Source of the DNA: Spirochaetota bacterium
GTDB taxonomy: Bacteria; Spirochaetota; UBA4802; JAFGDQ01
Assembly (NCBI GenBank): GCA_034190085.1
Contig: JAXHTS010000078.1
Coordinates: 1-64,000, forward strand
Length of the DNA stretch: 64,000 bases
Reading direction: 5' to 3'
Shown piece by piece: positions 1-64,000 of the stretch. The position numbers were made by a program, and so were the translations under genes. The notes beneath the pieces were generated by a model that worked only from the letters and a program-made list of their open reading frames with translations, did no database searches and was not told the origin of the DNA. Every line of letters begins with the position of its first letter. The first letter of the stretch is position 1.

Positions 1-427
1 AGATCTTATCCATAAGATTGTACATGTTATCAGCATAATATGATTCTGATAGAGAATCCCTGCGAGAAAAAACAGGATCCCTATCCAGCTTGTCCTGTTG
101 AATTATCTGATTAACCAGGTTTCTGACGTTTGAGATAGTATCAGCTACAGGATGTTCCTTGCTTGTCAATAGATCATCTACAAGATATACCACGTTCTTG
201 GTTTCGCTGAGATAATCATCCAAAGATTCAGCAAGTAGCTTATTGAATGTGCGCTGATCAATCGGATTGAACATGCTCCGTAAGGCGGGCCAGTCATCAA
301 GCAGGTTAAATAACTTGAATTCAGGTTCAGGATCATTCTTCTGGAAATAAGAAAGATCCTCTGAGGAACAGAATACGAACGAAAATAGTAGTAATGTAGT
401 ACATAAAAAAGCTGAATATCTCTTCAT
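1..427 (-). CDS. Putative lipoprotein, 3' end outside window
   Basis: The frame is open from ATG at 425-427 to the left window edge, giving 142 residues. The N-terminus is a lipoprotein signal (MKRYSAFLC, hydrophobic core, then FVFC with Cys20 followed by SSED), so the mature protein should be lipidated and envelope-located. The rest is hydrophilic and largely helical (for example NKLLAESLDDYLSETK and VADTISNVRNLVNQII), with no family I recognise. A strong ribosome binding site GAGGGGG lies 8 bases before ATG. It may form a lipoprotein locus with the next minus-strand gene, although a 420-base spacer with repeats separates them. Function unknown. Confidence 0.7.
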   Translation of the reverse strand, partial: MKRYSAFLCTTLLLFSFVFCSSEDLSYFQKNDPEPEFKLFNLLDDWPALRSMFNPIDQRTFNKLLAESLDDYLSETKNVVYLVDDLLTSKEHPVADTISNVRNLVNQIIQQDKLDRDPVFSRRDSLSESYYADNMYNLMDKI

Positions 428-660
428 AATAAATACCCCCTCAAAAAAACTTTGATAAGTTTAGTCCCTAATGTGCCTACAATGCAGCTTCTAACTCTGA
501 TTGAGGGTAAATTGAAAAGATACAGCCATAACTTGTCTTAATATTATGTATGACTAAGCTAAGATCCGTTCACAAATCAACATCGGGTATATGAGAGGTT
601 ATTTCCGCTTCCATTTCCTGCGTGTTATAGATGTAACCCTCCAAATTGTTAAGAAACATT

Positions 661-817
661 TGTAGACCCAGAAAACTCGGACATTATTATAAACGAGATC
701 AAAATCTCGCTAAGTAATTTAAAACTTAGCTTGGGTACAGAAACCTTGGACTTGTTTGTTAACGAGCATCATCCCGCTTTTTAAATAAAACTTAGCATGG
801 GTGCAGAAACCTTGGAC
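661..817. repeat. Degenerate tandem repeat, three copies, about 66-69 bp period
   Basis: The block CAGAAAACTCGGAC at 669-682 recurs as CAGAAACCTTGGAC at 738-751 and 804-817. Copies 1 and 2 both end in AAAACTTAGC (721-730 and 787-796). Copy 1 contains the hairpin CGAGAT-CAAA-ATCTCG at 694-709; copy 2 has a diverged counterpart (ACGAGCATCATCCCGCT, about 760-776). The array fills the right part of the gene-free spacer 428-847 between two minus-strand lipoprotein genes. In the left part (428-660) I see only the ribosome binding site of the first lipoprotein gene. It could be a small decaying interspersed repeat family or a structured 5' leader. Confidence 0.6.
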
Positions 818-847
818 AAATTAGAAATTCATTTAAATCATTTAAGC

Positions 848-1312
848 TTAATCAGAATCAACTACGATAGCTGTAGTAAAGCTCCAATTATACTCTTCTT
901 CCATTTTATTACCTGCAGGGTCTGCTACTTCAGTAGAAATAGTGACCCAATAGGTGGTGTATGGATTTAGATTCTTTGATGGTGTAAAAGTAATGGTTGT
1001 ATTATCATCATTATAGCTAAAATCCCCACTATAGTAATGACCATCTCCCTTAACAGTAAAATTATTTATATACTCAACAGTATAAATATCAATGGGTTCG
1101 CTAAATGTAACCATGATTTCTTCATTGATTGGAACAGATTCATCTTCATCCTCAGGGAAGGTTGAAGTTATTGCCGGTGGGGTTGTATCAGATTCTAGTG
1201 GATCAAAGGTGTAAGATGGATTGTTATCAATATCCTCAAAGCAATTGATACAAACAAAACAGATTAGTGATAAAAGAACAGAAATTAATTGATTTTTTTT
1301 ATACTTATACAT
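848..1312 (-). CDS. Lipoprotein with SbsA/Big_5 Ig-like domain
   Basis: 154 residues. Residues 1-25 form a lipoprotein signal ending in CINC (Cys25 the likely lipidated residue). A short acidic linker follows, then one Ig-like module (about 44-150) of the SbsA/Big_5 type: it opens with TTPPAITSTFPEDEDESVP, has MVTFSEPID in the middle and ends with the typical YTTYWVTIS ... DPAGNKM ... WSFTT strands. Such domains are structural parts of surface proteins; one module alone suggests a small envelope lipoprotein with a binding or spacer role. The ribosome binding site GAGG lies just upstream of ATG. Domain assignment is from pattern recognition; no specific function can be given. Confidence 0.75.
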   Translation of the reverse strand: MYKYKKNQLISVLLSLICFVCINCFEDIDNNPSYTFDPLESDTTPPAITSTFPEDEDESVPINEEIMVTFSEPIDIYTVEYINNFTVKGDGHYYSGDFSYNDDNTTITFTPSKNLNPYTTYWVTISTEVADPAGNKMEEEYNWSFTTAIVVDSD

Positions 1313-1913
1313 TTTGCCTCCTCAAAAATATTCATTGTTACTTTGTATAAGCCCTTAGCTTAACTATATATTTTTATATCTTTATATACTTACTTATATC
1401 ACTCTTAGCAATCGATAGTATCATTACTCAGGCATTCAGATGAGGAATTGTGTCGAAAATAGTTTTCAAAATTAAATATCATATAATGTTGTTTATAATT
1501 AACAACAAACCGTCTGGACTTCCTATTTCCAAGTTAGGAATAAATCGAAAGATAGTCAAGAAAAAATGATAATTGGTTGTTTTTTTTTAAATAATTTTGT
1601 AACTTCTAATAATTAGTGACCTGCTTTACCTAGGAAGAGTTTAACAAAACTTTGCTTGTCAATTAATTGAGTAGTCAATAATTCTATTAAAATGAGAATA
1701 GTTCAAGATTGGCATGATAACTTATCAATATTTGGGAGTCGATAAATTCTAACTATACCCAAATGGTGAGGTTTTATGCTTTGAAATATAGAGTATTTAT
1801 CAGGATTTAATTCCAATTGATGGATTATATAAGAAGTACCATCCCTTATTTGCAATATTTCAAGATTGAAGGCTTTTATAATTTAGTAAATATATCAAGG
1901 AAGAGAAGCGATT
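1313..1913. other. Gene-free divergent spacer
   Basis: About 600 bases of AT-rich sequence between a minus-strand lipoprotein gene and the plus-strand peptidase-barrel gene. I see no open frame with a ribosome binding site, no tRNA and no strong hairpin-plus-T terminator. It must hold the promoters of both flanking genes, but no convincing -35/-10 pair stood out. The ribosome binding site of the right-hand gene (AAGGAAGAGAAG) is at about 1897-1908. Confidence 0.4.
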
Positions 1914-4829
1914 TTGTTGAAAGGTGTTAAGATTTTTAAGGTATATGCATTGATATTTATCATGTTTTTCCCTTATTCAGATTTATATCCCTTTGGAAAG
2001 AACAAAGTAAATAGGGAGGTCTTTCGTTGGAATATCTTTAAGACAATCCATTTTGACATCTATTATCCCTATGAGATGGAGGGGCTTGTTGAGAGGGCTG
2101 CAAAATTTTGTGAAAATGGATATGTCCATCTTGCCAATAGCTTAAGGCATGAATTGACAGAAGTGATACCTATTATTATCTACCCATCACATATTGATTT
2201 TCAGGAGAATAATATAATCCCTCAGATAATTGGTGAGGGAACGGGCGGCTTTACTGAATTCATGAAGAACAGGGTGGTAGTTCCCTTTACTGGTTCATAC
2301 CATGAATTTCGTCATGTGCTTATCCATGAACTTGTCCATGCTTTTCAATATAATATATTTCTTTATGATACTCATGGTAATGCATTACCTCAATTTGCCT
2401 TTAGAGGAGTTCCGCTATGGGTAATGGAGGGGATGGCAGAATATCTTTCAGTGGGATATGATGAGACCGCTGATATGGTTATGAGGGATATACTCTTTAA
2501 TGAAAAATATGCCACCTTGATGGATCTTACAAATTTTCATATTGGAAGCCCGTACCTTCTATATAAGGAGGGGCAGGCATTCTTTTCTTTCTTAGAGGAT
2601 AAATATGGAAAATATAGGATAGGCAATTTATTAAGAGATATCAGGGATATGTCTAATATTGAAAGGGCATTAAGGGTAATTACGGATAAATCTTTAGAAG
2701 AATTGAGTCTTGAATGGATCAGGTATTATAAGAAGAGGTACTTCCCGATTATTAAGGGTAAAAATTTTGATGAAGAGGAGGGGGAACAGCTAACCTTTCA
2801 TGAGAAAACGAATTCGGTTTTTAATGTATGCCCTGCTGTATCTCCTGATGGGATGAAGATAGCCTATCTAACCAACAGGGATATCTACTCAAGCATTTCG
2901 ATTATCGCCTTGGATAAGAAAAAAAAGAAAAGGGAGAGAAAGATCAGGTCTTTGGTTCTAGGGGGCAGGAGTTCTAGGTTTGAGGGAATGCATCTGCTTA
3001 ATAACTATCTCTCTTGGAGCAGGGATGGGAAATATATAGTATTTGTCTCTCAATCCTATGGACGGGATGTAATATTTATGATTAATTCCGACGATGGTAA
3101 AATAGAGAGGGAGATAAGGCTTCCCTTCCGAAATATAATGGATCCTATCCTTTCAAGGGATGGAACCCTTATCGCTTTTGTGGGACAGCGCTGCGATTCA
3201 TTGGACATCTATATCTATTCCTTAATAGAGAATGACTTATCAAGAATAACTGATGATATCTTCTCTGATAGATATCCGAATATATCCTCTGATAATAAAT
3301 TTGTACTATTTTCCTCCAATTGGAATGTTGATGGGGATTATGAGAGGAATGACTATAACATCTTTAAAATAGATTTGAATACAGGTGAGAGGATTCTGGT
3401 TGTGGATAATGAGGGAAGCGATTTACAGGCTGATCTCTCACCAGACGATAGTAAGATCATATACATCTCAAATCGTACAGGTATATACAATCTATACCGG
3501 TTAGAACTGGATACAGGTATGGATCAGAGGCTTACAGATGTTCTGTGCGGCATTTTTTATCCGCGATGGTTCCCTGATGGGGAGAGGGTGGCCTTTGTCG
3601 CATATCAGAATCTTGGGTATGATATATTTGTAAAGGGAATTAAGGATGCTGATAAAGTCCATGAAGATTTAGCAAGGGATACCGAATATATTAAACCTAG
3701 CTATACTCAGTCATATCTTAATATGTCTGACACTGTATTTGATGAGTATACACCAAAAATAAGTCATGATCCATTATTGGGAGGTTTTGCGGCCACAGGA
3801 GGTGGTATGTATGGAGGTTTCCTGCGGGCTGGAATTTCTGATTATATGGGTGATCATAGGATGATTATTGCAATAGATTATGTCAGATATGAAGATGAGA
3901 ATAATCCAAACTATGATATAGCCTATTATTCACTAAAAAATCGCTGGGATTTCGGATTAGGTCTATTTCGTCAGAGCAATCCCTATGGATTGATTACTAT
4001 GGGTAGTGTTAATGATCTCATACAGGGGGTATACGATGATTTTCGCTATATGGATTATTATGGCGCCTATCTTTTAGCCAGGTATCCATTCACAAGATTC
4101 TTTAGGTTTGATATAAAGGCTTCATCCAGCAGATACGAGGTGGATTATAGGGAGGTATCTTTTATCGAAGGGGATGATGTATATTCATATAATGTGAGGC
4201 CTGATACATACGCAAATCTGAATCAATTGTCCCTTTCCCTAGGATTTGATAATGTGCTTTGGGGGTTTATGGTTCCCTTAGATGGAATTAGAGGTAAGGT
4301 TGAAGTTGAACAATCATTCAATTTGACAGGCCAGGATAAGAGATTTACCAGTATGGATATAGATTTAAGAAGGTATTTCCTCTTGAAAAAAAGGTATGTT
4401 TTAGCCCTACGGGGTAGTGGAGGGAGGATATTTGGAAGGGATAGGGAATATTTTAAATACTACATCGGAGGTTATAATACATTAAGGGGGCATCCATTTT
4501 TTGAATATAGTGGAGAGAATGTATTTCTCTTCAGCGCTGAATTTCGATTTACTCTTATTGAGGGTATTAAGTTTGGATGGCCCCTATTCTTCAGGATGGG
4601 TGGGATTGGGGGTGTTTTGTTTGCTGATTGTGGATCAGCTTGGGACGAGCATTTTAGATTTATAAATACTGAGACGAAGGAATTTGATGATTTTAAGGCA
4701 GACTTGGGTTTTGGATTTAGGCTAATGCTCTATCCTATAGTTATCCTGAAGCTTGATTATGCATGGCCTTATTATTATGAATACTTTGGAGATAAAGAAA
4801 TTATTTTTAGTCTTGGATTCGAGTATTAG
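1914..4829 (+). CDS. Peptidase MA-like / TolB propeller / Omp85 barrel fusion protein
   Basis: 971 residues in three parts. Residues 1-22 are a signal segment. Residues 35-260 look like a gluzincin metallopeptidase (peptidase MA-like): HELVH at 138-142 supplies two zinc ligands and catalytic Glu, and EGMAEY at 172-177 supplies the third-ligand Glu. Residues about 285-620 carry WD40-like/TolB repeats (SPDGMKIAYLTNR, SRDGTLIAFVG, SPDDSKIIYISNR, FPDGERVAFVA). Residues about 640-971 are an Omp85/surface-antigen barrel with the LRG motif at 857-859 and the final strand ending FSLGFEY. The barrel should sit in the outer membrane with propeller and peptidase in the periplasm. The start is TTG (TTG TTG AAA) after AAGGAAGAGAAG; no nearer ATG fits. 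Role inferred: OM protein folding, secretion or surface processing. Confidence 0.8.
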   Translation: MLKGVKIFKVYALIFIMFFPYSDLYPFGKNKVNREVFRWNIFKTIHFDIYYPYEMEGLVERAAKFCENGYVHLANSLRHELTEVIPIIIYPSHIDFQENNIIPQIIGEGTGGFTEFMKNRVVVPFTGSYHEFRHVLIHELVHAFQYNIFLYDTHGNALPQFAFRGVPLWVMEGMAEYLSVGYDETADMVMRDILFNEKYATLMDLTNFHIGSPYLLYKEGQAFFSFLEDKYGKYRIGNLLRDIRDMSNIERALRVITDKSLEELSLEWIRYYKKRYFPIIKGKNFDEEEGEQLTFHEKTNSVFNVCPAVSPDGMKIAYLTNRDIYSSISIIALDKKKKKRERKIRSLVLGGRSSRFEGMHLLNNYLSWSRDGKYIVFVSQSYGRDVIFMINSDDGKIEREIRLPFRNIMDPILSRDGTLIAFVGQRCDSLDIYIYSLIENDLSRITDDIFSDRYPNISSDNKFVLFSSNWNVDGDYERNDYNIFKIDLNTGERILVVDNEGSDLQADLSPDDSKIIYISNRTGIYNLYRLELDTGMDQRLTDVLCGIFYPRWFPDGERVAFVAYQNLGYDIFVKGIKDADKVHEDLARDTEYIKPSYTQSYLNMSDTVFDEYTPKISHDPLLGGFAATGGGMYGGFLRAGISDYMGDHRMIIAIDYVRYEDENNPNYDIAYYSLKNRWDFGLGLFRQSNPYGLITMGSVNDLIQGVYDDFRYMDYYGAYLLARYPFTRFFRFDIKASSSRYEVDYREVSFIEGDDVYSYNVRPDTYANLNQLSLSLGFDNVLWGFMVPLDGIRGKVEVEQSFNLTGQDKRFTSMDIDLRRYFLLKKRYVLALRGSGGRIFGRDREYFKYYIGGYNTLRGHPFFEYSGENVFLFSAEFRFTLIEGIKFGWPLFFRMGGIGGVLFADCGSAWDEHFRFINTETKEFDDFKADLGFGFRLMLYPIVILKLDYAWPYYYEYFGDKEIIFSLGFEY

Positions 4830-4929
4830 GGCTATTCACAATTTGCTATGATTGCAATCGAGATACATCTTCATCTGTATATTCCAGTTTCTATACAGAA
4901 TGATAATATTAGAATAATGAGAGGGAAAA

Positions 4930-5523
4930 ATGAAAAAGAAATCTGAGATAAAGAGGAAGACACTTGAGACGGATATTGTATTGAATCTCATTTTGAATAA
5001 TGTTGATAAATCGATTATCAATACTGGAATGCCCTTTTTCGATCACATGCTAGGTGCTATGGCAAGACATGGAAGATTTTTCCTTGACTTGAATTGTAAG
5101 GGAGACTATGAGATAGATGGCCATCATTCTGTTGAGGATATTGGGATTTGTCTTGGAAAGGCATTTAAGGATGCTATTGGATCAGGGGCAGGAATCAAGA
5201 GATTTGGTGATGCTATTATTCCAATGGATGATGCACTGACAATGGTTGCAATAGATTTTTCAGGGAGGTCTTATTTTTCATATATAGGACCAAGACTTGA
5301 TGGATACATCAATGGTTATAGCGAGGAGTTGACTCAGGAGTTCTTGCGGTCCTTTGCTACTAATGCGGCAATGAATATTCATGTTATTGTCCTTTATGGA
5401 GAGAACAGGCATCACATTCAGGAATCCATATTTAAGGCTCTTGGGGTATCCTTGTCAAAGGCATGTTCAGGTGATCCACTCTTAGGGGATAGCGTGCCAT
5501 CAACAAAGGGAATAATTGTATGA
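4930..5523 (+). CDS. hisB: Imidazoleglycerol-phosphate dehydratase HisB
   Basis: 197 residues, the normal length of monofunctional HisB (no HAD phosphatase domain at the N-terminus). It dehydrates imidazole glycerol phosphate to imidazole acetol phosphate in histidine synthesis. Metal-binding motifs are in place: FDHM at 37-40, GHHSVED at 64-70 and HHIQES at 161-166. GAGGG is 7 bases before ATG. The stop codon overlaps hisH by four bases (ATGA), so translation is probably coupled. It is the first gene of the partial cluster hisB-hisH-hisA. Confidence 0.96.
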   Translation: MKKKSEIKRKTLETDIVLNLILNNVDKSIINTGMPFFDHMLGAMARHGRFFLDLNCKGDYEIDGHHSVEDIGICLGKAFKDAIGSGAGIKRFGDAIIPMDDALTMVAIDFSGRSYFSYIGPRLDGYINGYSEELTQEFLRSFATNAAMNIHVIVLYGENRHHIQESIFKALGVSLSKACSGDPLLGDSVPSTKGIIV

Positions 5524-6128
5524 TAACTGTTATTGATTATGGTATGGGCAATTTGAGATCTGTTGTAAAGGCAGTGGAGAAGTATACTGACAGAGTGCGG
5601 ATATCCAATGATCCATCTTCTATTGATTCATCCTCAGCCCTTATTATGCCAGGGGATGGCGCTTTTGGGAAGGCGATGGAAAACCTGGAAAACATGAAAT
5701 GGATAGGGCCTTTGAGGGATTTTATTTCCAGTGGTGGTTTTTTTATGGGAATTTGTTTGGGGTATCAGTTATTATTTTCGTCAAGCGAGGAATTTGGATA
5801 TCATGAGGGGTTGAGTATTATACCTGGCAGGGTTGTCCGTTTCAATACTCAAGGCCAAAAGGTGCCGCATATGGGATGGAATGATGTTAATATAAATAGC
5901 AAGTCCAATTTTTTAGATGGAATTAAATCAGGATCTTACTTTTATTTTATTCATAGCTATTATCCTATAATAGATGATAAGGATTTTGTATTGGGAAAGG
6001 TTGAGTATGGTGTCGAGTTCCCATGTATTGTGGGACATGAAAATCTAATCGCAACTCAGTTTCATCCGGAGAAGAGTCACAAGATGGGATTAAGGATTAT
6101 TGAAAATTTTGTAGGGATGGCATGCTAA
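5520..6128 (+). CDS. hisH: Imidazole glycerol phosphate synthase, glutaminase subunit HisH
   Basis: 202 residues, class I glutamine amidotransferase. It releases ammonia from glutamine for HisF, which makes imidazole glycerol phosphate and AICAR. The triad is visible: Cys79 in GICLGYQ, and His182 and Glu184 in FHPEKS. The N-terminal DYGMGN segment is typical. It overlaps hisB by 4 bases and hisA by 7, so the three genes form one transcription unit. HisF, its obligate partner, is not in this window. Confidence 0.96.
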   Translation: MITVIDYGMGNLRSVVKAVEKYTDRVRISNDPSSIDSSSALIMPGDGAFGKAMENLENMKWIGPLRDFISSGGFFMGICLGYQLLFSSSEEFGYHEGLSIIPGRVVRFNTQGQKVPHMGWNDVNINSKSNFLDGIKSGSYFYFIHSYYPIIDDKDFVLGKVEYGVEFPCIVGHENLIATQFHPEKSHKMGLRIIENFVGMAC

Positions 6129-6841
6129 TTATTCCAGCAATAGATATTAAGAATGGTAGGGGAGTGAGACTTGTTCAGGGAGATCCTAATAGGGAGACGG
6201 TCTATTCAGATGATCCGGTCAGCCTTGCTAGGGGGTTTGAAGGGAAGGGAGCAAAGTTATTGCATGTTGTTGATCTGGATGGGGCCTTTGAGGGGTCTCC
6301 TGTGAATAGGGATATTGTAGTTGAAATAGCAAAATCCATTTCTATCCCAATCGAGATTGGAGGAGGGATAAGGAATATAGAAATGGTGGAGGATTATTTA
6401 GATAATGGGATTGAGAGGATTATAATTGGAACTGCTCTAGTCACTGGAGCGGGTGAAGCTATTATTGAAAAATATTCTGAATATATTATTGTTGGGGTTG
6501 ATGCTAGGGATTCCATTGTGGCTACTCATGGATGGAAGAATGTTTCTGATATTTCTGCTGTAGATTTGATAAAAAGGTTGCAAAATATTGGTATTGGAGA
6601 GGTAATATATACAGATATATCTAAAGATGGGATGTTAGGTGGACCAAATTTTAATTCAATAGAAACAATTCTCTCCGAGGTGAGTGATTTATCCTTAATC
6701 GCATCGGGTGGTGTTGTTTCAATAGATGATATATATAAGCTAAGTGAATTCGTCAATCGAGGTCTAAAGGGGTGTATTGTTGGCAAGGCCATATATGATG
6801 GCAAGATTGATTTAGAAAATGCAATATCCCTATTTGAGTAA
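6122..6841 (+). CDS. hisA: Phosphoribosylformimino-AICAR ribotide isomerase HisA
   Basis: 239 residues, a (beta/alpha)8 barrel that performs the Amadori isomerisation of ProFAR to PRFAR. The catalytic aspartates are Asp8 (AIDIKNG) and Asp127 (GVDARD). The two phosphate-binding halves are recognisable (EIGGGIRN near 78-85 and SGGV near 195). The start ATG lies inside the last codons of hisH. Aspartate at position 8 and the single HisA-type length argue against HisF. It is the last gene of the cluster; 73 bases separate it from the next gene. Confidence 0.95.
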   Translation: MLIIPAIDIKNGRGVRLVQGDPNRETVYSDDPVSLARGFEGKGAKLLHVVDLDGAFEGSPVNRDIVVEIAKSISIPIEIGGGIRNIEMVEDYLDNGIERIIIGTALVTGAGEAIIEKYSEYIIVGVDARDSIVATHGWKNVSDISAVDLIKRLQNIGIGEVIYTDISKDGMLGGPNFNSIETILSEVSDLSLIASGGVVSIDDIYKLSEFVNRGLKGCIVGKAIYDGKIDLENAISLFE

Positions 6842-6914
6842 GCAATTTGTTTGTGATGAGTTGAAATTCACCTTATAGTATCTTATGTAATGAAATTATC
6901 ACAGGACCTTATAG

Positions 6915-7976
6915 ATGGATAAACAAAATGATGAAGATCTAGATCATAATATAAAAATCATAATAGATCAGTTTGAAAAGAAGATATATGATCTAACTCA
7001 GCTAATTGAGATAAGTAAGGGTTTGAACTCTACATTAGATAGCAACATACTAATTGAGTCTATTCTATTAACCTGTATGGGGCAGATGTTGCTTGTTAAG
7101 GCAGGTATCTTTTTACAGAAGGATATCAGCAACAATACTTATATATTACATAGAAACTATAAGGGATTTGAGCTTAATCATGATATGGAATATGAGATAG
7201 ATGCTGATTCACATCTCATGAGATTTTTAGAGGATAACTTTAGATGCTATACTCTAAATGAGTTGAATGAAATCATTGGGGATGATCCTTCAACGACCAC
7301 CTTGAAAATTATTGGGCCTTCCTTAATAGTGCCCTTAAAGGGGAAGGGTAAGCTCAATGGAATTATTATCCTAGGAGAAAGGATCAATGATGATCCCTTT
7401 ACTGAAGTAGAGAAGCAATATCTCTTGGATATCGCCTCGCTCGCAGGAATAGCTATCCAGAATGCACATCTGTTCGAAATGGCGACTACAGATATGATGA
7501 CTAAACTAAAGATACATCATTTCTTCCAGACCTCCTTGGTGGACGACAGAAAGAGAGCCATTGAACAGAAGGTCCCTCTCTCCCTTATTATGATAGATAT
7601 AGATAACTTTAAGGATTTTAATGATAACTATGGCCATACATGCGGTGATATTGTATTAAAGAATGTAGCTAGATTGATAATGGAAAATGTCAGGCAGAGT
7701 GATTTGGCATCAAGGTATGGAGGAGAGGAGTTTGGCATAATCTTGCCAGATACTGATATTGAGGAAGCGCTCATAGTGGCTGAACGAATTAAATCCTGTG
7801 TGGAAGAGTTAAATATTGAGTATGATAATAAAACAATGGGCGTAACGGTTTCTATTGGGATAGCCCAGCTTAATCCTGTTAAGGATAAGGATGCTAAAGA
7901 CCTTATAAATAAAGCTGATAAGGCCCTTTATATTTCCAAGGCAGAGGGGAAGAATCGGATATCCCTGTTAAAGTAG
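6915..7976 (+). CDS. GAF-GGDEF diguanylate cyclase
   Basis: 353 residues: a short coiled N-terminus, a GAF sensor domain (about 30-188) and a GGDEF domain (about 190-352). It should make cyclic di-GMP from two GTP. The active-site loop reads RYGGEEF (GGEEF at 269-273), and the inhibitory I-site RxxD is present as RQSD at 260-263, so product feedback is expected. The entry to the domain (TDMMTKLKIHHFF) differs from the usual DxLTGLxNRR block but still looks like a working cyclase subfamily. No membrane segment or signal peptide, so it is cytoplasmic and its GAF domain senses an unknown ligand. No EAL or PilZ gene is nearby. Confidence 0.9.
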   Translation: MDKQNDEDLDHNIKIIIDQFEKKIYDLTQLIEISKGLNSTLDSNILIESILLTCMGQMLLVKAGIFLQKDISNNTYILHRNYKGFELNHDMEYEIDADSHLMRFLEDNFRCYTLNELNEIIGDDPSTTTLKIIGPSLIVPLKGKGKLNGIIILGERINDDPFTEVEKQYLLDIASLAGIAIQNAHLFEMATTDMMTKLKIHHFFQTSLVDDRKRAIEQKVPLSLIMIDIDNFKDFNDNYGHTCGDIVLKNVARLIMENVRQSDLASRYGGEEFGIILPDTDIEEALIVAERIKSCVEELNIEYDNKTMGVTVSIGIAQLNPVKDKDAKDLINKADKALYISKAEGKNRISLLK

Positions 7977-8163
7977 GTATCTTGAAATAATATAAGGCGT
8001 TTTTTCTTTACATTTTTGCACTATAAAGAAAAGTGACTTGCCTGCAAACCCTTTATAATATAATATTTTTGTAAGTGTTTTTATTTATGAAAATACACAT
8101 AAACCATATAAACATGGATTGTAGAATCGGCTAGAATTATTTTTTTTATTATTGGAGTAGGTG

Positions 8164-8757
8164 ATGAGGGAAGTATTTCAATGTATATTGAGATCTGTAT
8201 GTAAAAATAATCGATTTTTTAAGGCGCTATCTTTATTATTGGTATTTGTAGTATTTACGATACATACCACTATCCCTAATATTATACCCACTGCTTTTTC
8301 ATTAACATTAGAAGAGCAGGCTGGCAAAAAGAGGAAAGAAGAGCCTCCAAAGTTTTTCGATGAGTTCAATGAGAAGACTCCAGAGAGGCGGGATTATCAG
8401 AGAATACCAATGGAGAAGGATCCAAGGCTGGCATGTTTGCTCTCCTTGGTAATCCCTGGTGGTGGGCATATCTATATGAAAAAGGATATAAAGGGGATAG
8501 GTATTTTTATGTCAACCCTTGTGGGGTATTCATTTGCCGGTTATTATCTATATGTTGCTACTGATAGCGATGCCTCCAGCAGTGATAAGAAGTCAAAACT
8601 AATCATATCGGGATTATTGTTTGTTTTAGCTGTAATTGTACATATTGTTGGCATTGTTGAGGCTTATAATGATGCTATTGAGATAAATGAGGAGAAGTAC
8701 TATTTTGGAGTAGAAAAATCCCAGAGTCCATATATAGCTGAGATCATGATTGAATAA
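8164..8757 (+). CDS. Small multi-pass membrane protein, DUF5683/TM2-like
   Basis: 197 residues. I place the start at ATG 8164; an in-frame GTG sits directly before it, but GGAG at 8153-8156 is better spaced to ATG. One hydrophobic segment at about 18-40 is followed by a charged linker (KKRKEEPPKF). Then MEKDPRLACLLSLVIPGGGH, IYMKKDIKGIG and two or three membrane segments resemble the family of short proteins with a Pro-Gly-hinged hairpin (DUF5683 or TM2-like). Function unknown. It stands alone between a diguanylate cyclase gene and a tRNA gene. Confidence 0.65.
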   Translation: MREVFQCILRSVCKNNRFFKALSLLLVFVVFTIHTTIPNIIPTAFSLTLEEQAGKKRKEEPPKFFDEFNEKTPERRDYQRIPMEKDPRLACLLSLVIPGGGHIYMKKDIKGIGIFMSTLVGYSFAGYYLYVATDSDASSSDKKSKLIISGLLFVLAVIVHIVGIVEAYNDAIEINEEKYYFGVEKSQSPYIAEIMIE

Positions 8758-8906
8758 TATGATCTAAATTGTAACTACATATGTAGTAGCAATTCCATAA
8801 TCATCAGGGTTATATTTTGGAGGATGTGTCTGTTTTTGGCTTTATCTGAAATATTACTTGACATGATTTATTATAATCGGATTATTTTTGATTAAATAGT
8901 CAATGA

Positions 8907-8980
8907 GGGCCCATAGCTCAGTTGGTTAGAGCGGCTGACTCATAATCAGTAGGTCCAAGGTTCAAGTCCTTGTGGGCCCA
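8907..8980 (+). tRNA. tRNA with CAT anticodon (tRNA-Ile2 favoured over tRNA-Met)
   Basis: A complete 74-base cloverleaf: acceptor GGGCCCA pairs with TGGGCCC, discriminator A, D-arm AGCTCAGTTGGTTAGAGC, anticodon stem GCTGA/TCAGT with loop CTCATAA (anticodon CAT), and T-loop GTTCAAG. No CCA is encoded. CAT elongators are either Met or the lysidine-modified Ile2; C4-G69 and C5-G68 in the acceptor stem match known TilS determinants, which favours Ile2, but this is not proof. It is not an initiator, since position 1 pairs. A TATAAT at 8872-8877 may be its -10 box. Confidence 0.92.
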
Positions 8981-8986
8981 TGAATG

Positions 8987-9007
8987 AGGGGAGGAGCATC
9001 CTCCCCT
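8987..9007 (+). terminator. Hairpin between tRNA and rplU
   Basis: AGGGGAGGA at 8987-8995 pairs perfectly with TCCTCCCCT at 8999-9007 around a 3-base GCA loop (9 bp stem). Only a weak T stretch follows (TTAAATT). It lies 6 bases after the tRNA and 26 bases before the rplU start, so it may end the tRNA transcript or act in the rplU leader. Confidence 0.55.
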
Positions 9008-9033
9008 TAAATTATAATGAAGGATGAATTATT

Positions 9034-9354
9034 ATGTACGCGATAGTGCAAATAGGCGGAAAGCAATATAAAATTGAAAAGGATATGATGCTTCATGTAG
9101 ATAAATTAAGAAATCAAAGAGAGGGTAGCATTACCATTGATAAAGTGTTGATGTATGTTGAGGGGGATCAGGTGCTTCTTGGACAACCATATCTGGATAA
9201 TGTCAAGGTTACAGCGGATGTGCTTGGAGTAGTAAAGGGAAGGAAGGTTAGGGGAATAAAATTTAAGAAGAGGAAAAATTATACAAGGACATTAGGTCAT
9301 AGACCTGAGTATTTGAGATTAAAGATAAATGAGGTATCAGCAGGTTCTGAGTGA
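9034..9354 (+). CDS. rplU: 50S ribosomal protein L21
   Basis: 106 residues, the usual bacterial length. It starts MYAIVQIGGKQYKIEK, the hallmark N-terminus of L21, and has the basic region GRKVRGIKFKKRKNY and the conserved GHRPEYL near the C-terminus. It is a structural component of the large subunit binding 23S rRNA. AAGGATG precedes ATG. The stop codon overlaps the GTG start of prp, giving a tight operon rplU-prp-rpmA. Confidence 0.97.
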   Translation: MYAIVQIGGKQYKIEKDMMLHVDKLRNQREGSITIDKVLMYVEGDQVLLGQPYLDNVKVTADVLGVVKGRKVRGIKFKKRKNYTRTLGHRPEYLRLKINEVSAGSE

Positions 9355-9707
9355 TAAAGGTCTATCTGAAAAATGTTGTTTTAGAAGATGGTGTAATAAT
9401 AAACAAAGACAATAGTGAAGTGGGTATAAAGGCTTATGGTCATTCAGGATTTGACAAAAAGGGTTCTGATATAGTATGTTCAGCAATATCAGCCATAATC
9501 CAGACATCAATACTAGCAGTAACCAAGGTCGCGAATATTCATCAAGAGATAGTACAAGGGGATGGCATATTGGAATCATCTATACATATTGGAGAAGCGG
9601 GAAGGACAAATTTATTTGCTTTAGGGGTAATACTAAATACTATGATAATCGGGCTAAAGGAGATCATCAATCATTATCCTGATGCTCTGGAGATTATTTT
9701 TGAATGA
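9351..9707 (+). CDS. prp: Ribosomal-processing cysteine protease Prp (YsxB family)
   Basis: 118 residues, GTG start overlapping the rplU stop. The family cleaves the N-terminal extension of L27 in Firmicutes and relatives. The catalytic pair is present: His31 in YGHSGFDKKG and Cys43 in DIVCSAISA, so the enzyme looks active. The gene has the canonical position between rplU and rpmA. What is odd is the substrate: L27 encoded next door has no extension to remove (see findings). Prp may therefore have another target here or act in ribosome assembly. Confidence 0.92.
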   Translation: MIKVYLKNVVLEDGVIINKDNSEVGIKAYGHSGFDKKGSDIVCSAISAIIQTSILAVTKVANIHQEIVQGDGILESSIHIGEAGRTNLFALGVILNTMIIGLKEIINHYPDALEIIFE

Positions 9708-9719
9708 GAGAGGTGCATA

Positions 9720-9983
9720 ATGGCGCATAAAAAGGGTGGCGGTTCAACCAGAAATGGAAGAGATTCTAGATCCAAGAGATTGGGAGTCAAGAGATTTGGA
9801 GGGGAGGTTGTTAGGGGCGGGACAATTATTGTTCGTCAGAGAGGGACAAAGATACACCCTGGATTCAATGTCGGTAGGGGGGGGGATGATACCCTCTTTG
9901 CCAGGATTGACGGGGTTGTTAAGTTCGAGCACATCGATAAGGCTAGAAAGAGGGTTTCCGTGTATCCCTTATCACAACCTTAA
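9720..9983 (+). CDS. rpmA: 50S ribosomal protein L27
   Basis: 87 residues starting [15 protein letters not shown], with [15 protein letters not shown] in the middle; this is a mature-type L27 whose N-terminal tail reaches the peptidyl transferase centre. An in-frame TGA at 9705-9707, only four codons upstream of ATG and with no other start codon between, rules out a cleavable N-terminal extension. GAGAGG precedes the start. It is the last gene of the rplU-prp-rpmA operon, followed by a GC-rich hairpin. Confidence 0.97.
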
Positions 9984-10013
9984 TCAAATTACACAGTATA
10001 ATAAATGAGATAG

Positions 10014-10043
10014 AATCGCGCGGAGGAATAAATTCGCGCGATT
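10014..10043 (+). terminator. Intrinsic terminator after rpmA
   Basis: AATCGCGCG at 10014-10022 and CGCGCGATT at 10035-10043 form a 9 bp perfect stem with a 12-base loop, followed by TGTTGTTTAT. It lies 31 bases after the rpmA stop codon. Confidence 0.7.
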
Positions 10044-10130
10044 TGTTGTTTATGGATTGGGGAATATCGGTTGATTCGAAAGATATTAAGTGAGGATTGC
10101 GAGGGTTGAATTTGTTGTTGGGGGATTATA

Positions 10131-11138
10131 TTGAGTAAATTTACCGATTCCATAAATATTCGTATAGAGGCTGGAAATGGTGGCTCCGGGGCTGTTTCCT
10201 TTTGCAGAGAAAAATATATCCCTCGTGGCGGCCCCGATGGAGGTGATGGGGGAGCAGGGGGGGATGTTTATATTGAGGCTGATCCTTCATATCATAATCT
10301 CTCTCACCTCTTTAATGATAGAATCTATAGGGCTGAGAATGGCCATCCAGGCATGGGTAGGAATAAACACGGGAGAGATGGGAAGCCTTTGATAGTAAAG
10401 GTCTCTCCAGGAACTGAGGTGGTTGATGATGATACAGGTGAATTTTTATCTGACCTTCTTATGGGTGAGGAAAGGGTATTGGTGGGTAAGGGCGGGGTTG
10501 GGGGAAGAGGTAATGCCTTCTTTAAGTCCTCTACCAATCAGGCTCCTAAATATTCCCAGCCTGGTATACCAGGTCAGAAAAGGTGTCTTTCCCTCAATCT
10601 TAAGCTTATAGCGGATGTTGGTCTGGTGGGGCTTCCCAATGCTGGGAAGTCAACGCTGCTTTCCAGAATAACAAAGGCAAAACCAAAAATTGCAGCATAT
10701 CCCTTTACTACCTTAATTCCCAATCTTGGAGTCCATGAAAGGGTTGATGGAACATTCTACACAATTGCAGATATCCCGGGAATAATAGAAGGTGCGCATA
10801 GGGGTCATGGCCTTGGTCTCTCCTTTTTAAGGCATATTGAGAGGGTAAAGGCTATCCTATTTCTTATAGACTCAACTGAGAGTAATCCAGCATTTAACCT
10901 GCAATTATTAAAATCCGAGCTAAAAACCTATAATGAGGAATTATTATTGAAGCCATATAGAATACTTCTCACAAAGGTCGATTTGGTAGATAGAAAAGAT
11001 TTAAAGAAAAAGATTGACCTTTTAGGTGAAAGAGATATATTATCAATTTCTTCAGTTACAGGATGTAATATCCAAAGGCTTACGGATATTATTGATATTC
11101 TACTGTTGAATAAGGATGATTCCATTGTTATATTTTGA
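10131..11138 (+). CDS. obgE: GTPase Obg
   Basis: 335 residues. Residues 1-158 are the glycine-rich Obg fold (AGNGGSGAVSFCREKYIPRG and GGRGNAFF). Then comes a G domain with P-loop GLPNAGKST (166-174), switch/G3 DIPGIIEGA (214-222) and G4 TKVD. Obg proteins act in late 50S assembly and stress control, in keeping with the L21/L27 genes just upstream. The short C-terminus lacks the extra OCT/TGS domain of some Gram-positive forms. The start is TTG after GGGGGA; the next in-frame ATG would cut into the Obg fold. Confidence 0.96.
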   Translation: MSKFTDSINIRIEAGNGGSGAVSFCREKYIPRGGPDGGDGGAGGDVYIEADPSYHNLSHLFNDRIYRAENGHPGMGRNKHGRDGKPLIVKVSPGTEVVDDDTGEFLSDLLMGEERVLVGKGGVGGRGNAFFKSSTNQAPKYSQPGIPGQKRCLSLNLKLIADVGLVGLPNAGKSTLLSRITKAKPKIAAYPFTTLIPNLGVHERVDGTFYTIADIPGIIEGAHRGHGLGLSFLRHIERVKAILFLIDSTESNPAFNLQLLKSELKTYNEELLLKPYRILLTKVDLVDRKDLKKKIDLLGERDILSISSVTGCNIQRLTDIIDILLLNKDDSIVIF

Positions 11139-11244
11139 GTTCTAATGATCTTTGATGATGTGAGTGTTTAGCATTTCTCTATTGATAAAATTTCAAATAA
11201 ACAGCATTGATTCACAAATGCTTAAGGTTGTGAAAGGTTGAAAA

Positions 11245-14013
11245 ATGTTAGATAAAACATTGAGTATTTTTTTTGGTACAAAGCATGAAAGGGACATCAA
11301 GAAGCTTCGTCCATATGTTGAAAAGATTAATTCCCTAGAGCCTGAGATGAAAAAACTGTCCAATGCGGCTATGGAAGCCAAAACTTTTGAATTCCGCGGT
11401 CGACTAGAGCGAGGAGAGTCATTGGATAGCATATTACCAGAGGCCTTTGCGCTTGTGAGGGAGGCATCAATCAGGACTTTGGGAATGAGGCATTTCGATG
11501 TTCAATTGATGGGGGGGGTCGTTCTTCATCAGGGCAAGATAGCTGAGATGAAAACAGGCGAGGGTAAGACTCTTGTAGCCACGCTTCCCTTTTATCTCAA
11601 TGCCCTTAATGGGAATGGAGTACATCTTATTACTGTAAATGATTATCTTGCCAGAAGGGATGCGGAGTGGATGGGGCCGGTATACAGATTTCTTGGGCTA
11701 TTGGTTGGGATTATTCAGCATGATATGGATCCATACGAAAGGCAGGAGGCTTATAGTTGTGATGTGATTTATGGAACCAACAATGAATTCGGTTTTGATT
11801 ATTTGCGTGATAATATGATTCAGCATAAACGCCTGCAGGTACAAAGGGATCTTAATTTTGCAATAGTGGATGAGGTTGATTCCATTCTGATTGACGAAGC
11901 CAGGACTCCATTAATAATTTCGGGTTCTACAGATGAATCAACAAAGAAATATATTCAAGTGAATAGAGTAATCCCAAGCCTTATCGAGGTAGAGGATTAT
12001 GAGATAAACGAGAAGGATAGGAACGCCCTGTTGACTGAACAAGGTGTTCGACATGTTGAGAAATTATTGAAGATTGATAATCTTTATGATAGCAGAAATA
12101 TTGAGATAGTTCATCACATCAATCAGGCCCTAAAGGCGCATACGCTCTTTAAAAGGGATGTTGATTATGTTGTGGCAGATGGGCAGGTGATAATCGTAGA
12201 TGAGTTTACTGGGAGGTTGATGCCAGGAAGAAGATATTCCGATGGACTGCATCAGGCCCTGGAGGCAAAGGAGAATGTCTCAATTGCAAGGGAGAGCCAG
12301 ACTCTTGCCTCTATTACCTTTCAGAATTACTTTAGGATGTATAAGAAGCTGGCCGGTATGACTGGAACAGCTGATACTGAGGCGGTTGAGTTTAAGAAGA
12401 TATATAATCTGGATGTTGTAGTTATTCCAACTAACGAACCTGTAAAGAGGGACGACTATCCTGATAAAATATATCGGACAGAGAAGGAAAAGTATAATGC
12501 TATTGTTGAGGAAATCGAAGAGTTGAGTAGCGAGGGACGTCCCATACTTGTGGGTACCATTTCCATCGAGAAGTCAGAAAAGTTGTCACATTTGTTAAAG
12601 ATGAAGGGGATTCACCATAATGTACTGAATGCAAAATATCATGAGAGGGAGGCGAAGATAATCGCTGAGGCTGGAAGTCCCGGAACTGTTACAATAGCGA
12701 CTAACATGGCAGGACGAGGCACGGATATCGTTTTAGGTGGTAGAAAACTATACATAGATGAAGTTGATAATCATATGCCTGTTCATGAGGGTGAAATATG
12801 GGATGATTTTAAGATTTCAGTGCTGAATAATGAATTTGATAAGGCCGATGATATATCAGAAAAGATGACTGGCCAGGATAAACAGAAAGCAAGGGATATT
12901 ATTAGGCAAGGGAGGGAGTGGGTAGGTAACCATCAGAGTGTTGTTGATGCTGGAGGTGTTCATATTCTTGGAACAGAGCGTCATGAGGCTAGGCGTATTG
13001 ACAATCAGTTGAGGGGGCGGTCTGGCAGGCAGGGCGATCCTGGTTCGTCGAGGTTCTATCTTTCCCTGGATGATGATTTGATGAGGGTATTCGGCTCAGA
13101 CAGAATATCATCTGTAATGCAGCGACTAGGCATGGAGGAGGGGCAGGAGATTGAGAGCAAAATGGTTACGAAGGCAATTGCAAACGCACAGAAGCGTGTG
13201 GAGGGGAGAAATTTTGAGATTAGGAAACACCTTCTTGAGTATGATGATGTCATGAATTCTCAGAGGGAATTTATATACGATATGAGAAATAAATTATTAG
13301 AGGGTGAAGATATATCGTCAATAGTAAATGAATATATAACCGAGGTCGCGGAATCTATAGTTGAGTTTTACACAGATGGCAAGTCTCACCCAGAGGATTG
13401 GGATCTTGATGGATTACAGAGTTTTATGAAAACAAGGTATTTAATTAACATTGATCATGACAGGATAGATCCCTATAAACTCTCATACAATGAGTATGTG
13501 AATAATATTAAGGAAGAATTGTTTAAAACCTATAATGACAAGGAGGTTACCGTAGGCAATGATGCTATGAGAATAGCTGAGAGGCTGATTACCCTTCAGG
13601 TTATTGATACTAAGTGGCGCGAGCATCTTCTGACTATGGATGAATTGAGGGATGGTATATGGACTGTTGGTTATGGCGAGAGAAATCCTCTGGTAGAATA
13701 TAAACTAGAGGGATTTGAGTTGTTCAGGGGGATGATGGATAAATTGAGACAGGATATATTGGAATTTATTATGAAAGTGCAGATTGAGGAGGTCCTTGTG
13801 GAAGAGGATGAGGACTTTGAGTATACTAAAATAGGGGAAGAACATCATGCTGAAGTAGAGCAGTTTGCTGAGCAGGGAGGAATACCTGTTCTTACAGCAC
13901 AGCCGTCCCAGGGTGCTAGGAAGGAATTCAAACAGAATGCCCAGGGAGAAAGGAATAATATTACAAGTGGCGGGGTTAAGAGGAAAAAAACCAGGAGGAG
14001 CAGGCGGAGATGA
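11245..14013 (+). CDS. secA: Protein translocase ATPase SecA
   Basis: 922 residues. It drives preprotein export through SecYEG. Visible parts: Walker A GEGKT at 105-109, [11 protein letters not shown] (Walker B) near 211, the preprotein cross-linking region, [15 protein letters not shown], and the second nucleotide fold with [10 protein letters not shown] and the arginine-finger block [13 protein letters not shown]. The C-terminal linker ends in a basic tail ([11 protein letters not shown]) and lacks the Cys-rich SecB/zinc motif, so a SecB-independent or divergent tail is likely. The downstream mutase gene starts one base after its stop, so the two are probably cotranscribed. Confidence 0.97.
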
Positions 14014-14014
14014 T

Positions 14015-15376
14015 ATGGCTTCAAGATTAATGAAGAGTGTTTCGGGTATCAGGGGTGTGGTTGGCGAGACATTGACTCCGGAATTGATTGTAAAGGTTGC
14101 TTCTGCCTTTGCAAAATATTCAAAGAATGGTACTGTTGTAGTTGGAAGAGACAGTCGGCCTAGCGGTGAAGCGATATCAAGGGCCTTGGAATCAGCTTTA
14201 GCACTTTCAGGATGTAGTGTGATTGATCTTGGAATTGTTCCTACCCCTACGGTTCAATTGATGGTGGAAGAACTTCAGGCTGATGGTGGTATAGTAATAT
14301 CTGCTTCACATAATCCAGCGGAATGGAATGCATTTAAGTTAATCAATTCAAAGGGAACCTTTCTTAATTCAAGAGATATTTCAAAGTTTTTTTCTCTTAT
14401 GGAAACGAAGTTTAAGTACAAGAAGTGGAATGGGATCGGCGAAGTCGTCTATAATAACATGGCCCATGACATCCATATTAAGAGGATTTGTGATGCATTG
14501 GATTGCGAGGCAATAAGGAAGAGGGATTTCGCTATTGTCTTGGATTCTGTTAATGGAGCCGGATCCAGAATAACGGTTGAACTTCTGAATAGACTTGGAT
14601 GCAGGTTGACGACCCTCAACTGTGAGATGAATGGTATATTCCCAAGAGGTGCTGAGCCCTTGCCAGAGAACTTAAAGGAGATATCTAAGAGAGTAATTGA
14701 TGAATCAGCGGATATCGGATTTGCGCAGGATCCAGATGCGGATAGATTGGCCATTATTGATGAGAATGGAAGGCCTATTGGGGAAGAGAATACAATACCG
14801 CTTGTTGTGGAGCACCTGTTATCTAAACAGATCGGAAGGGTTGTTGTGAATTTTTCCACAACCAATGCTGTTAAAGATATAGCTGATATGTATGGAGCAA
14901 CCTTTAAGCGGGTGAAGGTTGGCGAGATAAACGTTGTGGAAGATATGTTAAAGAATGGAGCAAGGATCGGTGGCGAGGGGAATGGTGGAGTAATATCTCC
15001 TGAGGTTCATCTTGGTAGGGATAGTCTTGTGGGAATCGGATATATCCTGGAGATGATGGCTGAGAGGGGGAAAACTATCTCTCAATTGGTGAGGGACCTT
15101 CCGGTTTATGTGATGAAAAAGGGTAAGGTTAAATATGATAACAGTTTAAGGGATAATGAGATATTCTTAAAACTAAAGAATTTTTATAGAGATGAGAAGA
15201 TATCGACGTTGGATGGAATGCGTATAGATTTTGTCAAGGAAGGGGAATTCAAGGGGGGGTGGGTTCATCTGCGTCCATCCAATACTGAACCAATTTTTCG
15301 TATTATTTCAGAGGGTAGAGACAAAAAGCATGCTTTAAGAATATACAATCATTTTGCAAAGATGTTCAAAAATTAG
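14015..15376 (+). CDS. Phosphohexomutase (GlmM / phosphomannomutase family)
   Basis: 453 residues from ATG 14015; a longer open frame exists upstream but overlaps secA, and AGGCGGAG just before 14015 sets this start. The alpha-D-phosphohexomutase signature is complete: active-site Ser98 in SASHNPAEWN, metal loop DPDADR at 239-244, sugar-binding GEGNGGVI and phosphate-binding RPSNTEPIFR. The enzyme interconverts hexose 1- and 6-phosphates. Sequence alone does not decide between phosphoglucosamine mutase (GlmM, needed for peptidoglycan) and phosphomannomutase/phosphoglucomutase. I lean to GlmM-like because of the AEWN motif. Confidence 0.88.
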   Translation: MASRLMKSVSGIRGVVGETLTPELIVKVASAFAKYSKNGTVVVGRDSRPSGEAISRALESALALSGCSVIDLGIVPTPTVQLMVEELQADGGIVISASHNPAEWNAFKLINSKGTFLNSRDISKFFSLMETKFKYKKWNGIGEVVYNNMAHDIHIKRICDALDCEAIRKRDFAIVLDSVNGAGSRITVELLNRLGCRLTTLNCEMNGIFPRGAEPLPENLKEISKRVIDESADIGFAQDPDADRLAIIDENGRPIGEENTIPLVVEHLLSKQIGRVVVNFSTTNAVKDIADMYGATFKRVKVGEINVVEDMLKNGARIGGEGNGGVISPEVHLGRDSLVGIGYILEMMAERGKTISQLVRDLPVYVMKKGKVKYDNSLRDNEIFLKLKNFYRDEKISTLDGMRIDFVKEGEFKGGWVHLRPSNTEPIFRIISEGRDKKHALRIYNHFAKMFKN

Positions 15377-15395
15377 GCTACAATATTTGGAAATC

Positions 15396-18038
15396 ATGAG
15401 AAAAGGAATTATATTTGTCTTATCCGTTGTAACAGTGTTGATGTTGTTATCACAACAGCTATTTGCCAAGAGGGATAGCGGATTAAATCTTATCCTTTTG
15501 GGTGATTCAGCAATTTCTCTTGGCAGGGGAGGGACGGGTGTTTCATCACAAGGGGTAGACCTCTTCTATCTGAATCCTGCGTCCATCGCTTTCTCTGAGA
15601 GATTGGGCTTTGGTATACAATTCGGAACATTGGATTTCGGATTCTATAATCCCAATATATCTGTCGCTTTACCCACATCTTACGGTGTTATTGGGACATC
15701 GCTTCGAGTTATGGACATTCCATCCGATAGGAATGATATCAAGAATGGATATCTTCTCTCAATAGGCGGAGCAAAGGATTTTACGGATAGGCTTATGATG
15801 GGAGCTGCGTTGAATCTCTTCAATGGTTCGGATGCTTCGGACAAACTTTATTATACAGGTATTTCCATTGGATCAATTTATAGATTGAATTATGGGAAGC
15901 GTTTTCAAAAGGGATTCGGTATCCTTAATCCACGAATAGGTATTTCCCTGAATGCAGGAATACCTACAGGAGAGAATGATGACTATTCAAATTTTAATCA
16001 ACTAACATTCGGTTACAATTTCCTATTCTATAGTAAAGGGAAGATGGATATTGCCTTTTTCAATGATTTCTCTGCAATCCATAAGTATGATCATTTTCCA
16101 GCCAAGTTTGGATTTGAGACTACATATAAGAAGCGATATATTGGCAGGGTGGGATTTATATTGCCGCAATCTTATGAATACGGAGATTCTACGATTGGAT
16201 TAGGTTACAGGTTCAAGGAAGGAATGATTGAGGGTGATATCAATTATTCCCTTGTCCATTACAGTGGCTCGGATTTTGTTCATTATATGGGATTGAATAT
16301 GAAATATGGGAGGTTGGATAGAAAGCCGCCAGATACTAAGATAGAGGCAAGCGAAGAATATATCTCTCCCAATTATGATGGCAGGCAGGATTTTGTCTTT
16401 TTTAATCTTGAGGTAGATGATCGAAGCCGCATAAAGGGTTGGAGGCTGCAGATTATCAATGCTGAGGAAGAGGTAGTCAGAGAGTACAAGATATCTGAAC
16501 GTGATATTGAGGAGGATTTGGGATTTAAGGATTTTATTAGAAAGATATGGCAGAGGAAGGAATCCATGGTAGTGCCTGAGACCATTCTATGGGATGGAAC
16601 AGATTCCAGGAGAAGGAATGTCCCGGATGGTAGGTATAAATATTCCTTTATTGCATGGGATGAGAGGGATAATATTGCAGAGTCAAAGGATGGGATTATA
16701 TATGTCGATAATACTCCCCCTGAGGTAAAGATAAAAACAGAATATCTCCTCTTCTCTCCCAATGGAGATGATCAAAAGGATACCATAAAAATAGGATTGG
16801 ATGTAACAACCTCGATTGATGATGAGTGGAGGGCAGGATTTACGGATTCAGGGGGCAATATAATTAGGTCTTTTCAATGGGTAGGGGATCAGTTTCCCGA
16901 TTCAGTTGTATGGGATGGTAGGGATAACATTGGGGTTGAGGCTAAAGAAGGACTCTATTCCTTTTTTATCGAATCAAATGATAGGGCTGGTAATAGGGTA
17001 GAGAAATTCAAGAGAGAGATTTCACTCACTCGAAAGTACGAAGTAGCAGATTTGACAACATCAATGGAATATTTTTCTTATAATATGAATAATGATATTT
17101 CATTCTATCCATACATCTCACAAACAGAAGGACTCCAAGAGTGGAGTATAATTATCACTGATAAGGATCAGAATGAGATGAGGCGAATCGATGGGAAGAT
17201 TGACTTTCCAAAGTTTATCAAGTGGGATGGCAGGAATAGAAATGGAAAGAGGCTGAAGGATGGAAGGTATTCCTATAAAATCAGCACAAGATTTAACAGC
17301 GGGAATAGGCCAGCATCCTTCCAAAAGGAAATAATAATAGATAGCACTCCACCGCGTGTGTCTTTAGATTATTCCCCTAGTCTCTTTTCTCCTGATGAAG
17401 ATGGCAATAATGACATATTGACTATTTTCCCTGAAGCAAAGGATCAGTTCGGCATCACAGAATGGAGTTTAGATATATATGCATCCTCAGGGTCAAAATT
17501 TAGGACATTTAAGGGCAAGTCAGAGTTAGCAGGTGAGATTAAATGGGATGGGGTAGGGAAGTCGAATATGCTGGTTGAATCAGCGGCGGATTATTATCTT
17601 CAGCTTACAGCAACAGATCTTGCCAGAAACATATCCAAGACAGAGCGGATAAGATTGCCAATAGATGTGCTGGTGGTTGTAACTGAACGTGGATTCAAGA
17701 TTATGATCAGTAATATTGAATTTAAGTTTGACAGCGCAAATCTTACAGGAAGGGCATTCCCAATCTTGAATAGGGTGGCAGAGATACTAGACAAATACAG
17801 CAGATATAATATTATGATTGAGGGTCATACCTGTGACATTGGTGAGGAGAAGTATAATCTAAAATTGTCTGAGGATAGGGCAAATTCTGTTAGGGGTTAT
17901 CTTATCTCAAAGGGAATCGACGAAGACAGATTGACATTCCGTGGGATGGGGGAGACAGCCCCCTTTCTTCCAAATACCACTTCAGAGAATCAGAGGAGGA
18001 ATAGGCGAGTGGAATTTTTATTACTTAAGAAGAAATAA
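15396..18038 (+). CDS. UPF0164-like barrel / FlgD-type Ig repeats / OmpA fusion
   Basis: 880 residues from ATG 15396 (GGA six bases upstream); an upstream ATG at 15354 would overlap the mutase and spoil the signal peptide. Residues 1-24 are a signal peptide ending QLFA. Residues about 25-310 resemble the PorV/UPF0164 barrel (GLNLILLGDSAISLGRGGTG, LFYLNPASIAF). Residues about 320-760 hold four FlgD-like Ig modules, each with the WDG(R/T) and DGRYxY pattern (VPDGRYKYSF, VVWDGRDN, FIKWDGRNRNG, EIKWDGVG). Residues about 765-880 are an OmpA peptidoglycan-binding domain (NIEFKFDSANLTG, IEGHTCDIG, NRRVEFLL). The protein probably ties the outer membrane to the peptidoglycan. The UPF0164 part supports a spirochaete origin. 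Confidence 0.83.
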   Translation: MRKGIIFVLSVVTVLMLLSQQLFAKRDSGLNLILLGDSAISLGRGGTGVSSQGVDLFYLNPASIAFSERLGFGIQFGTLDFGFYNPNISVALPTSYGVIGTSLRVMDIPSDRNDIKNGYLLSIGGAKDFTDRLMMGAALNLFNGSDASDKLYYTGISIGSIYRLNYGKRFQKGFGILNPRIGISLNAGIPTGENDDYSNFNQLTFGYNFLFYSKGKMDIAFFNDFSAIHKYDHFPAKFGFETTYKKRYIGRVGFILPQSYEYGDSTIGLGYRFKEGMIEGDINYSLVHYSGSDFVHYMGLNMKYGRLDRKPPDTKIEASEEYISPNYDGRQDFVFFNLEVDDRSRIKGWRLQIINAEEEVVREYKISERDIEEDLGFKDFIRKIWQRKESMVVPETILWDGTDSRRRNVPDGRYKYSFIAWDERDNIAESKDGIIYVDNTPPEVKIKTEYLLFSPNGDDQKDTIKIGLDVTTSIDDEWRAGFTDSGGNIIRSFQWVGDQFPDSVVWDGRDNIGVEAKEGLYSFFIESNDRAGNRVEKFKREISLTRKYEVADLTTSMEYFSYNMNNDISFYPYISQTEGLQEWSIIITDKDQNEMRRIDGKIDFPKFIKWDGRNRNGKRLKDGRYSYKISTRFNSGNRPASFQKEIIIDSTPPRVSLDYSPSLFSPDEDGNNDILTIFPEAKDQFGITEWSLDIYASSGSKFRTFKGKSELAGEIKWDGVGKSNMLVESAADYYLQLTATDLARNISKTERIRLPIDVLVVVTERGFKIMISNIEFKFDSANLTGRAFPILNRVAEILDKYSRYNIMIEGHTCDIGEEKYNLKLSEDRANSVRGYLISKGIDEDRLTFRGMGETAPFLPNTTSENQRRNRRVEFLLLKKK

Positions 18039-18124
18039 TTTAATATAGCCACAGGCAGCTTAGGCCTGACATCACTGCAAGTCAGTTCAAATGAATTCTT
18101 TGATGCTTATAACCATAAATAATA

Positions 18125-18922
18125 ATGGATAGAAAAATGTATGCGGTATTCACTGATCTTGATGGAACAATGCTGGATTTTCATACATACAGCTATGAAA
18201 AAGCGTTAGACGGGATTAAAATTTTAAATGAAAATGGCGTTTTGCTCATCCCTGTATCAAGTAAAACTTTACCTGAGATGAAGGAACTGCATCGGGAGCT
18301 GAATCTTGCTTACCCCTTTATATTTGAAAATGGAGGCGGAATTGCTTTCCCTTCCCAGGTGAAGGAAGGTGATTTCAGGATTGAGATACTTGGTATAGGT
18401 ATAGAGGAATTAAAGGAAAAGTTTGGGGTATTGAGAGAGGTGTTACAGACCCCAATACGGACATTATTGGAGATGGATATACAGGAGATAATAGCGGAGA
18501 CAAATCTTTCAAAAAAAAGCGCCAAGTTTGCTAAAGATCGTTTAACCTCACTCCCCTTTTTGCCTTCTTCGTCTGAGAAGAAGATTGACATCTTAAAAGC
18601 AAACGATCTTTTAGAGAGACATAAGATTAAGATTACAAAGGGTGGAAGATATTATCACATTTCTGATGAGAATGCTGACAAGGGGAAGGCTGTGAGGAGG
18701 GTTATCGATTATATTAAATCGTCATATGGAATCGATGAAGTCATTTCAGTTGGAATAGGAGACAGTGAGAATGATATCCCTATGTTGGAGGTTGTGGATA
18801 TCCCATTTCTTGTAAAAAAGTATGACAACACAACAATTGAGACTGCGCTTAAGGTAAGGAGAACAGAGAAGATTGGTCCAGCAGGGTTTTCAGAGGCCAT
18901 GAGGTCAATCTTTTGTGATTGA
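18125..18922 (+). CDS. HAD-IIB phosphatase, mannosyl-3-phosphoglycerate phosphatase-like
   Basis: 265 residues. HAD motifs: nucleophile block FTDLDGTML (Asp11/Asp13), PVSSKT as motif II, and GIGDSENDIPML as motif IV. The order and the FENGGGIAFP segment match the MpgP/YedP branch of the Cof-like (IIB) HAD family. MpgP dephosphorylates mannosyl-3-phosphoglycerate to the osmolyte mannosylglycerate. No mannosyl-3-phosphoglycerate synthase gene is nearby, so the substrate is open; glucosyl-3-phosphoglycerate or another sugar phosphate is possible. No good ribosome binding site is seen; ATG 18137 is an alternative start. Confidence 0.78.
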   Translation: MDRKMYAVFTDLDGTMLDFHTYSYEKALDGIKILNENGVLLIPVSSKTLPEMKELHRELNLAYPFIFENGGGIAFPSQVKEGDFRIEILGIGIEELKEKFGVLREVLQTPIRTLLEMDIQEIIAETNLSKKSAKFAKDRLTSLPFLPSSSEKKIDILKANDLLERHKIKITKGGRYYHISDENADKGKAVRRVIDYIKSSYGIDEVISVGIGDSENDIPMLEVVDIPFLVKKYDNTTIETALKVRRTEKIGPAGFSEAMRSIFCD

Positions 18923-18937
18923 TGTGATATGTTATTT

Positions 18938-18954
18938 AAGCTACGATGTAGCTT
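18938..18954. terminator. Short hairpin between HAD gene and holin
   Basis: AAGCTAC at 18938-18944 pairs with GTAGCTT at 18948-18954 (7 bp, GAT loop), followed by TATATATAG. It lies 16 bases after the HAD phosphatase stop. The lack of a clear T run makes the terminator call weak; it may separate the phosphatase from the lysis pair. Confidence 0.35.
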
Positions 18955-18996
18955 TATATATAGTGTAACATAATTATTACATAAGGGAGATAGTTT

Positions 18997-19584
18997 ATGG
19001 CATGGTATAACTCGCTATTGAAATTTTTCTCAAGTTCTTCTGGAGGCATTATTGACAGTATAGCGGATTCTATTGATCGATTTGTTACCACCGATGAGGA
19101 GAAGACCAAACTTAGAATGGAATTGCAGAAATTGGAGGTTGAACAGCAGAGGAATAGTTTTGAATTTCAGCAGCAGATGCAGGAGCTAATCCAGAAGAGA
19201 GAGTCAGAGATAGAGCAAACTATAAGGAGTGAACTCGAAGCGAAGTCGGAGATAATGCTGGCAGAGTTGCGTCAGGATGATAAGTATACTAAAAGGGCTC
19301 GACCAACTGTAGTATATGTTGGGCTTATTTTTATATTGTTAGAAATTTTTGGCTTGAGGCATATAATCCTTAGCAAATTATGTGCTGATAATTTTGGGGA
19401 TATAATTAAAAGCTCCGATTCTATTTTTAAGACCTTTCTTATAGCGTGGAGCGGTGTGATAGGGGTTTATTCAATAGGCAGATCAGCTGAAAAGAGGGGT
19501 TTAAGAGGCAAGTTGACGTCACTCGTAACGGGCGAAATTCCTCCCCAAGTTAAGCTAAGTGAAAGGCCAAAAATACAATGGTAG
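18997..19584 (+). CDS. Putative holin, GTA_holin_3TM-like
   Basis: 195 residues. Residues 10-30 include the amphipathic GGIIDSIADSIDRFVTTDEE. A long charged helix follows (about 35-100, rich in Gln/Glu, coiled-coil-like). RARPTVVYVGLIFILLEIFG is the first clear membrane segment (about 101-120) and TFLIAWSGVIGVYSIGRSAE a second (about 147-166). This layout matches the family described as holin of 3 TMs for gene-transfer release, found in prophages and gene transfer agents. It would make membrane lesions that let a lysin reach the wall. AAGGGAG is well placed before ATG. The amidase gene overlaps its end by 7 bases. No phage structural gene is in view. Confidence 0.75.
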   Translation: MAWYNSLLKFFSSSSGGIIDSIADSIDRFVTTDEEKTKLRMELQKLEVEQQRNSFEFQQQMQELIQKRESEIEQTIRSELEAKSEIMLAELRQDDKYTKRARPTVVYVGLIFILLEIFGLRHIILSKLCADNFGDIIKSSDSIFKTFLIAWSGVIGVYSIGRSAEKRGLRGKLTSLVTGEIPPQVKLSERPKIQW

Positions 19585-20078
19585 ATGTAATATTTCACTG
19601 TTCTGATTCCAGATTTGGAAATACAGCATTGATTACCATGTGGCATACATTGCCGCCTCGAGAGGTTGTTCAAAATGGGAAAAGATATAAGGGTAATGGA
19701 TGGGATAATATAGGGTATCACTACGTCATTCTGAATGGATGGCTAAATCTTAATAGATATAATTCAAGATATAATGGGTACATTGAAACCGGAAGGCCAT
19801 TGGATGAGGATCACCTAATAGAATCTGGTGAAAGGGGGGCTCATGTCAGGGGATTTAATAGGAATTCCGTCGGGATATGCTTAATTGGCAAGTCTGGCGA
19901 ATTTACAGATGAGCAGCTTAATTCCGCATTAGAGATAACCCTTTCCATGGAAAAGCAATTTATTATAATTAACCTGCTTCAACATAGCGATCTCGATATG
20001 AGTAAACCCTATTGTGCTGGATTGGATATGGATCAGTTTAAGATAAATTATGAGATCTATAAGGAGTGGCAATTATAA
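19578..20078 (+). CDS. N-acetylmuramoyl-L-alanine amidase, T7-lysozyme-like endolysin
   Basis: 166 residues, the size of a single-domain phage endolysin, with no signal peptide. Zinc ligands are His7 (IFHCSDS), His136 (LLQHSDLD) and Cys146 (KPYCAG); the catalytic-site Tyr and Lys correspond to Tyr49 in IGYHYVI and Lys143. Other typical blocks are GRPLDEDHL, GAHVRGFNRNSVGIC and TDEQL. It would cut the amide bond between muramic acid and the stem peptide. It overlaps the holin gene, so the two are surely one lysis cassette. Without a signal peptide, export would depend on the holin. The pair sits alone among chromosomal genes. Confidence 0.87.
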   Translation: MVDVIFHCSDSRFGNTALITMWHTLPPREVVQNGKRYKGNGWDNIGYHYVILNGWLNLNRYNSRYNGYIETGRPLDEDHLIESGERGAHVRGFNRNSVGICLIGKSGEFTDEQLNSALEITLSMEKQFIIINLLQHSDLDMSKPYCAGLDMDQFKINYEIYKEWQL

Positions 20079-20184
20079 GGGTATTAATTCACAATGGGGA
20101 GGGTAACCGTTATTATCCAGAATAAATTGAGAATAAGCTACCAGATGTTGAGATAAGGATAGGTTATTAGCAGCTATTATCAAT

Positions 20185-21246
20185 ATGAAGGGGTTATTGG
20201 CGATTGCAGTGCTTTTCTCATTCCTTTTTTGCGGAAGGGTTGAAGAGCTTGGCATCTTTGGGGAATCCAGAAAGGGGGATGTGCTTGGTCAGGATGGCAT
20301 TACGCCAATTATATTGTCAGATTCAATAGTACTATGGACTTTTGGCGATACAATCCTAGGGACATGGAAGGGTAATATCTCAACATCAGCAACCTTTTCT
20401 GAGTCGGTTAATATCACTGATATGATCTCGAATTCGCTTGCATTTTCTGAAGTCCCAACACCAGAAAATGTCAGGAATTTGAGATTTTTTTATTTAAAGG
20501 AGGAAGGCAGGGTCTGTCAATTCTTAAAATATAGAAAGGATGAGAATCCGAGGCTATACAGACTTTGGCCTGTAGACGGGGTAAGAATTGATAATAGGGT
20601 TTATATATATTATTATATAATAAAGATGAACTGGCCCACCTCCTTTCATATGATGGGTGTAGGGATTGCAGTATGGAATATACCGAATAATTGGAATATT
20701 GGAGATGATGTCGAGTTCAAGAGGCTTCCAAATCTCTTCCCATCTTCATATCCTGCCTTTGGCGCAACCGTTTTAAGGAAGGGGAATTACATATATACAG
20801 CAGGTCATTACAAAGAAAAGGATTATACTTCGCCAATAAAGATAGCCAGAGTAGATGTTAAAGGGATAGAGAACCGCGCATCATATGATTATCTTACACG
20901 GGATGGGAATTGGGTGAAAAACATCGAAAATGGTGAGCCCTTTCTGGGAGATGTGATGGGGGAATGCTCAATCTCTTATAATGAAAATTCTGGTATGTAT
21001 GTGATCATATACTGTCAGACAATGACTGGAAGGATAATAATGGTCGCCTTCAGCGATTTTAGGGAGCTCTATAAATCTCAAAAGAGGATTATCTATGAAC
21101 CTCCTATGTTGGTTCCCAATGGCACAAATAGATCCCTGTGGTATTATTCTGGGAAGGAGATATTCTCTTCTGGGGACTTAATATTTGTTATTTATATTAA
21201 TCCATTAGAATATCAACCCTATCTGCTAAAACTTACTATGAAATAG
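20185..21246 (+). CDS. Lipoprotein, DUF4185-like propeller
   Basis: 353 residues. A lipoprotein signal ends at Cys16 (FSFLFCG). The mature part is rich in beta strands and aromatic residues: SIVLWTFGDTILGTW, GVGIAVWNI, YPAFGATVLRKGNYIYTAGH, YVIIYCQTM and LWYYSGKEIFSSGDLIFVIY. This resembles DUF4185, a beta-propeller family related to glycosidase folds, and the GD near Asp52 is the kind of residue that may bind sugar. The family match is from memory and moderate. The protein is probably anchored at the cell envelope. It follows the lysis pair by 106 bases; a shared transcript is possible but no functional link is evident. Confidence 0.6.
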   Translation: MKGLLAIAVLFSFLFCGRVEELGIFGESRKGDVLGQDGITPIILSDSIVLWTFGDTILGTWKGNISTSATFSESVNITDMISNSLAFSEVPTPENVRNLRFFYLKEEGRVCQFLKYRKDENPRLYRLWPVDGVRIDNRVYIYYYIIKMNWPTSFHMMGVGIAVWNIPNNWNIGDDVEFKRLPNLFPSSYPAFGATVLRKGNYIYTAGHYKEKDYTSPIKIARVDVKGIENRASYDYLTRDGNWVKNIENGEPFLGDVMGECSISYNENSGMYVIIYCQTMTGRIIMVAFSDFRELYKSQKRIIYEPPMLVPNGTNRSLWYYSGKEIFSSGDLIFVIYINPLEYQPYLLKLTMK

Positions 21247-21257
21247 CCTTGAATATA

Positions 21258-21515
21258 CTACCTTCCCTCCATTTTTTTGTAAGCCAAACTAATATGCTTA
21301 TTGACCTCTTTTAAGAGACTGATAATCTCTTTCAACTCTGAAGCCACATCATTTAATCCCATCTCTTCTGTTTTCTTTAGCCATTTTTCATGATCATTTA
21401 TATGTTCTTTGTTATGACTCAGCCAGTATTTCATTAACATTTTTAACTTTTCATAGTCAGTTTTAGCAGTTTCAGAGTCATGATTATGACTATGATGATG
21501 ATTGTGATCATGCAT
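21258..21515 (-). CDS. Small His-rich probable nickel-binding protein
   Basis: 85 residues. The N-terminus MHDHNHHHSHNHDSE carries seven His and three Asp within the first 14 residues, a classic metal-chelating tail. The rest is a helical domain (YEKLKMLMKYWLSHNKEH, WLKKTEEMG, ELKEIISLLKEVNKHISLAY) with more His residues. The start ATG is two bases after the cooT stop and its ribosome binding site (GAGAGGAAGG) lies inside cooT, so translation is coupled. Given CooT next door, a nickel storage or chaperone role is likely, though not proven. Confidence 0.75.
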   Translation of the reverse strand: MHDHNHHHSHNHDSETAKTDYEKLKMLMKYWLSHNKEHINDHEKWLKKTEEMGLNDVASELKEIISLLKEVNKHISLAYKKMEGR

Positions 21516-21517
21516 TA

Positions 21518-21712
21518 TCAGTCCTTCCTCTCGCCAAGTATAATATAATTTTCCATGAGGTTTGTTTCTTTAATAAAAAAACCTTCGATTTCCTTTTTTT
21601 CACCAAAAATTGAATTTATTTCAATTCTGCCATCATTATCTATAATTGAAGCGGCCTCTTCAATAATGATTTCGCTATTTTTATCTTTTAGATACACCTT
21701 TGAAAGACACAT
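21518..21712 (-). CDS. cooT: CooT-family nickel-binding protein
   Basis: 64 residues starting MCLSKVYL, the CooT-family signature; in CooT of Rhodospirillum the Cys2 residues of a dimer bind one Ni(II). The body (IIIEEAASIIDNDGRIEINSI, then ENYIILGERKD) fits the small beta-barrel fold. It likely delivers or holds nickel for an enzyme such as CO dehydrogenase or hydrogenase; no such enzyme is in the window. It is the first gene of a two-gene minus-strand operon with a His-rich partner. GAGGAGG precedes ATG. Confidence 0.82.
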   Translation of the reverse strand: MCLSKVYLKDKNSEIIIEEAASIIDNDGRIEINSIFGEKKEIEGFFIKETNLMENYIILGERKD

Positions 21713-22239
21713 TCAAATCCTCCTCTGCTATGTTAACATTTCATCAATATTCTAATCAATGATTCTTTATCAATTTGTCCTAATATATATTAGGATAGGT
21801 GAAAGATCTCTTATATCCTTTTTCAGCTTCATGTCAATTTATAATTGACTTATTAGGATAAATATATATAGGATGCTTCAGTTTGATGTTATTAATGAGT
21901 TATGATCTGGATATGTCAATATGTTTAGCATTGTATAATAATTATTTTCATTCAATACAATTATATTATCAAATAATAAGAGAGAACTATACTATAATAA
22001 TTACCAATAGCTTGGCAGTAAACTTATTAGTTTTATTAAATACTCTTTTTTAACATACTTAGAGGAAATTTGTATTTATAAATATTATCCTCTTGAAATA
22101 GCATTTTGATAATTAGAGAAATAATATTATTTGAAATATCAATACCCCAGAAAGGGATAAAAGGCCCATGCATCTCTCTAAAGAGTAAAAGGGCAGCTTC
22201 CTCATCCGCATACTGATTACACTAATACAATAACTTATA
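21713..22239. other. Gene-free divergent spacer with palindrome
   Basis: AT-rich spacer between cooT (minus) and the PPC lipoprotein (plus). Apart from the palindrome at 21778-21795 and a looser AGGATA-rich stretch at about 21858-21874, I see no gene, tRNA or strong terminator. Confidence 0.4.
21778..21795. promoter_or_regulatory. Perfect 18-bp palindrome upstream of cooT
   Basis: TCCTAATATATATTAGGA is an exact palindrome (9+9) centred 75 bases upstream of the cooT start. The position and the nickel context suggest an operator for a dimeric metal-responsive repressor, but the sequence does not match the E. coli NikR consensus I know. A related half-site (TTAGGATA) occurs at about 21860. Confidence 0.5.
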
Positions 22240-23835
22240 ATGTTTATTAATATTATTAACAAAGGTGTACAAGTCAAAAGGAAATTTATATCTCAATTGA
22301 TATCCCTTTTCATTATTTTAGCCATTATGATGTCCTGTAACACAAAAACATATGAGGAGATTGAACCTAATGATGCCTTTTCCAGAGCTAATCGAATTGA
22401 GACCAATTCAATAGTGGAGGGATTGCTAAATACACTAGATGATATTGATTTTTACAGGCTTGAGGTAATAACCCCAATGGTGGTTGACGTCTCCATTGCT
22501 CCAGTGAAGGGGGTTAATCATGCTTTTCAGATTTGGGGGTATGATGGTTCTCATGTGTTAATGAAACATGTAGATGATTTGAGAAAGTCTTCACCTGAGC
22601 GAATATGCAATTTATTTGTAAATAAGGGTGTATATTATATAACAGTTCTGCATGGCGAGATGGATAAGGTAAATGGAAATAGCCAGAATAAATATAAATT
22701 GCGATTGTCTGGAAGGGAATGGGATAACGAAGAGCATGAAACCAATGATAGCAATAAGAATGCAAACCTATTGGAGGTGGGAAGTGAAATTCTAGGCTAT
22801 TTCTCCCCATCATATAATAGAATGAACTATAGCGAAAATCACCCATTGCGGGAGGAAGACTGGTATTATCTAAATGTTGAGTTAGATAGCGAAAAACCGA
22901 TACTTCTAAATATTGAACTATCGGGGGTGCCAGAGATCAATTCTATCCTGCACTTTTTAGATTTTGAGCAGGATGAAATAGGATCTTCGGATATGAATGG
23001 CCTAGGACAAGGAGAACTTTTGAAGGATATTGGTATTTCTATATCTGGAATATATTATATTATGGTTGCCTCGAACTTCGAATCTAATTGTGATGTGCCA
23101 TATAGGTTATTAGTTACTTCAAGGGATTATGATCATTCTTCAGAGATTGAACCAAATAATATAATCGATCAGGCTAATGTTATTGTTGGTGATAATGTGA
23201 AGGGCAGGATATTCCCTAAAGGGGATATAGATTATTATTTATATAATAATATTAGTAGTGAAAATAAGATATATAAAATTGAAGTAATCCCTCCAGGTGA
23301 TCTGGATATCAAGTTTGAAATATATAGCAGCAATGACAAAAGGCTTTTTGAGATTGATTGTTATGCAAAAGGGGTGAGGGAAATAATGCCCAATGCCCTT
23401 CTATTCAGCGATTATTATATAAAGGTGATGTCTAAGGGGGGTGAATATGATCATGATTTCCCTTATCAAGTATCTGTATCCTCTTCCCCTTTTTCTGAGG
23501 GGAATGAAATAGAGCCGAATGACAAGAAGGGATTGGCTAATGTGATACGCAATGACATTATTAAGGGTTATATCTCCAGCAAGGGGGACAAGGATTATTA
23601 TTATTTAGAGTACAATCGAAGAGTAATGAAGAAATTTACTGTATATGGAGTAAAGGATTCGGAGTTAAAGATATCTATTACTGATCCCTTGGGTTATACA
23701 ATAAAATCAGAAATCCTGAGAGGTGATGAATCTAAATCTATCATTGAAATGATAGATAATAAGGGTTATGTTGTTGTGGAATCTCTAGTTGAGAATTATG
23801 ATGGACCATATAAAATTGAAATCGGAGAGAAATAG
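22240..23835 (+). CDS. Lipoprotein with four PPC-like domains
   Basis: 531 residues. The signal segment ends IMMSC with Cys33 as the lipidation site. Four modules each open with the pre-peptidase C-terminal (PPC) hallmark: IEPNDAFSRAN (about 41), HETNDSNKNA (about 167), EIEPNNIIDQAN (about 306) and EIEPNDKKGLAN (about 426), followed by GD(I/K)DYY-type strands (DDIDFYRLEV, EDWYYLNVE, GDIDYYLY, GDKDYYYLE). PPC modules usually flank secreted proteases; here no catalytic domain is present, so this is a pure binding or scaffold surface protein. No clear ribosome binding site is seen at ATG 22240. The next gene begins at the base after its stop. Confidence 0.78.
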   Translation: MFINIINKGVQVKRKFISQLISLFIILAIMMSCNTKTYEEIEPNDAFSRANRIETNSIVEGLLNTLDDIDFYRLEVITPMVVDVSIAPVKGVNHAFQIWGYDGSHVLMKHVDDLRKSSPERICNLFVNKGVYYITVLHGEMDKVNGNSQNKYKLRLSGREWDNEEHETNDSNKNANLLEVGSEILGYFSPSYNRMNYSENHPLREEDWYYLNVELDSEKPILLNIELSGVPEINSILHFLDFEQDEIGSSDMNGLGQGELLKDIGISISGIYYIMVASNFESNCDVPYRLLVTSRDYDHSSEIEPNNIIDQANVIVGDNVKGRIFPKGDIDYYLYNNISSENKIYKIEVIPPGDLDIKFEIYSSNDKRLFEIDCYAKGVREIMPNALLFSDYYIKVMSKGGEYDHDFPYQVSVSSSPFSEGNEIEPNDKKGLANVIRNDIIKGYISSKGDKDYYYLEYNRRVMKKFTVYGVKDSELKISITDPLGYTIKSEILRGDESKSIIEMIDNKGYVVVESLVENYDGPYKIEIGEK

Positions 23836-24303
23836 ATGGGGATTATGGGAAGGTGTTTGTATTTTATATATCTAATAATATTGATATTTCAGCTTTTCTG
23901 TGTTGAGGAGAGGAAAACCGTTAAGGATATCAGGGTTTACAGAGAACCCAAGGGTTATAATATTAAATTTATAGGTTATGATATTAATATTAATAATCCT
24001 GAAAGGGATAGGAGGGCATATTACAAGGTTTATATTGATAAGCTTGAAGTAGGTAGAACTACAATAGGTTTGGAGTCGCAGTTGAAGACATTTGAATATA
24101 AGATCCAGAGCAATAGGCATCTTTTGATGGTTGAGAAGTATGCATTGGATGAAAAGAGGGGTAAGTATATCAAATTGAATAATATTGAGCAACCCAAACC
24201 GAATTTCATTTATTTTAATCTTCCACTTGATAAAGTAGTAGTCATTACCCTAATTAATGATATTATTTATAATAAATCATCATTTGGAATAGATGTTGAA
24301 TGA
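23836..24303 (+). CDS. Hypothetical lipoprotein
   Basis: 155 residues, not recognised. The N-terminus is strongly hydrophobic and ends FQLFC (Cys26), a loose lipobox, so the protein may be lipidated; an uncleaved anchor is the alternative. The mature part has alternating beta strands (YNIKFIGYDININ, AYYKVYIDKLEVG) that look like one small beta-sandwich. ATG follows the stop codon of the PPC gene with no gap, with GGAGAG upstream. A joint envelope function with the PPC lipoprotein is inferred from coupling only. Confidence 0.6.
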   Translation: MGIMGRCLYFIYLIILIFQLFCVEERKTVKDIRVYREPKGYNIKFIGYDININNPERDRRAYYKVYIDKLEVGRTTIGLESQLKTFEYKIQSNRHLLMVEKYALDEKRGKYIKLNNIEQPKPNFIYFNLPLDKVVVITLINDIIYNKSSFGIDVE

Positions 24304-24333
24304 ATAAGATAATCTAAATAATCCACTATTTTT

Positions 24334-24355
24334 GAGAAGGGAGAGATGCCTTCTC
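24334..24355 (+). terminator. Probable terminator after the lipoprotein pair
   Basis: GAGAAGG at 24334-24340 pairs with CCTTCTC at 24349-24355, 8-base loop, followed by the weak T stretch TTCATT. It lies 31 bases after the stop codon. A second hairpin, ACCCTA/TAGGGT at 24453-24470, lies 56 bases before dnaG and may belong to the dnaG leader. Confidence 0.45.
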
Positions 24356-24525
24356 TTCATTAAATCCAGATAAACGCAAATATTCAACTTTTAGTATCAT
24401 TCAATTAGATAAGTATATAATTCTACAGAATATGGGATAGTAAATGAGAGTAACCCTATTGTAGTAGGGTACAATATATTTATCGCAAAAGTCTTTTGAA
24501 TCTTAATATTAGATCTATGTAGGTT

Positions 24526-26313
24526 ATGTTGATATCAAGAGAGATCATAGAGAGAATAAGGGAGAGAGCACAGATAGAGGAAATAGTGAGTAGATACGTT
24601 CCTTCTTTAAAGAGGAAGGGGAAGAATTATACCGCTCTCTGTCCATTTCATAAGGAAAAAACCCCATCCTTTACCGTTTCGCCAGATAAACAGATTTTTT
24701 ATTGTTTTGGGTGCCATATAGGGGGAAATGTATTTTCTTTTATTTCAAGGATTGAAAGGTTAAATTTTCCAGAGAGTGTCAGATTCATCGGAGGTCTTGT
24801 AGGTGTTGAGGTTAAGGGGGAAACAAATAGGGGAGGTGGGGAACAGTTCGATAGATTGAAAAAGATTAATTATGAAGCGATGAATCACTATCATAAATCG
24901 ATAAAAGCAGAGTTCGGACGAGAGGGTCGCAGGTATTTAATGAATAGAGGGATATCCAAAGAGAGTATTATAGAATTTAGGTTGGGTTTTTCTCCTGATT
25001 CATGGAACTTCCTTACAAATCACTTTAAAGATATGAATATTCCATTATCATTGCCCTCTGAGGTTGGACTTATTGGAGTATCAGAAAAGGGTGGAAATAG
25101 TAATTATTATGACAGGTTTAGAAATAGGATTATATTTCCCATATTTAGTAGAAGCAATGATGTAATCGGTTTTGGTGGAAGAATAATAGGAAATGGAGAA
25201 CCAAAATATATCAATTCTCCTGAGTCATCTCTCTTTAAGAAGAGAGAGGTGCTCTATGGCATGAATATTGCACAGGAATACATTCAGCAATTGGATAGAG
25301 CAATTGTAGTAGAGGGGTATCTTGATGTAATTGGATGTCATCAGGCTGGAATAAAGAATGTCGTTGCTCCCTTAGGTACCGCGTTGACCTCGTCTCAGAT
25401 AAGGCTTTTGGCAAGATTTTGCAATGAAGTAATATTATTATTTGATGCTGATTCATCTGGATTTAGGGCATCTTTACGTTCTTTGGAGACGTTAGAGGAT
25501 ATAAGTATTGAGGCTAGGATCGCAGTATTACCAGAGGGTGATCCATTTGAGTTTATAATCAATAGGGGGGTTAGAGAATTCATGGTTGTTGTGGATTCAA
25601 GTCTAAAGCCCCTAGAGTTTAGAATTGAGATGGCATTTGCTGATTATCAAAATGAGGATAGGCTAACTATTCTATTTAAAGTATTTAATATTATTAAAGA
25701 TATAAAATATGAGACAGAACGGGATATATATTTCAAGAAGGTCAGTTCTCATTTAAAGGTTGATGAGAATTCAATAAGGGAAGATTACAAAAAATTTATT
25801 GCCAGGGGAAATAAATATGAAACAAAATTAGATAATAATAACTCAAATACAGATAGTATAAACTACCTTACAAGAAGCCATAGAGAATTGATCCTCTTAT
25901 TATGTAATTATCCAGAACTTATTGAAAGAGCGATATTGGATTTCACGGAAAATGAATTTATAGATCCTATTATAAAAGATATTTATAAAAAATTAATTGA
26001 TCTTTTCTATAATAGTGAAAAAATTTCTATTGACAGAATGTTTGATTTTTTCTCTGAAGGAAAGACGCGAGATTTTTTTCAGGACAGTCTCTTTAGGTGT
26101 GATATAATTGATAGTCCTGATGGAGTATATAATCAGTTATATTTAAATATAAAATTGTATCAAATTGATCAGAAAATAAATCGATACATAAGTATGATAC
26201 AAAATCCGGATTATTCTAAAAAAATTGAAGTGAATGAATATTTAGCTGAGATCGATGTGTTACGACGAGAAAAGGAGAAGTTATCACCCTATCTCTATAA
26301 TAAGATAATATAA
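24526..26313 (+). CDS. dnaG: DNA primase
   Basis: 595 residues. It makes the RNA primers for chromosome replication. The N-terminal CHC2 zinc finger has Cys39, His42, Cys60 and Cys63 (CPFHKEKTPSF, YCFGC). The catalytic core includes the RNA-polymerase-like fold and a Toprim domain with VVEGYLDVIG (about 263) and LLFDADSSG. The C-terminal third is AT-rich in codons and diverged, as is usual for the DnaB-interacting domain. It precedes rpoD, the ancient dnaG-rpoD (macromolecular synthesis) arrangement without rpsU. Confidence 0.96.
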   Translation: MLISREIIERIRERAQIEEIVSRYVPSLKRKGKNYTALCPFHKEKTPSFTVSPDKQIFYCFGCHIGGNVFSFISRIERLNFPESVRFIGGLVGVEVKGETNRGGGEQFDRLKKINYEAMNHYHKSIKAEFGREGRRYLMNRGISKESIIEFRLGFSPDSWNFLTNHFKDMNIPLSLPSEVGLIGVSEKGGNSNYYDRFRNRIIFPIFSRSNDVIGFGGRIIGNGEPKYINSPESSLFKKREVLYGMNIAQEYIQQLDRAIVVEGYLDVIGCHQAGIKNVVAPLGTALTSSQIRLLARFCNEVILLFDADSSGFRASLRSLETLEDISIEARIAVLPEGDPFEFIINRGVREFMVVVDSSLKPLEFRIEMAFADYQNEDRLTILFKVFNIIKDIKYETERDIYFKKVSSHLKVDENSIREDYKKFIARGNKYETKLDNNNSNTDSINYLTRSHRELILLLCNYPELIERAILDFTENEFIDPIIKDIYKKLIDLFYNSEKISIDRMFDFFSEGKTRDFFQDSLFRCDIIDSPDGVYNQLYLNIKLYQIDQKINRYISMIQNPDYSKKIEVNEYLAEIDVLRREKEKLSPYLYNKII

Positions 26314-26423
26314 ATATACCAACCTTAGCTTTATTATTGCCTAAGAATCTATATAAATAATAATTCCAATTCTGCGTCGTCGCAAGTTTTAAAAATCTTA
26401 ACAGAGGTTTTACAAGGAGAATT

Positions 26424-28193
26424 ATGAAGGAAGAAGAATTAGTTTTAGAGAAAATTGACGAGGTGAATAAATTAATACAGTTAGGAAAATCCAATGGCGA
26501 AATAACATATGATGAGTTTAATGAGATTTTACCTGATAAGCTGTTAAATTCAGATAAAATAGATGATGTCTTTATTCTCTTAAATCAATTGGGCATTGAG
26601 GTTGTGGAGGAAACATCAAGAAAGTCAATTACTCTAAATCAAAAAGGAAAAGGCAACACCTTACAAAAGAGAACAACATCCTCTAGCCCAAGGGAAGCCT
26701 CATCTATTGATGATCCAATTCGGCTTTATTTGAGAGAGATTGGTAAGGTCTCTCTTCTATCAGGAGATGAGGAGGTCGATTTAGCAAAAAAAATTGAGGA
26801 GGGAGAGATTCTAATTGAGAATGCGGTTCTCAACTCTATGTTGTTTATTAATGAATTGATTAAGAGTTATCCTAAGGTTAAGGCCGGAAAGATTAAACTA
26901 ACTGATATAATGAAAGTTAATAAGCTATATTACTTTTCATCTGTTGATATGAAGGAGCTTGAGAGACGGTATAATGAAAAAATGAACATAATACTCTCTG
27001 GTGATAAAAAGGTATTACATCTTGAAAGCAAAATGAAAAAGATAGATGAGGATTCCAAGAAGGCATCAGAATATGATGATAAAAAAAGTAAATTGATGGA
27101 ATCGATAAGAAATGCAGCTTGGGAGATTGGAATAAATGAGGATGAGATATCAAAGCTTGCTAATAAGATCCAGTCTATGGTTTCAAGAATTCATGATACA
27201 TATGATTTATTTACAAATATTGAGAGAAGTTATGGCAAGACAATAAAAGAGATCAAGCATCTTGTACGTAAAGTAGAAAAGGGTGAAAATGTTGATCAAA
27301 TCCTTGGAGAACTGAAAATTAAGGATAAAGAAGAACTCTTCCAACTGGTGAAAGATATTAGAAATAATGAGAGAAAGATAAGAAGGATTGAACAGGATTC
27401 TGGTTCTTCATCTGAGACAATAATTGAGTGGGGGAAGCAGATAGACCTCGGTCAGAGAAAAATTTCCATTGCCAAAAAGGAGTTAATAAAAGCAAATTTG
27501 AGATTGGTTGTTTCCATTGCAAAGAAGTATGCAAATCGAGGTATGCATTTTTTTGATCTGGTACAGGAAGGAAACATAGGCTTAATCAAAGCAGTGGATA
27601 AGTTTGAATATAGGAAGGGTTATAAGTTTTCAACTTATGCAACATGGTGGATAAGACAGGCTATTACAAGGGCCATTTCTGATCAGGCCAGGACTATTCG
27701 TGTTCCTGTTCATATGATCGAACAGATAAATAAGGTAATGAGAGAGACAAGGTTGTTTCAGCAGGAATATGGCAGAGAACCAACATCAGAGGAGTTGGCA
27801 GATAGGCTTGGCTGGCCAGTAAACAGGGTGAAGGGTGTGAAGAATATTGCACGAGAACCTATTTCATTGGAGACTCCGGTAGGAGAGGAAGAGGATTCAT
27901 TGCTTGGTGATTTTATTGAGGATAAAGAGGTCGATTCACCTGCTAGTGTAGCAGCCTTTAGGCTGTTGGCTGAACAGATCGATTCAGTTTTAAATACCCT
28001 TCCTGCAAGGGAACAGAAGGTATTAAGAATGAGATTTGGCCTTGATGATGGATATTCACATACACTGGAAGAGGTGGGATATGTATTTAAAGTAACGAGA
28101 GAGAGGATAAGACAGATTGAGGCTAAAGCATTAAGAAGATTAAGGCATCCTACAAGAGCAAGAAAGTTAAAGGATTACCTTGAAATTTTATAA
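26424..28193 (+). CDS. rpoD: Primary RNA polymerase sigma factor (sigma-70)
   Basis: 589 residues. Region 1.1 is at the N-terminus, [17 protein letters not shown] is region 1.2, and a non-conserved insert lies between. Region 2 has [17 protein letters not shown] and [17 protein letters not shown] for core binding and -10 recognition. Regions 3 and 4 end with the helix-turn-helix [20 protein letters not shown]. The insert plus full region 1 mark it as the housekeeping sigma, not an alternative one. The ribosome binding site is AAGGAG. It ends at a strong terminator. Confidence 0.96.
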
Positions 28194-28220
28194 ATAAAAG
28201 TATAAATATTATAAATTTTT

Positions 28221-28248
28221 AAAGGGGATCATGATTTCCCCTTTTTTT
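28221..28248 (+). terminator. Strong intrinsic terminator after rpoD
   Basis: AAAGGGGA at 28221-28228 pairs with TCCCCTTT at 28237-28244; the T run spans 28242-28248. It lies 28 bases after the rpoD stop codon. Confidence 0.85.
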
Positions 28249-28364
28249 AGTTTTTAATGGACATATCAAAATGCAAATGCTATTATATCCCTTTCTGATT
28301 TGAAGATTGACTTATTTAAGACTATCTTATTGATTTAATATGCAAAATTTGTTAATTAGAGAAA

Positions 28365-30743
28365 ATGACTTATATTAATGATGACAAAATAACAATTATT
28401 GGAGCAGGTTCTTGGGGTACTGCAATTGCAAAAGTGATAGCAGAGAATAATCCTGTGCTTACAATAAAATTATGGGCTAGAGGGAAATCAGTAATTAATT
28501 TGATTAATGAGACTAGAGAGAATAGCTTATACCTACCTGGGGTCAAGCTGCCTAGCAATGTTATAGTAACCAACAATCTAAAGTATTCTTTGGAAGAATC
28601 AAATATTGTTCTACTTGCCACTCCATCAAAGGCTGTTTATGATACTAGTTTAAGGATTGAAAAATATATATCCGTTAATTCACATTTGGGTTATCTCTCA
28701 AAGGGCTTTTGCAGGGTAAATAATGAAATACTTACTATATCTGATACGATCACCAAGGCTATACCCTTTCTTGAGGGAAGAGTTGCAGCTATATATGGAC
28801 CAAGCCATGCCGAAGAGGTGGGTGATGGATTCCAAACATGTATAACTGTTGCGGGTATATTTAGAGAGACCAGGGAGGTATTTGTAAAACTCCTTTCCTG
28901 TAGTTATATTGGATGCAGAGAAACCGATGACATTAAAGGCGTAGAGTTGGGAGGGGCCTTGAAAAATCCTGCTGCAATTGCTGTAGGTATGATTAGCATC
29001 CTACCGCGCTGTGGGGACAATCTTTCAGGTGCTCTGATATCAGAGGCATTTAAGGAGATATTGAAGATATGTAGTCTTTTTAATGTAAGAGAGGAAACAC
29101 TTTTTGACATCTCAGGCTTGGGAGACCTTATCACTACTTCTCTGAGTGATCTCAGCAGAAACAGACGCTTTGGAAAGGATATTGCTGAACAAATTGTGCA
29201 GACAGGGAAGTCAATAGGCCTGTACGATAAACTTTTAATGCGATTTCGTCCAGATACTGTTCTTGAAAAGATGAGTCAAAGATTTAATTATTTAGCAGAG
29301 GGTGCTTATGCTATTGAACCAATAATTGAGTTGGCTGACAAAGCAAATATTTCTATACCCGTTTATAAGTCCCTGTATGAGATCCTGTTAAATAAGCGTG
29401 ATCCAGAACTTCTGATTCAAACAGTTAAAAATCCAGAAAGATTTGAGGAGATATTTGAGAGTTCTAGGATTCAGGTTTCAAAGAGAAAGAGGGGTATGGA
29501 GAAGGCAAGGGGCACTATTTTTAAGAACATTATAGTCTCAAACGCTCTCGCTAGAATGACTGAAAATGATGATTTTAAGAAAAAAATATTGGATACCAAG
29601 AGTTCAATTCTAAATAATATTGTAAATGAAGATAGTATAAATTATAAACACAATAGGGAATTCATTGAAAAGGAATGTACATTATTCAAGCAGATAGATA
29701 ACAGAAATTTTGAAAGAGTCTTGGAGGATATTTGTAAATTATATGTGGAGGAGACATGTGATAATTTTAATTATATAGCGTTCAAGCTTTTTGTTAAATA
29801 TGTAAAGTTAATCAATCTGAAGAATATATTATATCTTAAATCCTATGGCAAGAGAATGTTTGGAAACAATATTAAGATATCCGGACACCTGAAGATCGTA
29901 CAGAAAATAATCAACACCTCTCATGTTGTTTATGTGTCTACGTATAGAAGTTATTATGACTTTGCTTATATAGGTATGGCTATTGATAAATATAGACTTC
30001 ACGTGCCCAGGTTCTTTGTGGATAAATGCATAATAAATAGCAGATTTAAGAGATATTTTCTAAAGCTAATGGGTGGATATGTCATAGATACGAACAGACT
30101 TTACAATCCTATTTACAGGGAAATTACTGAGACCTATTTATCCACTTTAATTGAACATGGGGTACAGGTACTTTTCTTCCCAGAGTTAGAGATATCAAAA
30201 GATGGGAAGATTGGAAAAATTGATCAGGATTTTCCTTCACTTATTATGAAATCTCTATATAAGAATTCGGAAGAGATCGCCCTTATACCAATTGAGGTCT
30301 CATATTATCAAAGACCCTTGGTGAATAATAATGATTCAACAAAAGTATTAACTGTCAAGAATGTGCTTAATAACAGGGCAAGGGTTAATTTCTCTGATCC
30401 AATCATCACATCTGATTTATTAAATACAGATAAATTTATTTCACATATCACTGACATCATAAACCTTAAGTGGAAAACAGATTCATATATTTTTCCACAT
30501 TATATCTTTTGCAGGATTATTAGAGAAAATAACTATGAACTTGCTATGGATGATGCTCGAAAAGCTATTGAGCATTTTTTGCAACATCTAAATATGGAAA
30601 AAAGATACAAGGCCAAGAGCATCCTGAAGAAGGGGATAGAGTTCATTGAAAAAAATAATATCGGCCAGCAACGGGATGGTAGAATAATAATCATGAAAAA
30701 GGACGATATTGATTATTATTCAAATTTGATTACTTACAATTGA
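28365..30743 (+). CDS. gpsA: GpsA fused to a PlsB-like acyltransferase domain with a degenerate active site
   Basis: 792 residues against about 335 for normal GpsA. Residues 8-345 are NAD(P)-dependent glycerol-3-phosphate dehydrogenase: GAGSWGTAIA (13-22), GPSHAEE (145-151), catalytic Lys200 in GGALKNPAAI and SRNRRFG (264-270). Residues about 430-700 resemble glycerol-3-phosphate acyltransferase PlsB. There the HX4D motif reads YRSYYD (527-532), with Tyr527 (codon TAT at 29943-29945) in place of the catalytic His, and the block normally like EGGRSRTG reads ELEISKDG (607-614). The dehydrogenase should make sn-glycerol 3-phosphate; the second domain could bind it or an acyl carrier without catalysis. 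The frame is continuous, so this is not a decayed neighbour. Confidence 0.85.
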   Translation: MTYINDDKITIIGAGSWGTAIAKVIAENNPVLTIKLWARGKSVINLINETRENSLYLPGVKLPSNVIVTNNLKYSLEESNIVLLATPSKAVYDTSLRIEKYISVNSHLGYLSKGFCRVNNEILTISDTITKAIPFLEGRVAAIYGPSHAEEVGDGFQTCITVAGIFRETREVFVKLLSCSYIGCRETDDIKGVELGGALKNPAAIAVGMISILPRCGDNLSGALISEAFKEILKICSLFNVREETLFDISGLGDLITTSLSDLSRNRRFGKDIAEQIVQTGKSIGLYDKLLMRFRPDTVLEKMSQRFNYLAEGAYAIEPIIELADKANISIPVYKSLYEILLNKRDPELLIQTVKNPERFEEIFESSRIQVSKRKRGMEKARGTIFKNIIVSNALARMTENDDFKKKILDTKSSILNNIVNEDSINYKHNREFIEKECTLFKQIDNRNFERVLEDICKLYVEETCDNFNYIAFKLFVKYVKLINLKNILYLKSYGKRMFGNNIKISGHLKIVQKIINTSHVVYVSTYRSYYDFAYIGMAIDKYRLHVPRFFVDKCIINSRFKRYFLKLMGGYVIDTNRLYNPIYREITETYLSTLIEHGVQVLFFPELEISKDGKIGKIDQDFPSLIMKSLYKNSEEIALIPIEVSYYQRPLVNNNDSTKVLTVKNVLNNRARVNFSDPIITSDLLNTDKFISHITDIINLKWKTDSYIFPHYIFCRIIRENNYELAMDDARKAIEHFLQHLNMEKRYKAKSILKKGIEFIEKNNIGQQRDGRIIIMKKDDIDYYSNLITYN

Positions 30744-30805
30744 TGATAATACTGTGATTAACCATGAACAGGTCGAGATTGACGCTAATTTGTTAAGAGG
30801 TTACT

Positions 30806-31312
30806 TTACTTTTTATTTAGAACATTATCCAGGTGCATGTATACGTCACTCAGATTCTTCGCGATGTGGAATAAGTCCCTTTTCCTATTATCGATGGAGG
30901 TTGTCAATGACAACCTTTCACTCCATCCGCCCGTGAAAGCACATAGAATAATTGGCTTTGTAAATTGCCATCCATAAGCTAGTTCTGAAAGGGTGCCGGA
31001 TTTTCCTCCAATTGATATTATTGCATCGCCCGAAAGGACATTTATCATGTTCCTTGCATAACCTATTCCAGTTGGTATGACTATATTGCAGTATTTATTT
31101 GCAGATTCATGATCTGATTCAGGTATTATGCCAATTACAATTCCGCCTTCCTCTCTGGCGCCCTTGGATACTGCCTCCATAATACCACCTCTGCCGCCTG
31201 AGATGAGTACCCATCCCTTTGATGCAATGTATTTACCAATCTGATAGGCCTCATTAGCATATGAATTATCATCGCTTGATCCAATAACAACTACTTGCGA
31301 ATATCTATTCAC
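30806..31312 (-). CDS. TIGR00725/LOG-like Rossmann nucleotide-binding protein
   Basis: 168 residues. A Rossmann-like fold with VVVIGSSDD at the start, the motif GWVLISGGRGGIMEAVSKGA (about 33-52) and IISIGGKSGTLSELAYGWQ (about 98-116), as in the LOG/TIGR00725 family. LOG proteins are cytokinin-activating phosphoribohydrolases; TIGR00725 members are shorter and of unknown substrate. The PGGxGTxxE motif here reads GGKSGTLSE, with Glu kept. It overlaps the upstream hypothetical gene by four bases (ATGA). Confidence 0.8.
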   Translation of the reverse strand: MNRYSQVVVIGSSDDNSYANEAYQIGKYIASKGWVLISGGRGGIMEAVSKGAREEGGIVIGIIPESDHESANKYCNIVIPTGIGYARNMINVLSGDAIISIGGKSGTLSELAYGWQFTKPIILCAFTGGWSERLSLTTSIDNRKRDLFHIAKNLSDVYMHLDNVLNKK

Positions 31313-32265
31313 TTTATGTCTCCAGAAGAGATATATTCCTCAAAGACAAAAACCTTTTCCCAAAGATTATAGATTGAATTTTCAGTATCAATCTTAAATG
31401 TGATGGTGGCAAAGGGAATTGAGATATCCTGATATAAAAATTCGATATTTTTATTTTTTTGGTTATGAGTCTTATCACCTTTCATCAGTTTTGATAGGAC
31501 AATATATTCTTTTAACGAAAGGGCATAACATCTTGAATCTTGTGCAGAATTTTTCTTAAGTGTGTCAATGATCATCTCAGAAGACTCTAATAACGATAGT
31601 ATCCCCAAATGGTTAAAAATGTTAACAATATTATTGAATATAAAGAGTTCTGCAGTTATGTAGTATTCATCATTTACATTTTTACGACAGTAACTATCAA
31701 TATCACTGGTCACTGTTTCAAAATAGTTGAAGGTAATTGGACTTGCAATAATAGATGTATTAGATAACAGCTTATTGAGTAGTTCTCCAATAATAATAAA
31801 TTTTTCATTTGAATAATATATGGATGATGACAAGTTTATAAAAATTATTTTGTTTTTTTTCTCAGAAGTTAGAGGGTATATATGAGTTGAATGATGCAAA
31901 ATGCTGTTATTTGGTGGAATTGTTAGGATATCTTCCCCCATGATCTTAAATATGTTTTCTTGTAATACATGAATTGTTTTAGAATTCAGTTTATTGTCTC
32001 CATAGTAGGCTATAGGTGTAATATCCATTGTATTTATTTGATAAACAGCAGTAAATATGGAATAGTTTTCAGAGTTGTGATAATAGCACAGACCTTGTAG
32101 AATATTAAGACCCTCGTGGCTTCTGTTTTTCTTCTCCAAGATGTTATATCTATTAAGTAATTTCAGGTATTCATCCCTTGCCTCCTCAAAGGATATGTTG
32201 CCCTCTGTATACTCCTTTAACGAGTCTTTTATTGATAAAATGAGTTTATTTATTTCGTTTTTCAT
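31309..32265 (-). CDS. Hypothetical cytoplasmic protein
   Basis: 318 residues, not recognised. There is no signal peptide or membrane segment. The N-terminal 50 residues look helical (KNEINKLILSIKDSLKEYTE). The middle has mixed strands (YSIFTAVYQINTMDITPIAYY, NKIIFINLSSSIYY) loosely reminiscent of a GAF-like fold, and the C-terminus has DISIPFATITFKI. Codon choice is AT-rich like its neighbours. It is translationally coupled to the LOG-like gene, which is the only clue to function. Confidence 0.6.
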   Translation of the reverse strand: MKNEINKLILSIKDSLKEYTEGNISFEEARDEYLKLLNRYNILEKKNRSHEGLNILQGLCYYHNSENYSIFTAVYQINTMDITPIAYYGDNKLNSKTIHVLQENIFKIMGEDILTIPPNNSILHHSTHIYPLTSEKKNKIIFINLSSSIYYSNEKFIIIGELLNKLLSNTSIIASPITFNYFETVTSDIDSYCRKNVNDEYYITAELFIFNNIVNIFNHLGILSLLESSEMIIDTLKKNSAQDSRCYALSLKEYIVLSKLMKGDKTHNQKNKNIEFLYQDISIPFATITFKIDTENSIYNLWEKVFVFEEYISSGDIK

Positions 32266-32377
32266 TATTTTTTCTCATTAAATCGGTTTGGTGAAATTAT
32301 GGAGAACAAAACAAAAATGTCTTTCATCTTAACGAGCTGTCTGACACTATGGATGACTCAGTATAGGAGCTTCCTTT

Positions 32378-33733
32378 CTAAGGATGCGTATCCTGTAATG
32401 TTGAAGTAACCTTTTTTGCCAGATCAAATAATCTAAAGGTGCCGGTAAAAAGTAGCAGGCTATCCGCTGTTATGTCATTTCGCAAAGCCTTGGTTAAATC
32501 AAGGGAATTTTTAAATACCTGAATATCATGATATAGAGAATTTTGTTTATGAATTTTTTCTTCAGAAATTTTAAGGCATCTTTCATCATTCAGCTCAAAA
32601 TAATATATTTTATTTGAAAGATTTTTAAATAGTAATTTTAATATTATTGAATAATCCTTATCTTGCATAATTGAGAGGATTATCATGATCTGTTTATCTT
32701 GATAGTTTTTATTAATGGTATTTATTATGGTTTTTAGGGCAGCCGGATTATGAGCTGGATCAAATATTATTAAAGGCTTTTTAGATATTATATGAAATCT
32801 ACCTGGAATCCTTACTCTCTTAATCCCATCAATAATATTACTCTCTTCTATCTTAAAACCGAACTCCTTCAGAAGGTGTGATGTAGCGATTGAAAGTGTT
32901 GAGTTTGTGATCTGGAATTTAGATGGGATTTTGAGTTCAATATCCTTGATATAGAGGTTTAGAGGATTCCCATCATTTATATGAGTATCATTAATTGAGC
33001 TTAAATCGTAGGTAAAGCCCTTGCCCACAAGTTCTCTAATTCGCTTAACCTGAAAATCTTTATTTAATACATATAATCTTGAACAAGATTCAATCGATTT
33101 TTTGATAATAATATCAAGTATATCCTTTTTTTTATTTGATGTTATAACAATGGAATTTGGTTTGATTATGCCAGCCTTCTCCTGGGTTATCTTCTTTAGA
33201 GTATTCCCAAGAATGGATTTATGATCAAGAAATATATCAGTAATTATTGAGATTAAGGGGGAGACTATATTTGTAGAATCTAGCCTGCCGCCAAGTCCAG
33301 CCTCGATTATGGCAATGTCTATCTCCTCTTCACTGAAATACCTAAAGGCAAAAAGCGTGAGAACATCGAAATATGTAGGCTGAATATCTTTCATGGTTGA
33401 TAGCAATTTATACAATTCGTCGATGTATTCATGTAGTCTTTTACTTGAGATTTCAATATTATTAATTTTAATTCTTTCATTAATCCTTGATAGATGTGGA
33501 GATAGATATAATCCGACCCGATAACCAGCGGATATCAATATGCTATTGAGCATATATGCCACTGATCCCTTTCCATTTGTGCCAGCGATATGTACAATCT
33601 TTAATTTGTTATGTGGATTCCCGTAATGCTTACATAGATACTCCATGTTTTTAAGTGAGTAGTTCAAATATTGCAGATAACCCGTCTTTTCGTTATCTGT
33701 AAGTATATTCAGTCTTTCTGCTATCGATTTCAT
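32378..33733 (-). CDS. folC: Folylpolyglutamate / dihydrofolate synthase
   Basis: 451 residues, Mur ligase-like fold. The P-loop is HIAGTNGKGSVAYML (49-63). Further on are GLGGRLDSTNI (the ligase DS/T loop), TDIFLDHKSILG and IFDPAHNPAALK, all FolC hallmarks. The enzyme adds glutamate to dihydropteroate and/or tetrahydrofolate; whether it is bifunctional cannot be read from sequence. The start ATG follows the aroE stop by 13 bases, suggesting an aroE-folC operon. Confidence 0.93.
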   Translation of the reverse strand: MKSIAERLNILTDNEKTGYLQYLNYSLKNMEYLCKHYGNPHNKLKIVHIAGTNGKGSVAYMLNSILISAGYRVGLYLSPHLSRINERIKINNIEISSKRLHEYIDELYKLLSTMKDIQPTYFDVLTLFAFRYFSEEEIDIAIIEAGLGGRLDSTNIVSPLISIITDIFLDHKSILGNTLKKITQEKAGIIKPNSIVITSNKKKDILDIIIKKSIESCSRLYVLNKDFQVKRIRELVGKGFTYDLSSINDTHINDGNPLNLYIKDIELKIPSKFQITNSTLSIATSHLLKEFGFKIEESNIIDGIKRVRIPGRFHIISKKPLIIFDPAHNPAALKTIINTINKNYQDKQIMIILSIMQDKDYSIILKLLFKNLSNKIYYFELNDERCLKISEEKIHKQNSLYHDIQVFKNSLDLTKALRNDITADSLLLFTGTFRLFDLAKKVTSTLQDTHP

Positions 33734-33746
33734 GGTAAGTAGTATT

Positions 33747-34655
33747 TTAGATATATTTCTCTAGGGATCTCTTCATAATATCATATGGAGCCTTTATCCC
33801 TGTCCATATCTCGAACTGTTTTGCTCCCTGATGTAGGAGCATTTCAATGCCTGGGATTGTTTTACATCCCTTTTCTGCCCCAATCCGTAATAATTTTGTA
33901 TTCGGAGGGGAATAGACGATATCGAAGATAGTATGCCTTTTCAATATGAACCCTTCATCCAGTGGAGTTGAAGTGATATCCGGTGTCATTCCAACTGGAG
34001 TGGTGTTTATTATTACATCCACTTCTTCTATAAATGTGTGTGTAATATTTTTAATTAGTCTATATTCAACATTATAACTATTCTCATTAAGATCATTCAC
34101 CAGATGGATGATTCTATTTTCATTTCTGCCCGCAATAATGATCTTGGCTCCATAGTTGAGGAGTGTAAATGCTATTGCTCTAGCAGATCCGCCGTTTCCA
34201 ATTATTAAAAAACTAGATTTCTTAATATCAATCCCCTTCTGTATTAGAGAAGAAATAACTCCATATCCATCGGTATTATAGCCCATTATTTTACCATTGG
34301 AGTTTATAAGCGTATTGATGGAGCCGATTGATTGCGCTAAAGGATCAATTTCATCAAGATAGTTTATAGCGTCTCTCTTAAAGGGTATTGTAACGCTTGC
34401 TCCACTAATATGTAATATTTTCATAGCCGAGATTGCATCCTTGATATTATTGACCTCAAAAGCTATGTATACTGAATTTATACCTGATGAAATGAAGGCG
34501 GAATTTTGTATAATCGGGGATAAAGAGTGCTTTACTGGATTTCCAAAAATGCAGTAAAGTCTAGTATGCGAATTTATACAAATTTTAGTATTAGGATTTA
34601 TTTCCATATTAATAACTTTTAGCATTTTGTTAATTGTAGGCAACACTTTTTTCAT
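33747..34655 (-). CDS. aroE: Shikimate dehydrogenase
   Basis: 302 residues. It reduces 3-dehydroshikimate to shikimate in the aromatic amino acid pathway. Shikimate-binding motif GNPVKHSLSP (38-47), catalytic Lys93 in VTIPFKRDA and Asp129 in YNTDGYG, and NADP-binding GNGGSARAIAF. The first 30 residues are longer than usual and poorly supported by a ribosome binding site; an internal ATG at residue 17 is an alternative start. It is the first gene of the aroE-folC pair. Confidence 0.93.
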   Translation of the reverse strand: MKKVLPTINKMLKVINMEINPNTKICINSHTRLYCIFGNPVKHSLSPIIQNSAFISSGINSVYIAFEVNNIKDAISAMKILHISGASVTIPFKRDAINYLDEIDPLAQSIGSINTLINSNGKIMGYNTDGYGVISSLIQKGIDIKKSSFLIIGNGGSARAIAFTLLNYGAKIIIAGRNENRIIHLVNDLNENSYNVEYRLIKNITHTFIEEVDVIINTTPVGMTPDITSTPLDEGFILKRHTIFDIVYSPPNTKLLRIGAEKGCKTIPGIEMLLHQGAKQFEIWTGIKAPYDIMKRSLEKYI

Positions 34656-34868
34656 CGTGCAATTTAATTTTCTCGTGCTATCGAGTAGATCCGTTCATCA
34701 GTCTTGCCTTTGGTATAAGGGTGAAGATGCTAGCGATTTAAGTAATAATTAAGAGAAAAAGTGATTGCAGTTGAAAATTAGAGCCCTTAATCTCTATATC
34801 AAGTATTTACTATTATATGTTAAATTATACTTGAATACATTTTCAGCTTGGATGGAGGGACCGGAGAG

Positions 34869-35648
34869 ATGGCAGGTAGGGTACCATCAGATAAAAGATC
34901 CTCTGCAAAGGGAAGGTCAAAGGGCAAGGCTAAAGTAGCTAAGACAACGAAAAAAGCTGGCTCAAGGTCTGGGGTTGGTGGGGATGGTAGAGACAAAACA
35001 CCATACTATGTACTGGCTATAATGGCGCTTGTTACTATGATAGTGCTTTTATTGAATGAATATTATGGTAAGGATCAAAATGGTCTGGAAAGAAAGGACG
35101 TTGTTTCAAGAGAGATATCAGTGCAAGATGTTGTTGTCAATAGAAAGAATAGTGAGAAAGAATCAAGGGATATAGAAATAATGAATACGAATAGTAACCA
35201 TGTGACAAGTTCAATAATAGAGGATAAGAAAGCAGTAAATGAATATAGAATATATCTGGTGAAATATAATGAACTTAGCGAAAGGGTTTCACTTGAGCCA
35301 GTAATTAGGAGATCAAGGGGAAAATTGAATATAAGGGTAGCAATGAATGAATTGATAAAAGGACCTGAGGAAAACGAGAGGGGAAGAGGACTCCTGACCG
35401 CTGTGCCAAGTAATCTGAAATTAAAGGAATATGAATTGAAGGATCAATGCGCTATCTTGGATTTTAATAGAGCGATTGAAGAGAATGCTAATGGAGATAT
35501 CCTTCTCATGAGGATTGATCAGATATTATACACCATAACTCAATTTGACAATATTGATAGTATAATGATTATGGTGGAAGGGAAGAGAAAAAAATTTCTT
35601 GGGGGAGAGGGACTTTCTATAAATGGGCCGATTACTAAAAGGAGATGA
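34869..35648 (+). CDS. Membrane-anchored GerMN domain protein
   Basis: 259 residues from ATG 34869, preceded by GGAGGGACCGGAG; an in-frame TTG at 34848 would add seven residues but lacks a binding site. The N-terminus is very basic (about 40 Lys/Arg/Ser/Gly-rich residues), followed by one membrane segment (YVLAIMALVTMIVLLLN) and, after a linker, a GerMN domain (about 122-255): EYRIYLVKYN, AMNELIKGPEENERG, LLTAVPSNLKL and CAILDFNRAI. GerMN occurs in spore germination protein GerM but also in non-sporulating bacteria; here the domain is probably periplasmic. It overlaps the CYTH gene by four bases. Confidence 0.8.
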   Translation: MAGRVPSDKRSSAKGRSKGKAKVAKTTKKAGSRSGVGGDGRDKTPYYVLAIMALVTMIVLLLNEYYGKDQNGLERKDVVSREISVQDVVVNRKNSEKESRDIEIMNTNSNHVTSSIIEDKKAVNEYRIYLVKYNELSERVSLEPVIRRSRGKLNIRVAMNELIKGPEENERGRGLLTAVPSNLKLKEYELKDQCAILDFNRAIEENANGDILLMRIDQILYTITQFDNIDSIMIMVEGKRKKFLGGEGLSINGPITKRR

Positions 35649-36178
35649 GTGCTATTGTGCTGGAGATTGAGATAAAGGCATGGTGTGATAATCGCAATGA
35701 GGTTATTAACAGGATTGTCTCACTTGGTGGAGTAATGTTCAAAAGAGTAAGAGAGAGGGACATCTATTACAGTCATCCATGTCGAGATTTTGCAGAGACA
35801 GATGAAGCGTTGAGAATAAGAATTGAAGATAATACATATACTTTGACCTATAAGGGGCCGAAGTTAGGCAAAAGGAGTAAGTCAAGATTTGAGGAGGAGG
35901 TTCTGTTCAATGAACTCTCTGCAATGAAGAGCATATTAAATGAGATTGGATTTGTTGAGGTTGATAATGTTGTAAAAGTGAGGGATATCTACATCCTAAA
36001 CAATGTTGAGATATGCGTTGATAGGGTAGATGGTGTTGGGGATTTTGTTGAACTGGAAAAGATGGGGGGTGATAGAGAGAGTACAGAGAGTGAGTTATTC
36101 GCTCTAGCTGAGGAACTTGGCCTTAAGAGATTCGAGAGAAGATCTTATTTGGAGCTAAAACTGGAAATTAAAGAGTAG
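35645..36178 (+). CDS. CYTH domain protein (class IV adenylate cyclase / triphosphatase family)
   Basis: 177 residues, one CYTH triphosphate tunnel domain. The ExExK metal motif is EIEIK at 7-11; further tunnel residues are RIRIEDN, TYKGPK, RFEEEV, VCVD-type ICVDRVDG and FVELE. CyaB-type members make cAMP; others hydrolyse tripolyphosphate or thiamine triphosphate. The HFRxxN-like features cannot decide. A CRP-like protein at 46947-47591 with an intact nucleotide pocket makes the cyclase option worth testing. ATG overlaps the GerMN stop (ATGA). Confidence 0.82.
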   Translation: MSAIVLEIEIKAWCDNRNEVINRIVSLGGVMFKRVRERDIYYSHPCRDFAETDEALRIRIEDNTYTLTYKGPKLGKRSKSRFEEEVLFNELSAMKSILNEIGFVEVDNVVKVRDIYILNNVEICVDRVDGVGDFVELEKMGGDRESTESELFALAEELGLKRFERRSYLELKLEIKE

Positions 36179-36228
36179 CAAAAAGTACACAATTTATATG
36201 TAGCTATACATTAGCGAGAGACACTATC

Positions 36229-38625
36229 TTATCTCAATTGATAACCATTCTTTTTTAGGTCTCCTATTACCCTCTTTTGATGCATATCAATTTCATCAGG
36301 GGAGAGGGTCTTATCCCTGGATGCAAATACAATCTTGAAGGAGACGGACTTCATCCCTTCTGGGATGGGATTTCTATCATAGATCGATATCACATCAACG
36401 CTTTTGATGCAATCGCTATTACTCTTTTGAATTATTGAGCTAATACTATCTATATTTTGATATTTATCAGCCAATACGGAAATCTCAAAGGGAACCTCAG
36501 GATACTTTTGTAGATCCACAAATATTTTTTCCCTTTTTTGGCTATTAAAGCATATTGACACATTAAGATCGAAAATTCCTGCCTTGCCCTTTATCTCAAA
36601 TCTATCTATAATCTCTGGATGGAGTTCAAAGATTAACCCTATATTTTTGTTATCTATCAGTACGTTCATTGATCTTGCGGGATGTGCATATGATGGCAGG
36701 CCGGTCCTAGCTGGTGAATATTTCACGTTCATAATGCTTAGCTGTTCCAATAGATCTATCACTATGTTCTTTGCATCATAAAATAGGGGGTCTTCTGCCT
36801 TCTTTGAAAATACTAGTCCTGAAACATATCTCTCTTCACGAGCAAGCTCAGAGGACTTTCTCTTCTCCTTTAGATACACCCTCCCCAACTCAAAGATCCT
36901 AAATGTTTCGTTATATCTCTGATTCAGTTCAATATTATTGATTAGATTTGGGATTAGACTCCTTCTCAATCTATCCTGTTCCTGGGAAAGCGGATTTTTG
37001 AGGTGAAGCTCCTTGTCCTCGTTGGTCTTTAATAGATTGAGGAGCTTCTCGCTCACAAAGGAGTAGTTGCTTACTTCCACTATATTGTGATCCCTTGTCA
37101 GAATCTCCTTGATAAGCCTTTCAAAAGATCTCATCTCATTCTTGTGGGGTGTAATACAAGGAACGTAAGGGGCTTTTGGGGAAATATTATCATATCCGTA
37201 GATTCTACCCACCTCTTCCACAATGTCTTCAGGTATTGATATATCTCCAGTTGCCCTGTGTGAGGGGATCTCGATCCTAATGTCATCATTTTTGTTTTGT
37301 ATTTTAAAATCCAGGGATGTTAAAATATTATTTATTCTTTTATCATCCATGTCAATCCCAAGCCTTTTTCTTATGAAATCATAGCTCGTATTTACATATA
37401 TTTTGTTTGGCTTTCCTGGGTATGAGTCCACAATTGGGGTTGAAGCCTCCGCTTTAGGGATGAGTCGCTTAATTAAATCATAACATCTAAATATTGCAGA
37501 TGAACAGAGATTGGGATCTAAGGATTTTTCAAATCTGATAGCTGCCTCTGTTCTGAGGTTAAATCTACTGGAGGTCTTTCTTATCCTTATTGGATTGAAA
37601 TTAGCCGCCTCAAGCACTATTTCGCAAGTTCCGCTATCAATCTCGCTATCTATGCCTCCCATCACACCAGCAAGGGCGATCGGAGCAACCTGGTCAGCTA
37701 TCACAATATCATCAGGGGTTAATATCCGAGTCATACCATCTATGGTGTTCAGTGATTCTCCATCCTTTGCCATCCTGACAACGATACTATCTCCCTTAAG
37801 TTTGTTCCTGTCAAAGGCGTGCATCGGCTCACCAATCTCTGCCATCACATAATTTGTAATATCCACAATATTGTTGATAGGGCGCATGCCAATGGCGATA
37901 ACCTTTGCTTTTAGCCAGTCAGGTGATTCTTTAATCTCAATGTTTCTGATAAGCAATCCGCAATAACGAGGAGCCGCATCTGGATTTTTTATAGCAACAA
38001 TTAGCCTGTCAGTATCCCTAAATGATTGTTGAATGTTATAATCAATAACATCCCTGATGTCTCGACCGAATATTGCGGCTATCTCTCGAGCAAATCCTAC
38101 ATGGCCCCAGAGGTCAGGCCTATGGGTTATGGATTTGTTGTCAATCTCAAATCTTGTATCCATCCAATGAGGGAAGAGTTCGCTAAGGGATAGGCCCAAG
38201 GGCGTATTTTTCGGAAGGATCATTAATCCTGAATGATCATCCGATAGCCCAAGTTCCTTTTCCGAGCATAGCATCCCATTGGATTCTTCACCCCTAATAG
38301 TGGTTTTCTTTACGATAAAATCTTCCGTAAACCTTGTGCCAATGGTGGCCATTGCCACAATATCGCCTTTCATAGGATTTGACGCCCCGCATACAACGCG
38401 GATACTCCCTCTGCCTGTATCAAGATCAACTAATGTCAACTTATCAGCATTGGGATGAGGAAGAATATCAATAATCCTTGCTGTAAATATACTCTTTAGA
38501 TGATGATTTAAGTAATCGATGTCATCAATCTCAGCTGTTGACATAGTAAGTCTATCTGCTATCTCTTGGGAGTCTAGGTCTTTGATATCAACAATGTCTG
38601 AAGTTATATTTAATGAAAGCCACAT
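36229..38625 (-). CDS. pheT: Phenylalanyl-tRNA synthetase beta subunit
   Basis: 798 residues, full length. Domains in order: B1/N-terminal, the EMAP-like tRNA-binding domain (HPNADKLTLVDLDTG, VCGASN), B3/B4 editing domain (GLLIRNIEI, HAFDRNKL, MGGIDSEI), B5 (RIRKTSSRFNLRTEAAIRFEK then IPEDIVEEVGRIYGYDNI), catalytic-like core and the FDX anticodon-binding domain at the end (FVDLQKYPEVPFEISVLAD). It works as an alpha2-beta2 tetramer with PheS, encoded 11 bases upstream on the same strand. Confidence 0.96.
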   Translation of the reverse strand: MWLSLNITSDIVDIKDLDSQEIADRLTMSTAEIDDIDYLNHHLKSIFTARIIDILPHPNADKLTLVDLDTGRGSIRVVCGASNPMKGDIVAMATIGTRFTEDFIVKKTTIRGEESNGMLCSEKELGLSDDHSGLMILPKNTPLGLSLSELFPHWMDTRFEIDNKSITHRPDLWGHVGFAREIAAIFGRDIRDVIDYNIQQSFRDTDRLIVAIKNPDAAPRYCGLLIRNIEIKESPDWLKAKVIAIGMRPINNIVDITNYVMAEIGEPMHAFDRNKLKGDSIVVRMAKDGESLNTIDGMTRILTPDDIVIADQVAPIALAGVMGGIDSEIDSGTCEIVLEAANFNPIRIRKTSSRFNLRTEAAIRFEKSLDPNLCSSAIFRCYDLIKRLIPKAEASTPIVDSYPGKPNKIYVNTSYDFIRKRLGIDMDDKRINNILTSLDFKIQNKNDDIRIEIPSHRATGDISIPEDIVEEVGRIYGYDNISPKAPYVPCITPHKNEMRSFERLIKEILTRDHNIVEVSNYSFVSEKLLNLLKTNEDKELHLKNPLSQEQDRLRRSLIPNLINNIELNQRYNETFRIFELGRVYLKEKRKSSELAREERYVSGLVFSKKAEDPLFYDAKNIVIDLLEQLSIMNVKYSPARTGLPSYAHPARSMNVLIDNKNIGLIFELHPEIIDRFEIKGKAGIFDLNVSICFNSQKREKIFVDLQKYPEVPFEISVLADKYQNIDSISSIIQKSNSDCIKSVDVISIYDRNPIPEGMKSVSFKIVFASRDKTLSPDEIDMHQKRVIGDLKKNGYQLR

Positions 38626-38636
38626 ATGAAATTTCC

Positions 38637-39671
38637 CTAAAATTGTATCACAAATCTGATATCGCCACTTAACAGGTATCTTATATCGTTTATGCCGTAT
38701 CTCATCATTACTAGCCTGTCCAGGCCTAGGCCAAAGGCAAAGCCTGACCAGTTCTCAGGATCTATTTTGCCATATCTTAATACATTTGGATGAACTAGAC
38801 CGCATGGAAGAACCTCCACCCACCCGCTATATTTACATACACTGCACCCCTTGCCATCGCATATTAGGCAATGTATATCCAACTCAAATCCAGGCTCCAC
38901 AAAAGGGAAATAACCAGGTCGAAGCCTTATGGTAATATCCTTTTTAAATATCTCATTAAGAAGTACCTTCATAAAGAAGATGAGATGGGCAACAGATATA
39001 TCCTTATCCACCATCATACCCTCAATCTGATGAAATGTATTCTCATGGGACGCATCAGTGGTCTCATATCGGAATGCTCTGCCAGGACCAATAATCCTAA
39101 ATGGCGGCCTTAGTTTTTCCATGCCCCTGATCTGAATTGGGGATGTATGAGTTCTGAGTAGATTCCCATCCTCTGTCCAGAAGGTATCCTGCATATCCCT
39201 TGCTGGATGATGTTTGGGGATATTGAGGGCCTCAAAGTTATAATAGTCTGTCTCAACTTCTGGTCCGTCAAGGATTTCAAAACCCATTGACGTGAAGATA
39301 TCCTCTATCTCATATTGAATTTGTGAAATAGGATGCAGATGTCCTCGTTTAAATCGGTGTGTTGAGTCTGAAGTATTGAGTGTCACATCAATCCATTCGT
39401 CTTGAAGCAGTTGATCAATTCTATATTCAGAAAGCTCATTTCTTCTTTTATCAATGGATGACTCTATCTCTCTCTTTATTTCATTTGATTTTTTCCCTAA
39501 GCTTGCTCTTCTTTCTGGAGATACCTCTCCTAATGCTCTCAAAATTCCTGTTAGCCTTCCCTTCCTTCCCAGAACATCAATTCGAATTGTCTCTAATTCC
39601 TCAATACTATTTGATTTAAATATTTCTTGAATAGTCTCATTTCTGATTTTTTCTAATTTTTCTTCCATCAC
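38637..39671 (-). CDS. pheS: Phenylalanyl-tRNA synthetase alpha subunit
   Basis: 344 residues, class II aminoacyl-tRNA synthetase. The coiled N-terminal arm is followed by the core with HPISQIQYEIEDIFTSMGF, motif 2 PPFRIIGPGRAFRYETTDAS, HQIEGMM, and motif 3 GFAFGLGLDRLVMMRYG. It charges tRNA-Phe together with PheT. The start could be GTG 39671 or ATG 39668, one codon later; no strong ribosome binding site decides. I see no T-box leader upstream. Confidence 0.96.
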   Translation of the reverse strand: MMEEKLEKIRNETIQEIFKSNSIEELETIRIDVLGRKGRLTGILRALGEVSPERRASLGKKSNEIKREIESSIDKRRNELSEYRIDQLLQDEWIDVTLNTSDSTHRFKRGHLHPISQIQYEIEDIFTSMGFEILDGPEVETDYYNFEALNIPKHHPARDMQDTFWTEDGNLLRTHTSPIQIRGMEKLRPPFRIIGPGRAFRYETTDASHENTFHQIEGMMVDKDISVAHLIFFMKVLLNEIFKKDITIRLRPGYFPFVEPGFELDIHCLICDGKGCSVCKYSGWVEVLPCGLVHPNVLRYGKIDPENWSGFAFGLGLDRLVMMRYGINDIRYLLSGDIRFVIQF

Positions 39672-39791
39672 ATTTATTGTTGTTAAGTTTGGTGTTTTTA
39701 ATGACGAAAATTTTTATTTTATTCTAAAAAAAGTCAAGGAAAATATCTATCTGTTTCGGGCAAGGATTCAGGATAAAGGATCTATAAAATT

Positions 39792-40766
39792 TCAAAGGTT
39801 CTGTTGATTGTCAATTGCAACCTTGGCTGCACCCAGTGCAGCTTTTTTATCTTCATCCTTTACAACCAAATACTTAATATCCTCCTTTAAACCATCCAAG
39901 GCTCTCTCTCCTACAACGTCCTTTATGACTGGAAGAATGAGTTTATGAGCCCTAGATAATCCTCCTCCAATGATTACCGCTTCTGGATTAAATATATTAA
40001 CCAGATTTGCAATTCCAATTCCCAGGAGGGTTGATACTTTTAGGAATGTCTGAAATGCAAATTTATCGCCCCTATTTATCTCTTCATATACTATTTTAGC
40101 GGTGAGCTCCTCCTTATGAATACGAGAGTAAATAGTAGAATCCGTATATTTCCATAATTCCCTTCTAATTGTTCTTACTAACGCTGTTGCTGAGGCATAC
40201 ATTTCTAAACATCCCCTATTTCCACAGGGACACTTTCTTCCATTATAATCAATTGTTATGTGTCCAAACTCCATAGCGCTTCCCTGTTTCCCCGTGTACA
40301 ACTGATTGTTGATTACTGCCCCTCCCCCGATCCCTGTCCCCAGTGTTAACATAATCCAGTTTTTGAATTTGTTGCCGTGTCCCTTCCACCATTCTCCAAT
40401 AACGGCTGCTGTTGCATCATTCTCAAGAAATGTCACAATTCCAGTAGCCTCCTTTATCCTTTTTATTAATGGATAATTATCCCATACAGGAATATTTGGG
40501 CTTGCTATAATAATCCCCTTTTGTTTATCTATAGATCCAGCGGCTCCAATGCCAATAGATTTTATCTTTTTTATTGAAATTGATTGTGATTTTGTAAAAC
40601 TATTTATAATATTTATAATTTTGCTTTCGATTAAACAAGCGCTTTTAGGAGTTGAAGTCTTTGTAAATCCAATAGTATCCCCGCTTTGGTTTGTGATGAC
40701 GGCCTTTATATGTGTTCCTCCAATATCAATCCCAATATACATAGCAACCTCGAAATGTTTTTTCAT
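39792..40766 (-). CDS. ROK family sugar kinase (glucokinase-like)
   Basis: 324 residues. ATP-binding IGIDIGGTHIKAV, catalytic ENDATAAVIGEWW, and the ROK zinc motif GHITID-KCPCGNRGCLEMYAS. These are features of ROK glucokinases and N-acetylhexosamine kinases. There is no N-terminal helix-turn-helix, so it is an enzyme and not a repressor. An internal ATG eight codons in (40742) has a good upstream GAGG and is an alternative start. Exact sugar unknown; glucose is the default guess. Confidence 0.88.
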   Translation of the reverse strand: MKKHFEVAMYIGIDIGGTHIKAVITNQSGDTIGFTKTSTPKSACLIESKIINIINSFTKSQSISIKKIKSIGIGAAGSIDKQKGIIIASPNIPVWDNYPLIKRIKEATGIVTFLENDATAAVIGEWWKGHGNKFKNWIMLTLGTGIGGGAVINNQLYTGKQGSAMEFGHITIDYNGRKCPCGNRGCLEMYASATALVRTIRRELWKYTDSTIYSRIHKEELTAKIVYEEINRGDKFAFQTFLKVSTLLGIGIANLVNIFNPEAVIIGGGLSRAHKLILPVIKDVVGERALDGLKEDIKYLVVKDEDKKAALGAAKVAIDNQQNL

Positions 40767-41025
40767 AAATGTTTATCCCTAACACTTTGGCCATCTGTTA
40801 TATCATTGATAAATTAGGATGCAATCAAAATTTATTATTGATAAAAATTAGAATGCTATATTAAGTGGACTGATGAAAGAGGTTATTGACTGAATTCTAT
40901 ATTATACAGAAGTGCTTAAAATGATTAGCATAGGGATTGAATAATTGAACATCTTGTCAGTTGTCATGATGGATTTGTATCCATATCTTTCTGTGAATCA
41001 TACTTTCATATCATTATTGAAAAAC

Positions 41026-41631
41026 ATGAAACTAGTAATAGCAACAAGGAATGCGAATAAAATTATAGAGATAAGAGAGAAATTTGAGCATATCACAGGA
41101 CTAGAGATTTTGACTTTAAAAGAATTTGAAGATGTTCCTGAGGTGGTTGAGGATGGGATTACCTTTGAGGAGAATGCCCTCAAGAAGGCTAGGGTGATCT
41201 CAAATTTTACAGGACTCCCTGCACTAGCGGATGATTCAGGCCTGGAGATAGAGGCTCTTGGAGGAGAGCCAGGGATCTATTCTGCTAGATATGCGGGTGA
41301 TGAGGTTACAGATGAATTTAGAAATATATTAATCCATGAAAAGATGAGAGATGTGCCGGCTGAGAAGAGGGGAGCGAGGTTTATATGCATTATTGCAATT
41401 TGTATGCCTGATGCAAGGGAATATGTAGTCAGAGGGGAGTGTTATGGGATCATTTCTTATTATATACAGGGGGAATATGGATTTGGTTATGATCCAATTT
41501 TTTATCTTCCTCATATGAAAAAAACCATGGCCCAATTATCGCTATCTGAGAAGAATCGAATAAGTCATAGGGCTATTGCTCTTGAGAAGTCAATTGATAT
41601 CTTAAATGGATTAATATCCTTTGAAAATTAA
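41026..41631 (+). CDS. rdgB: Non-canonical purine NTP pyrophosphatase (RdgB/HAM1)
   Basis: 201 residues from ATG 41026. The open frame extends 27 codons upstream, but MKLVIATRNANKIIEI is the family N-terminus. It hydrolyses ITP, dITP and XTP to monophosphates, keeping deaminated purines out of nucleic acids. Conserved blocks: TFEENALKKA, ADDSGLEIEALGGEPGIYSARYAG, GYDPIFYLP, and SEKNRISHRAIA near the C-terminus. It precedes nth by 20 bases, giving a small nucleic-acid-quality operon. Confidence 0.95.
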   Translation: MKLVIATRNANKIIEIREKFEHITGLEILTLKEFEDVPEVVEDGITFEENALKKARVISNFTGLPALADDSGLEIEALGGEPGIYSARYAGDEVTDEFRNILIHEKMRDVPAEKRGARFICIIAICMPDAREYVVRGECYGIISYYIQGEYGFGYDPIFYLPHMKKTMAQLSLSEKNRISHRAIALEKSIDILNGLISFEN

Positions 41632-41651
41632 GTAACAAGACTTACTTAGGT

Positions 41652-42284
41652 ATGACGAAAAGCAGGTCAAAGAAGATAATAGAGAAGCTTAAGGAGTATT
41701 ATGGTAATCCGGAGACTATACTATCATTCAATAATATTTATGAGCTTGTAATTGCTGTTGTCCTCTCTGCACAGACAACCGATAAACAGGTTAATTCTGT
41801 AATTAAGGATCTTTTTAGTAGATATTCTGATTTTCATGATCTATCATTGGCTACACAGGCTGATGTTGAAGATATAATTAGAAGTGTTGGCCTCTACAGA
41901 AGTAAGGCAAAAAATATTATAAATTTATCTATTGATATTATTAAAAATCATAATGGCAAGGTGCCGGATAGCCTGAAGGAATTGGTTCACCTTCCTGGAA
42001 TTGGGAGAAAAACAGCCAATGTAATTCTTTCATTAGGATTTGGCAAACCTGCCTTTGCGGTTGATACCCATATACTCAGGATTGCGGGTAGGATAGGTTA
42101 TATAAATTCAAATAATCCTAATATAGTGGAAAAGGCCATCACATCATATATTCCAAAGGATGATTGGATTTCCGCTCATCTTTTATTTATTAAACATGGT
42201 AGAAGTATATGTGTAGCCAGAAACCCGTTATGTGACGAATGTCCTATTAACCCTTATTGTGACGCATCAGGTAATATTTCTTGA
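41652..42284 (+). CDS. nth: Endonuclease III
   Basis: 210 residues. DNA glycosylase/AP lyase for oxidised pyrimidines. Helix-hairpin-helix LPGIGRKTANV with catalytic Lys120, Asp138 in AVDTHI, and the [4Fe-4S] cluster Cys187, Cys194, Cys197 and Cys203 (spacing 6-2-5). All key residues coincide with the E. coli numbering for Lys120 and Asp138. Its 3' end overlaps the convergent membrane protein gene by 38 bases. Confidence 0.96.
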   Translation: MTKSRSKKIIEKLKEYYGNPETILSFNNIYELVIAVVLSAQTTDKQVNSVIKDLFSRYSDFHDLSLATQADVEDIIRSVGLYRSKAKNIINLSIDIIKNHNGKVPDSLKELVHLPGIGRKTANVILSLGFGKPAFAVDTHILRIAGRIGYINSNNPNIVEKAITSYIPKDDWISAHLLFIKHGRSICVARNPLCDECPINPYCDASGNIS

Positions 42285-43566
42285 AGGCTATTATAGTTTC
42301 AGGATCATTAATGCCTAATTTATTATCATTATCTGGATCGAGACCAGTAATCCGTTTTAATGCCTTATAAGCGTTCATTGAAATTTTTATGTCGATATCT
42401 GTAAGAAATTCGAGTAACAATGGTATAGATTCTATACTCTTAAGTTCGGCTAACACAGCTATTCCCCAGAGCTTGAATTTCTTGTTGGAATTGTTTAATC
42501 TATTGTAGAAATCGATCTCATTACCATCAAGGTATTTAGAGGATAACTTTATGAAAAAAAGGGCGCTTTCAAGATCTGTATTTGGTTTCTGAGAGTAGTC
42601 ATGAGCATAGCTGACAATTTTTTTATAGGAGATATCTATATTTTTGTTTAATATATACCCTGAAATGAAGTCAGTCATGTTTAAGGTACCTAAAAAGAGT
42701 AGATCCTCCCATTTTGACTTATTATATTCTATATCAATTTCATATTTATTAGCGAATACTAATAGATTTTGAAAGAGATGAAAATCCATTTCCTCTATTA
42801 CTATATCCTTAAGTTCTTGTATTGGTGAAGTGTAACCGAATCGCAGTAGAAGCAGCCCTGATTCCTTTTTTTGATAGGAGAGTGTATTGGAATATTTGAA
42901 TACGGTTGATAGAAATACAATTATTGAAAAGAAAATGAATATACTTATAGCGATTGAGTATAAAAGTGGTCGGATGGGTTTCCTGAAGAATTCATAAAAT
43001 AATAGGTAAAGGAATGCCGTTGATTTTAATGCCTTAATAGCGGTGATAGCGGTTCCGCATGTAATAGTGGAATAGATGATTTTATCTGAAATAAAATATA
43101 GGATTGAGACAAAGAGGAAGAGAGGAATGGTTATGCTAGGCCTTCTTTTTAGCTTTAATATGAGTAAAAGAAGAAGCGAATAGATGACAAGATTTGAATA
43201 TCTGCCATTCAATAAACTCAATATCGGATTCCATGGCCAATTGGGTTCTCTAATATAATCAATAAAAGTGAAGATGATAGTGATTATATAGATTAGTATA
43301 AATGGGAATATCCTTAACTCGAGAAATAGTAGTAGTCCGCCCCTTTTGCCGTATCTATTCTCGTATTTTTCCTTATGATAATAGGTTTCGACAGAGGAGA
43401 AGTTGAAGATTAAATAAAAGGAAAACACAAAGAGATACATCCGTACAATTAAAGAAATTCCATACCAATCATAGTATAGGTTGAAACCAATATTAAAGAT
43501 TAGAAGGAATATTAAGATGTATATAAAGGCCTGTATATCCTTTAGCCTTGTTAATAGGATTGACAT
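42247..43566 (-). CDS. Multi-pass membrane protein with HEAT-like C-terminus
   Basis: 439 residues, not recognised. About seven hydrophobic segments fill residues 10-230 (for example FIYILIFLLIFNIGFNLYY, IFPFILIYIITIIFTFI, LLYSIAISIFIFFSIIVFL), then about 210 soluble residues. The last 80 contain KLWGIAVLAELKSIESIPLL and DIKISMNAYKALKRITG, which look like HEAT-type repeats. The coding end runs 38 bases into nth on the other strand. The next minus-strand gene upstream ends two bases before its ATG, so they form an operon with unknown task. Confidence 0.65.
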   Translation of the reverse strand: MSILLTRLKDIQAFIYILIFLLIFNIGFNLYYDWYGISLIVRMYLFVFSFYLIFNFSSVETYYHKEKYENRYGKRGGLLLFLELRIFPFILIYIITIIFTFIDYIREPNWPWNPILSLLNGRYSNLVIYSLLLLLILKLKRRPSITIPLFLFVSILYFISDKIIYSTITCGTAITAIKALKSTAFLYLLFYEFFRKPIRPLLYSIAISIFIFFSIIVFLSTVFKYSNTLSYQKKESGLLLLRFGYTSPIQELKDIVIEEMDFHLFQNLLVFANKYEIDIEYNKSKWEDLLFLGTLNMTDFISGYILNKNIDISYKKIVSYAHDYSQKPNTDLESALFFIKLSSKYLDGNEIDFYNRLNNSNKKFKLWGIAVLAELKSIESIPLLLEFLTDIDIKISMNAYKALKRITGLDPDNDNKLGINDPETIIAFKKYYLMRHNKG

Positions 43567-43568
43567 GT

Positions 43569-44516
43569 TTAATCCATAGATTTTAGTTTTTCTAATGAAA
43601 TAAAATGATCTTCCATCCCTATACCTTTTTTATTGGTGCCTATTATAGTAAAGTCAGAATAATTTATTAATTTAATAAATTTATTTTTATAATTTTTAGG
43701 AAGAGGCATCTGTAATGAATGGATGGTTTTTGATACTATGAGATCTAAATCATCCTGCGCATCCTTATATGAGAATTCGGTGGATGTTGAACTCTGCTTA
43801 TTTTGATTTAGAGAAATAGATTCGAAATCTATGTTTTGGATAGGGATATTGCCGCTTTTTCTTGAAACAAATCCTCTAGAGAATTGTGCACCATCTAATT
43901 CAATATATGTGAGCAACATGGCCATATCTCGGAATTGAATTGAAATCCTGCTAAGACAAGTTATCTTGTCAATATATCTCTTGCCCCATGAATGCTCCCG
44001 TTGTCCAAAGCAGTTGATCTTTTTTTCAAGTCCTTTATCCTTTCCATCAATTATTGTTGCTGTACCCGTAATCTTACATCTTTGCTCATATTGCTCCCAG
44101 AGTTGAATCTCTTTCAATAGTTTTTGATCGGAGGGGCTATTGGCCCGTTGCGGAGTGAAAAAATATATTGGAAATATGCCTGATATATTAAATTTGGACT
44201 TTATATAGTCATTATTCAGACTCAATTCAAAGTTATCAAAGGGTGTTAGTATTTCATATACATAATTATTGCCATCCGCTATCTTCTTCTTGCGCCCATT
44301 CTCATCAAATTTTATTTGATTGTTGTATTCAAATTTGTTGCCATTTATAAGCAACAGCCATGTAAATTCTATTATATTTTTACTAAACCTATAATCTATA
44401 TCAGCGAAACCAAAGAATTTATTCTTCTTGTCAATAAAATTAATAGTGAATGATTCTATCCAATCTTTACCCCTCTTATACTCGTGTATATATTCGTCTT
44501 TCTCTTGTATCATCAA
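43569..44516 (-). CDS. CrtC/AttH lipocalin-like protein (DUF7064-type)
   Basis: 315 residues, soluble, no signal. A double beta-sandwich pattern is suggested: FFGFADIDYRF and IEFTWLLLINGNKFEY in the first half, and in the second half NCFGQREHSWGKRYIDKI. The GxGQREHSWGxR block is typical of the CrtC/AttH-like lipocalin superfamily, whose members act on or bind hydrophobic small molecules. The assignment is tentative. It is cotranscribed with the multi-pass membrane protein gene downstream. Confidence 0.6.
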   Translation of the reverse strand: MMIQEKDEYIHEYKRGKDWIESFTINFIDKKNKFFGFADIDYRFSKNIIEFTWLLLINGNKFEYNNQIKFDENGRKKKIADGNNYVYEILTPFDNFELSLNNDYIKSKFNISGIFPIYFFTPQRANSPSDQKLLKEIQLWEQYEQRCKITGTATIIDGKDKGLEKKINCFGQREHSWGKRYIDKITCLSRISIQFRDMAMLLTYIELDGAQFSRGFVSRKSGNIPIQNIDFESISLNQNKQSSTSTEFSYKDAQDDLDLIVSKTIHSLQMPLPKNYKNKFIKLINYSDFTIIGTNKKGIGMEDHFISLEKLKSMD

Positions 44517-44776
44517 ATAGTATCTCCTGGTTTAAATATATTGAATTACTTGAAGGTAATATGGCAATTGTGATTATCTGATTAGGTCAGATAAATTTAT
44601 ATTGCATTGATTTTTTTAGTAAAAGTGGATTATTTTTTTCAATTTTGACCTCATAGTATATGTTCCTAATAAATTCATCAATTATTTTTGTTATGGTTGC
44701 TGATATTTTTGTAACAATTTTGTATATTAGGTTTAATTTATTAGTGTATAATTACTGCTATTAAGGATGAAGGTGC

Positions 44777-45610
44777 TTATTTGACTCTGATGGCCGCTAC
44801 TCTTGGATGGATAGCATAATCATTAAAGATATCAATGGAAAGGTTTCTCCTTTCACATAAATCCTTGATATAGTCTTTAAAATTTGGATTAATCTCTATT
44901 AGCAGCAACCCATTGATATGTAAATAGTTCTCAAAGCCTGAGATAATTCTTCTGATAACCTCTTTACCACCTTTATGCGCAAAGAGGGCAATCTCAGGTT
45001 CGAATGATATCTCTTTTTGTAGATTTTTTCTTTCTTTAATATCTAAATATGGTGGATTTGTGACAATTATATCAAATCTTTTATTCAGTAATGACTGAAA
45101 TAGATCACTTTGTATGCAATTGATTGAATCATTATTCAATATTCTTTCGGCATTTTTCGATGCAACGATCAATGCTGCTTGGGATATGTCGGAGGCTGTA
45201 ACATCTACATCTGGTCTGTTATGTTTGATGGCTATTGCAATTGCGCCTGATCCAGTTCCAATATCCAGAATCTTAGCATCCTTTTTCGCGTAGTATATTA
45301 CAAGGTCTACCAGTAACTCTGTCTCAGGACGAGGAATCAGAACATCCCTGTTTATTTGAAAATTAAGTGAATAAAATTCTTTGTAACCTATTAAATAGGC
45401 TACAGGCTCTCCCCTTAGTCTTCTCTGCACCAATTCTGTAATTATTGTATTCTCTGTCTCAGATATATTTTTTTCTCTCTCTGTAATTAGTCTAAATCTC
45501 TCAATTTTTAGCACGTGGGATAGGATTACTTCAGCATCTAATCCTGGATTTTCAATATCAAGGCTTTGGAATTGTAAAATTATCCCTTTAATCACATCTG
45601 AAAGGATCAT
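44777..45610 (-). CDS. prmC: Peptide chain release factor N5-glutamine methyltransferase
   Basis: 277 residues. It methylates the Gln of the GGQ motif in release factors. The helical N-terminal domain is followed by the SAM-binding fold with LDIGTGSGAIAI (115-126) and NPPY at 185-188, the substrate-glutamine pocket. The gene lies 54 bases after prfA on the same strand, the standard prfA-prmC pairing. Confidence 0.95.
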   Translation of the reverse strand: MILSDVIKGIILQFQSLDIENPGLDAEVILSHVLKIERFRLITEREKNISETENTIITELVQRRLRGEPVAYLIGYKEFYSLNFQINRDVLIPRPETELLVDLVIYYAKKDAKILDIGTGSGAIAIAIKHNRPDVDVTASDISQAALIVASKNAERILNNDSINCIQSDLFQSLLNKRFDIIVTNPPYLDIKERKNLQKEISFEPEIALFAHKGGKEVIRRIISGFENYLHINGLLLIEINPNFKDYIKDLCERRNLSIDIFNDYAIHPRVAAIRVK

Positions 45611-45664
45611 TGCATATCATGTTGATTCTCTTCATATGATGGATGAACATTGATAATAGTAACA

Positions 45665-46735
45665 TTACTGCTTTGAAGTGAGTTGTCGCTCTGAATCATT
45701 TTTTTTTAATTTTGTAATAAACTCATTAAGGTCCCCTCGAAGAACTGAGTCAAGAGAATAGAGGGTAAGCCCTATTCTGTGATCTGTTACCCTTGATTGA
45801 GAGAAGTTGTAGGTTCTAATCTTTTCACTTCTATCTCCTGAGCCAACCTGGGATCGCCGTATTACTGCTTCCTTTTCCATCCTCTCCATCTCAGTCCTTT
45901 CATGAAGCCTTGCCCTTAAAACCCTCATTGCCTTACTCCTGTTCTTGTGTTGAGATTTCTCATCCTGGCATGTGACGACTATCCCACTGGGAATATGGGT
46001 TATCCTTACTGCTGAATCAGTGGTGTTGACTGATTGTCCACCATGACCTGAGGAACGATAAACATCAACACGTAAATCATCAGGATTTATTTCAATCTCG
46101 CTTTCCTCTACCTCTGGCAGAACTGCTATAGTAACCGCAGAGGTATGAACCCTTCCGCTGGATTCTGTGGCAGGTATCCGTTGAACCCTGTGTACACCCG
46201 ATTCATATTTTAGGTTGCCATAAACCTCAGACCCACTAATAGAAAATATGACTTCCTTGTAGCCATCTATCCCTGTGGGATTTGAATAGATAAAATCGAG
46301 TTTCCAACCCTTTGAATCTGCGAAGCGGCAGTACATCCTGAAGAGATCTGATGCGAAAAGGGCCGCTTCATCGCCCCCGGTTCCAGCGCGAATTTCCATT
46401 ATTACATCCTTATCAGAATCTGGATCCCTTGGGATGAGCAATAAAGTGAGTTCTTCTTCCAGCACCTCTATTCTATTCTCTATTTCTTCAATCTCTGATG
46501 ATAAAAAATCCTTCATTTCATTATCATTTTCTTCTTTAAGGAGCTTTTTTGTGTCAGTTAACTCCATGTTCTGTATTTTAAAATCTTCATATTTCTGAAT
46601 AATAGGAGTTATGGAGGAATATTCTTTGCTCAATATTTTATATTTATTCTGATCAGAGATTACCTCTGGATCAACCATCTCTATTTCAAGATCCTTAAGC
46701 CTTCTCTGCAGTTCCTCTAACCTTTCCACAATCAT
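45665..46735 (-). CDS. prfA: Peptide chain release factor 1
   Basis: 356 residues. It ends translation at UAA and UAG. The GGQ peptidyl-hydrolysis motif is at 232-234 ([14 protein letters not shown]). The anticodon-like tripeptide is PAT at 188-190, the RF1 form (RF2 has SPF). [13 protein letters not shown] is also conserved. The downstream prmC product should methylate Gln234. ATG has AGAGGTACAAGGT upstream. Confidence 0.96.
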
Positions 46736-46796
46736 ACCTTGTACCTCTATTAATATCCTATAGTGGCATTTATATCTACACTTGTTGTTAGGCGAT

Positions 46797-46820
46797 AAAA
46801 AAAAGCGACTTTAACCGCTT
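46797..46820 (-). terminator. Intrinsic terminator after tRNA-Arg
   Basis: On the minus strand AAGCG, an 8-base loop and CGCTT form a short stem that runs straight into a T stretch (46797-46804 complement). It lies between tRNA-Arg and prfA, so it likely ends the tRNA transcript. Confidence 0.55.
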
Positions 46821-46862
46821 GCTCTGTTTGGAATAAATTGGCTAAATATGTAAAAAGTTATC

Positions 46863-46936
46863 CGCTCCCGAGAGGACTCGAACCTCTGGCACATAGTTTA
46901 GGAAACTACTGCTCTATCCTACTGAGCTACGGGAGC
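46863..46936 (-). tRNA. tRNA-Arg (CCT)
   Basis: 74 bases on the minus strand: acceptor GCTCCCG/CGGGAGC, D-arm AGCTCAGTAGGATAGAGC, anticodon stem GTAGT/ACTAT with loop TTCCTAA (anticodon CCT, codon AGG), T-loop GGTTCGAGTCC, discriminator G. No CCA is encoded, as in the other tRNA of the window, so a CCA-adding enzyme is required. Confidence 0.95.
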
Positions 46937-46946
46937 ATTGAGTTCT

Positions 46947-47591
46947 TTACGAATACATGCTCTTTCTTCTTGAATTAACAAGCCTTTGAAAGTCCTTAAT
47001 ATTCTTGACAACCACCTTGTTGTTGAATAATTCAATTTTGCCGATTTGATTTAGATGTGTCAATACCTTTTGTACCTCATTTATCTTCATCCCTGCCCAG
47101 TTTGCTATCTCCTGTGATGTCACATTAAATGTAACCTCATCCTGAAGATCGAGATGAGGATTTTCTTCAGCCAGCATATTCATAACATCCATTATCTTTA
47201 ATTGTGGTTCGTCAAGTAGAAGGATTTTTAGCCGTCTTTTGGCATCGTAGATCCTCTTTGAGAATACGAGAAGAAGCTTATAAGCCAATTGGGGATTCCC
47301 TTGCAGGAGTGCTTCAAAGTTATCTCTATGAAATCTGAGGAGTTTCACGTGAGTAACTGCTATTGCAGAGGCTGACCTTGGCGCCTCTTCTAAAATTGCC
47401 ATCTCACCAAAAACATCTCCAACCTCAAAAAAATCAAGGGTTTTTTCAATGTTATTCACAATTTTAACTATCTCAACCTTTCCGGATTGAACAAAATAGA
47501 ATTCGTTACCCGGTTCGAATTCACAGAATATTATCTCCTTTGGTGAATATTCAACTCCAAATTTATCAAAAAGTTGATCATCTAATTTCAT
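46947..47591 (-). CDS. CRP/FNR-family transcription regulator
   Basis: 214 residues. An N-terminal cyclic-nucleotide-binding barrel has an intact phosphate-binding cassette FGEMAILEEAPRSAS (Glu63, Arg72), then the dimer helix and a C-terminal winged helix-turn-helix (VTSQEIANWAGMKINEVQKV, about 152-172). No FNR-type Cys cluster is seen. So it is likely a cAMP- or c-di-GMP-responsive regulator. It lies two bases downstream of the cNMP-TPR gene in the same operon. Confidence 0.88.
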   Translation of the reverse strand: MKLDDQLFDKFGVEYSPKEIIFCEFEPGNEFYFVQSGKVEIVKIVNNIEKTLDFFEVGDVFGEMAILEEAPRSASAIAVTHVKLLRFHRDNFEALLQGNPQLAYKLLLVFSKRIYDAKRRLKILLLDEPQLKIMDVMNMLAEENPHLDLQDEVTFNVTSQEIANWAGMKINEVQKVLTHLNQIGKIELFNNKVVVKNIKDFQRLVNSRRKSMYS

Positions 47592-47593
47592 TG

Positions 47594-48817
47594 TTAAGCT
47601 TTTTCCTGTTTGTCTTTGATTGTTTTGAGCCTCTTCAAGGCTTGCTTGGTAATTGAGTCTTTAGGCTCCAATAACGCAACTTTTTTATAATATGAATTTG
47701 CGATATCAAGCTTATTTGACATTTCATAGGCTAAACCAATATGAAGCAGTACATTTTTCATATTATCGGACTCTGGAAACTTCTTAATCATAGAGGATAG
47801 AGAACCCAAGGCATCCTTATATTTCCCAAGCTTCAGGTAACATCTACCAACCTCCAAATGAGCTTTTTCGAAGATTTTCTTTTCAGAAGCATTTTTCAAC
47901 TCTTTAATATTTAAAATATTAGTAAATAATGATACTGCTTCCTGGTAATTTTCCTGTGAGAAAAGGCTTACTCCGTTGTAGAATATTTCTGTTATATCCT
48001 CTTTCTTCTCCTTGCTCTTCTTCGGCTGTGATTCATCAAAGGAAAAGTCGTCGATATCATTATCATCGTCTGAAAATAAATTATCCATTTCATTATCAAT
48101 AGCGGATTCTGCTTCTAATTCTAGACTAAAATCAATGTCATTATTTGAATCTCCATAATTGGAGTCTTCATCAATGCTGAAATCTGTAAGATCGATATCT
48201 TGATCCTTTTTAGCCACATTAGGTGATTGTTCTTCAATATCTAATTCTGAATCGGTATTTCCAGTTTCAATAGCTTTTATCCGATTCATCGCAACACTGG
48301 AGTATTTTGTATCCGGATAGTATTCCATATATCGTTTAAAGGAGTGAAGCGCCTGTTGATACTTTCCAATTTTATAGTAATAGTCCCCAATCTTAAATAA
48401 TTCGACCTCAGGATTAATTGTATCTGTCTCACCCAAAACCTCTCTCACCATTCTCCCAATCCGGCGTAGTTGATTGCTGAAGACGCGTAACATCTTCATT
48501 ACCAATTCAACCTTCTTGAGGATCAATTTCTCAAAATCAGCCAAAGTTAATACAAGCAATATCGTTTCCCCAATGGTTTGTGCTGTCTCTTCCCTAGGAT
48601 ATTTCCCTAAAGCAGATTTCACACCAAAGAATTCTCCAAGCTTAATTTCTTCTTTATCCTCTTCACCTGTATCAATCTTTATAGATGTTAGAATAACCTT
48701 CCCAGCCTTAAGTATATAAATATATTCACTCTTATCACCCTCAAAGTAGATTATTGATCCATGTTTATATCTCCTGGTTATAATACCAGTTTGTGTGGAT
48801 GTTCCACCATTTGACAT
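47594..48817 (-). CDS. Cyclic-nucleotide-binding-like domain plus TPR protein
   Basis: 407 residues. The N-terminal cNMP-type barrel (about 12-125) has a broken binding cassette: FGVKSALGKYPREETA, with Val66 where the ligand-binding Glu should be, though Arg75 is kept. There follow a TPR pair (LFKIGDYYYKIGKYQQALHS, 149-160s), a long acidic low-complexity linker rich in Asp/Ser (about 205-270) and three more TPRs to the end. It probably works as a protein-interaction partner and not as a nucleotide sensor. It is followed by the CRP-like gene after two bases. Confidence 0.8.
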   Translation of the reverse strand: MSNGGTSTQTGIITRRYKHGSIIYFEGDKSEYIYILKAGKVILTSIKIDTGEEDKEEIKLGEFFGVKSALGKYPREETAQTIGETILLVLTLADFEKLILKKVELVMKMLRVFSNQLRRIGRMVREVLGETDTINPEVELFKIGDYYYKIGKYQQALHSFKRYMEYYPDTKYSSVAMNRIKAIETGNTDSELDIEEQSPNVAKKDQDIDLTDFSIDEDSNYGDSNNDIDFSLELEAESAIDNEMDNLFSDDDNDIDDFSFDESQPKKSKEKKEDITEIFYNGVSLFSQENYQEAVSLFTNILNIKELKNASEKKIFEKAHLEVGRCYLKLGKYKDALGSLSSMIKKFPESDNMKNVLLHIGLAYEMSNKLDIANSYYKKVALLEPKDSITKQALKRLKTIKDKQEKA

Positions 48818-48835
48818 ATCAAATCTCCGGGAAGA

Positions 48836-50065
48836 CTAAAAATCAAATTCGATTGGTAAAAAGGGGAATTCTTTTTTAAAGCCCACTGCTCTTGAAATCC
48901 TTTGCATTAGACCAATTAAATCGCCAATTATTACTTTATCAACTCCGTCTATTTTCACTTCTTGGTATTTTATTTTTAAAGAGTCAAAAATATCCCTATA
49001 TTCATAATTGCCATATACTGGTTTCCCATCAATTACTACTAAATGGATATCTTTTAATTCTGCTGAAATGATAGATTTATAGGGGGTACCACTATTATAT
49101 TTAAACACCACAAAATCTGCAATCTGCCCAGCTTCTATTGTGCCTCTATTCTTCAACCTAAAGGCTCTTGCTGGATTGATGGTAACCATCCTTATTATTT
49201 GATCATCTGGCAACTCTTTATTATATACTTCTTTATAATAGATTTTATCAAACTTAATTTCTGATAAAAGATTTTTCCCTCCTGACATTGGGGAGTCTGT
49301 GCCAATACAAACATTTATTTCATTATCAATTATTTTTTTTATATTGGTTGTCCTGTTAAACATAAATAGATTAGAATCAGCACACCATACAACAGAAGCA
49401 TTTCTCTTTTTTATAAGCTTAATATCCTCATCAGAGAATGCAAGACCATGGACTAATACAGAGTACTCACCCAAACCACCCTTTTGGTCTAAAACTTTAA
49501 CATCCTGAATGGTTTCTGAATCAAAACCCTCGGAGATATGAGTAATGAAAGGGATGCCCTTTGTATTTGCTCTTCGATATTCTTCCTCTATCCCATCTCC
49601 CCATGCAAGTGCAAAGGATGCAATTGAGTGAGCGAGGGCATAATCCCTGATTACATTAACCGGCAGCATATCGAGAAATGGTTGGTTTACAAAATGAGGT
49701 ATGTGATCAGAAACGCTAGTTGTACCTGCTATAAGGTTTCTGTAGCTACCAAGAAGATATAGATCGCTATTATCAATCTGTTGCCTCTCCGCATATATGG
49801 GGGAACTCTTCAGATCATTATCCCAGGGCAGCCAATTCTCATATGGGCCATTTCCGACTTTTGGGTAATATGTCCCTAATAAGTGATCATGACCATTGAT
49901 GAGACCAGGAGTAATAATGTTATCTTGCATATCAATTTTAATTGTGTTATTGGTATTCGTTTCAGTAATCCTCTCAATTATTGAATCTTGGATTATTATA
50001 TTAGCTCCTTCAATTGTTTCCTCTGGGGTAAGTATGATTGCCCCTGAAATTGACCACTTGCTCAT
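48836..50065 (-). CDS. Amidohydrolase family protein (ATZ/TRZ, cytosine-deaminase-like)
   Basis: 409 residues. Metal-dependent hydrolase: GLINGHDHL gives the HxH pair, THISEG the third His, VLVHGLA the fourth and GTDSPMSGG the catalytic Asp. The N- and C-terminal strands form the composite beta-sandwich (ending TIEAGQIADFVVF and HLVVIDGKPVYG). Such enzymes deaminate nucleobases or hydrolyse related rings; the substrate is not evident. It lies 18 bases upstream of the cNMP-TPR gene on the same strand, so it is probably the first gene of a three-gene operon. Confidence 0.8.
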   Translation of the reverse strand: MSKWSISGAIILTPEETIEGANIIIQDSIIERITETNTNNTIKIDMQDNIITPGLINGHDHLLGTYYPKVGNGPYENWLPWDNDLKSSPIYAERQQIDNSDLYLLGSYRNLIAGTTSVSDHIPHFVNQPFLDMLPVNVIRDYALAHSIASFALAWGDGIEEEYRRANTKGIPFITHISEGFDSETIQDVKVLDQKGGLGEYSVLVHGLAFSDEDIKLIKKRNASVVWCADSNLFMFNRTTNIKKIIDNEINVCIGTDSPMSGGKNLLSEIKFDKIYYKEVYNKELPDDQIIRMVTINPARAFRLKNRGTIEAGQIADFVVFKYNSGTPYKSIISAELKDIHLVVIDGKPVYGNYEYRDIFDSLKIKYQEVKIDGVDKVIIGDLIGLMQRISRAVGFKKEFPFLPIEFDF

Positions 50066-50847
50066 AAATGCTTTTCCTTATAGAGTTCAATAGTATTGGA
50101 GAAATTTTATCTCAGTTGAATTGAGAAAATACACGTGAATGTGTAATTATTATGATTAAATCAAGTTTTCAAACCATATTACTCAAAAATCCTGATCCTT
50201 CATCATCTTCTATTAGCGTTTAGATGGGACTAAACGAATAATAATATTTATACTCATTTGAACATATCTAAACCAATTTAATCTACTAATGTTATAGTGA
50301 TATGTTGAGCATAGTCAAGTAAAATTACATATTCCTATATCATAAGCATCATATTAATATATCAATTGATTAATCGACTAATATCAGTTATAATAATAAC
50401 AAAGGGCTAATACCTCTATCATTGATCAGGGCGAAGCTTCCTTTAGTGCTCTGAATACTCTCAAGATCATATATTCATCGATTATGGGATGATAAGAAAA
50501 GTACTATTATGTAAGCAGTAGTTTTAGCAGTTGCATCATAATATATCAATGCACTCTACTTATTATCGGAAGATGCATATTATAAAGCAAATATTTATTT
50601 ATATTAAATGGACCTTCAGTATCGCAAAGTAATTAATATGATAATCCCATATTCATGGATTAGGCGGTCGTTTATACTTATTCATAGGCCCTATTTTTCG
50701 ATGGATGAAAGGATTAGTAGAGTAGAATATAATTAGTAGGTGTATTGTCTAATTTTGGTTTGTAACTAATGCATAGAAAATGACAAAAGAAAAAAGTTGT
50801 TGCATTATGAGTATTTTATACTTATTTTTAAACAAAGGAGAAAGATT
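50066..50847. other. Long gene-free divergent spacer
   Basis: About 780 AT-rich bases between the amidohydrolase (minus) and the STAS gene (plus). It contains scattered stop codons in all frames, short palindromes such as TCAATTGA, and no tRNA, terminator or known riboswitch that I can recognise. The ribosome binding site of the STAS gene (AAGGAG) is at 50835-50840. Confidence 0.4.
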
Positions 50848-51177
50848 ATGAAAAGGGTTTCAAACAATGATTTTGAGATAATCCTGCTCGATGGAGTTAT
50901 CGATCAAGATAAAGCAATAGAGCTTGACGCTTTGCTAAATGAGCTGACTAATGAGCAGAAATATAAAATATTAATAGACATGATAAATGTTAAACGTATA
51001 TGCAGTGGTGCTTTGGGTGTATTGGTAGCAACAAAGAGAATGATAACTGATAAAGATGGCGATATAAAATTAGTAATAACTGATGATTCGATTTTGAAAA
51101 TTTTTCAGACAACAATGCTTGACAAGGTTTTTGAGATATATGAATCTACACGAGAATGTGTTAATATATTTGATTGA
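50848..51177 (+). CDS. STAS-domain protein (anti-sigma factor antagonist-like)
   Basis: 109 residues from ATG 50848, preceded by AAAGGAGAAAG; the open frame goes further up, but that part lacks a binding site. The STAS fold reads FEIILLDGVIDQDKAIEL, KILIDMINVKRICSGALGVL. Ser53 is at the position phosphorylated in SpoIIAA/RsbV-type antagonists. It could be switched by a HATPase kinase; a candidate with such a domain is encoded at 57271-58167. It sits 10 bases before a polyprenyl synthase gene. Confidence 0.83.
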   Translation: MKRVSNNDFEIILLDGVIDQDKAIELDALLNELTNEQKYKILIDMINVKRICSGALGVLVATKRMITDKDGDIKLVITDDSILKIFQTTMLDKVFEIYESTRECVNIFD

Positions 51178-51186
51178 TGCAATAAT

Positions 51187-52173
51187 ATGCTAAAAACTGA
51201 TAAAGTTACGTTACAAGATATAGTCGATCCAATCAATTGTTACTTATGTAAGGTTGATGAAGAGATAAAGAATAAATTAAAGACAGGCATATCGATTTTG
51301 GATGAGAGCGCTCTTCATCTGTTTAAGAGGGGAGGCAAAAAGATACGTGCCTCCCTTATTATTATTGCCAGTGGATTGAAGAATAATATTCCCGATGACA
51401 TTATTGAAGTAGCCGCTGCAGCTGAGATTGTACATGGCGCTACTCTAATCCATGATGATATTATTGATGAGGCCAATTATAGGAGGGGTGAGGTAACTGT
51501 TTCTAGAAAATGGGGGAATAAGGTTGCAGTTTTAGTTGGCGATTTTATGTATACAAGGGGGTTAGATGTTGCTGTTGGTGAGGATAGAATTGACCTTTTC
51601 CCTGTAATGGTATCAGCCGCACTCGATATGGTTAAGGGAGAACTCTATCAGATAGAGTATTCTGATATAGATCTGATAAATAAAGAACATTACTATAATA
51701 TAATCGATCTAAAGACAGCAAGATTTATGGCAACTTGCGCTAAACTTGGGGCTGTTAAAGCTAAGATGTCAGATATTGAGAGCAATATCCTTTATAATTT
51801 CGGTCTAAATATGGGATATGCATTTCAGATCGTTGACGATGCTATTGATTTCCTTAATGATAAAAAATGCCCGGAAAAGGATACAGGGGGTGATTTCCTA
51901 TCGGGTAAAATAACATTACCATTTCTTCGTTTATTGGAAATTTCAAATGAAGAGGAGAGGGCCTACTATACTGATATAGCGAAGAATCCAGATAGTGAGG
52001 GCTATAAGATAATTCAACAGAAGATAATGAGTTGTGGAGCTATTGATTATTGTAGGGGAGTGGCAAAGGAATATATTTCGATAGCGCTGAAGCATCTGGA
52101 TTATTTTCCTTTTACCATATACAAAGAAGTAATGATCAATCTATCAAATTTCTTTATAGAAAGGAATTATTAA
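51187..52173 (+). CDS. ispB: Trans polyprenyl diphosphate synthase
   Basis: 328 residues. The first Asp-rich motif HDDIIDEANYRRG (Asp90, Asp91, Asp94) and the second FQIVDDAIDFLND are complete. Also GGKKIRASLIII near 49-60 and LKTARFMATC-type substrate helices. It extends allylic diphosphates to a long isoprenoid, most likely the quinone side chain (octaprenyl/heptaprenyl type). The residues before the first DDxxD motif are small (GATLI), compatible with a long product, but chain length cannot be fixed here. It is cotranscribed with the STAS and TPR genes. Confidence 0.9.
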   Translation: MLKTDKVTLQDIVDPINCYLCKVDEEIKNKLKTGISILDESALHLFKRGGKKIRASLIIIASGLKNNIPDDIIEVAAAAEIVHGATLIHDDIIDEANYRRGEVTVSRKWGNKVAVLVGDFMYTRGLDVAVGEDRIDLFPVMVSAALDMVKGELYQIEYSDIDLINKEHYYNIIDLKTARFMATCAKLGAVKAKMSDIESNILYNFGLNMGYAFQIVDDAIDFLNDKKCPEKDTGGDFLSGKITLPFLRLLEISNEEERAYYTDIAKNPDSEGYKIIQQKIMSCGAIDYCRGVAKEYISIALKHLDYFPFTIYKEVMINLSNFFIERNY

Positions 52174-52187
52174 TCTGGGATAATCCT

Positions 52188-52409
52188 ATGATCACGAAAG
52201 ATAAACAGGAGTTGTTGAAGTATTATGATCTTGGCCTTACGGCATATAAGCAGAGGAAATGGAATGAGGCAATCAAGGCCTTTGGGTTAGCATTAAGGAT
52301 TGATCCAAATGATGGACCCTCAGGGGTTTATTTAGAGAGATCAAAGACCTACCAGGAAAAACCTCCACCAGAAGATTGGGACGGTGTGTTCGTTATGCCT
52401 ACAAAATAG
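52188..52409 (+). CDS. Single-TPR small protein
   Basis: 73 residues. One tetratricopeptide unit (YYDLGLTAYKQRKWNEAIKA, then FGLALRIDPNDGPSGVYLERS) plus a capping helix and a short tail PPEDWDGVFVMPTK. The tail resembles the end of TPR domains fused to class III adenylate cyclases (DWDGVF), but no cyclase domain is present. Likely an adaptor. It lies 14 bases after ispB and 15 before the bactofilin start. Confidence 0.7.
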   Translation: MITKDKQELLKYYDLGLTAYKQRKWNEAIKAFGLALRIDPNDGPSGVYLERSKTYQEKPPPEDWDGVFVMPTK

Positions 52410-52424
52410 AATTACAATTTGGTA

Positions 52425-52844
52425 ATGATGTCAAAAAAGATAATAGAGGTAAACAAAAATCCGGTATATGAATTTGGGATGGTCTCCACTGTCTTTGGAG
52501 AGGATACACAACTCTATGGAGATCTTACATTTAAAAGATCACTTCAAATAAATGGATTATTTGAGGGTGAAATCTCATCCGAGGGTTTTCTCGTAATTGG
52601 AGAGGGTGCAATAGTTAAGGCGAATATTAAGGCTAAGACTGTAGTTATTAATGGCACAGTGTATGGAAATATTGAGGCTAATGATAAATTAGAGATTCAA
52701 TCCAAGGGGAAACTCTATGGAAATATAAGAACAAGCAAACTCAAGATCGCAGATGGTGTTGTTTTTGAGGGCAATTGTGAGATGATAAAACCCCTTGAGG
52801 GTATTGGCGGGGAAGAAGACACATCAAGGGTTGAGTCTGCTTGA
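52425..52844 (+). CDS. Bactofilin
   Basis: 139 residues from ATG 52425 (a second ATG follows directly). The central bactofilin beta-helix (DUF583) covers about 20-120: FGEDTQLYGDLTFKRSLQIN, GLFEGEISSEGFLVIGEGA, VINGTVYGNIEANDKLEI and GKLYGNIRTSKLKIADG. These repeats polymerise into membrane-associated filaments that help shape cells. In spirochaetes bactofilins contribute to helical form. Position after ispB/TPR gives no more detail. Confidence 0.9.
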   Translation: MMSKKIIEVNKNPVYEFGMVSTVFGEDTQLYGDLTFKRSLQINGLFEGEISSEGFLVIGEGAIVKANIKAKTVVINGTVYGNIEANDKLEIQSKGKLYGNIRTSKLKIADGVVFEGNCEMIKPLEGIGGEEDTSRVESA

Positions 52845-52913
52845 TGATCCATTAATTACTCCCTTATGCTACTGAAGTTCAACTTTTATTCTAATATTTC
52901 ATATTAAAGTTAA

Positions 52914-53912
52914 ATGAGTGGTACAATAGAAGCTCAATACTATAATGTAATTGATAGAAGCAGGGTGAAATGCCTACTTTGTCCGCATAATTGCGTAATC
53001 CAGAATGGCAAGACGGGAATTTGTGGGGTTCGCAAGAATGTTGATTCTAGGCTTATCACAACAATATATGGTGAACTAACTGCTCAAGCAATAGATCCTA
53101 TAGAAAAAAAGCCCTTATATCACTTTTATCCTGGAAGTGATATTCTCTCCATTGGGACTAAGGGATGCAATTTCAGTTGTTTTTTTTGCCAGAATTGGCA
53201 TATATCCCAAAACTTGAATGTGAATACTTACTATAGCAATCCTGAGGATATTGTCGCTGATGCCAAGAATAATAACTCTTTGGGTATAGCATACACCTAT
53301 TCTGAACCATTTATATGGTTTGAATTTGTAATGGATTGTATGATCTCGGCCAATAAAAATGGAATCAAGAATGTATTTGTTACCAATGGCTATATCAATT
53401 CAGAACCGTTAAAGGAAATATTAGAATATGCAGATGCAATGAATATTGACCTGAAATCCTTTCGGGAGAGTACCTATAAGAAAATAATGAACGGAAGGTT
53501 GAGCAGTGTGTTAGATACTGTTCAAAGTGTATACAAAAGATCTCATTTGGAGATAACTACTCTTGTCGTCACAGGCATGAATGATGATATCGAAGAGATG
53601 CGTGAGATTGTTGATTGGATATCATCAATTGACAGACGTATACCTTGGCATATATCAAGATATTATCCCAGTTATAAATACAACGCGCCGTCAACGGATA
53701 TTGATTTTATGTTTCGTCTTTACGACGAGGCTGTGAAAAAGTTAGATTTTGTTTATTGCGGTAATATTAGCCCATCTCATGGTCGAAGTGATACGATTTG
53801 TCCATCCTGTCGCGATATAGTAATATCACGAAGCGGATATAGTGTTAAAGTTCAAGGGCTGGAAGCGGGTAAATGCGCAAATTGCGGGTACCATCTGAAA
53901 ATAATCCATTAG
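52914..53912 (+). CDS. amrS: AmmeMemoRadiSam-system radical SAM enzyme
   Basis: 332 residues. The [4Fe-4S] motif is CNFSCFFC (Cys85, Cys89, Cys92). An N-terminal set Cys20, Cys23, Cys27, Cys37 (CLLCPHNC, GICGVR) and a C-terminal pair CPSC...CANC likely bind zinc or another cluster. This matches AmrS, usually grouped with AMMECR1 and MEMO proteins in a protein or small-molecule modification system of unknown chemistry. Neither partner gene is in the window. GTKGCNFSCFFCQNW is nearly diagnostic. Confidence 0.88.
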   Translation: MSGTIEAQYYNVIDRSRVKCLLCPHNCVIQNGKTGICGVRKNVDSRLITTIYGELTAQAIDPIEKKPLYHFYPGSDILSIGTKGCNFSCFFCQNWHISQNLNVNTYYSNPEDIVADAKNNNSLGIAYTYSEPFIWFEFVMDCMISANKNGIKNVFVTNGYINSEPLKEILEYADAMNIDLKSFRESTYKKIMNGRLSSVLDTVQSVYKRSHLEITTLVVTGMNDDIEEMREIVDWISSIDRRIPWHISRYYPSYKYNAPSTDIDFMFRLYDEAVKKLDFVYCGNISPSHGRSDTICPSCRDIVISRSGYSVKVQGLEAGKCANCGYHLKIIH

Positions 53913-54056
53913 TTGTATTACAGCAATTCAAGAGGATAGGGTATGTAGAATATCGAAAATGCTGACTTTTAATTGAGATATCGGGGCATTCCCACATGAG
54001 AAATCAGGATTAGATATCCTGTTAATATTTGAATATCAATTTTTTGTGAAAATATC

Positions 54057-54695
54057 ATGTTAAAAAAAGTTATTTTATATATATTTTCTTTTGTTTTGCT
54101 CTTTACCAGTATTGGAAATGCAAAGGATGTTTTTGGGATTGGAATCTATATGGGGGCACAGCATGATGTAGGGAATCTAAACTCATATAATCCATATATC
54201 CAGATTGATCCACAGAACAATCTTTTATTGGGATTTGCATGTAAGGTTAATTATTTATACTTTTTTGGGAAGACAGGTGTTGAAACGACCTTTCTAATCA
54301 ATAGAGGCGAAGTAGAGGAGAATTCAGATGAGATTGAATATGTTAAGATTGACTACACCTCCATACCCATCTTTGCGGGTATGAGTTTCCCTATCTTGAG
54401 TTCAGCAGAATTCTATATGGGAGGGGGATTCGCATATTTTCTCGGTAGGGGGGAAATAAAGAGTTCCTCAAGCTTTTATGAAGACGAAATCGATACTACT
54501 GCCTTTGGAATTGGATTTATCCTAGGGATCAGTTATATTTTCCCTTCCTCAATTCGTTGTTACTTTGAGTGGAAATATCTGGATGGTCGGTCTGATCAAA
54601 TAAGCCAAACTCAAAGCTCATATAATTGGCAAAACTATTATGTTGATTTTACTGGACATAGAATATTTATCGGAATTATGTACTATCTAATCTAA
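54057..54695 (+). CDS. Small outer-membrane beta-barrel protein A
   Basis: 212 residues. Signal peptide 1-22 (ends GNA). The rest alternates aromatic/hydrophobic strands (FGIGIYMGAQHDVG, LLGFACKVNYLYFFG, GVETTFLI, FYMGGGFAYFLGRG, FGIGFILGISYIF) and ends IFIGIMYYLI, like an OmpA-type 8-stranded barrel. First of three similar consecutive genes with 17- and 35-base gaps. Function unknown; surface or porin-like role inferred. Confidence 0.75.
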   Translation: MLKKVILYIFSFVLLFTSIGNAKDVFGIGIYMGAQHDVGNLNSYNPYIQIDPQNNLLLGFACKVNYLYFFGKTGVETTFLINRGEVEENSDEIEYVKIDYTSIPIFAGMSFPILSSAEFYMGGGFAYFLGRGEIKSSSSFYEDEIDTTAFGIGFILGISYIFPSSIRCYFEWKYLDGRSDQISQTQSSYNWQNYYVDFTGHRIFIGIMYYLI

Positions 54696-54712
54696 ACAAT
54701 TGTGAATATCCA

Positions 54713-55495
54713 ATGATACGAAGATTACTTGCATTCATACTCTTTACTCAACCCTTCAGCGCTCCACTCATTGCTGCAAATGTTAATTATACAATTGGTA
54801 TATTTGGAGGTGTTATGCCTTCTTTTGGTGGTAGTATGAATTCCTCTATTCAGCGTGAATATTTCGATTCAGAGAGTGGGATAGATGGAATGAGGAGATC
54901 CATGAGTGGTATAGAGACCAGCAAAATAGACAGACTCACTGGTATATTCCTAGGTATTCAGACAAAGACTATATTTCGTGATTTCTATATGATTCGATTT
55001 GCTGGAAGTTATTGTAATGGTTTCATAGGGGGTAGCGGCAAATCGATTTTTTATTCTACAGATTATGGTAACTATTATCAATTGGAATGCGATTATTCAT
55101 TCTGGGAATTCGATTTCCCCCTAACATTGGGATTATCCATTCCATTTTGGAAGGATGCGAAAATATTCCTAAGTTGTGGTGTAGCCTTTGCCTATGGAGA
55201 GTATAAGAATAAATTTACATCTAGCACATATCCAGATCCTTTTACAAGAAAGGGATCTTTTAGCAAATGGGCCTTTCCATTAATAGTATTGCTTGAAGGG
55301 GAGTACTTCATTTCATCACAGATCGCAGTCAATTCAACAATATCTTATTATCGAGGTTCTACAAAGGTGCTAACAGATAATACGAAGAATGATTATCTGG
55401 GATTTGGTATGAATGGGGCTGTGGATTATGCAAAGATTGATTTCTCAGGATATAGATTTAGCATGGGTGTATCATACTATTATTATTCTATTTAA
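54713..55495 (+). CDS. Small outer-membrane beta-barrel protein B
   Basis: 260 residues. A signal peptide (ends LIAA) is followed by strands such as YTIGIFGGVMPSFGGS, FYMIRFAGSYCNGFIGG, FDFPLTLGLSIPFW, IFLSCGVAFAYGEY and the last strand YRFSMGVSYYYYSI. A long loop (about 45-75, Ser/Arg-rich) may be surface exposed. Same general build as proteins A and C, so probably ancient duplicates, though sequence identity is low. Confidence 0.75.
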   Translation: MIRRLLAFILFTQPFSAPLIAANVNYTIGIFGGVMPSFGGSMNSSIQREYFDSESGIDGMRRSMSGIETSKIDRLTGIFLGIQTKTIFRDFYMIRFAGSYCNGFIGGSGKSIFYSTDYGNYYQLECDYSFWEFDFPLTLGLSIPFWKDAKIFLSCGVAFAYGEYKNKFTSSTYPDPFTRKGSFSKWAFPLIVLLEGEYFISSQIAVNSTISYYRGSTKVLTDNTKNDYLGFGMNGAVDYAKIDFSGYRFSMGVSYYYYSI

Positions 55496-55530
55496 TCTAA
55501 TGAATGATAACATAAGAACTAACGTATCAT

Positions 55531-56307
55531 ATGATAAATAATAGAAATAGGATTTTACTCATAATAGTTCTCATTCTTGTGATTAACATGATTTCCTCTA
55601 ATAGAGTCCTTGCTATTGGGGAAATCGCTGTTGGTATGAATGTTGGAATTACATATGATCCGAATCATCTAGAGGATGAGATCAATAAGTATAATATTGT
55701 AATGGAGACATATAAGGAGTCAAATCCAGGGAGCAGGGTCTCCACAATAGATATCCCCTATTCTCCACTTTTAGGCTTTAACTTCAGATATCAATTCAAT
55801 TATCTCCTTTTTAGGCTGGGTTGTCATTTGGCTAAACCTGTATATACTGAGGGAAGCATTACTCCTTTAGGTGGTGTGAAGAATAAAATACGGGTTACAA
55901 CCTATCAAAATTCATATCCCCTAAGCATAGGTTTTATCTTGCCGTTGAAGGAGAGAACATACTTTTTCATGGGTGTTGGGCTAGCATATAATCAGGCATA
56001 TGTTAAGATTAATCAATCAGTCCCTTCACAGAGCAGTTCACTTTTCAGTGGAGCTGGGTTATCCACTAATAGACGGGATAGGTATACTCAAGACTTTGCC
56101 GGATACCATTTAATCTTTGGAGCAGAGGTCCCAATCAATAAAAGATTTACAGTGTCAACAGAGTGGATACACCAGGAAGGTAGATCCTATCCTCTCAATA
56201 ATGGAGGAATAGACGAAAGCGGTAATGAGATTATCCTACCAAGAAGAACAATCAATGTTGAAGGGGATTTTATTCTATTTGGAGTAAATTATTATATTAA
56301 GATCTAA
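55531..56307 (+). CDS. Small outer-membrane beta-barrel protein C
   Basis: 258 residues. Signal peptide within 1-28 (RILLIIVLILVINMISS...VLA). Strands: IAVGMNVGITYDPN, LLGFNFRYQFNYLLFRLGCH, YPLSIGFILPLKERTYFFMG, GYHLIFGAEVPINKRFTVS, and the last strand FILFGVNYYIKI. Long loop at about 165-190 (QSSSLFSGAGLSTNRRDRY). Third member of the barrel cluster; a prepilin peptidase gene follows after 110 bases. Confidence 0.75.
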   Translation: MINNRNRILLIIVLILVINMISSNRVLAIGEIAVGMNVGITYDPNHLEDEINKYNIVMETYKESNPGSRVSTIDIPYSPLLGFNFRYQFNYLLFRLGCHLAKPVYTEGSITPLGGVKNKIRVTTYQNSYPLSIGFILPLKERTYFFMGVGLAYNQAYVKINQSVPSQSSSLFSGAGLSTNRRDRYTQDFAGYHLIFGAEVPINKRFTVSTEWIHQEGRSYPLNNGGIDESGNEIILPRRTINVEGDFILFGVNYYIKI

Positions 56308-56417
56308 TATTATGATCAGTAGGCATATAGATCAATTATGATGAAAGAATGGGAGATATCTAATAGTTTCGGTCCTTTTAGTATATTCCAGACAGTAATC
56401 CATCCTTATATTGATTC

Positions 56418-57188
56418 ATGGATTACGCGGTGAAATGGGTACTCATGTTTTTTTTCGGGGCAATGTGGGGAAGCTTCTTCTTTACCCTGGCTGTGCGTTA
56501 TATCAATGGATCATTTCATGATAATAGAATAAAGGCCCTCTTTTCAGCTTCCAGATGCCCTAATTGCCAACAGAAGATTGCTCCAATTTATCTAATTCCG
56601 ATAATCGGATATTTAGTCCTTAAGGGTAGATGTAATAAATGTAGTTCTAAAATAAATCTATCATATCCCGCATTTGAGGTTGTATATGGTGTATTGTTCA
56701 TATTGATTGTATCGAAGATAGGGATGAATGCCTATTCCTTTACCATCTTCTTAATCACTGGACTGGCAATATCAATCTCAATAATTGACACGAAGATTCT
56801 GATAATTCCAGATTCATTGGTTATAGTATTTGTTGCGCTATCGATCTATCCAATAGTTCTCAATTATTCATTTAAGGATAACTTATTTGGATTGATTATG
56901 ATGTTTCTATTTTTTTCAGTTATACTTCTGATTTTTCCTGGAAGCTTTGGAGGCGGAGATCTGAAATTTGCCAGCTCAATTGGTCTTCTTCTGGGAGTAG
57001 AATTGTCGATTGTTACTCTTGAGGTTGCCTTAATCTCCGGTTCGATTATAGGGACTATATATGCATTGATTATAAAAAAGGGATTGAGGATTAAAATTCC
57101 CTTTGCTCCTTTTTTAGCGTTTGGTGTAATAACGGCCTTTCTATATGGGAGAGATATTGCGCTTGTTTACTATAACATTGTCTATTAA
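56418..57188 (+). CDS. Type IV prepilin peptidase / leader peptidase
   Basis: 256 residues, A24A aspartic protease of the inner membrane. N-terminal cytoplasmic loop with Cys47, Cys50, Cys72 and Cys75 (CPNC, CNKC) for zinc, then PIIGYLVLKGRC. Catalytic aspartates Asp124 (SIIDTKILIIPD) and Asp181 (FGGGDLKF). It cleaves and N-methylates prepilins and pseudopilins. No pilin or secretion genes are next to it; they must lie elsewhere. No clear ribosome binding site is visible before ATG. Confidence 0.92.
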   Translation: MDYAVKWVLMFFFGAMWGSFFFTLAVRYINGSFHDNRIKALFSASRCPNCQQKIAPIYLIPIIGYLVLKGRCNKCSSKINLSYPAFEVVYGVLFILIVSKIGMNAYSFTIFLITGLAISISIIDTKILIIPDSLVIVFVALSIYPIVLNYSFKDNLFGLIMMFLFFSVILLIFPGSFGGGDLKFASSIGLLLGVELSIVTLEVALISGSIIGTIYALIIKKGLRIKIPFAPFLAFGVITAFLYGRDIALVYYNIVY

Positions 57189-57270
57189 CTCAATACTAAT
57201 GCTCTTCTCTTATTGATATTTCGTTTCAGGGATGAAATACACAAATTGATTATATTTGAATTAACACATA

Positions 57271-58167
57271 TCAACTCACTCGATATTTTCGGAGTCTAAT
57301 CATATTCCCTTTTTCGTTCCAGTCAACTTCATCCATATGAATGTTTATTATCAAAAGCCCTCTGCCGCTAATATTAGCTATATCTAGCTCCGGAAGAGAA
57401 CTATAGTTAAAGCCTGGTCCATCATCCTCAATAATGTATTCAACGTATTCCTCAGTTAGTTCTTGTAGAATTCTTACTTGTCTCTTTTGAAATCTCTTAT
57501 CCTTTTTCCTCTTCTCTACTTCTTCATAAAAACCCCTGATACCCCGTTCTTTGACAACATCTGATTTAATCTCAAGATTGCCATGAAACATGGCATTCTC
57601 GATCGCTTCGCATAATGATAGAGAAATATTTTCAGAGGTAGTGCGATTACAGAAGCCCATGGAAGTCAGGTTCTGTGTTAGGACATAGGAGATAGTATTG
57701 CATATAGTGATGTCAACAGGAATATTAAAGATCATTTTCTGATACTTTATAAACTGTCCTATATTTTCGGCTAATTTTGTCTCCTTTTTCCTCCTCAGTA
57801 TATCCTTTACGGTTGAAGTGATTTCATTGAGGTCAAAGGGTTTTCTGATGAAATCGTGAGCTCCATATCTCAAGGCCTTAATCGCATCTTCAATATTGCC
57901 CTGTCCTGTTATGATTAATACCGGGATTGGCTCATCTAACATCTTTATGTGACGAAGGAGTGTAATCCCATCCATCTTCCTGAGTTTAATATCAGTGATA
58001 ATGAGATCTATCTTGGTGTCAGTGTCATTCAAAAGATAGAGAATATCCTCTGCCTTCTCTAAGGAGATTACATTGTACCCTGCATTAGATAACCTCTTCT
58101 GAAGAAGGTACCTAATACCCTCTTCATCGTCGATTACAACAACATTTGATGGAGCGGAATCTTTCAT
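57271..58167 (-). CDS. Response regulator with HATPase output domain
   Basis: 298 residues. Residues 8-127 are a receiver domain with phospho-acceptor Asp59 (LIITDI), Asp13/14 and Lys109 (RKP). Residues about 150-296 are a GHKL ATPase of the anti-sigma/RsbW type: N box LSLCEAIENAMFHGN (Asn191), G1 DDGPGF (248-253), G2 GRG (268-270). A basic helical insert of about 40 residues separates N box and G1. Such REC-HATPase hybrids can switch partner proteins after phosphorylation. The STAS protein at 50848-51177 is a possible target, though not adjacent. Confidence 0.87.
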   Translation of the reverse strand: MKDSAPSNVVVIDDEEGIRYLLQKRLSNAGYNVISLEKAEDILYLLNDTDTKIDLIITDIKLRKMDGITLLRHIKMLDEPIPVLIITGQGNIEDAIKALRYGAHDFIRKPFDLNEITSTVKDILRRKKETKLAENIGQFIKYQKMIFNIPVDITICNTISYVLTQNLTSMGFCNRTTSENISLSLCEAIENAMFHGNLEIKSDVVKERGIRGFYEEVEKRKKDKRFQKRQVRILQELTEEYVEYIIEDDGPGFNYSSLPELDIANISGRGLLIINIHMDEVDWNEKGNMIRLRKYRVS

Positions 58168-58184
58168 AAAAACTCAATCCCTTA

Positions 58185-59393
58185 TCAATCCATATTGTCA
58201 AAAATTAGGTGACCTAACTTCTCTTTTTTTGCCTTAAGGTATCTTATATTCTCCTTTTCAGGGGGGATCTCAATAGAAACCCTTTCAACAATCTCTAATC
58301 CATAACCCTCAAGACCGATTACCTTTTTAGGATTATTGGTTATTATCCTGATTTTATGAAGTCCAAGATCGACAAGTATCTGCGCACCGATGCCGTAATC
58401 TCTCAAATCAGCAGGGAAACCAAGCTTAATGTTCGCCTCTACAGTATCTAAACCATTCTCTTGAAGATGATATGCCTTTAACTTATTGCCCAATCCAATT
58501 CCTCTTCCTTCCTGTCTCATATAGAGTATCACTCCCTGTCCCTCGTCGTTTATCATCTCCATTGACTTGTGAAGCTGAGATCCACAATCGCACCTTAATG
58601 AGCTAAAAACGTCTCCGGTTAAACACTCTGAATGAACACGCACAAGCACATCCTCCCTGCCTGATATATCACCTTTAACAAGGGCTAGATGTATTGCATC
58701 ATCTACTTCTGTTTCATAAGCAATTAACTTAAACTCCCCATAGTCAGTGGGCAGTTTTACTTCTGACACCCTTCTAATCAATCTTTCAATATGTTGCCTG
58801 TATTTAATCAGGTCTGATATAGTGGCAATCTTGAGGTTATGCTTTTGTGCAAACTTATCCAAATCTGGTCTTCTGGCCATTGTTCCATCATCGTTTAAAA
58901 TCTCGCAGATAACTGCTGAGGACTTTAGTCCAGCAAGTCTTGCAATATCAACAGAACCCTCTGAGTGTCCAGCTCTTACCAGTACTCCGCCATCCTTTGC
59001 AGCAAGCGGGAATATGTGTCCAGGTTTGGTGAAGTCAGTAGCCTTCATCTTTTTATTAATTAGGGCCTTAACCGTGATTGCTCTATCATAGGCTGAGATT
59101 CCAGTAGTAGTGCCTTCCTTCGCATCCACCGATACTGTAAAGGCTGTATGGAATTTATCTGAATTTTCTGGCACCATGAGATTCAGTCCCAATTCTTCCA
59201 GTCTATCCTTGGTCATTGCAACACAGATTAGTCCTCTTCCGAATTTAGCCATAAAGTTTATTGACTCTGGGGCGCAGAACTCGGAACCGATGACAAGATC
59301 ACCCTCATTTTCTCTATCCTCATTATCGACCAGAATAATCATCCCACCATTTCTGATCTCTTCTATAGCTTCAATTATTGAGCATGTTTTCAT
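58185..59393 (-). CDS. ribBA: Bifunctional 3,4-DHBP synthase / GTP cyclohydrolase II
   Basis: 402 residues from ATG 59393, which has AGAGG 7 bases upstream; a TTG five codons earlier overlaps that site. Residues 1-200: DHBP synthase with [11 protein letters not shown] and GHTEGS-like [10 protein letters not shown]. Residues 203-402: GTP cyclohydrolase II with the zinc Cys set in [15 protein letters not shown] and the catalytic RQEGRGIGL. It makes the two riboflavin precursors. No FMN riboswitch is visible in the 250 bases upstream. Confidence 0.96.
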
Positions 59394-59645
59394 TTCGTTA
59401 CCTCTCAATATAGGGAATACTTTCCATTATTAACCATACAATTAGAGTCGTTAACATTCGTCAAGGTTTTTATGAACTCGTCCCTTGATGGATTATTCAT
59501 AGATTTGTTTTATTAGAATTGACGTTATCGTAAAGAATAACCTCTGGTTAAATAATATAATCAATATTCTGCTATCTTATCTATTTGCTTATAATTAGTA
59601 TAATTAACATAGAAATCTACTTAATAAATGAAGATTTCCCCTTGC

Positions 59646-60332
59646 TTATGAAAAATGGGTCTTTATCCTTTTTTCACAGAGGTAACATATAATATATCCG
59701 AATAGGCTTGTTAAATATATCCCAAAGATAACGTCAGTTATATAGTGATACGATAGGATAATCCTTAAGAATGAAATAAGAATTCCGCAAAAAAATACTA
59801 TACTAATAAGATATTTATTGTTTCTATAATAGATATAGGGGATTATATAAGAAAAGGTTTCTGTTGTATGCCCTGAGGGAAAGGAATGGTACTTCATTGA
59901 TAAAGCAAAAGGGATATGTTCAGTGAGATTTGTAAATGGTCTTGGTTTGCCAACCAATATTTTTAGTGACCATGTTAGGACTCCTGAAACTGCAATTAGT
60001 ATTATTATTACTGATAATGTAAAGCATTTATAGCGTGTGTATTTTTCTATATCTTTTTGCCTGTAATAAAATGTAAGAATTATAGTTATAAGCAAATAAA
60101 ATCTCAAAATCCAGAAATGTTGATTAGAAATGGCTTTTGCAATAGGAGTGATAGAAGATCTTTCAGGAGTCCCGGCTTTAATAAGCTCTTTCACGTTTTT
60201 ATGCTCAAGCCAAAGACTTCTTGAGAGATCAGTGTCATCAAAATAAATAATCATAGACTGCACAATAAGATAAATAATGCTGATTGTAGAAATTGATCTG
60301 ATTAACCTTTTCCTTGACAATTGATAACCCAC
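59646..60332 (-). CDS. PAP2-family membrane phosphatase
   Basis: 228 residues with about six membrane segments. The three acid-phosphatase motifs are exact: KILVGKPRP (Lys124, Arg131, Pro132), PSGH at 152-155 and RIILSYHYITD (Arg190, His196, Asp200). Members dephosphorylate undecaprenyl diphosphate, phosphatidylglycerol phosphate, lipid A or phosphatidate at the membrane surface. Which of these is used is not decidable; an undecaprenyl or lipid role is most likely. Confidence 0.9.
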   Translation of the reverse strand: MGYQLSRKRLIRSISTISIIYLIVQSMIIYFDDTDLSRSLWLEHKNVKELIKAGTPERSSITPIAKAISNQHFWILRFYLLITIILTFYYRQKDIEKYTRYKCFTLSVIIILIAVSGVLTWSLKILVGKPRPFTNLTEHIPFALSMKYHSFPSGHTTETFSYIIPYIYYRNNKYLISIVFFCGILISFLRIILSYHYITDVIFGIYLTSLFGYIICYLCEKRIKTHFS

Positions 60333-60653
60333 TTTTATAAAAGTTGATATACTATTTGCTGAATATCAATATCTTTGTTTATCAATATTATTAGAGTAGT
60401 TGGAGTCCTCATTGAATAAAACATTACAATTTGTATTAGGGGTTAGAAATCTCAACAACTTTTTTGAGAAAAATTTTTTTTTTAGGAAAAAGGAAATTTG
60501 TTATTTCTAATTTCCCCCAGTATTTTGCTTGGAAATTTGGGGTATAATTTTCAATATAATTTCGTGATATGATGATTATAAAAATTGAGATGGATTGGAT
60601 AGGTCTATATAATGAGGTAAATTAAAATTATTAGGATTTAACTATTATCAGCC
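60333..60653. other. Divergent spacer, promoter region of the ABC ATPase gene
   Basis: Spacer between the PAP2 gene (minus) and the OppD-like gene (plus). It contains long A and T runs at 60452-60490, an A/T-rich hairpin TCTCAA/TTGAGA at about 60449-60468, and the repeat-rich putative promoter listed separately at 60491-60548. No small open frame with a binding site is seen. Confidence 0.45.
60491..60548 (+). promoter_or_regulatory. Putative operator/promoter with GGAAATT half-sites
   Basis: GGAAATTTG occurs at 60492-60500 and again at 60531-60539; the inverted copy AATTTCC is at 60509-60515. The middle copy can pair with either flank (7 bp each way). A TATAAT (-10-like) follows at 60543-60548, 105 bases before the OppD-like gene. 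The arrangement resembles three half-sites of a dimeric regulator overlapping a promoter, or two mutually exclusive RNA hairpins. Confidence 0.4.
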
Positions 60654-61613
60654 ATGAGCACAATACTAGATATAAATGATCTTAGCGTAAGATTTTCATT
60701 AGCAGATTCAGCTATTTTTGCAGTAAGGGATCTTTCCCTTAGCCTAGAGAAGGGTGAGACATTGGGGCTTGTGGGGGAATCAGGTTGTGGAAAATCGGTT
60801 ACAGCTTACTCCATCCTTCGGCTTGTTTCTCCTCCGGGAGAAATTGTTTCAGGAAGAATATTTTATGATGCTAGGGATATACTCTCGATTAATGAAGGGG
60901 AGATGAGGAAGATTAGGGGGAGGGAGATTTCTATCATTTTTCAAGAGCCAATGACATCTCTTAATCCTGTTTTTAAGATTGGATTTCAAATATCCGAAAC
61001 GGTTAAGCTGCATCTCAAGAAAAATGGGAATGAGGCTAAGGAGTTGTCAATCGACCTTCTTAGACAGGTAGGCATTCCAGATCCGGAGAAGAGGTACAAT
61101 TCATATCCTCATGAACTTTCCGGGGGGATGAGGCAAAGGGTAATGATCGCTATTGCCTTATCAGCATACCCTTCCATTCTTATCGCTGATGAGCCGACAA
61201 CTGCGCTGGATGTTACAGTTCAAGCTCAGATATTGGATTTGTTGCTAAGGATTCAAAAGGAAAAGGATATGACGCTTCTTGTAATATCGCACGATTTGGG
61301 TGTAGTGGCAAATGTAGCAGATAAGATTGCGATCATGTATGCAGGTGAGATTGTAGAGTATGGAAGCGTAAAAGACATATTTAATAATCCCCTTCATCCA
61401 TATACACTCGGTCTATTTCAGGCTATACCTAAAATTGGAGAAGATCGAAAGAGACTCACTACCATTCCAGGGATTGTGCCAACTATTACAAATCGGCCAC
61501 AAGGATGTGTCTTCCATCCGCGATGTCCAAAGAGCGCGGATGAATGTATGGAAGATGCTGTGCCACTTATAGAAAAAGGGGAGAGACATCAAGTAAGATG
61601 TATTAGAATATAA
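60654..61613 (+). CDS. Oligopeptide/dipeptide ABC transporter ATPase (OppD/DppD-like)
   Basis: 319 residues. Walker A GESGCGKS (41-48), signature LSGGMRQRV, Walker B ILIADEPTTALD, H-loop VISHDLG, and the C-terminal oligo_HPY extension (IPGIVPTITNRPQGCVFHPR, CP-KSADECME) typical of peptide importers. It should energise uptake of oligopeptides or nickel-type substrates. No permease, binding protein or second ATPase gene flanks it, which is odd because these are usually in five-gene operons. Confidence 0.93.
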   Translation: MSTILDINDLSVRFSLADSAIFAVRDLSLSLEKGETLGLVGESGCGKSVTAYSILRLVSPPGEIVSGRIFYDARDILSINEGEMRKIRGREISIIFQEPMTSLNPVFKIGFQISETVKLHLKKNGNEAKELSIDLLRQVGIPDPEKRYNSYPHELSGGMRQRVMIAIALSAYPSILIADEPTTALDVTVQAQILDLLLRIQKEKDMTLLVISHDLGVVANVADKIAIMYAGEIVEYGSVKDIFNNPLHPYTLGLFQAIPKIGEDRKRLTTIPGIVPTITNRPQGCVFHPRCPKSADECMEDAVPLIEKGERHQVRCIRI

Positions 61614-61937
61614 TCTCAGGCCTGATGACTTAACCAAAAGATTCGTTATTAAAATTTTATGAGAACAGCTTTTCACTGTTAAGAGGCTAATTGAAGATAG
61701 TATGAGTTCATGAAATATATCTATGAATCTGCTTCTAAGCGATTAAGCAATGACTTTGAGCAATCACTTCCGTTTTATAAAATACTTATGTCATCCACTG
61801 AGATTGTAATATTGTAATCTGATAATATTAATTATATATAACCCTTAGATACGTACTTCTGAGGTAATATCTAGCGGTTAAATTATTGAATTTATCTCAG
61901 TGAATGACCCTGCTACCTGAAAGTAAAAATATTAGGA
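61614..61937. other. Gene-free spacer
   Basis: AT-rich, convergent spacer. It has a 10-base palindrome TCAGGCCTGA at 61616-61625 right after the ABC gene stop, too short to call a terminator. No permease or oppF gene follows, and I see nothing else. Confidence 0.35.
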
Positions 61938-62141
61938 TTAGATAGCAAGATTAATCTTATATGTCTTTTTTACACCATCTAAGATAGTGGGGATTATGGT
62001 AGGATTGTTTGTTTTAAGATCATTCACCATATTCAATATCTCGAGTCTTGTGAGTTCGATGTCAAAATGGTCACATATTTGTTTACCATTCTTCCCACAA
62101 ATCGCTTTATTGATACAGTTGCTACAGATATTGTTATTCAC
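61938..62141 (-). CDS. Small Cys-rich hypothetical protein
   Basis: 67 residues. Starts with GTG after the strong binding site GGGGGGAAAC. The N-terminal half has Cys6, Cys9, Cys15 and Cys23 (NICSNCINKAICG, QICDHF), a pattern that could hold zinc or an iron-sulfur cluster. The C-terminal half is a plain helix-rich segment (LTRLEILNMVNDLKTN). Not recognised; it could be a small redox or metal-binding accessory protein. Confidence 0.55.
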   Translation of the reverse strand: MNNNICSNCINKAICGKNGKQICDHFDIELTRLEILNMVNDLKTNNPTIIPTILDGVKKTYKINLAI

Positions 62142-62538
62142 TTGTTTCCCCCCAAAAAAAACTATAATGATTATTGATATTTTCTAATCTGTATTTAATA
62201 AGCAATTTTTATGCCATGAAGCTTTTTGTATGATCTAAAAATATTGATTATCCTATTGTTATGTCGATTTATCAGAGAATAATATCCATTACTTATCGAA
62301 AATATGCAATTTTATTAAATGAAGATGATTTAAAGATAATTAACCCCGAAATGAAGTGAACATGAAATATTTTATGTATAGTAATATTCAATGATATTCC
62401 ATTCCAATGTTGGATTTAAGCATCAGAGTATCATTTTTGCAACATCATAATATTGTCACAGATGCTTATGCTATCTCTTAAGGGATAATTGGTTTATTCT
62501 AATTAGAGATCAATTTTATTGAAGAATATTTATAATCC
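62142..62538. other. Gene-free spacer
   Basis: About 400 AT-rich bases between two minus-strand genes. It should include the promoter of the Cys-rich gene and the 3' end of the EamA transcript; neither a clear promoter nor a terminator is evident. Confidence 0.35.
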
Positions 62539-63390
62539 TTAACCCCAGAAGCTGATAACCATTATCCCTAATATCATAAGTATTCCTCCTATTATTTTTT
62601 CTCTTAATCCCTTTTCCTGAAAGATCAATACACCAAAGATTATACTGAATAACAGGCTAGTTCTCTTTATCGATATCATATAGCTTACAAATATAATCTT
62701 AATAGCCATCATGTGAAAAATTATCATAATGCTATACAATATGCCAATTAGCAATAGTTCCTTTTTAAGGATTTTCCTTAAATTATACTTTCTAAATAGC
62801 ATAATTGAGAGTATAAGGGCTAACAGAGTAAAATAGCTTGCAGCAAAGAATGTTGGACTTGAATAGATTATACCCAGTTTGCTAATACTTGAGGTAATGC
62901 TATATATAAAGGCCACGGTTATCATCATTAATGAGCCCTTCTCTTTCATTATCATCTTGAGCGGGTATGCTAATCCATTTTTTATAGATGTAATATTGAG
63001 AGCATATGCTCCTATTACAATAAGCAGCACTCCAATTATGCCATTGAAGGAGATATTTTCACCAAGAATAATTGGTGAGGTGATTAGGAGGAATGCGGGC
63101 GTGAAGGATAGGAATGGAACCGTAAGAGAGAGAGGAGATATACTCAGCGCCTTGATATATAGAATAAGAGCTGTTAGCTCGAGGGGCAAGGATACGGTGT
63201 ATACCCAGAATAATCTGGTATCTATAGATGGTATGTCATCGAGGATGGCAAATAGCCACAGTATAGGGATTGCAAAAAATATTCTGCCAAAGGCGATCTC
63301 TATTGTGCTAATACTCTTAGAATACTTTTTGGTTAAGAGGTCTGTTAGCGATAAGAAGAAGGCGCATAGGATTGATAATGTTATCCAGAT
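62539..63390 (-). CDS. EamA-family (DMT) transporter with non-standard or damaged start
   Basis: The open frame from the TAG at 63403-63405 to the stop at 62539 encodes about 283 residues with ten hydrophobic segments, the normal size of EamA/DMT exporters. In the second half, YSITSSISKLGI and LLFSIIFGVLIFQEKG are characteristic. The first two helices (ITLSILCAFFLSLTDLLTKK, IAFGRIFFAIPILWLFAIL) are in frame but lie upstream of the first usual start (TTG at 63189). The only well-placed start after AGGAGG (63399-63404) is ATC at 63388-63390, 8 bases on. ATG at 63396-63398 touches that site and is out of frame, ending at a stop five codons later. Substrate unknown. Confidence 0.7.
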   Translation of the reverse strand: MWITLSILCAFFLSLTDLLTKKYSKSISTIEIAFGRIFFAIPILWLFAILDDIPSIDTRLFWVYTVSLPLELTALILYIKALSISPLSLTVPFLSFTPAFLLITSPIILGENISFNGIIGVLLIVIGAYALNITSIKNGLAYPLKMIMKEKGSLMMITVAFIYSITSSISKLGIIYSSPTFFAASYFTLLALILSIMLFRKYNLRKILKKELLLIGILYSIMIIFHMMAIKIIFVSYMISIKRTSLLFSIIFGVLIFQEKGLREKIIGGILMILGIMVISFWG

Positions 63391-63791
63391 AAGATCATCC
63401 TCCTATAAAAATGTCTTAGATAATACTATAAATATGGCTCTGGCTCAGATATTTGTATTATATCTGCGAAAGAGGGAAAATTTAATCTGTTTTTGAATTG
63501 TACATTAAAAGCATATTTGTAACTGGGAGTAGTATGAATTAATTTGTTTATTTATACATCTGTCAAGGCGAAATGATAATTGATAACAAGTTTTATCCTC
63601 TATTTAGTTGACTATTACTTTCGTATGAATATTATTTGATTCTTCTTTTTTATATTCCAGAAATTGATAGAGTGGAGAACAGCTGATCCACTACTATGAA
63701 TTATATCCATTGATAATTTTTCTTATCAAATAATTTGTGATAGAATTAATAATATCTCATGAGTTAACACTCAAGAATTCGAGGTGAATTT
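63391..63791. other. Divergent gene-free spacer
   Basis: AT-rich spacer between the EamA gene (minus) and the terminal flippase gene (plus). Its left edge holds the strong binding site AGGAGG of the EamA gene and its right edge GAGG at 63781-63784 of the flippase gene. No other feature was found. Confidence 0.35.
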
Positions 63792-64000
63792 ATTTTTAAA
63801 AAAAAAGAGCATTTGAACTATTTCATTGTATTCCTCGGGCAATCTTCCTCGAAGCTTCTAATGTTTCTGGTCTATTTGCTCCTTCCTGCTTTAATTAGCG
63901 TTGAAGAATATGGAGTCTTCTCTTATTCTCTCTCACTATGTTTTATATTCTCACAACCCTTTATTGAATTCGGATTGGATCCAATTGTTACCAAATATGT
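63792..64000 (+). CDS. Polysaccharide flippase (Wzx/MATE-like), 5' part only
   Basis: The frame is open to the right edge and encodes FKKKEHLNYFIVFLGQSSSK, LLMFLVYLLLPALISVEEYG and VFSYSLSLCFIFSQPFIEFG, the first two helices of an oligosaccharide flippase (Wzx-type, O-antigen or capsule unit export). The start is uncertain: there is no ATG, GTG or TTG in this frame between the stop at 63770-63772 and TTG 63813. ATT at 63792 lies 7 bases after GAGG; GTG at 63784 is in another frame that would join only if the run of nine A at 63798-63806 had seven or ten A. It probably opens a polysaccharide cluster to the right. Confidence 0.65.
   Translation, partial: MFKKKEHLNYFIVFLGQSSSKLLMFLVYLLLPALISVEEYGVFSYSLSLCFIFSQPFIEFGLDPIVTKY

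Follow-up and report, generated by a model that had tools for sequence, protein, structure and literature searches.

The window analysed here, a DNA stretch of 64,000 nucleotides from a Spirochaetota genome, contains a gene in which a glycerol-3-phosphate dehydrogenase, GpsA, continues in the same frame into a domain of the PlsB type, which, judging from the residues at its active-site positions, is very likely a pseudo-acyltransferase. The explanation which best accounts for the findings as a whole, and which we consider rather probable, is that of a GpsA carrying a pseudoenzyme PlsB-type domain, ancestrally bifunctional, and kept as a docking or regulatory module. The product of GpsA is the substrate of PlsB, the two acting where membrane lipid synthesis begins. 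A search of the literature for GpsA-PlsB fusions, or for PlsB pseudoenzymes, found no published description.

The continuous 792-codon frame, already reported in a preliminary description of this DNA, was confirmed. It is a single open frame starting with an ATG, and the opposite strand contains many stops in the same interval. The gene is present in single copy in the genome from which the window derives (G000 hereafter; 4.27 Mb, 96% complete). Its features are collected in Table 1. Between rpoD and the fusion gene, at positions 28221-28250 of the window, a terminator-like sequence, GGGGATCATGATTTCCCC, followed by a T run, was recognized by eye; with such an element ahead of it, the fusion gene may have its own promoter there.

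Table 1. Features of the fusion gene and of its predicted product (positions within the window)
Feature	Position	Strand	Basis
GpsA-pseudoPlsB fusion gene (second half very likely inactive), 792 aa, one frame	28365..30743	+	open frame; present in 39 order genomes
GpsA domain (NAD-dependent glycerol-3-phosphate dehydrogenase), residues 8-355	28386..29429	+	Pfam; model superposed on 3k96
NAD-binding GxGxxG motif, residues 13-18	28401..28418	+	glycines invariant, 37/37 order members
Catalytic K200 and N201 (LKN motif)	28962..28967	+	invariant, 37/37
GpsA C-domain stretch, about residues 281-300	29205..29264	+	common to order and f34 fusions
Helical linker region, residues 370-500	29472..29864	+	invariant D466; conserved RKKGxE-type motif
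PlsB/GPAT1-fold domain, very likely a pseudo-acyltransferase, residues 501-690	29865..30434	+	PF01553; PlsB profile; Foldseek GPAT1
Motif I position: YRSYYD replacing HX4D (Y527, D532)	29943..29960	+	alignment with order, f34, PlsB
Motif II position: GGYVIDTNR, from G570	30072..30098	+	alignment
Motif III position: ELEISKDG (607-614) replacing EG[GT]RSRxG	30183..30206	+	alignment with order, f34
Motif IV proline P642	30288..30290	+	invariant, 51/51
C-terminal helical region, residues 691-792	30435..30740	+	model pLDDT mostly >89; shortened or lost in several members

The first half of the protein has all the features of a regular GpsA. Both the N- and C-terminal GpsA domains are matched in Pfam (E 2e-36 and 2e-33, respectively), and the score against the NF000942 family, 240.8 bits, is slightly below the cut-off of 257. 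When the full-length model (pLDDT 85) was fitted onto the Coxiella GpsA 3k96, the TM was 0.94 of the target and the rmsd 1.9. Residues K113, K200, D254, T258, R265 and N266 of the window protein were aligned to those of solved enzymes, and all of them, together with the glycines of the GxGxxG motif, N201, D218 and N219, are identical in the 37 members compared within the order of the window; the view of a complete dehydrogenase, with Lys200 and the NAD motif intact, was therefore well founded. Whole domain, fold and checked catalytic residues are thus those of known GpsA proteins (PF01210, PF07479; NF000942 family), from which the window protein differs by the addition of the C-terminal PlsB-type domain and of a stretch near residues 281-300, by eye absent from the best-aligned solved bacterial GpsA and modelled with low confidence at 288-294. 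In each of the four genomes tested, G000 and three order-mates (G005, G007 and G012), the fusion is the one GpsA found. Since the catalytic residues are invariant, and no GpsA other than the fusion was found in G000, the dehydrogenase domain should be active.

The relationship of the second half to acyltransferases is less immediate: a PDB search with the window protein as a single sequence matched GpsA structures alone, and profiles and a structural model were needed to bring the kinship out. Pfam reports a PF01553 match at residues 514-644 (E 2e-7), and a profile built from 36 fusion members aligns, along about 230 columns, with a profile of genuine PlsB proteins from the order of the window (probability 97.8, E 7e-13). 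When the model of residues 370-792 (pLDDT 86, pTM 0.87) was compared by Foldseek with the PDB, human GPAT1 (8e4y) was the best match (E 1.6e-11), followed by squash GPAT and, in third place, by PlsC. In the acyltransferase tree, the fusion domain lies on the PlsB side of the split separating it from PlsC (support 100/98). Profile, fold and tree concur in upholding the PlsB kinship originally proposed, and the structural comparison relates the C-terminal domain to acyltransferases; an origin from PlsC, considered as a candidate, is ruled out by tree and fold. With PlsB and mitochondrial GPAT1 (9vuq, 8e4y) the domain shares the fold, the order of motifs I-IV and the motif IV proline, found in 37 of 37 order members, whereas it lacks the catalytic His, the motif III arginine pair and the N-terminal PlsB region, its length being about 420 aa in the window fusion against about 860-930 aa.

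In GPAT1, motif I is responsible for catalysis, while the arginines of motif III hold the phosphate of G3P (PMC11011501). The substitutions listed in the preliminary description, Tyr527 for the catalytic His and ELEISKDG for the Gly-Gly-Arg block, were both found as reported, with I610 and K612 standing where GPAT1 has its G3P-holding arginines. Position 527 is occupied across the order by F, A, Y, G, L, N, W and other residues, His being absent in 35 of 37 members; the two carriers are sister sequences (L012 and L019, reading HKN[VI]ND), and both are without the motif III arginines. The complete arginine pair is found in none of the 37 members and a single arginine in four. In the genuine PlsB proteins of relatives, H368, D373, E447, R450 and R452 are invariant. 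These figures uphold the proposed inactivation of the acyltransferase site. A practical consequence concerns annotation, as PF01553 will label the domain as an acyltransferase, very probably wrongly.

The fusion is not a peculiarity of G000. A continuous gene, containing GpsA plus the additional domain, was found in families f1, f2, f4, f5, f6 and f7 of the order; in family f3, an ordinary stand-alone GpsA is found instead. Outside f3, the fusion is present in 39 of 42 genomes, G000 included, and in two of the 39 it is broken by a contig end or by a run of N; as for the three genomes without it, completeness is only 73% in one and 90% in the other two. A contig search with a narrower alignment of the fusion returned 7 named loci, all from uncultured Spirochaetota MAGs. 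The G000 assembly is a draft made of 86 contigs, and one might accordingly suspect that the fusion results from errors in sequencing or assembly, or that two neighboring genes were joined by chance. The same fused frame, however, lies behind dnaG and rpoD in every locus of relatives checked, followed in most loci by a LOG-family gene, an unknown ORF, folC and aroE, and nearly all members show the altered motifs. With His in only 2 of 37 homologues at position 527, the order does not display the majority of His which would point to a sequencing error in the window. Recurrence of the altered motifs rules out a sequencing error, and a chance join is ruled out by the number of genomes carrying the gene and by the conserved synteny; the probability left to artefacts of this kind is negligible.

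By searching 393 genomes of the phylum, a second group of fusions was found in the distant family f34, with matches in 16 genomes (E from ~1e-47 to 1e-61). These proteins have the same domain order as the window protein (14 out of 14 sequences read through), and homology includes the linker and extends over the full length. Unlike those of the order, they carry intact acyltransferase motifs, H[RK][ST]H[LI]D and EGTRSR, in all 14 sequences, and one of them matches the solved PlsB (9vuq) and GPAT1 by sequence alone. Since His is present in 14 out of 14 of these homologous fusions, the loss of the 527 His belongs to the order of the window. In f34 it is the GpsA half that evolves fast: K200, D254, R265 and N266 are kept, but D218 is replaced in all sequences and K113 is lost in one, and a separate GpsA is present in 13 of the 14 genomes tested. 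One f34 fusion (L169, G195:C1) is split into two overlapping frames, of 568 and 169 aa, possibly because of a frameshift or of an assembly error.

The two halves were also compared by trees, built on few and distant groups. In the GpsA tree, the fusions of the order and those of f34 cluster together (SH-aLRT 96), to the exclusion of stand-alone GpsA proteins; the stem of the order measures 0.48 and that of f34 2.02. In the acyltransferase-domain tree, where the two sets of fusions are weakly joined (support 88/60), the relation is reversed, with stems of 1.76 and 0.60, respectively.

A separate, intact PlsB is encoded by 36 of the 39 fusion-bearing genomes, and PlsY by some. In G000, PlsB, PlsX and PlsY were looked for genome-wide and not found, PlsB not even by profile; the presence of a separate plsB or plsY, a point raised in the preliminary description, is thus verified for most fusion-bearing genomes but not for G000. 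G000 is left with no recognised enzyme to carry out the first acylation, that of G3P, though nearly all order-mates have PlsB; loss in the assembly and an unrecognised enzyme are both possible. Other PF01553 proteins of G000 are a typical PlsC (L031), a 216-aa relative (L032) and an acyltransferase-hydrolase fusion (L033), while L035 is a weak match within a very long ORF. In a further 730-aa frame of the same genome (L084, G000:C50), an acyltransferase-like part (NHFTRME, FPEGQ) precedes an apparent alpha/beta hydrolase. Many order-mates also encode a distinct PlsB-related family of about 510 aa, featuring NHRSN[IV]D (L117-L125, L127 and L128), which was not found in G000.

As some protein must start phospholipid synthesis in G000, it might be supposed that the fused domain still performs acyl transfer by means of other residues (D532, R549 or a displaced base), or that it has some other chemistry. 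The Asp of HX4D, D532, is indeed kept in 31 of 37 order members, and P548-R549 are invariant among the 31 less degraded ones. The intact f34 form, however, conserves these residues just as well, and they should thus not be regarded as replacements; nor does any residue consistently take the place of the His or of the motif III arginines among the 37 order members. The use of different chemistry, one of the options originally put forward, is therefore unsupported, and we consider catalysis of any such kind very improbable.

The degree of constraint acting on the domain was estimated by dN/dS (Nei-Gojobori) in the closest member pairs, and is 0.14-0.16, at dS 0.45-1.0, against 0.07-0.09 for the GpsA of those pairs: the C-terminal domain is under purifying selection, about half as tight as that on GpsA. 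Constraint is uneven: family f5 has a strongly degraded domain, and several members are without the tail; the ORFs of some members are shorter, 641-738 aa. Both the faster evolution of the domain and these signs of degradation speak for the main rival explanation, according to which an old acyltransferase survives in the C-terminal half as a tolerated remnant, slowly decaying and with a folding role only, such that its truncation would destabilise GpsA; the state of the domain in f5 and the missing tails would fit slow decay too. The dN/dS values of the closest pairs are nonetheless those of a domain still under selection, no internal stop occurs in the order's sequences read, and 27 columns show at least 87% conservation among 31 members, with many of these columns common to the active-looking f34 form. 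On these grounds, we regard a mere remnant as unlikely.

The history which we propose, based on sequence comparison, is that the GpsA-PlsB fusion probably arose once, coming to the two distant groups by descent or by transfer, that it was probably bifunctional at first, and that each lineage then let a different half drift. The ancestral protein would have converted DHAP to G3P, and G3P to lysophosphatidate. In the order of the window, acylation would have been handed to a separate full-length PlsB, a step not visible in G000, given the outcome of the searches described above, and each lineage would have let drift the half it had in duplicate. The dead domain would have been retained as a non-catalytic module by which GpsA docks to the membrane or to the acyltransferase (PlsB); alternatively, it may sense the acyl donor or a lysophospholipid and tune GpsA. 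In both cases, the supply of G3P would track membrane synthesis. We place the chances of such a docking or regulatory role at about even. A regulatory or channelling module had been suggested from the start, and this is still the best reading of the dead half. As the fused domain is without the catalytic His, it is itself an unlikely recipient of channelled G3P, and only a hand-over to a separate PlsB would be sensible. In E. coli, flux into membrane lipids is set by post-translational control of PlsB (PMC7439487).

The two fusion lineages show how one half of an enzyme can lose its chemistry and be retained; derived from one ancestral fusion, one with its acyltransferase site and the other with its GpsA, they would offer a comparative system for the study of dead enzyme halves.

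A further fusion, of about 700 aa and with the domains in reversed order, was found in f34 genomes and in one f11 genome (L209-L214). Its acyltransferase comes first, with intact motifs (H-x-SHLD, FPEGTRSR); the GpsA-like domain behind it has lost GxGxxG and reads Asp instead of Asn in the SRNR motif; here, unlike in the order fusion, the GpsA partner is, from its residues, most likely degenerate. In the trees, the acyltransferase of the reversed fusion is placed with PlsC and its GpsA forms a long branch of its own, which makes an independent origin most likely. It is tempting to generalize, quite tentatively, that at least two joinings of GpsA and an acyltransferase occurred in Spirochaetota, one of the GpsA-PlsB type and one of a PlsC-type acyltransferase with GpsA, and that each lineage retained both halves even though catalysis was lost or loosened in one of them, the pseudo-half, taken from the neighbouring step of the pathway, possibly acting as a built-in sensor or dock that links the provision of G3P to the synthesis of membrane lipids. 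Dunaliella salina likewise has a GPDH joined to another enzyme-type domain (6iuy), but there the partner is not an acyltransferase and is, presumably, a phosphatase.
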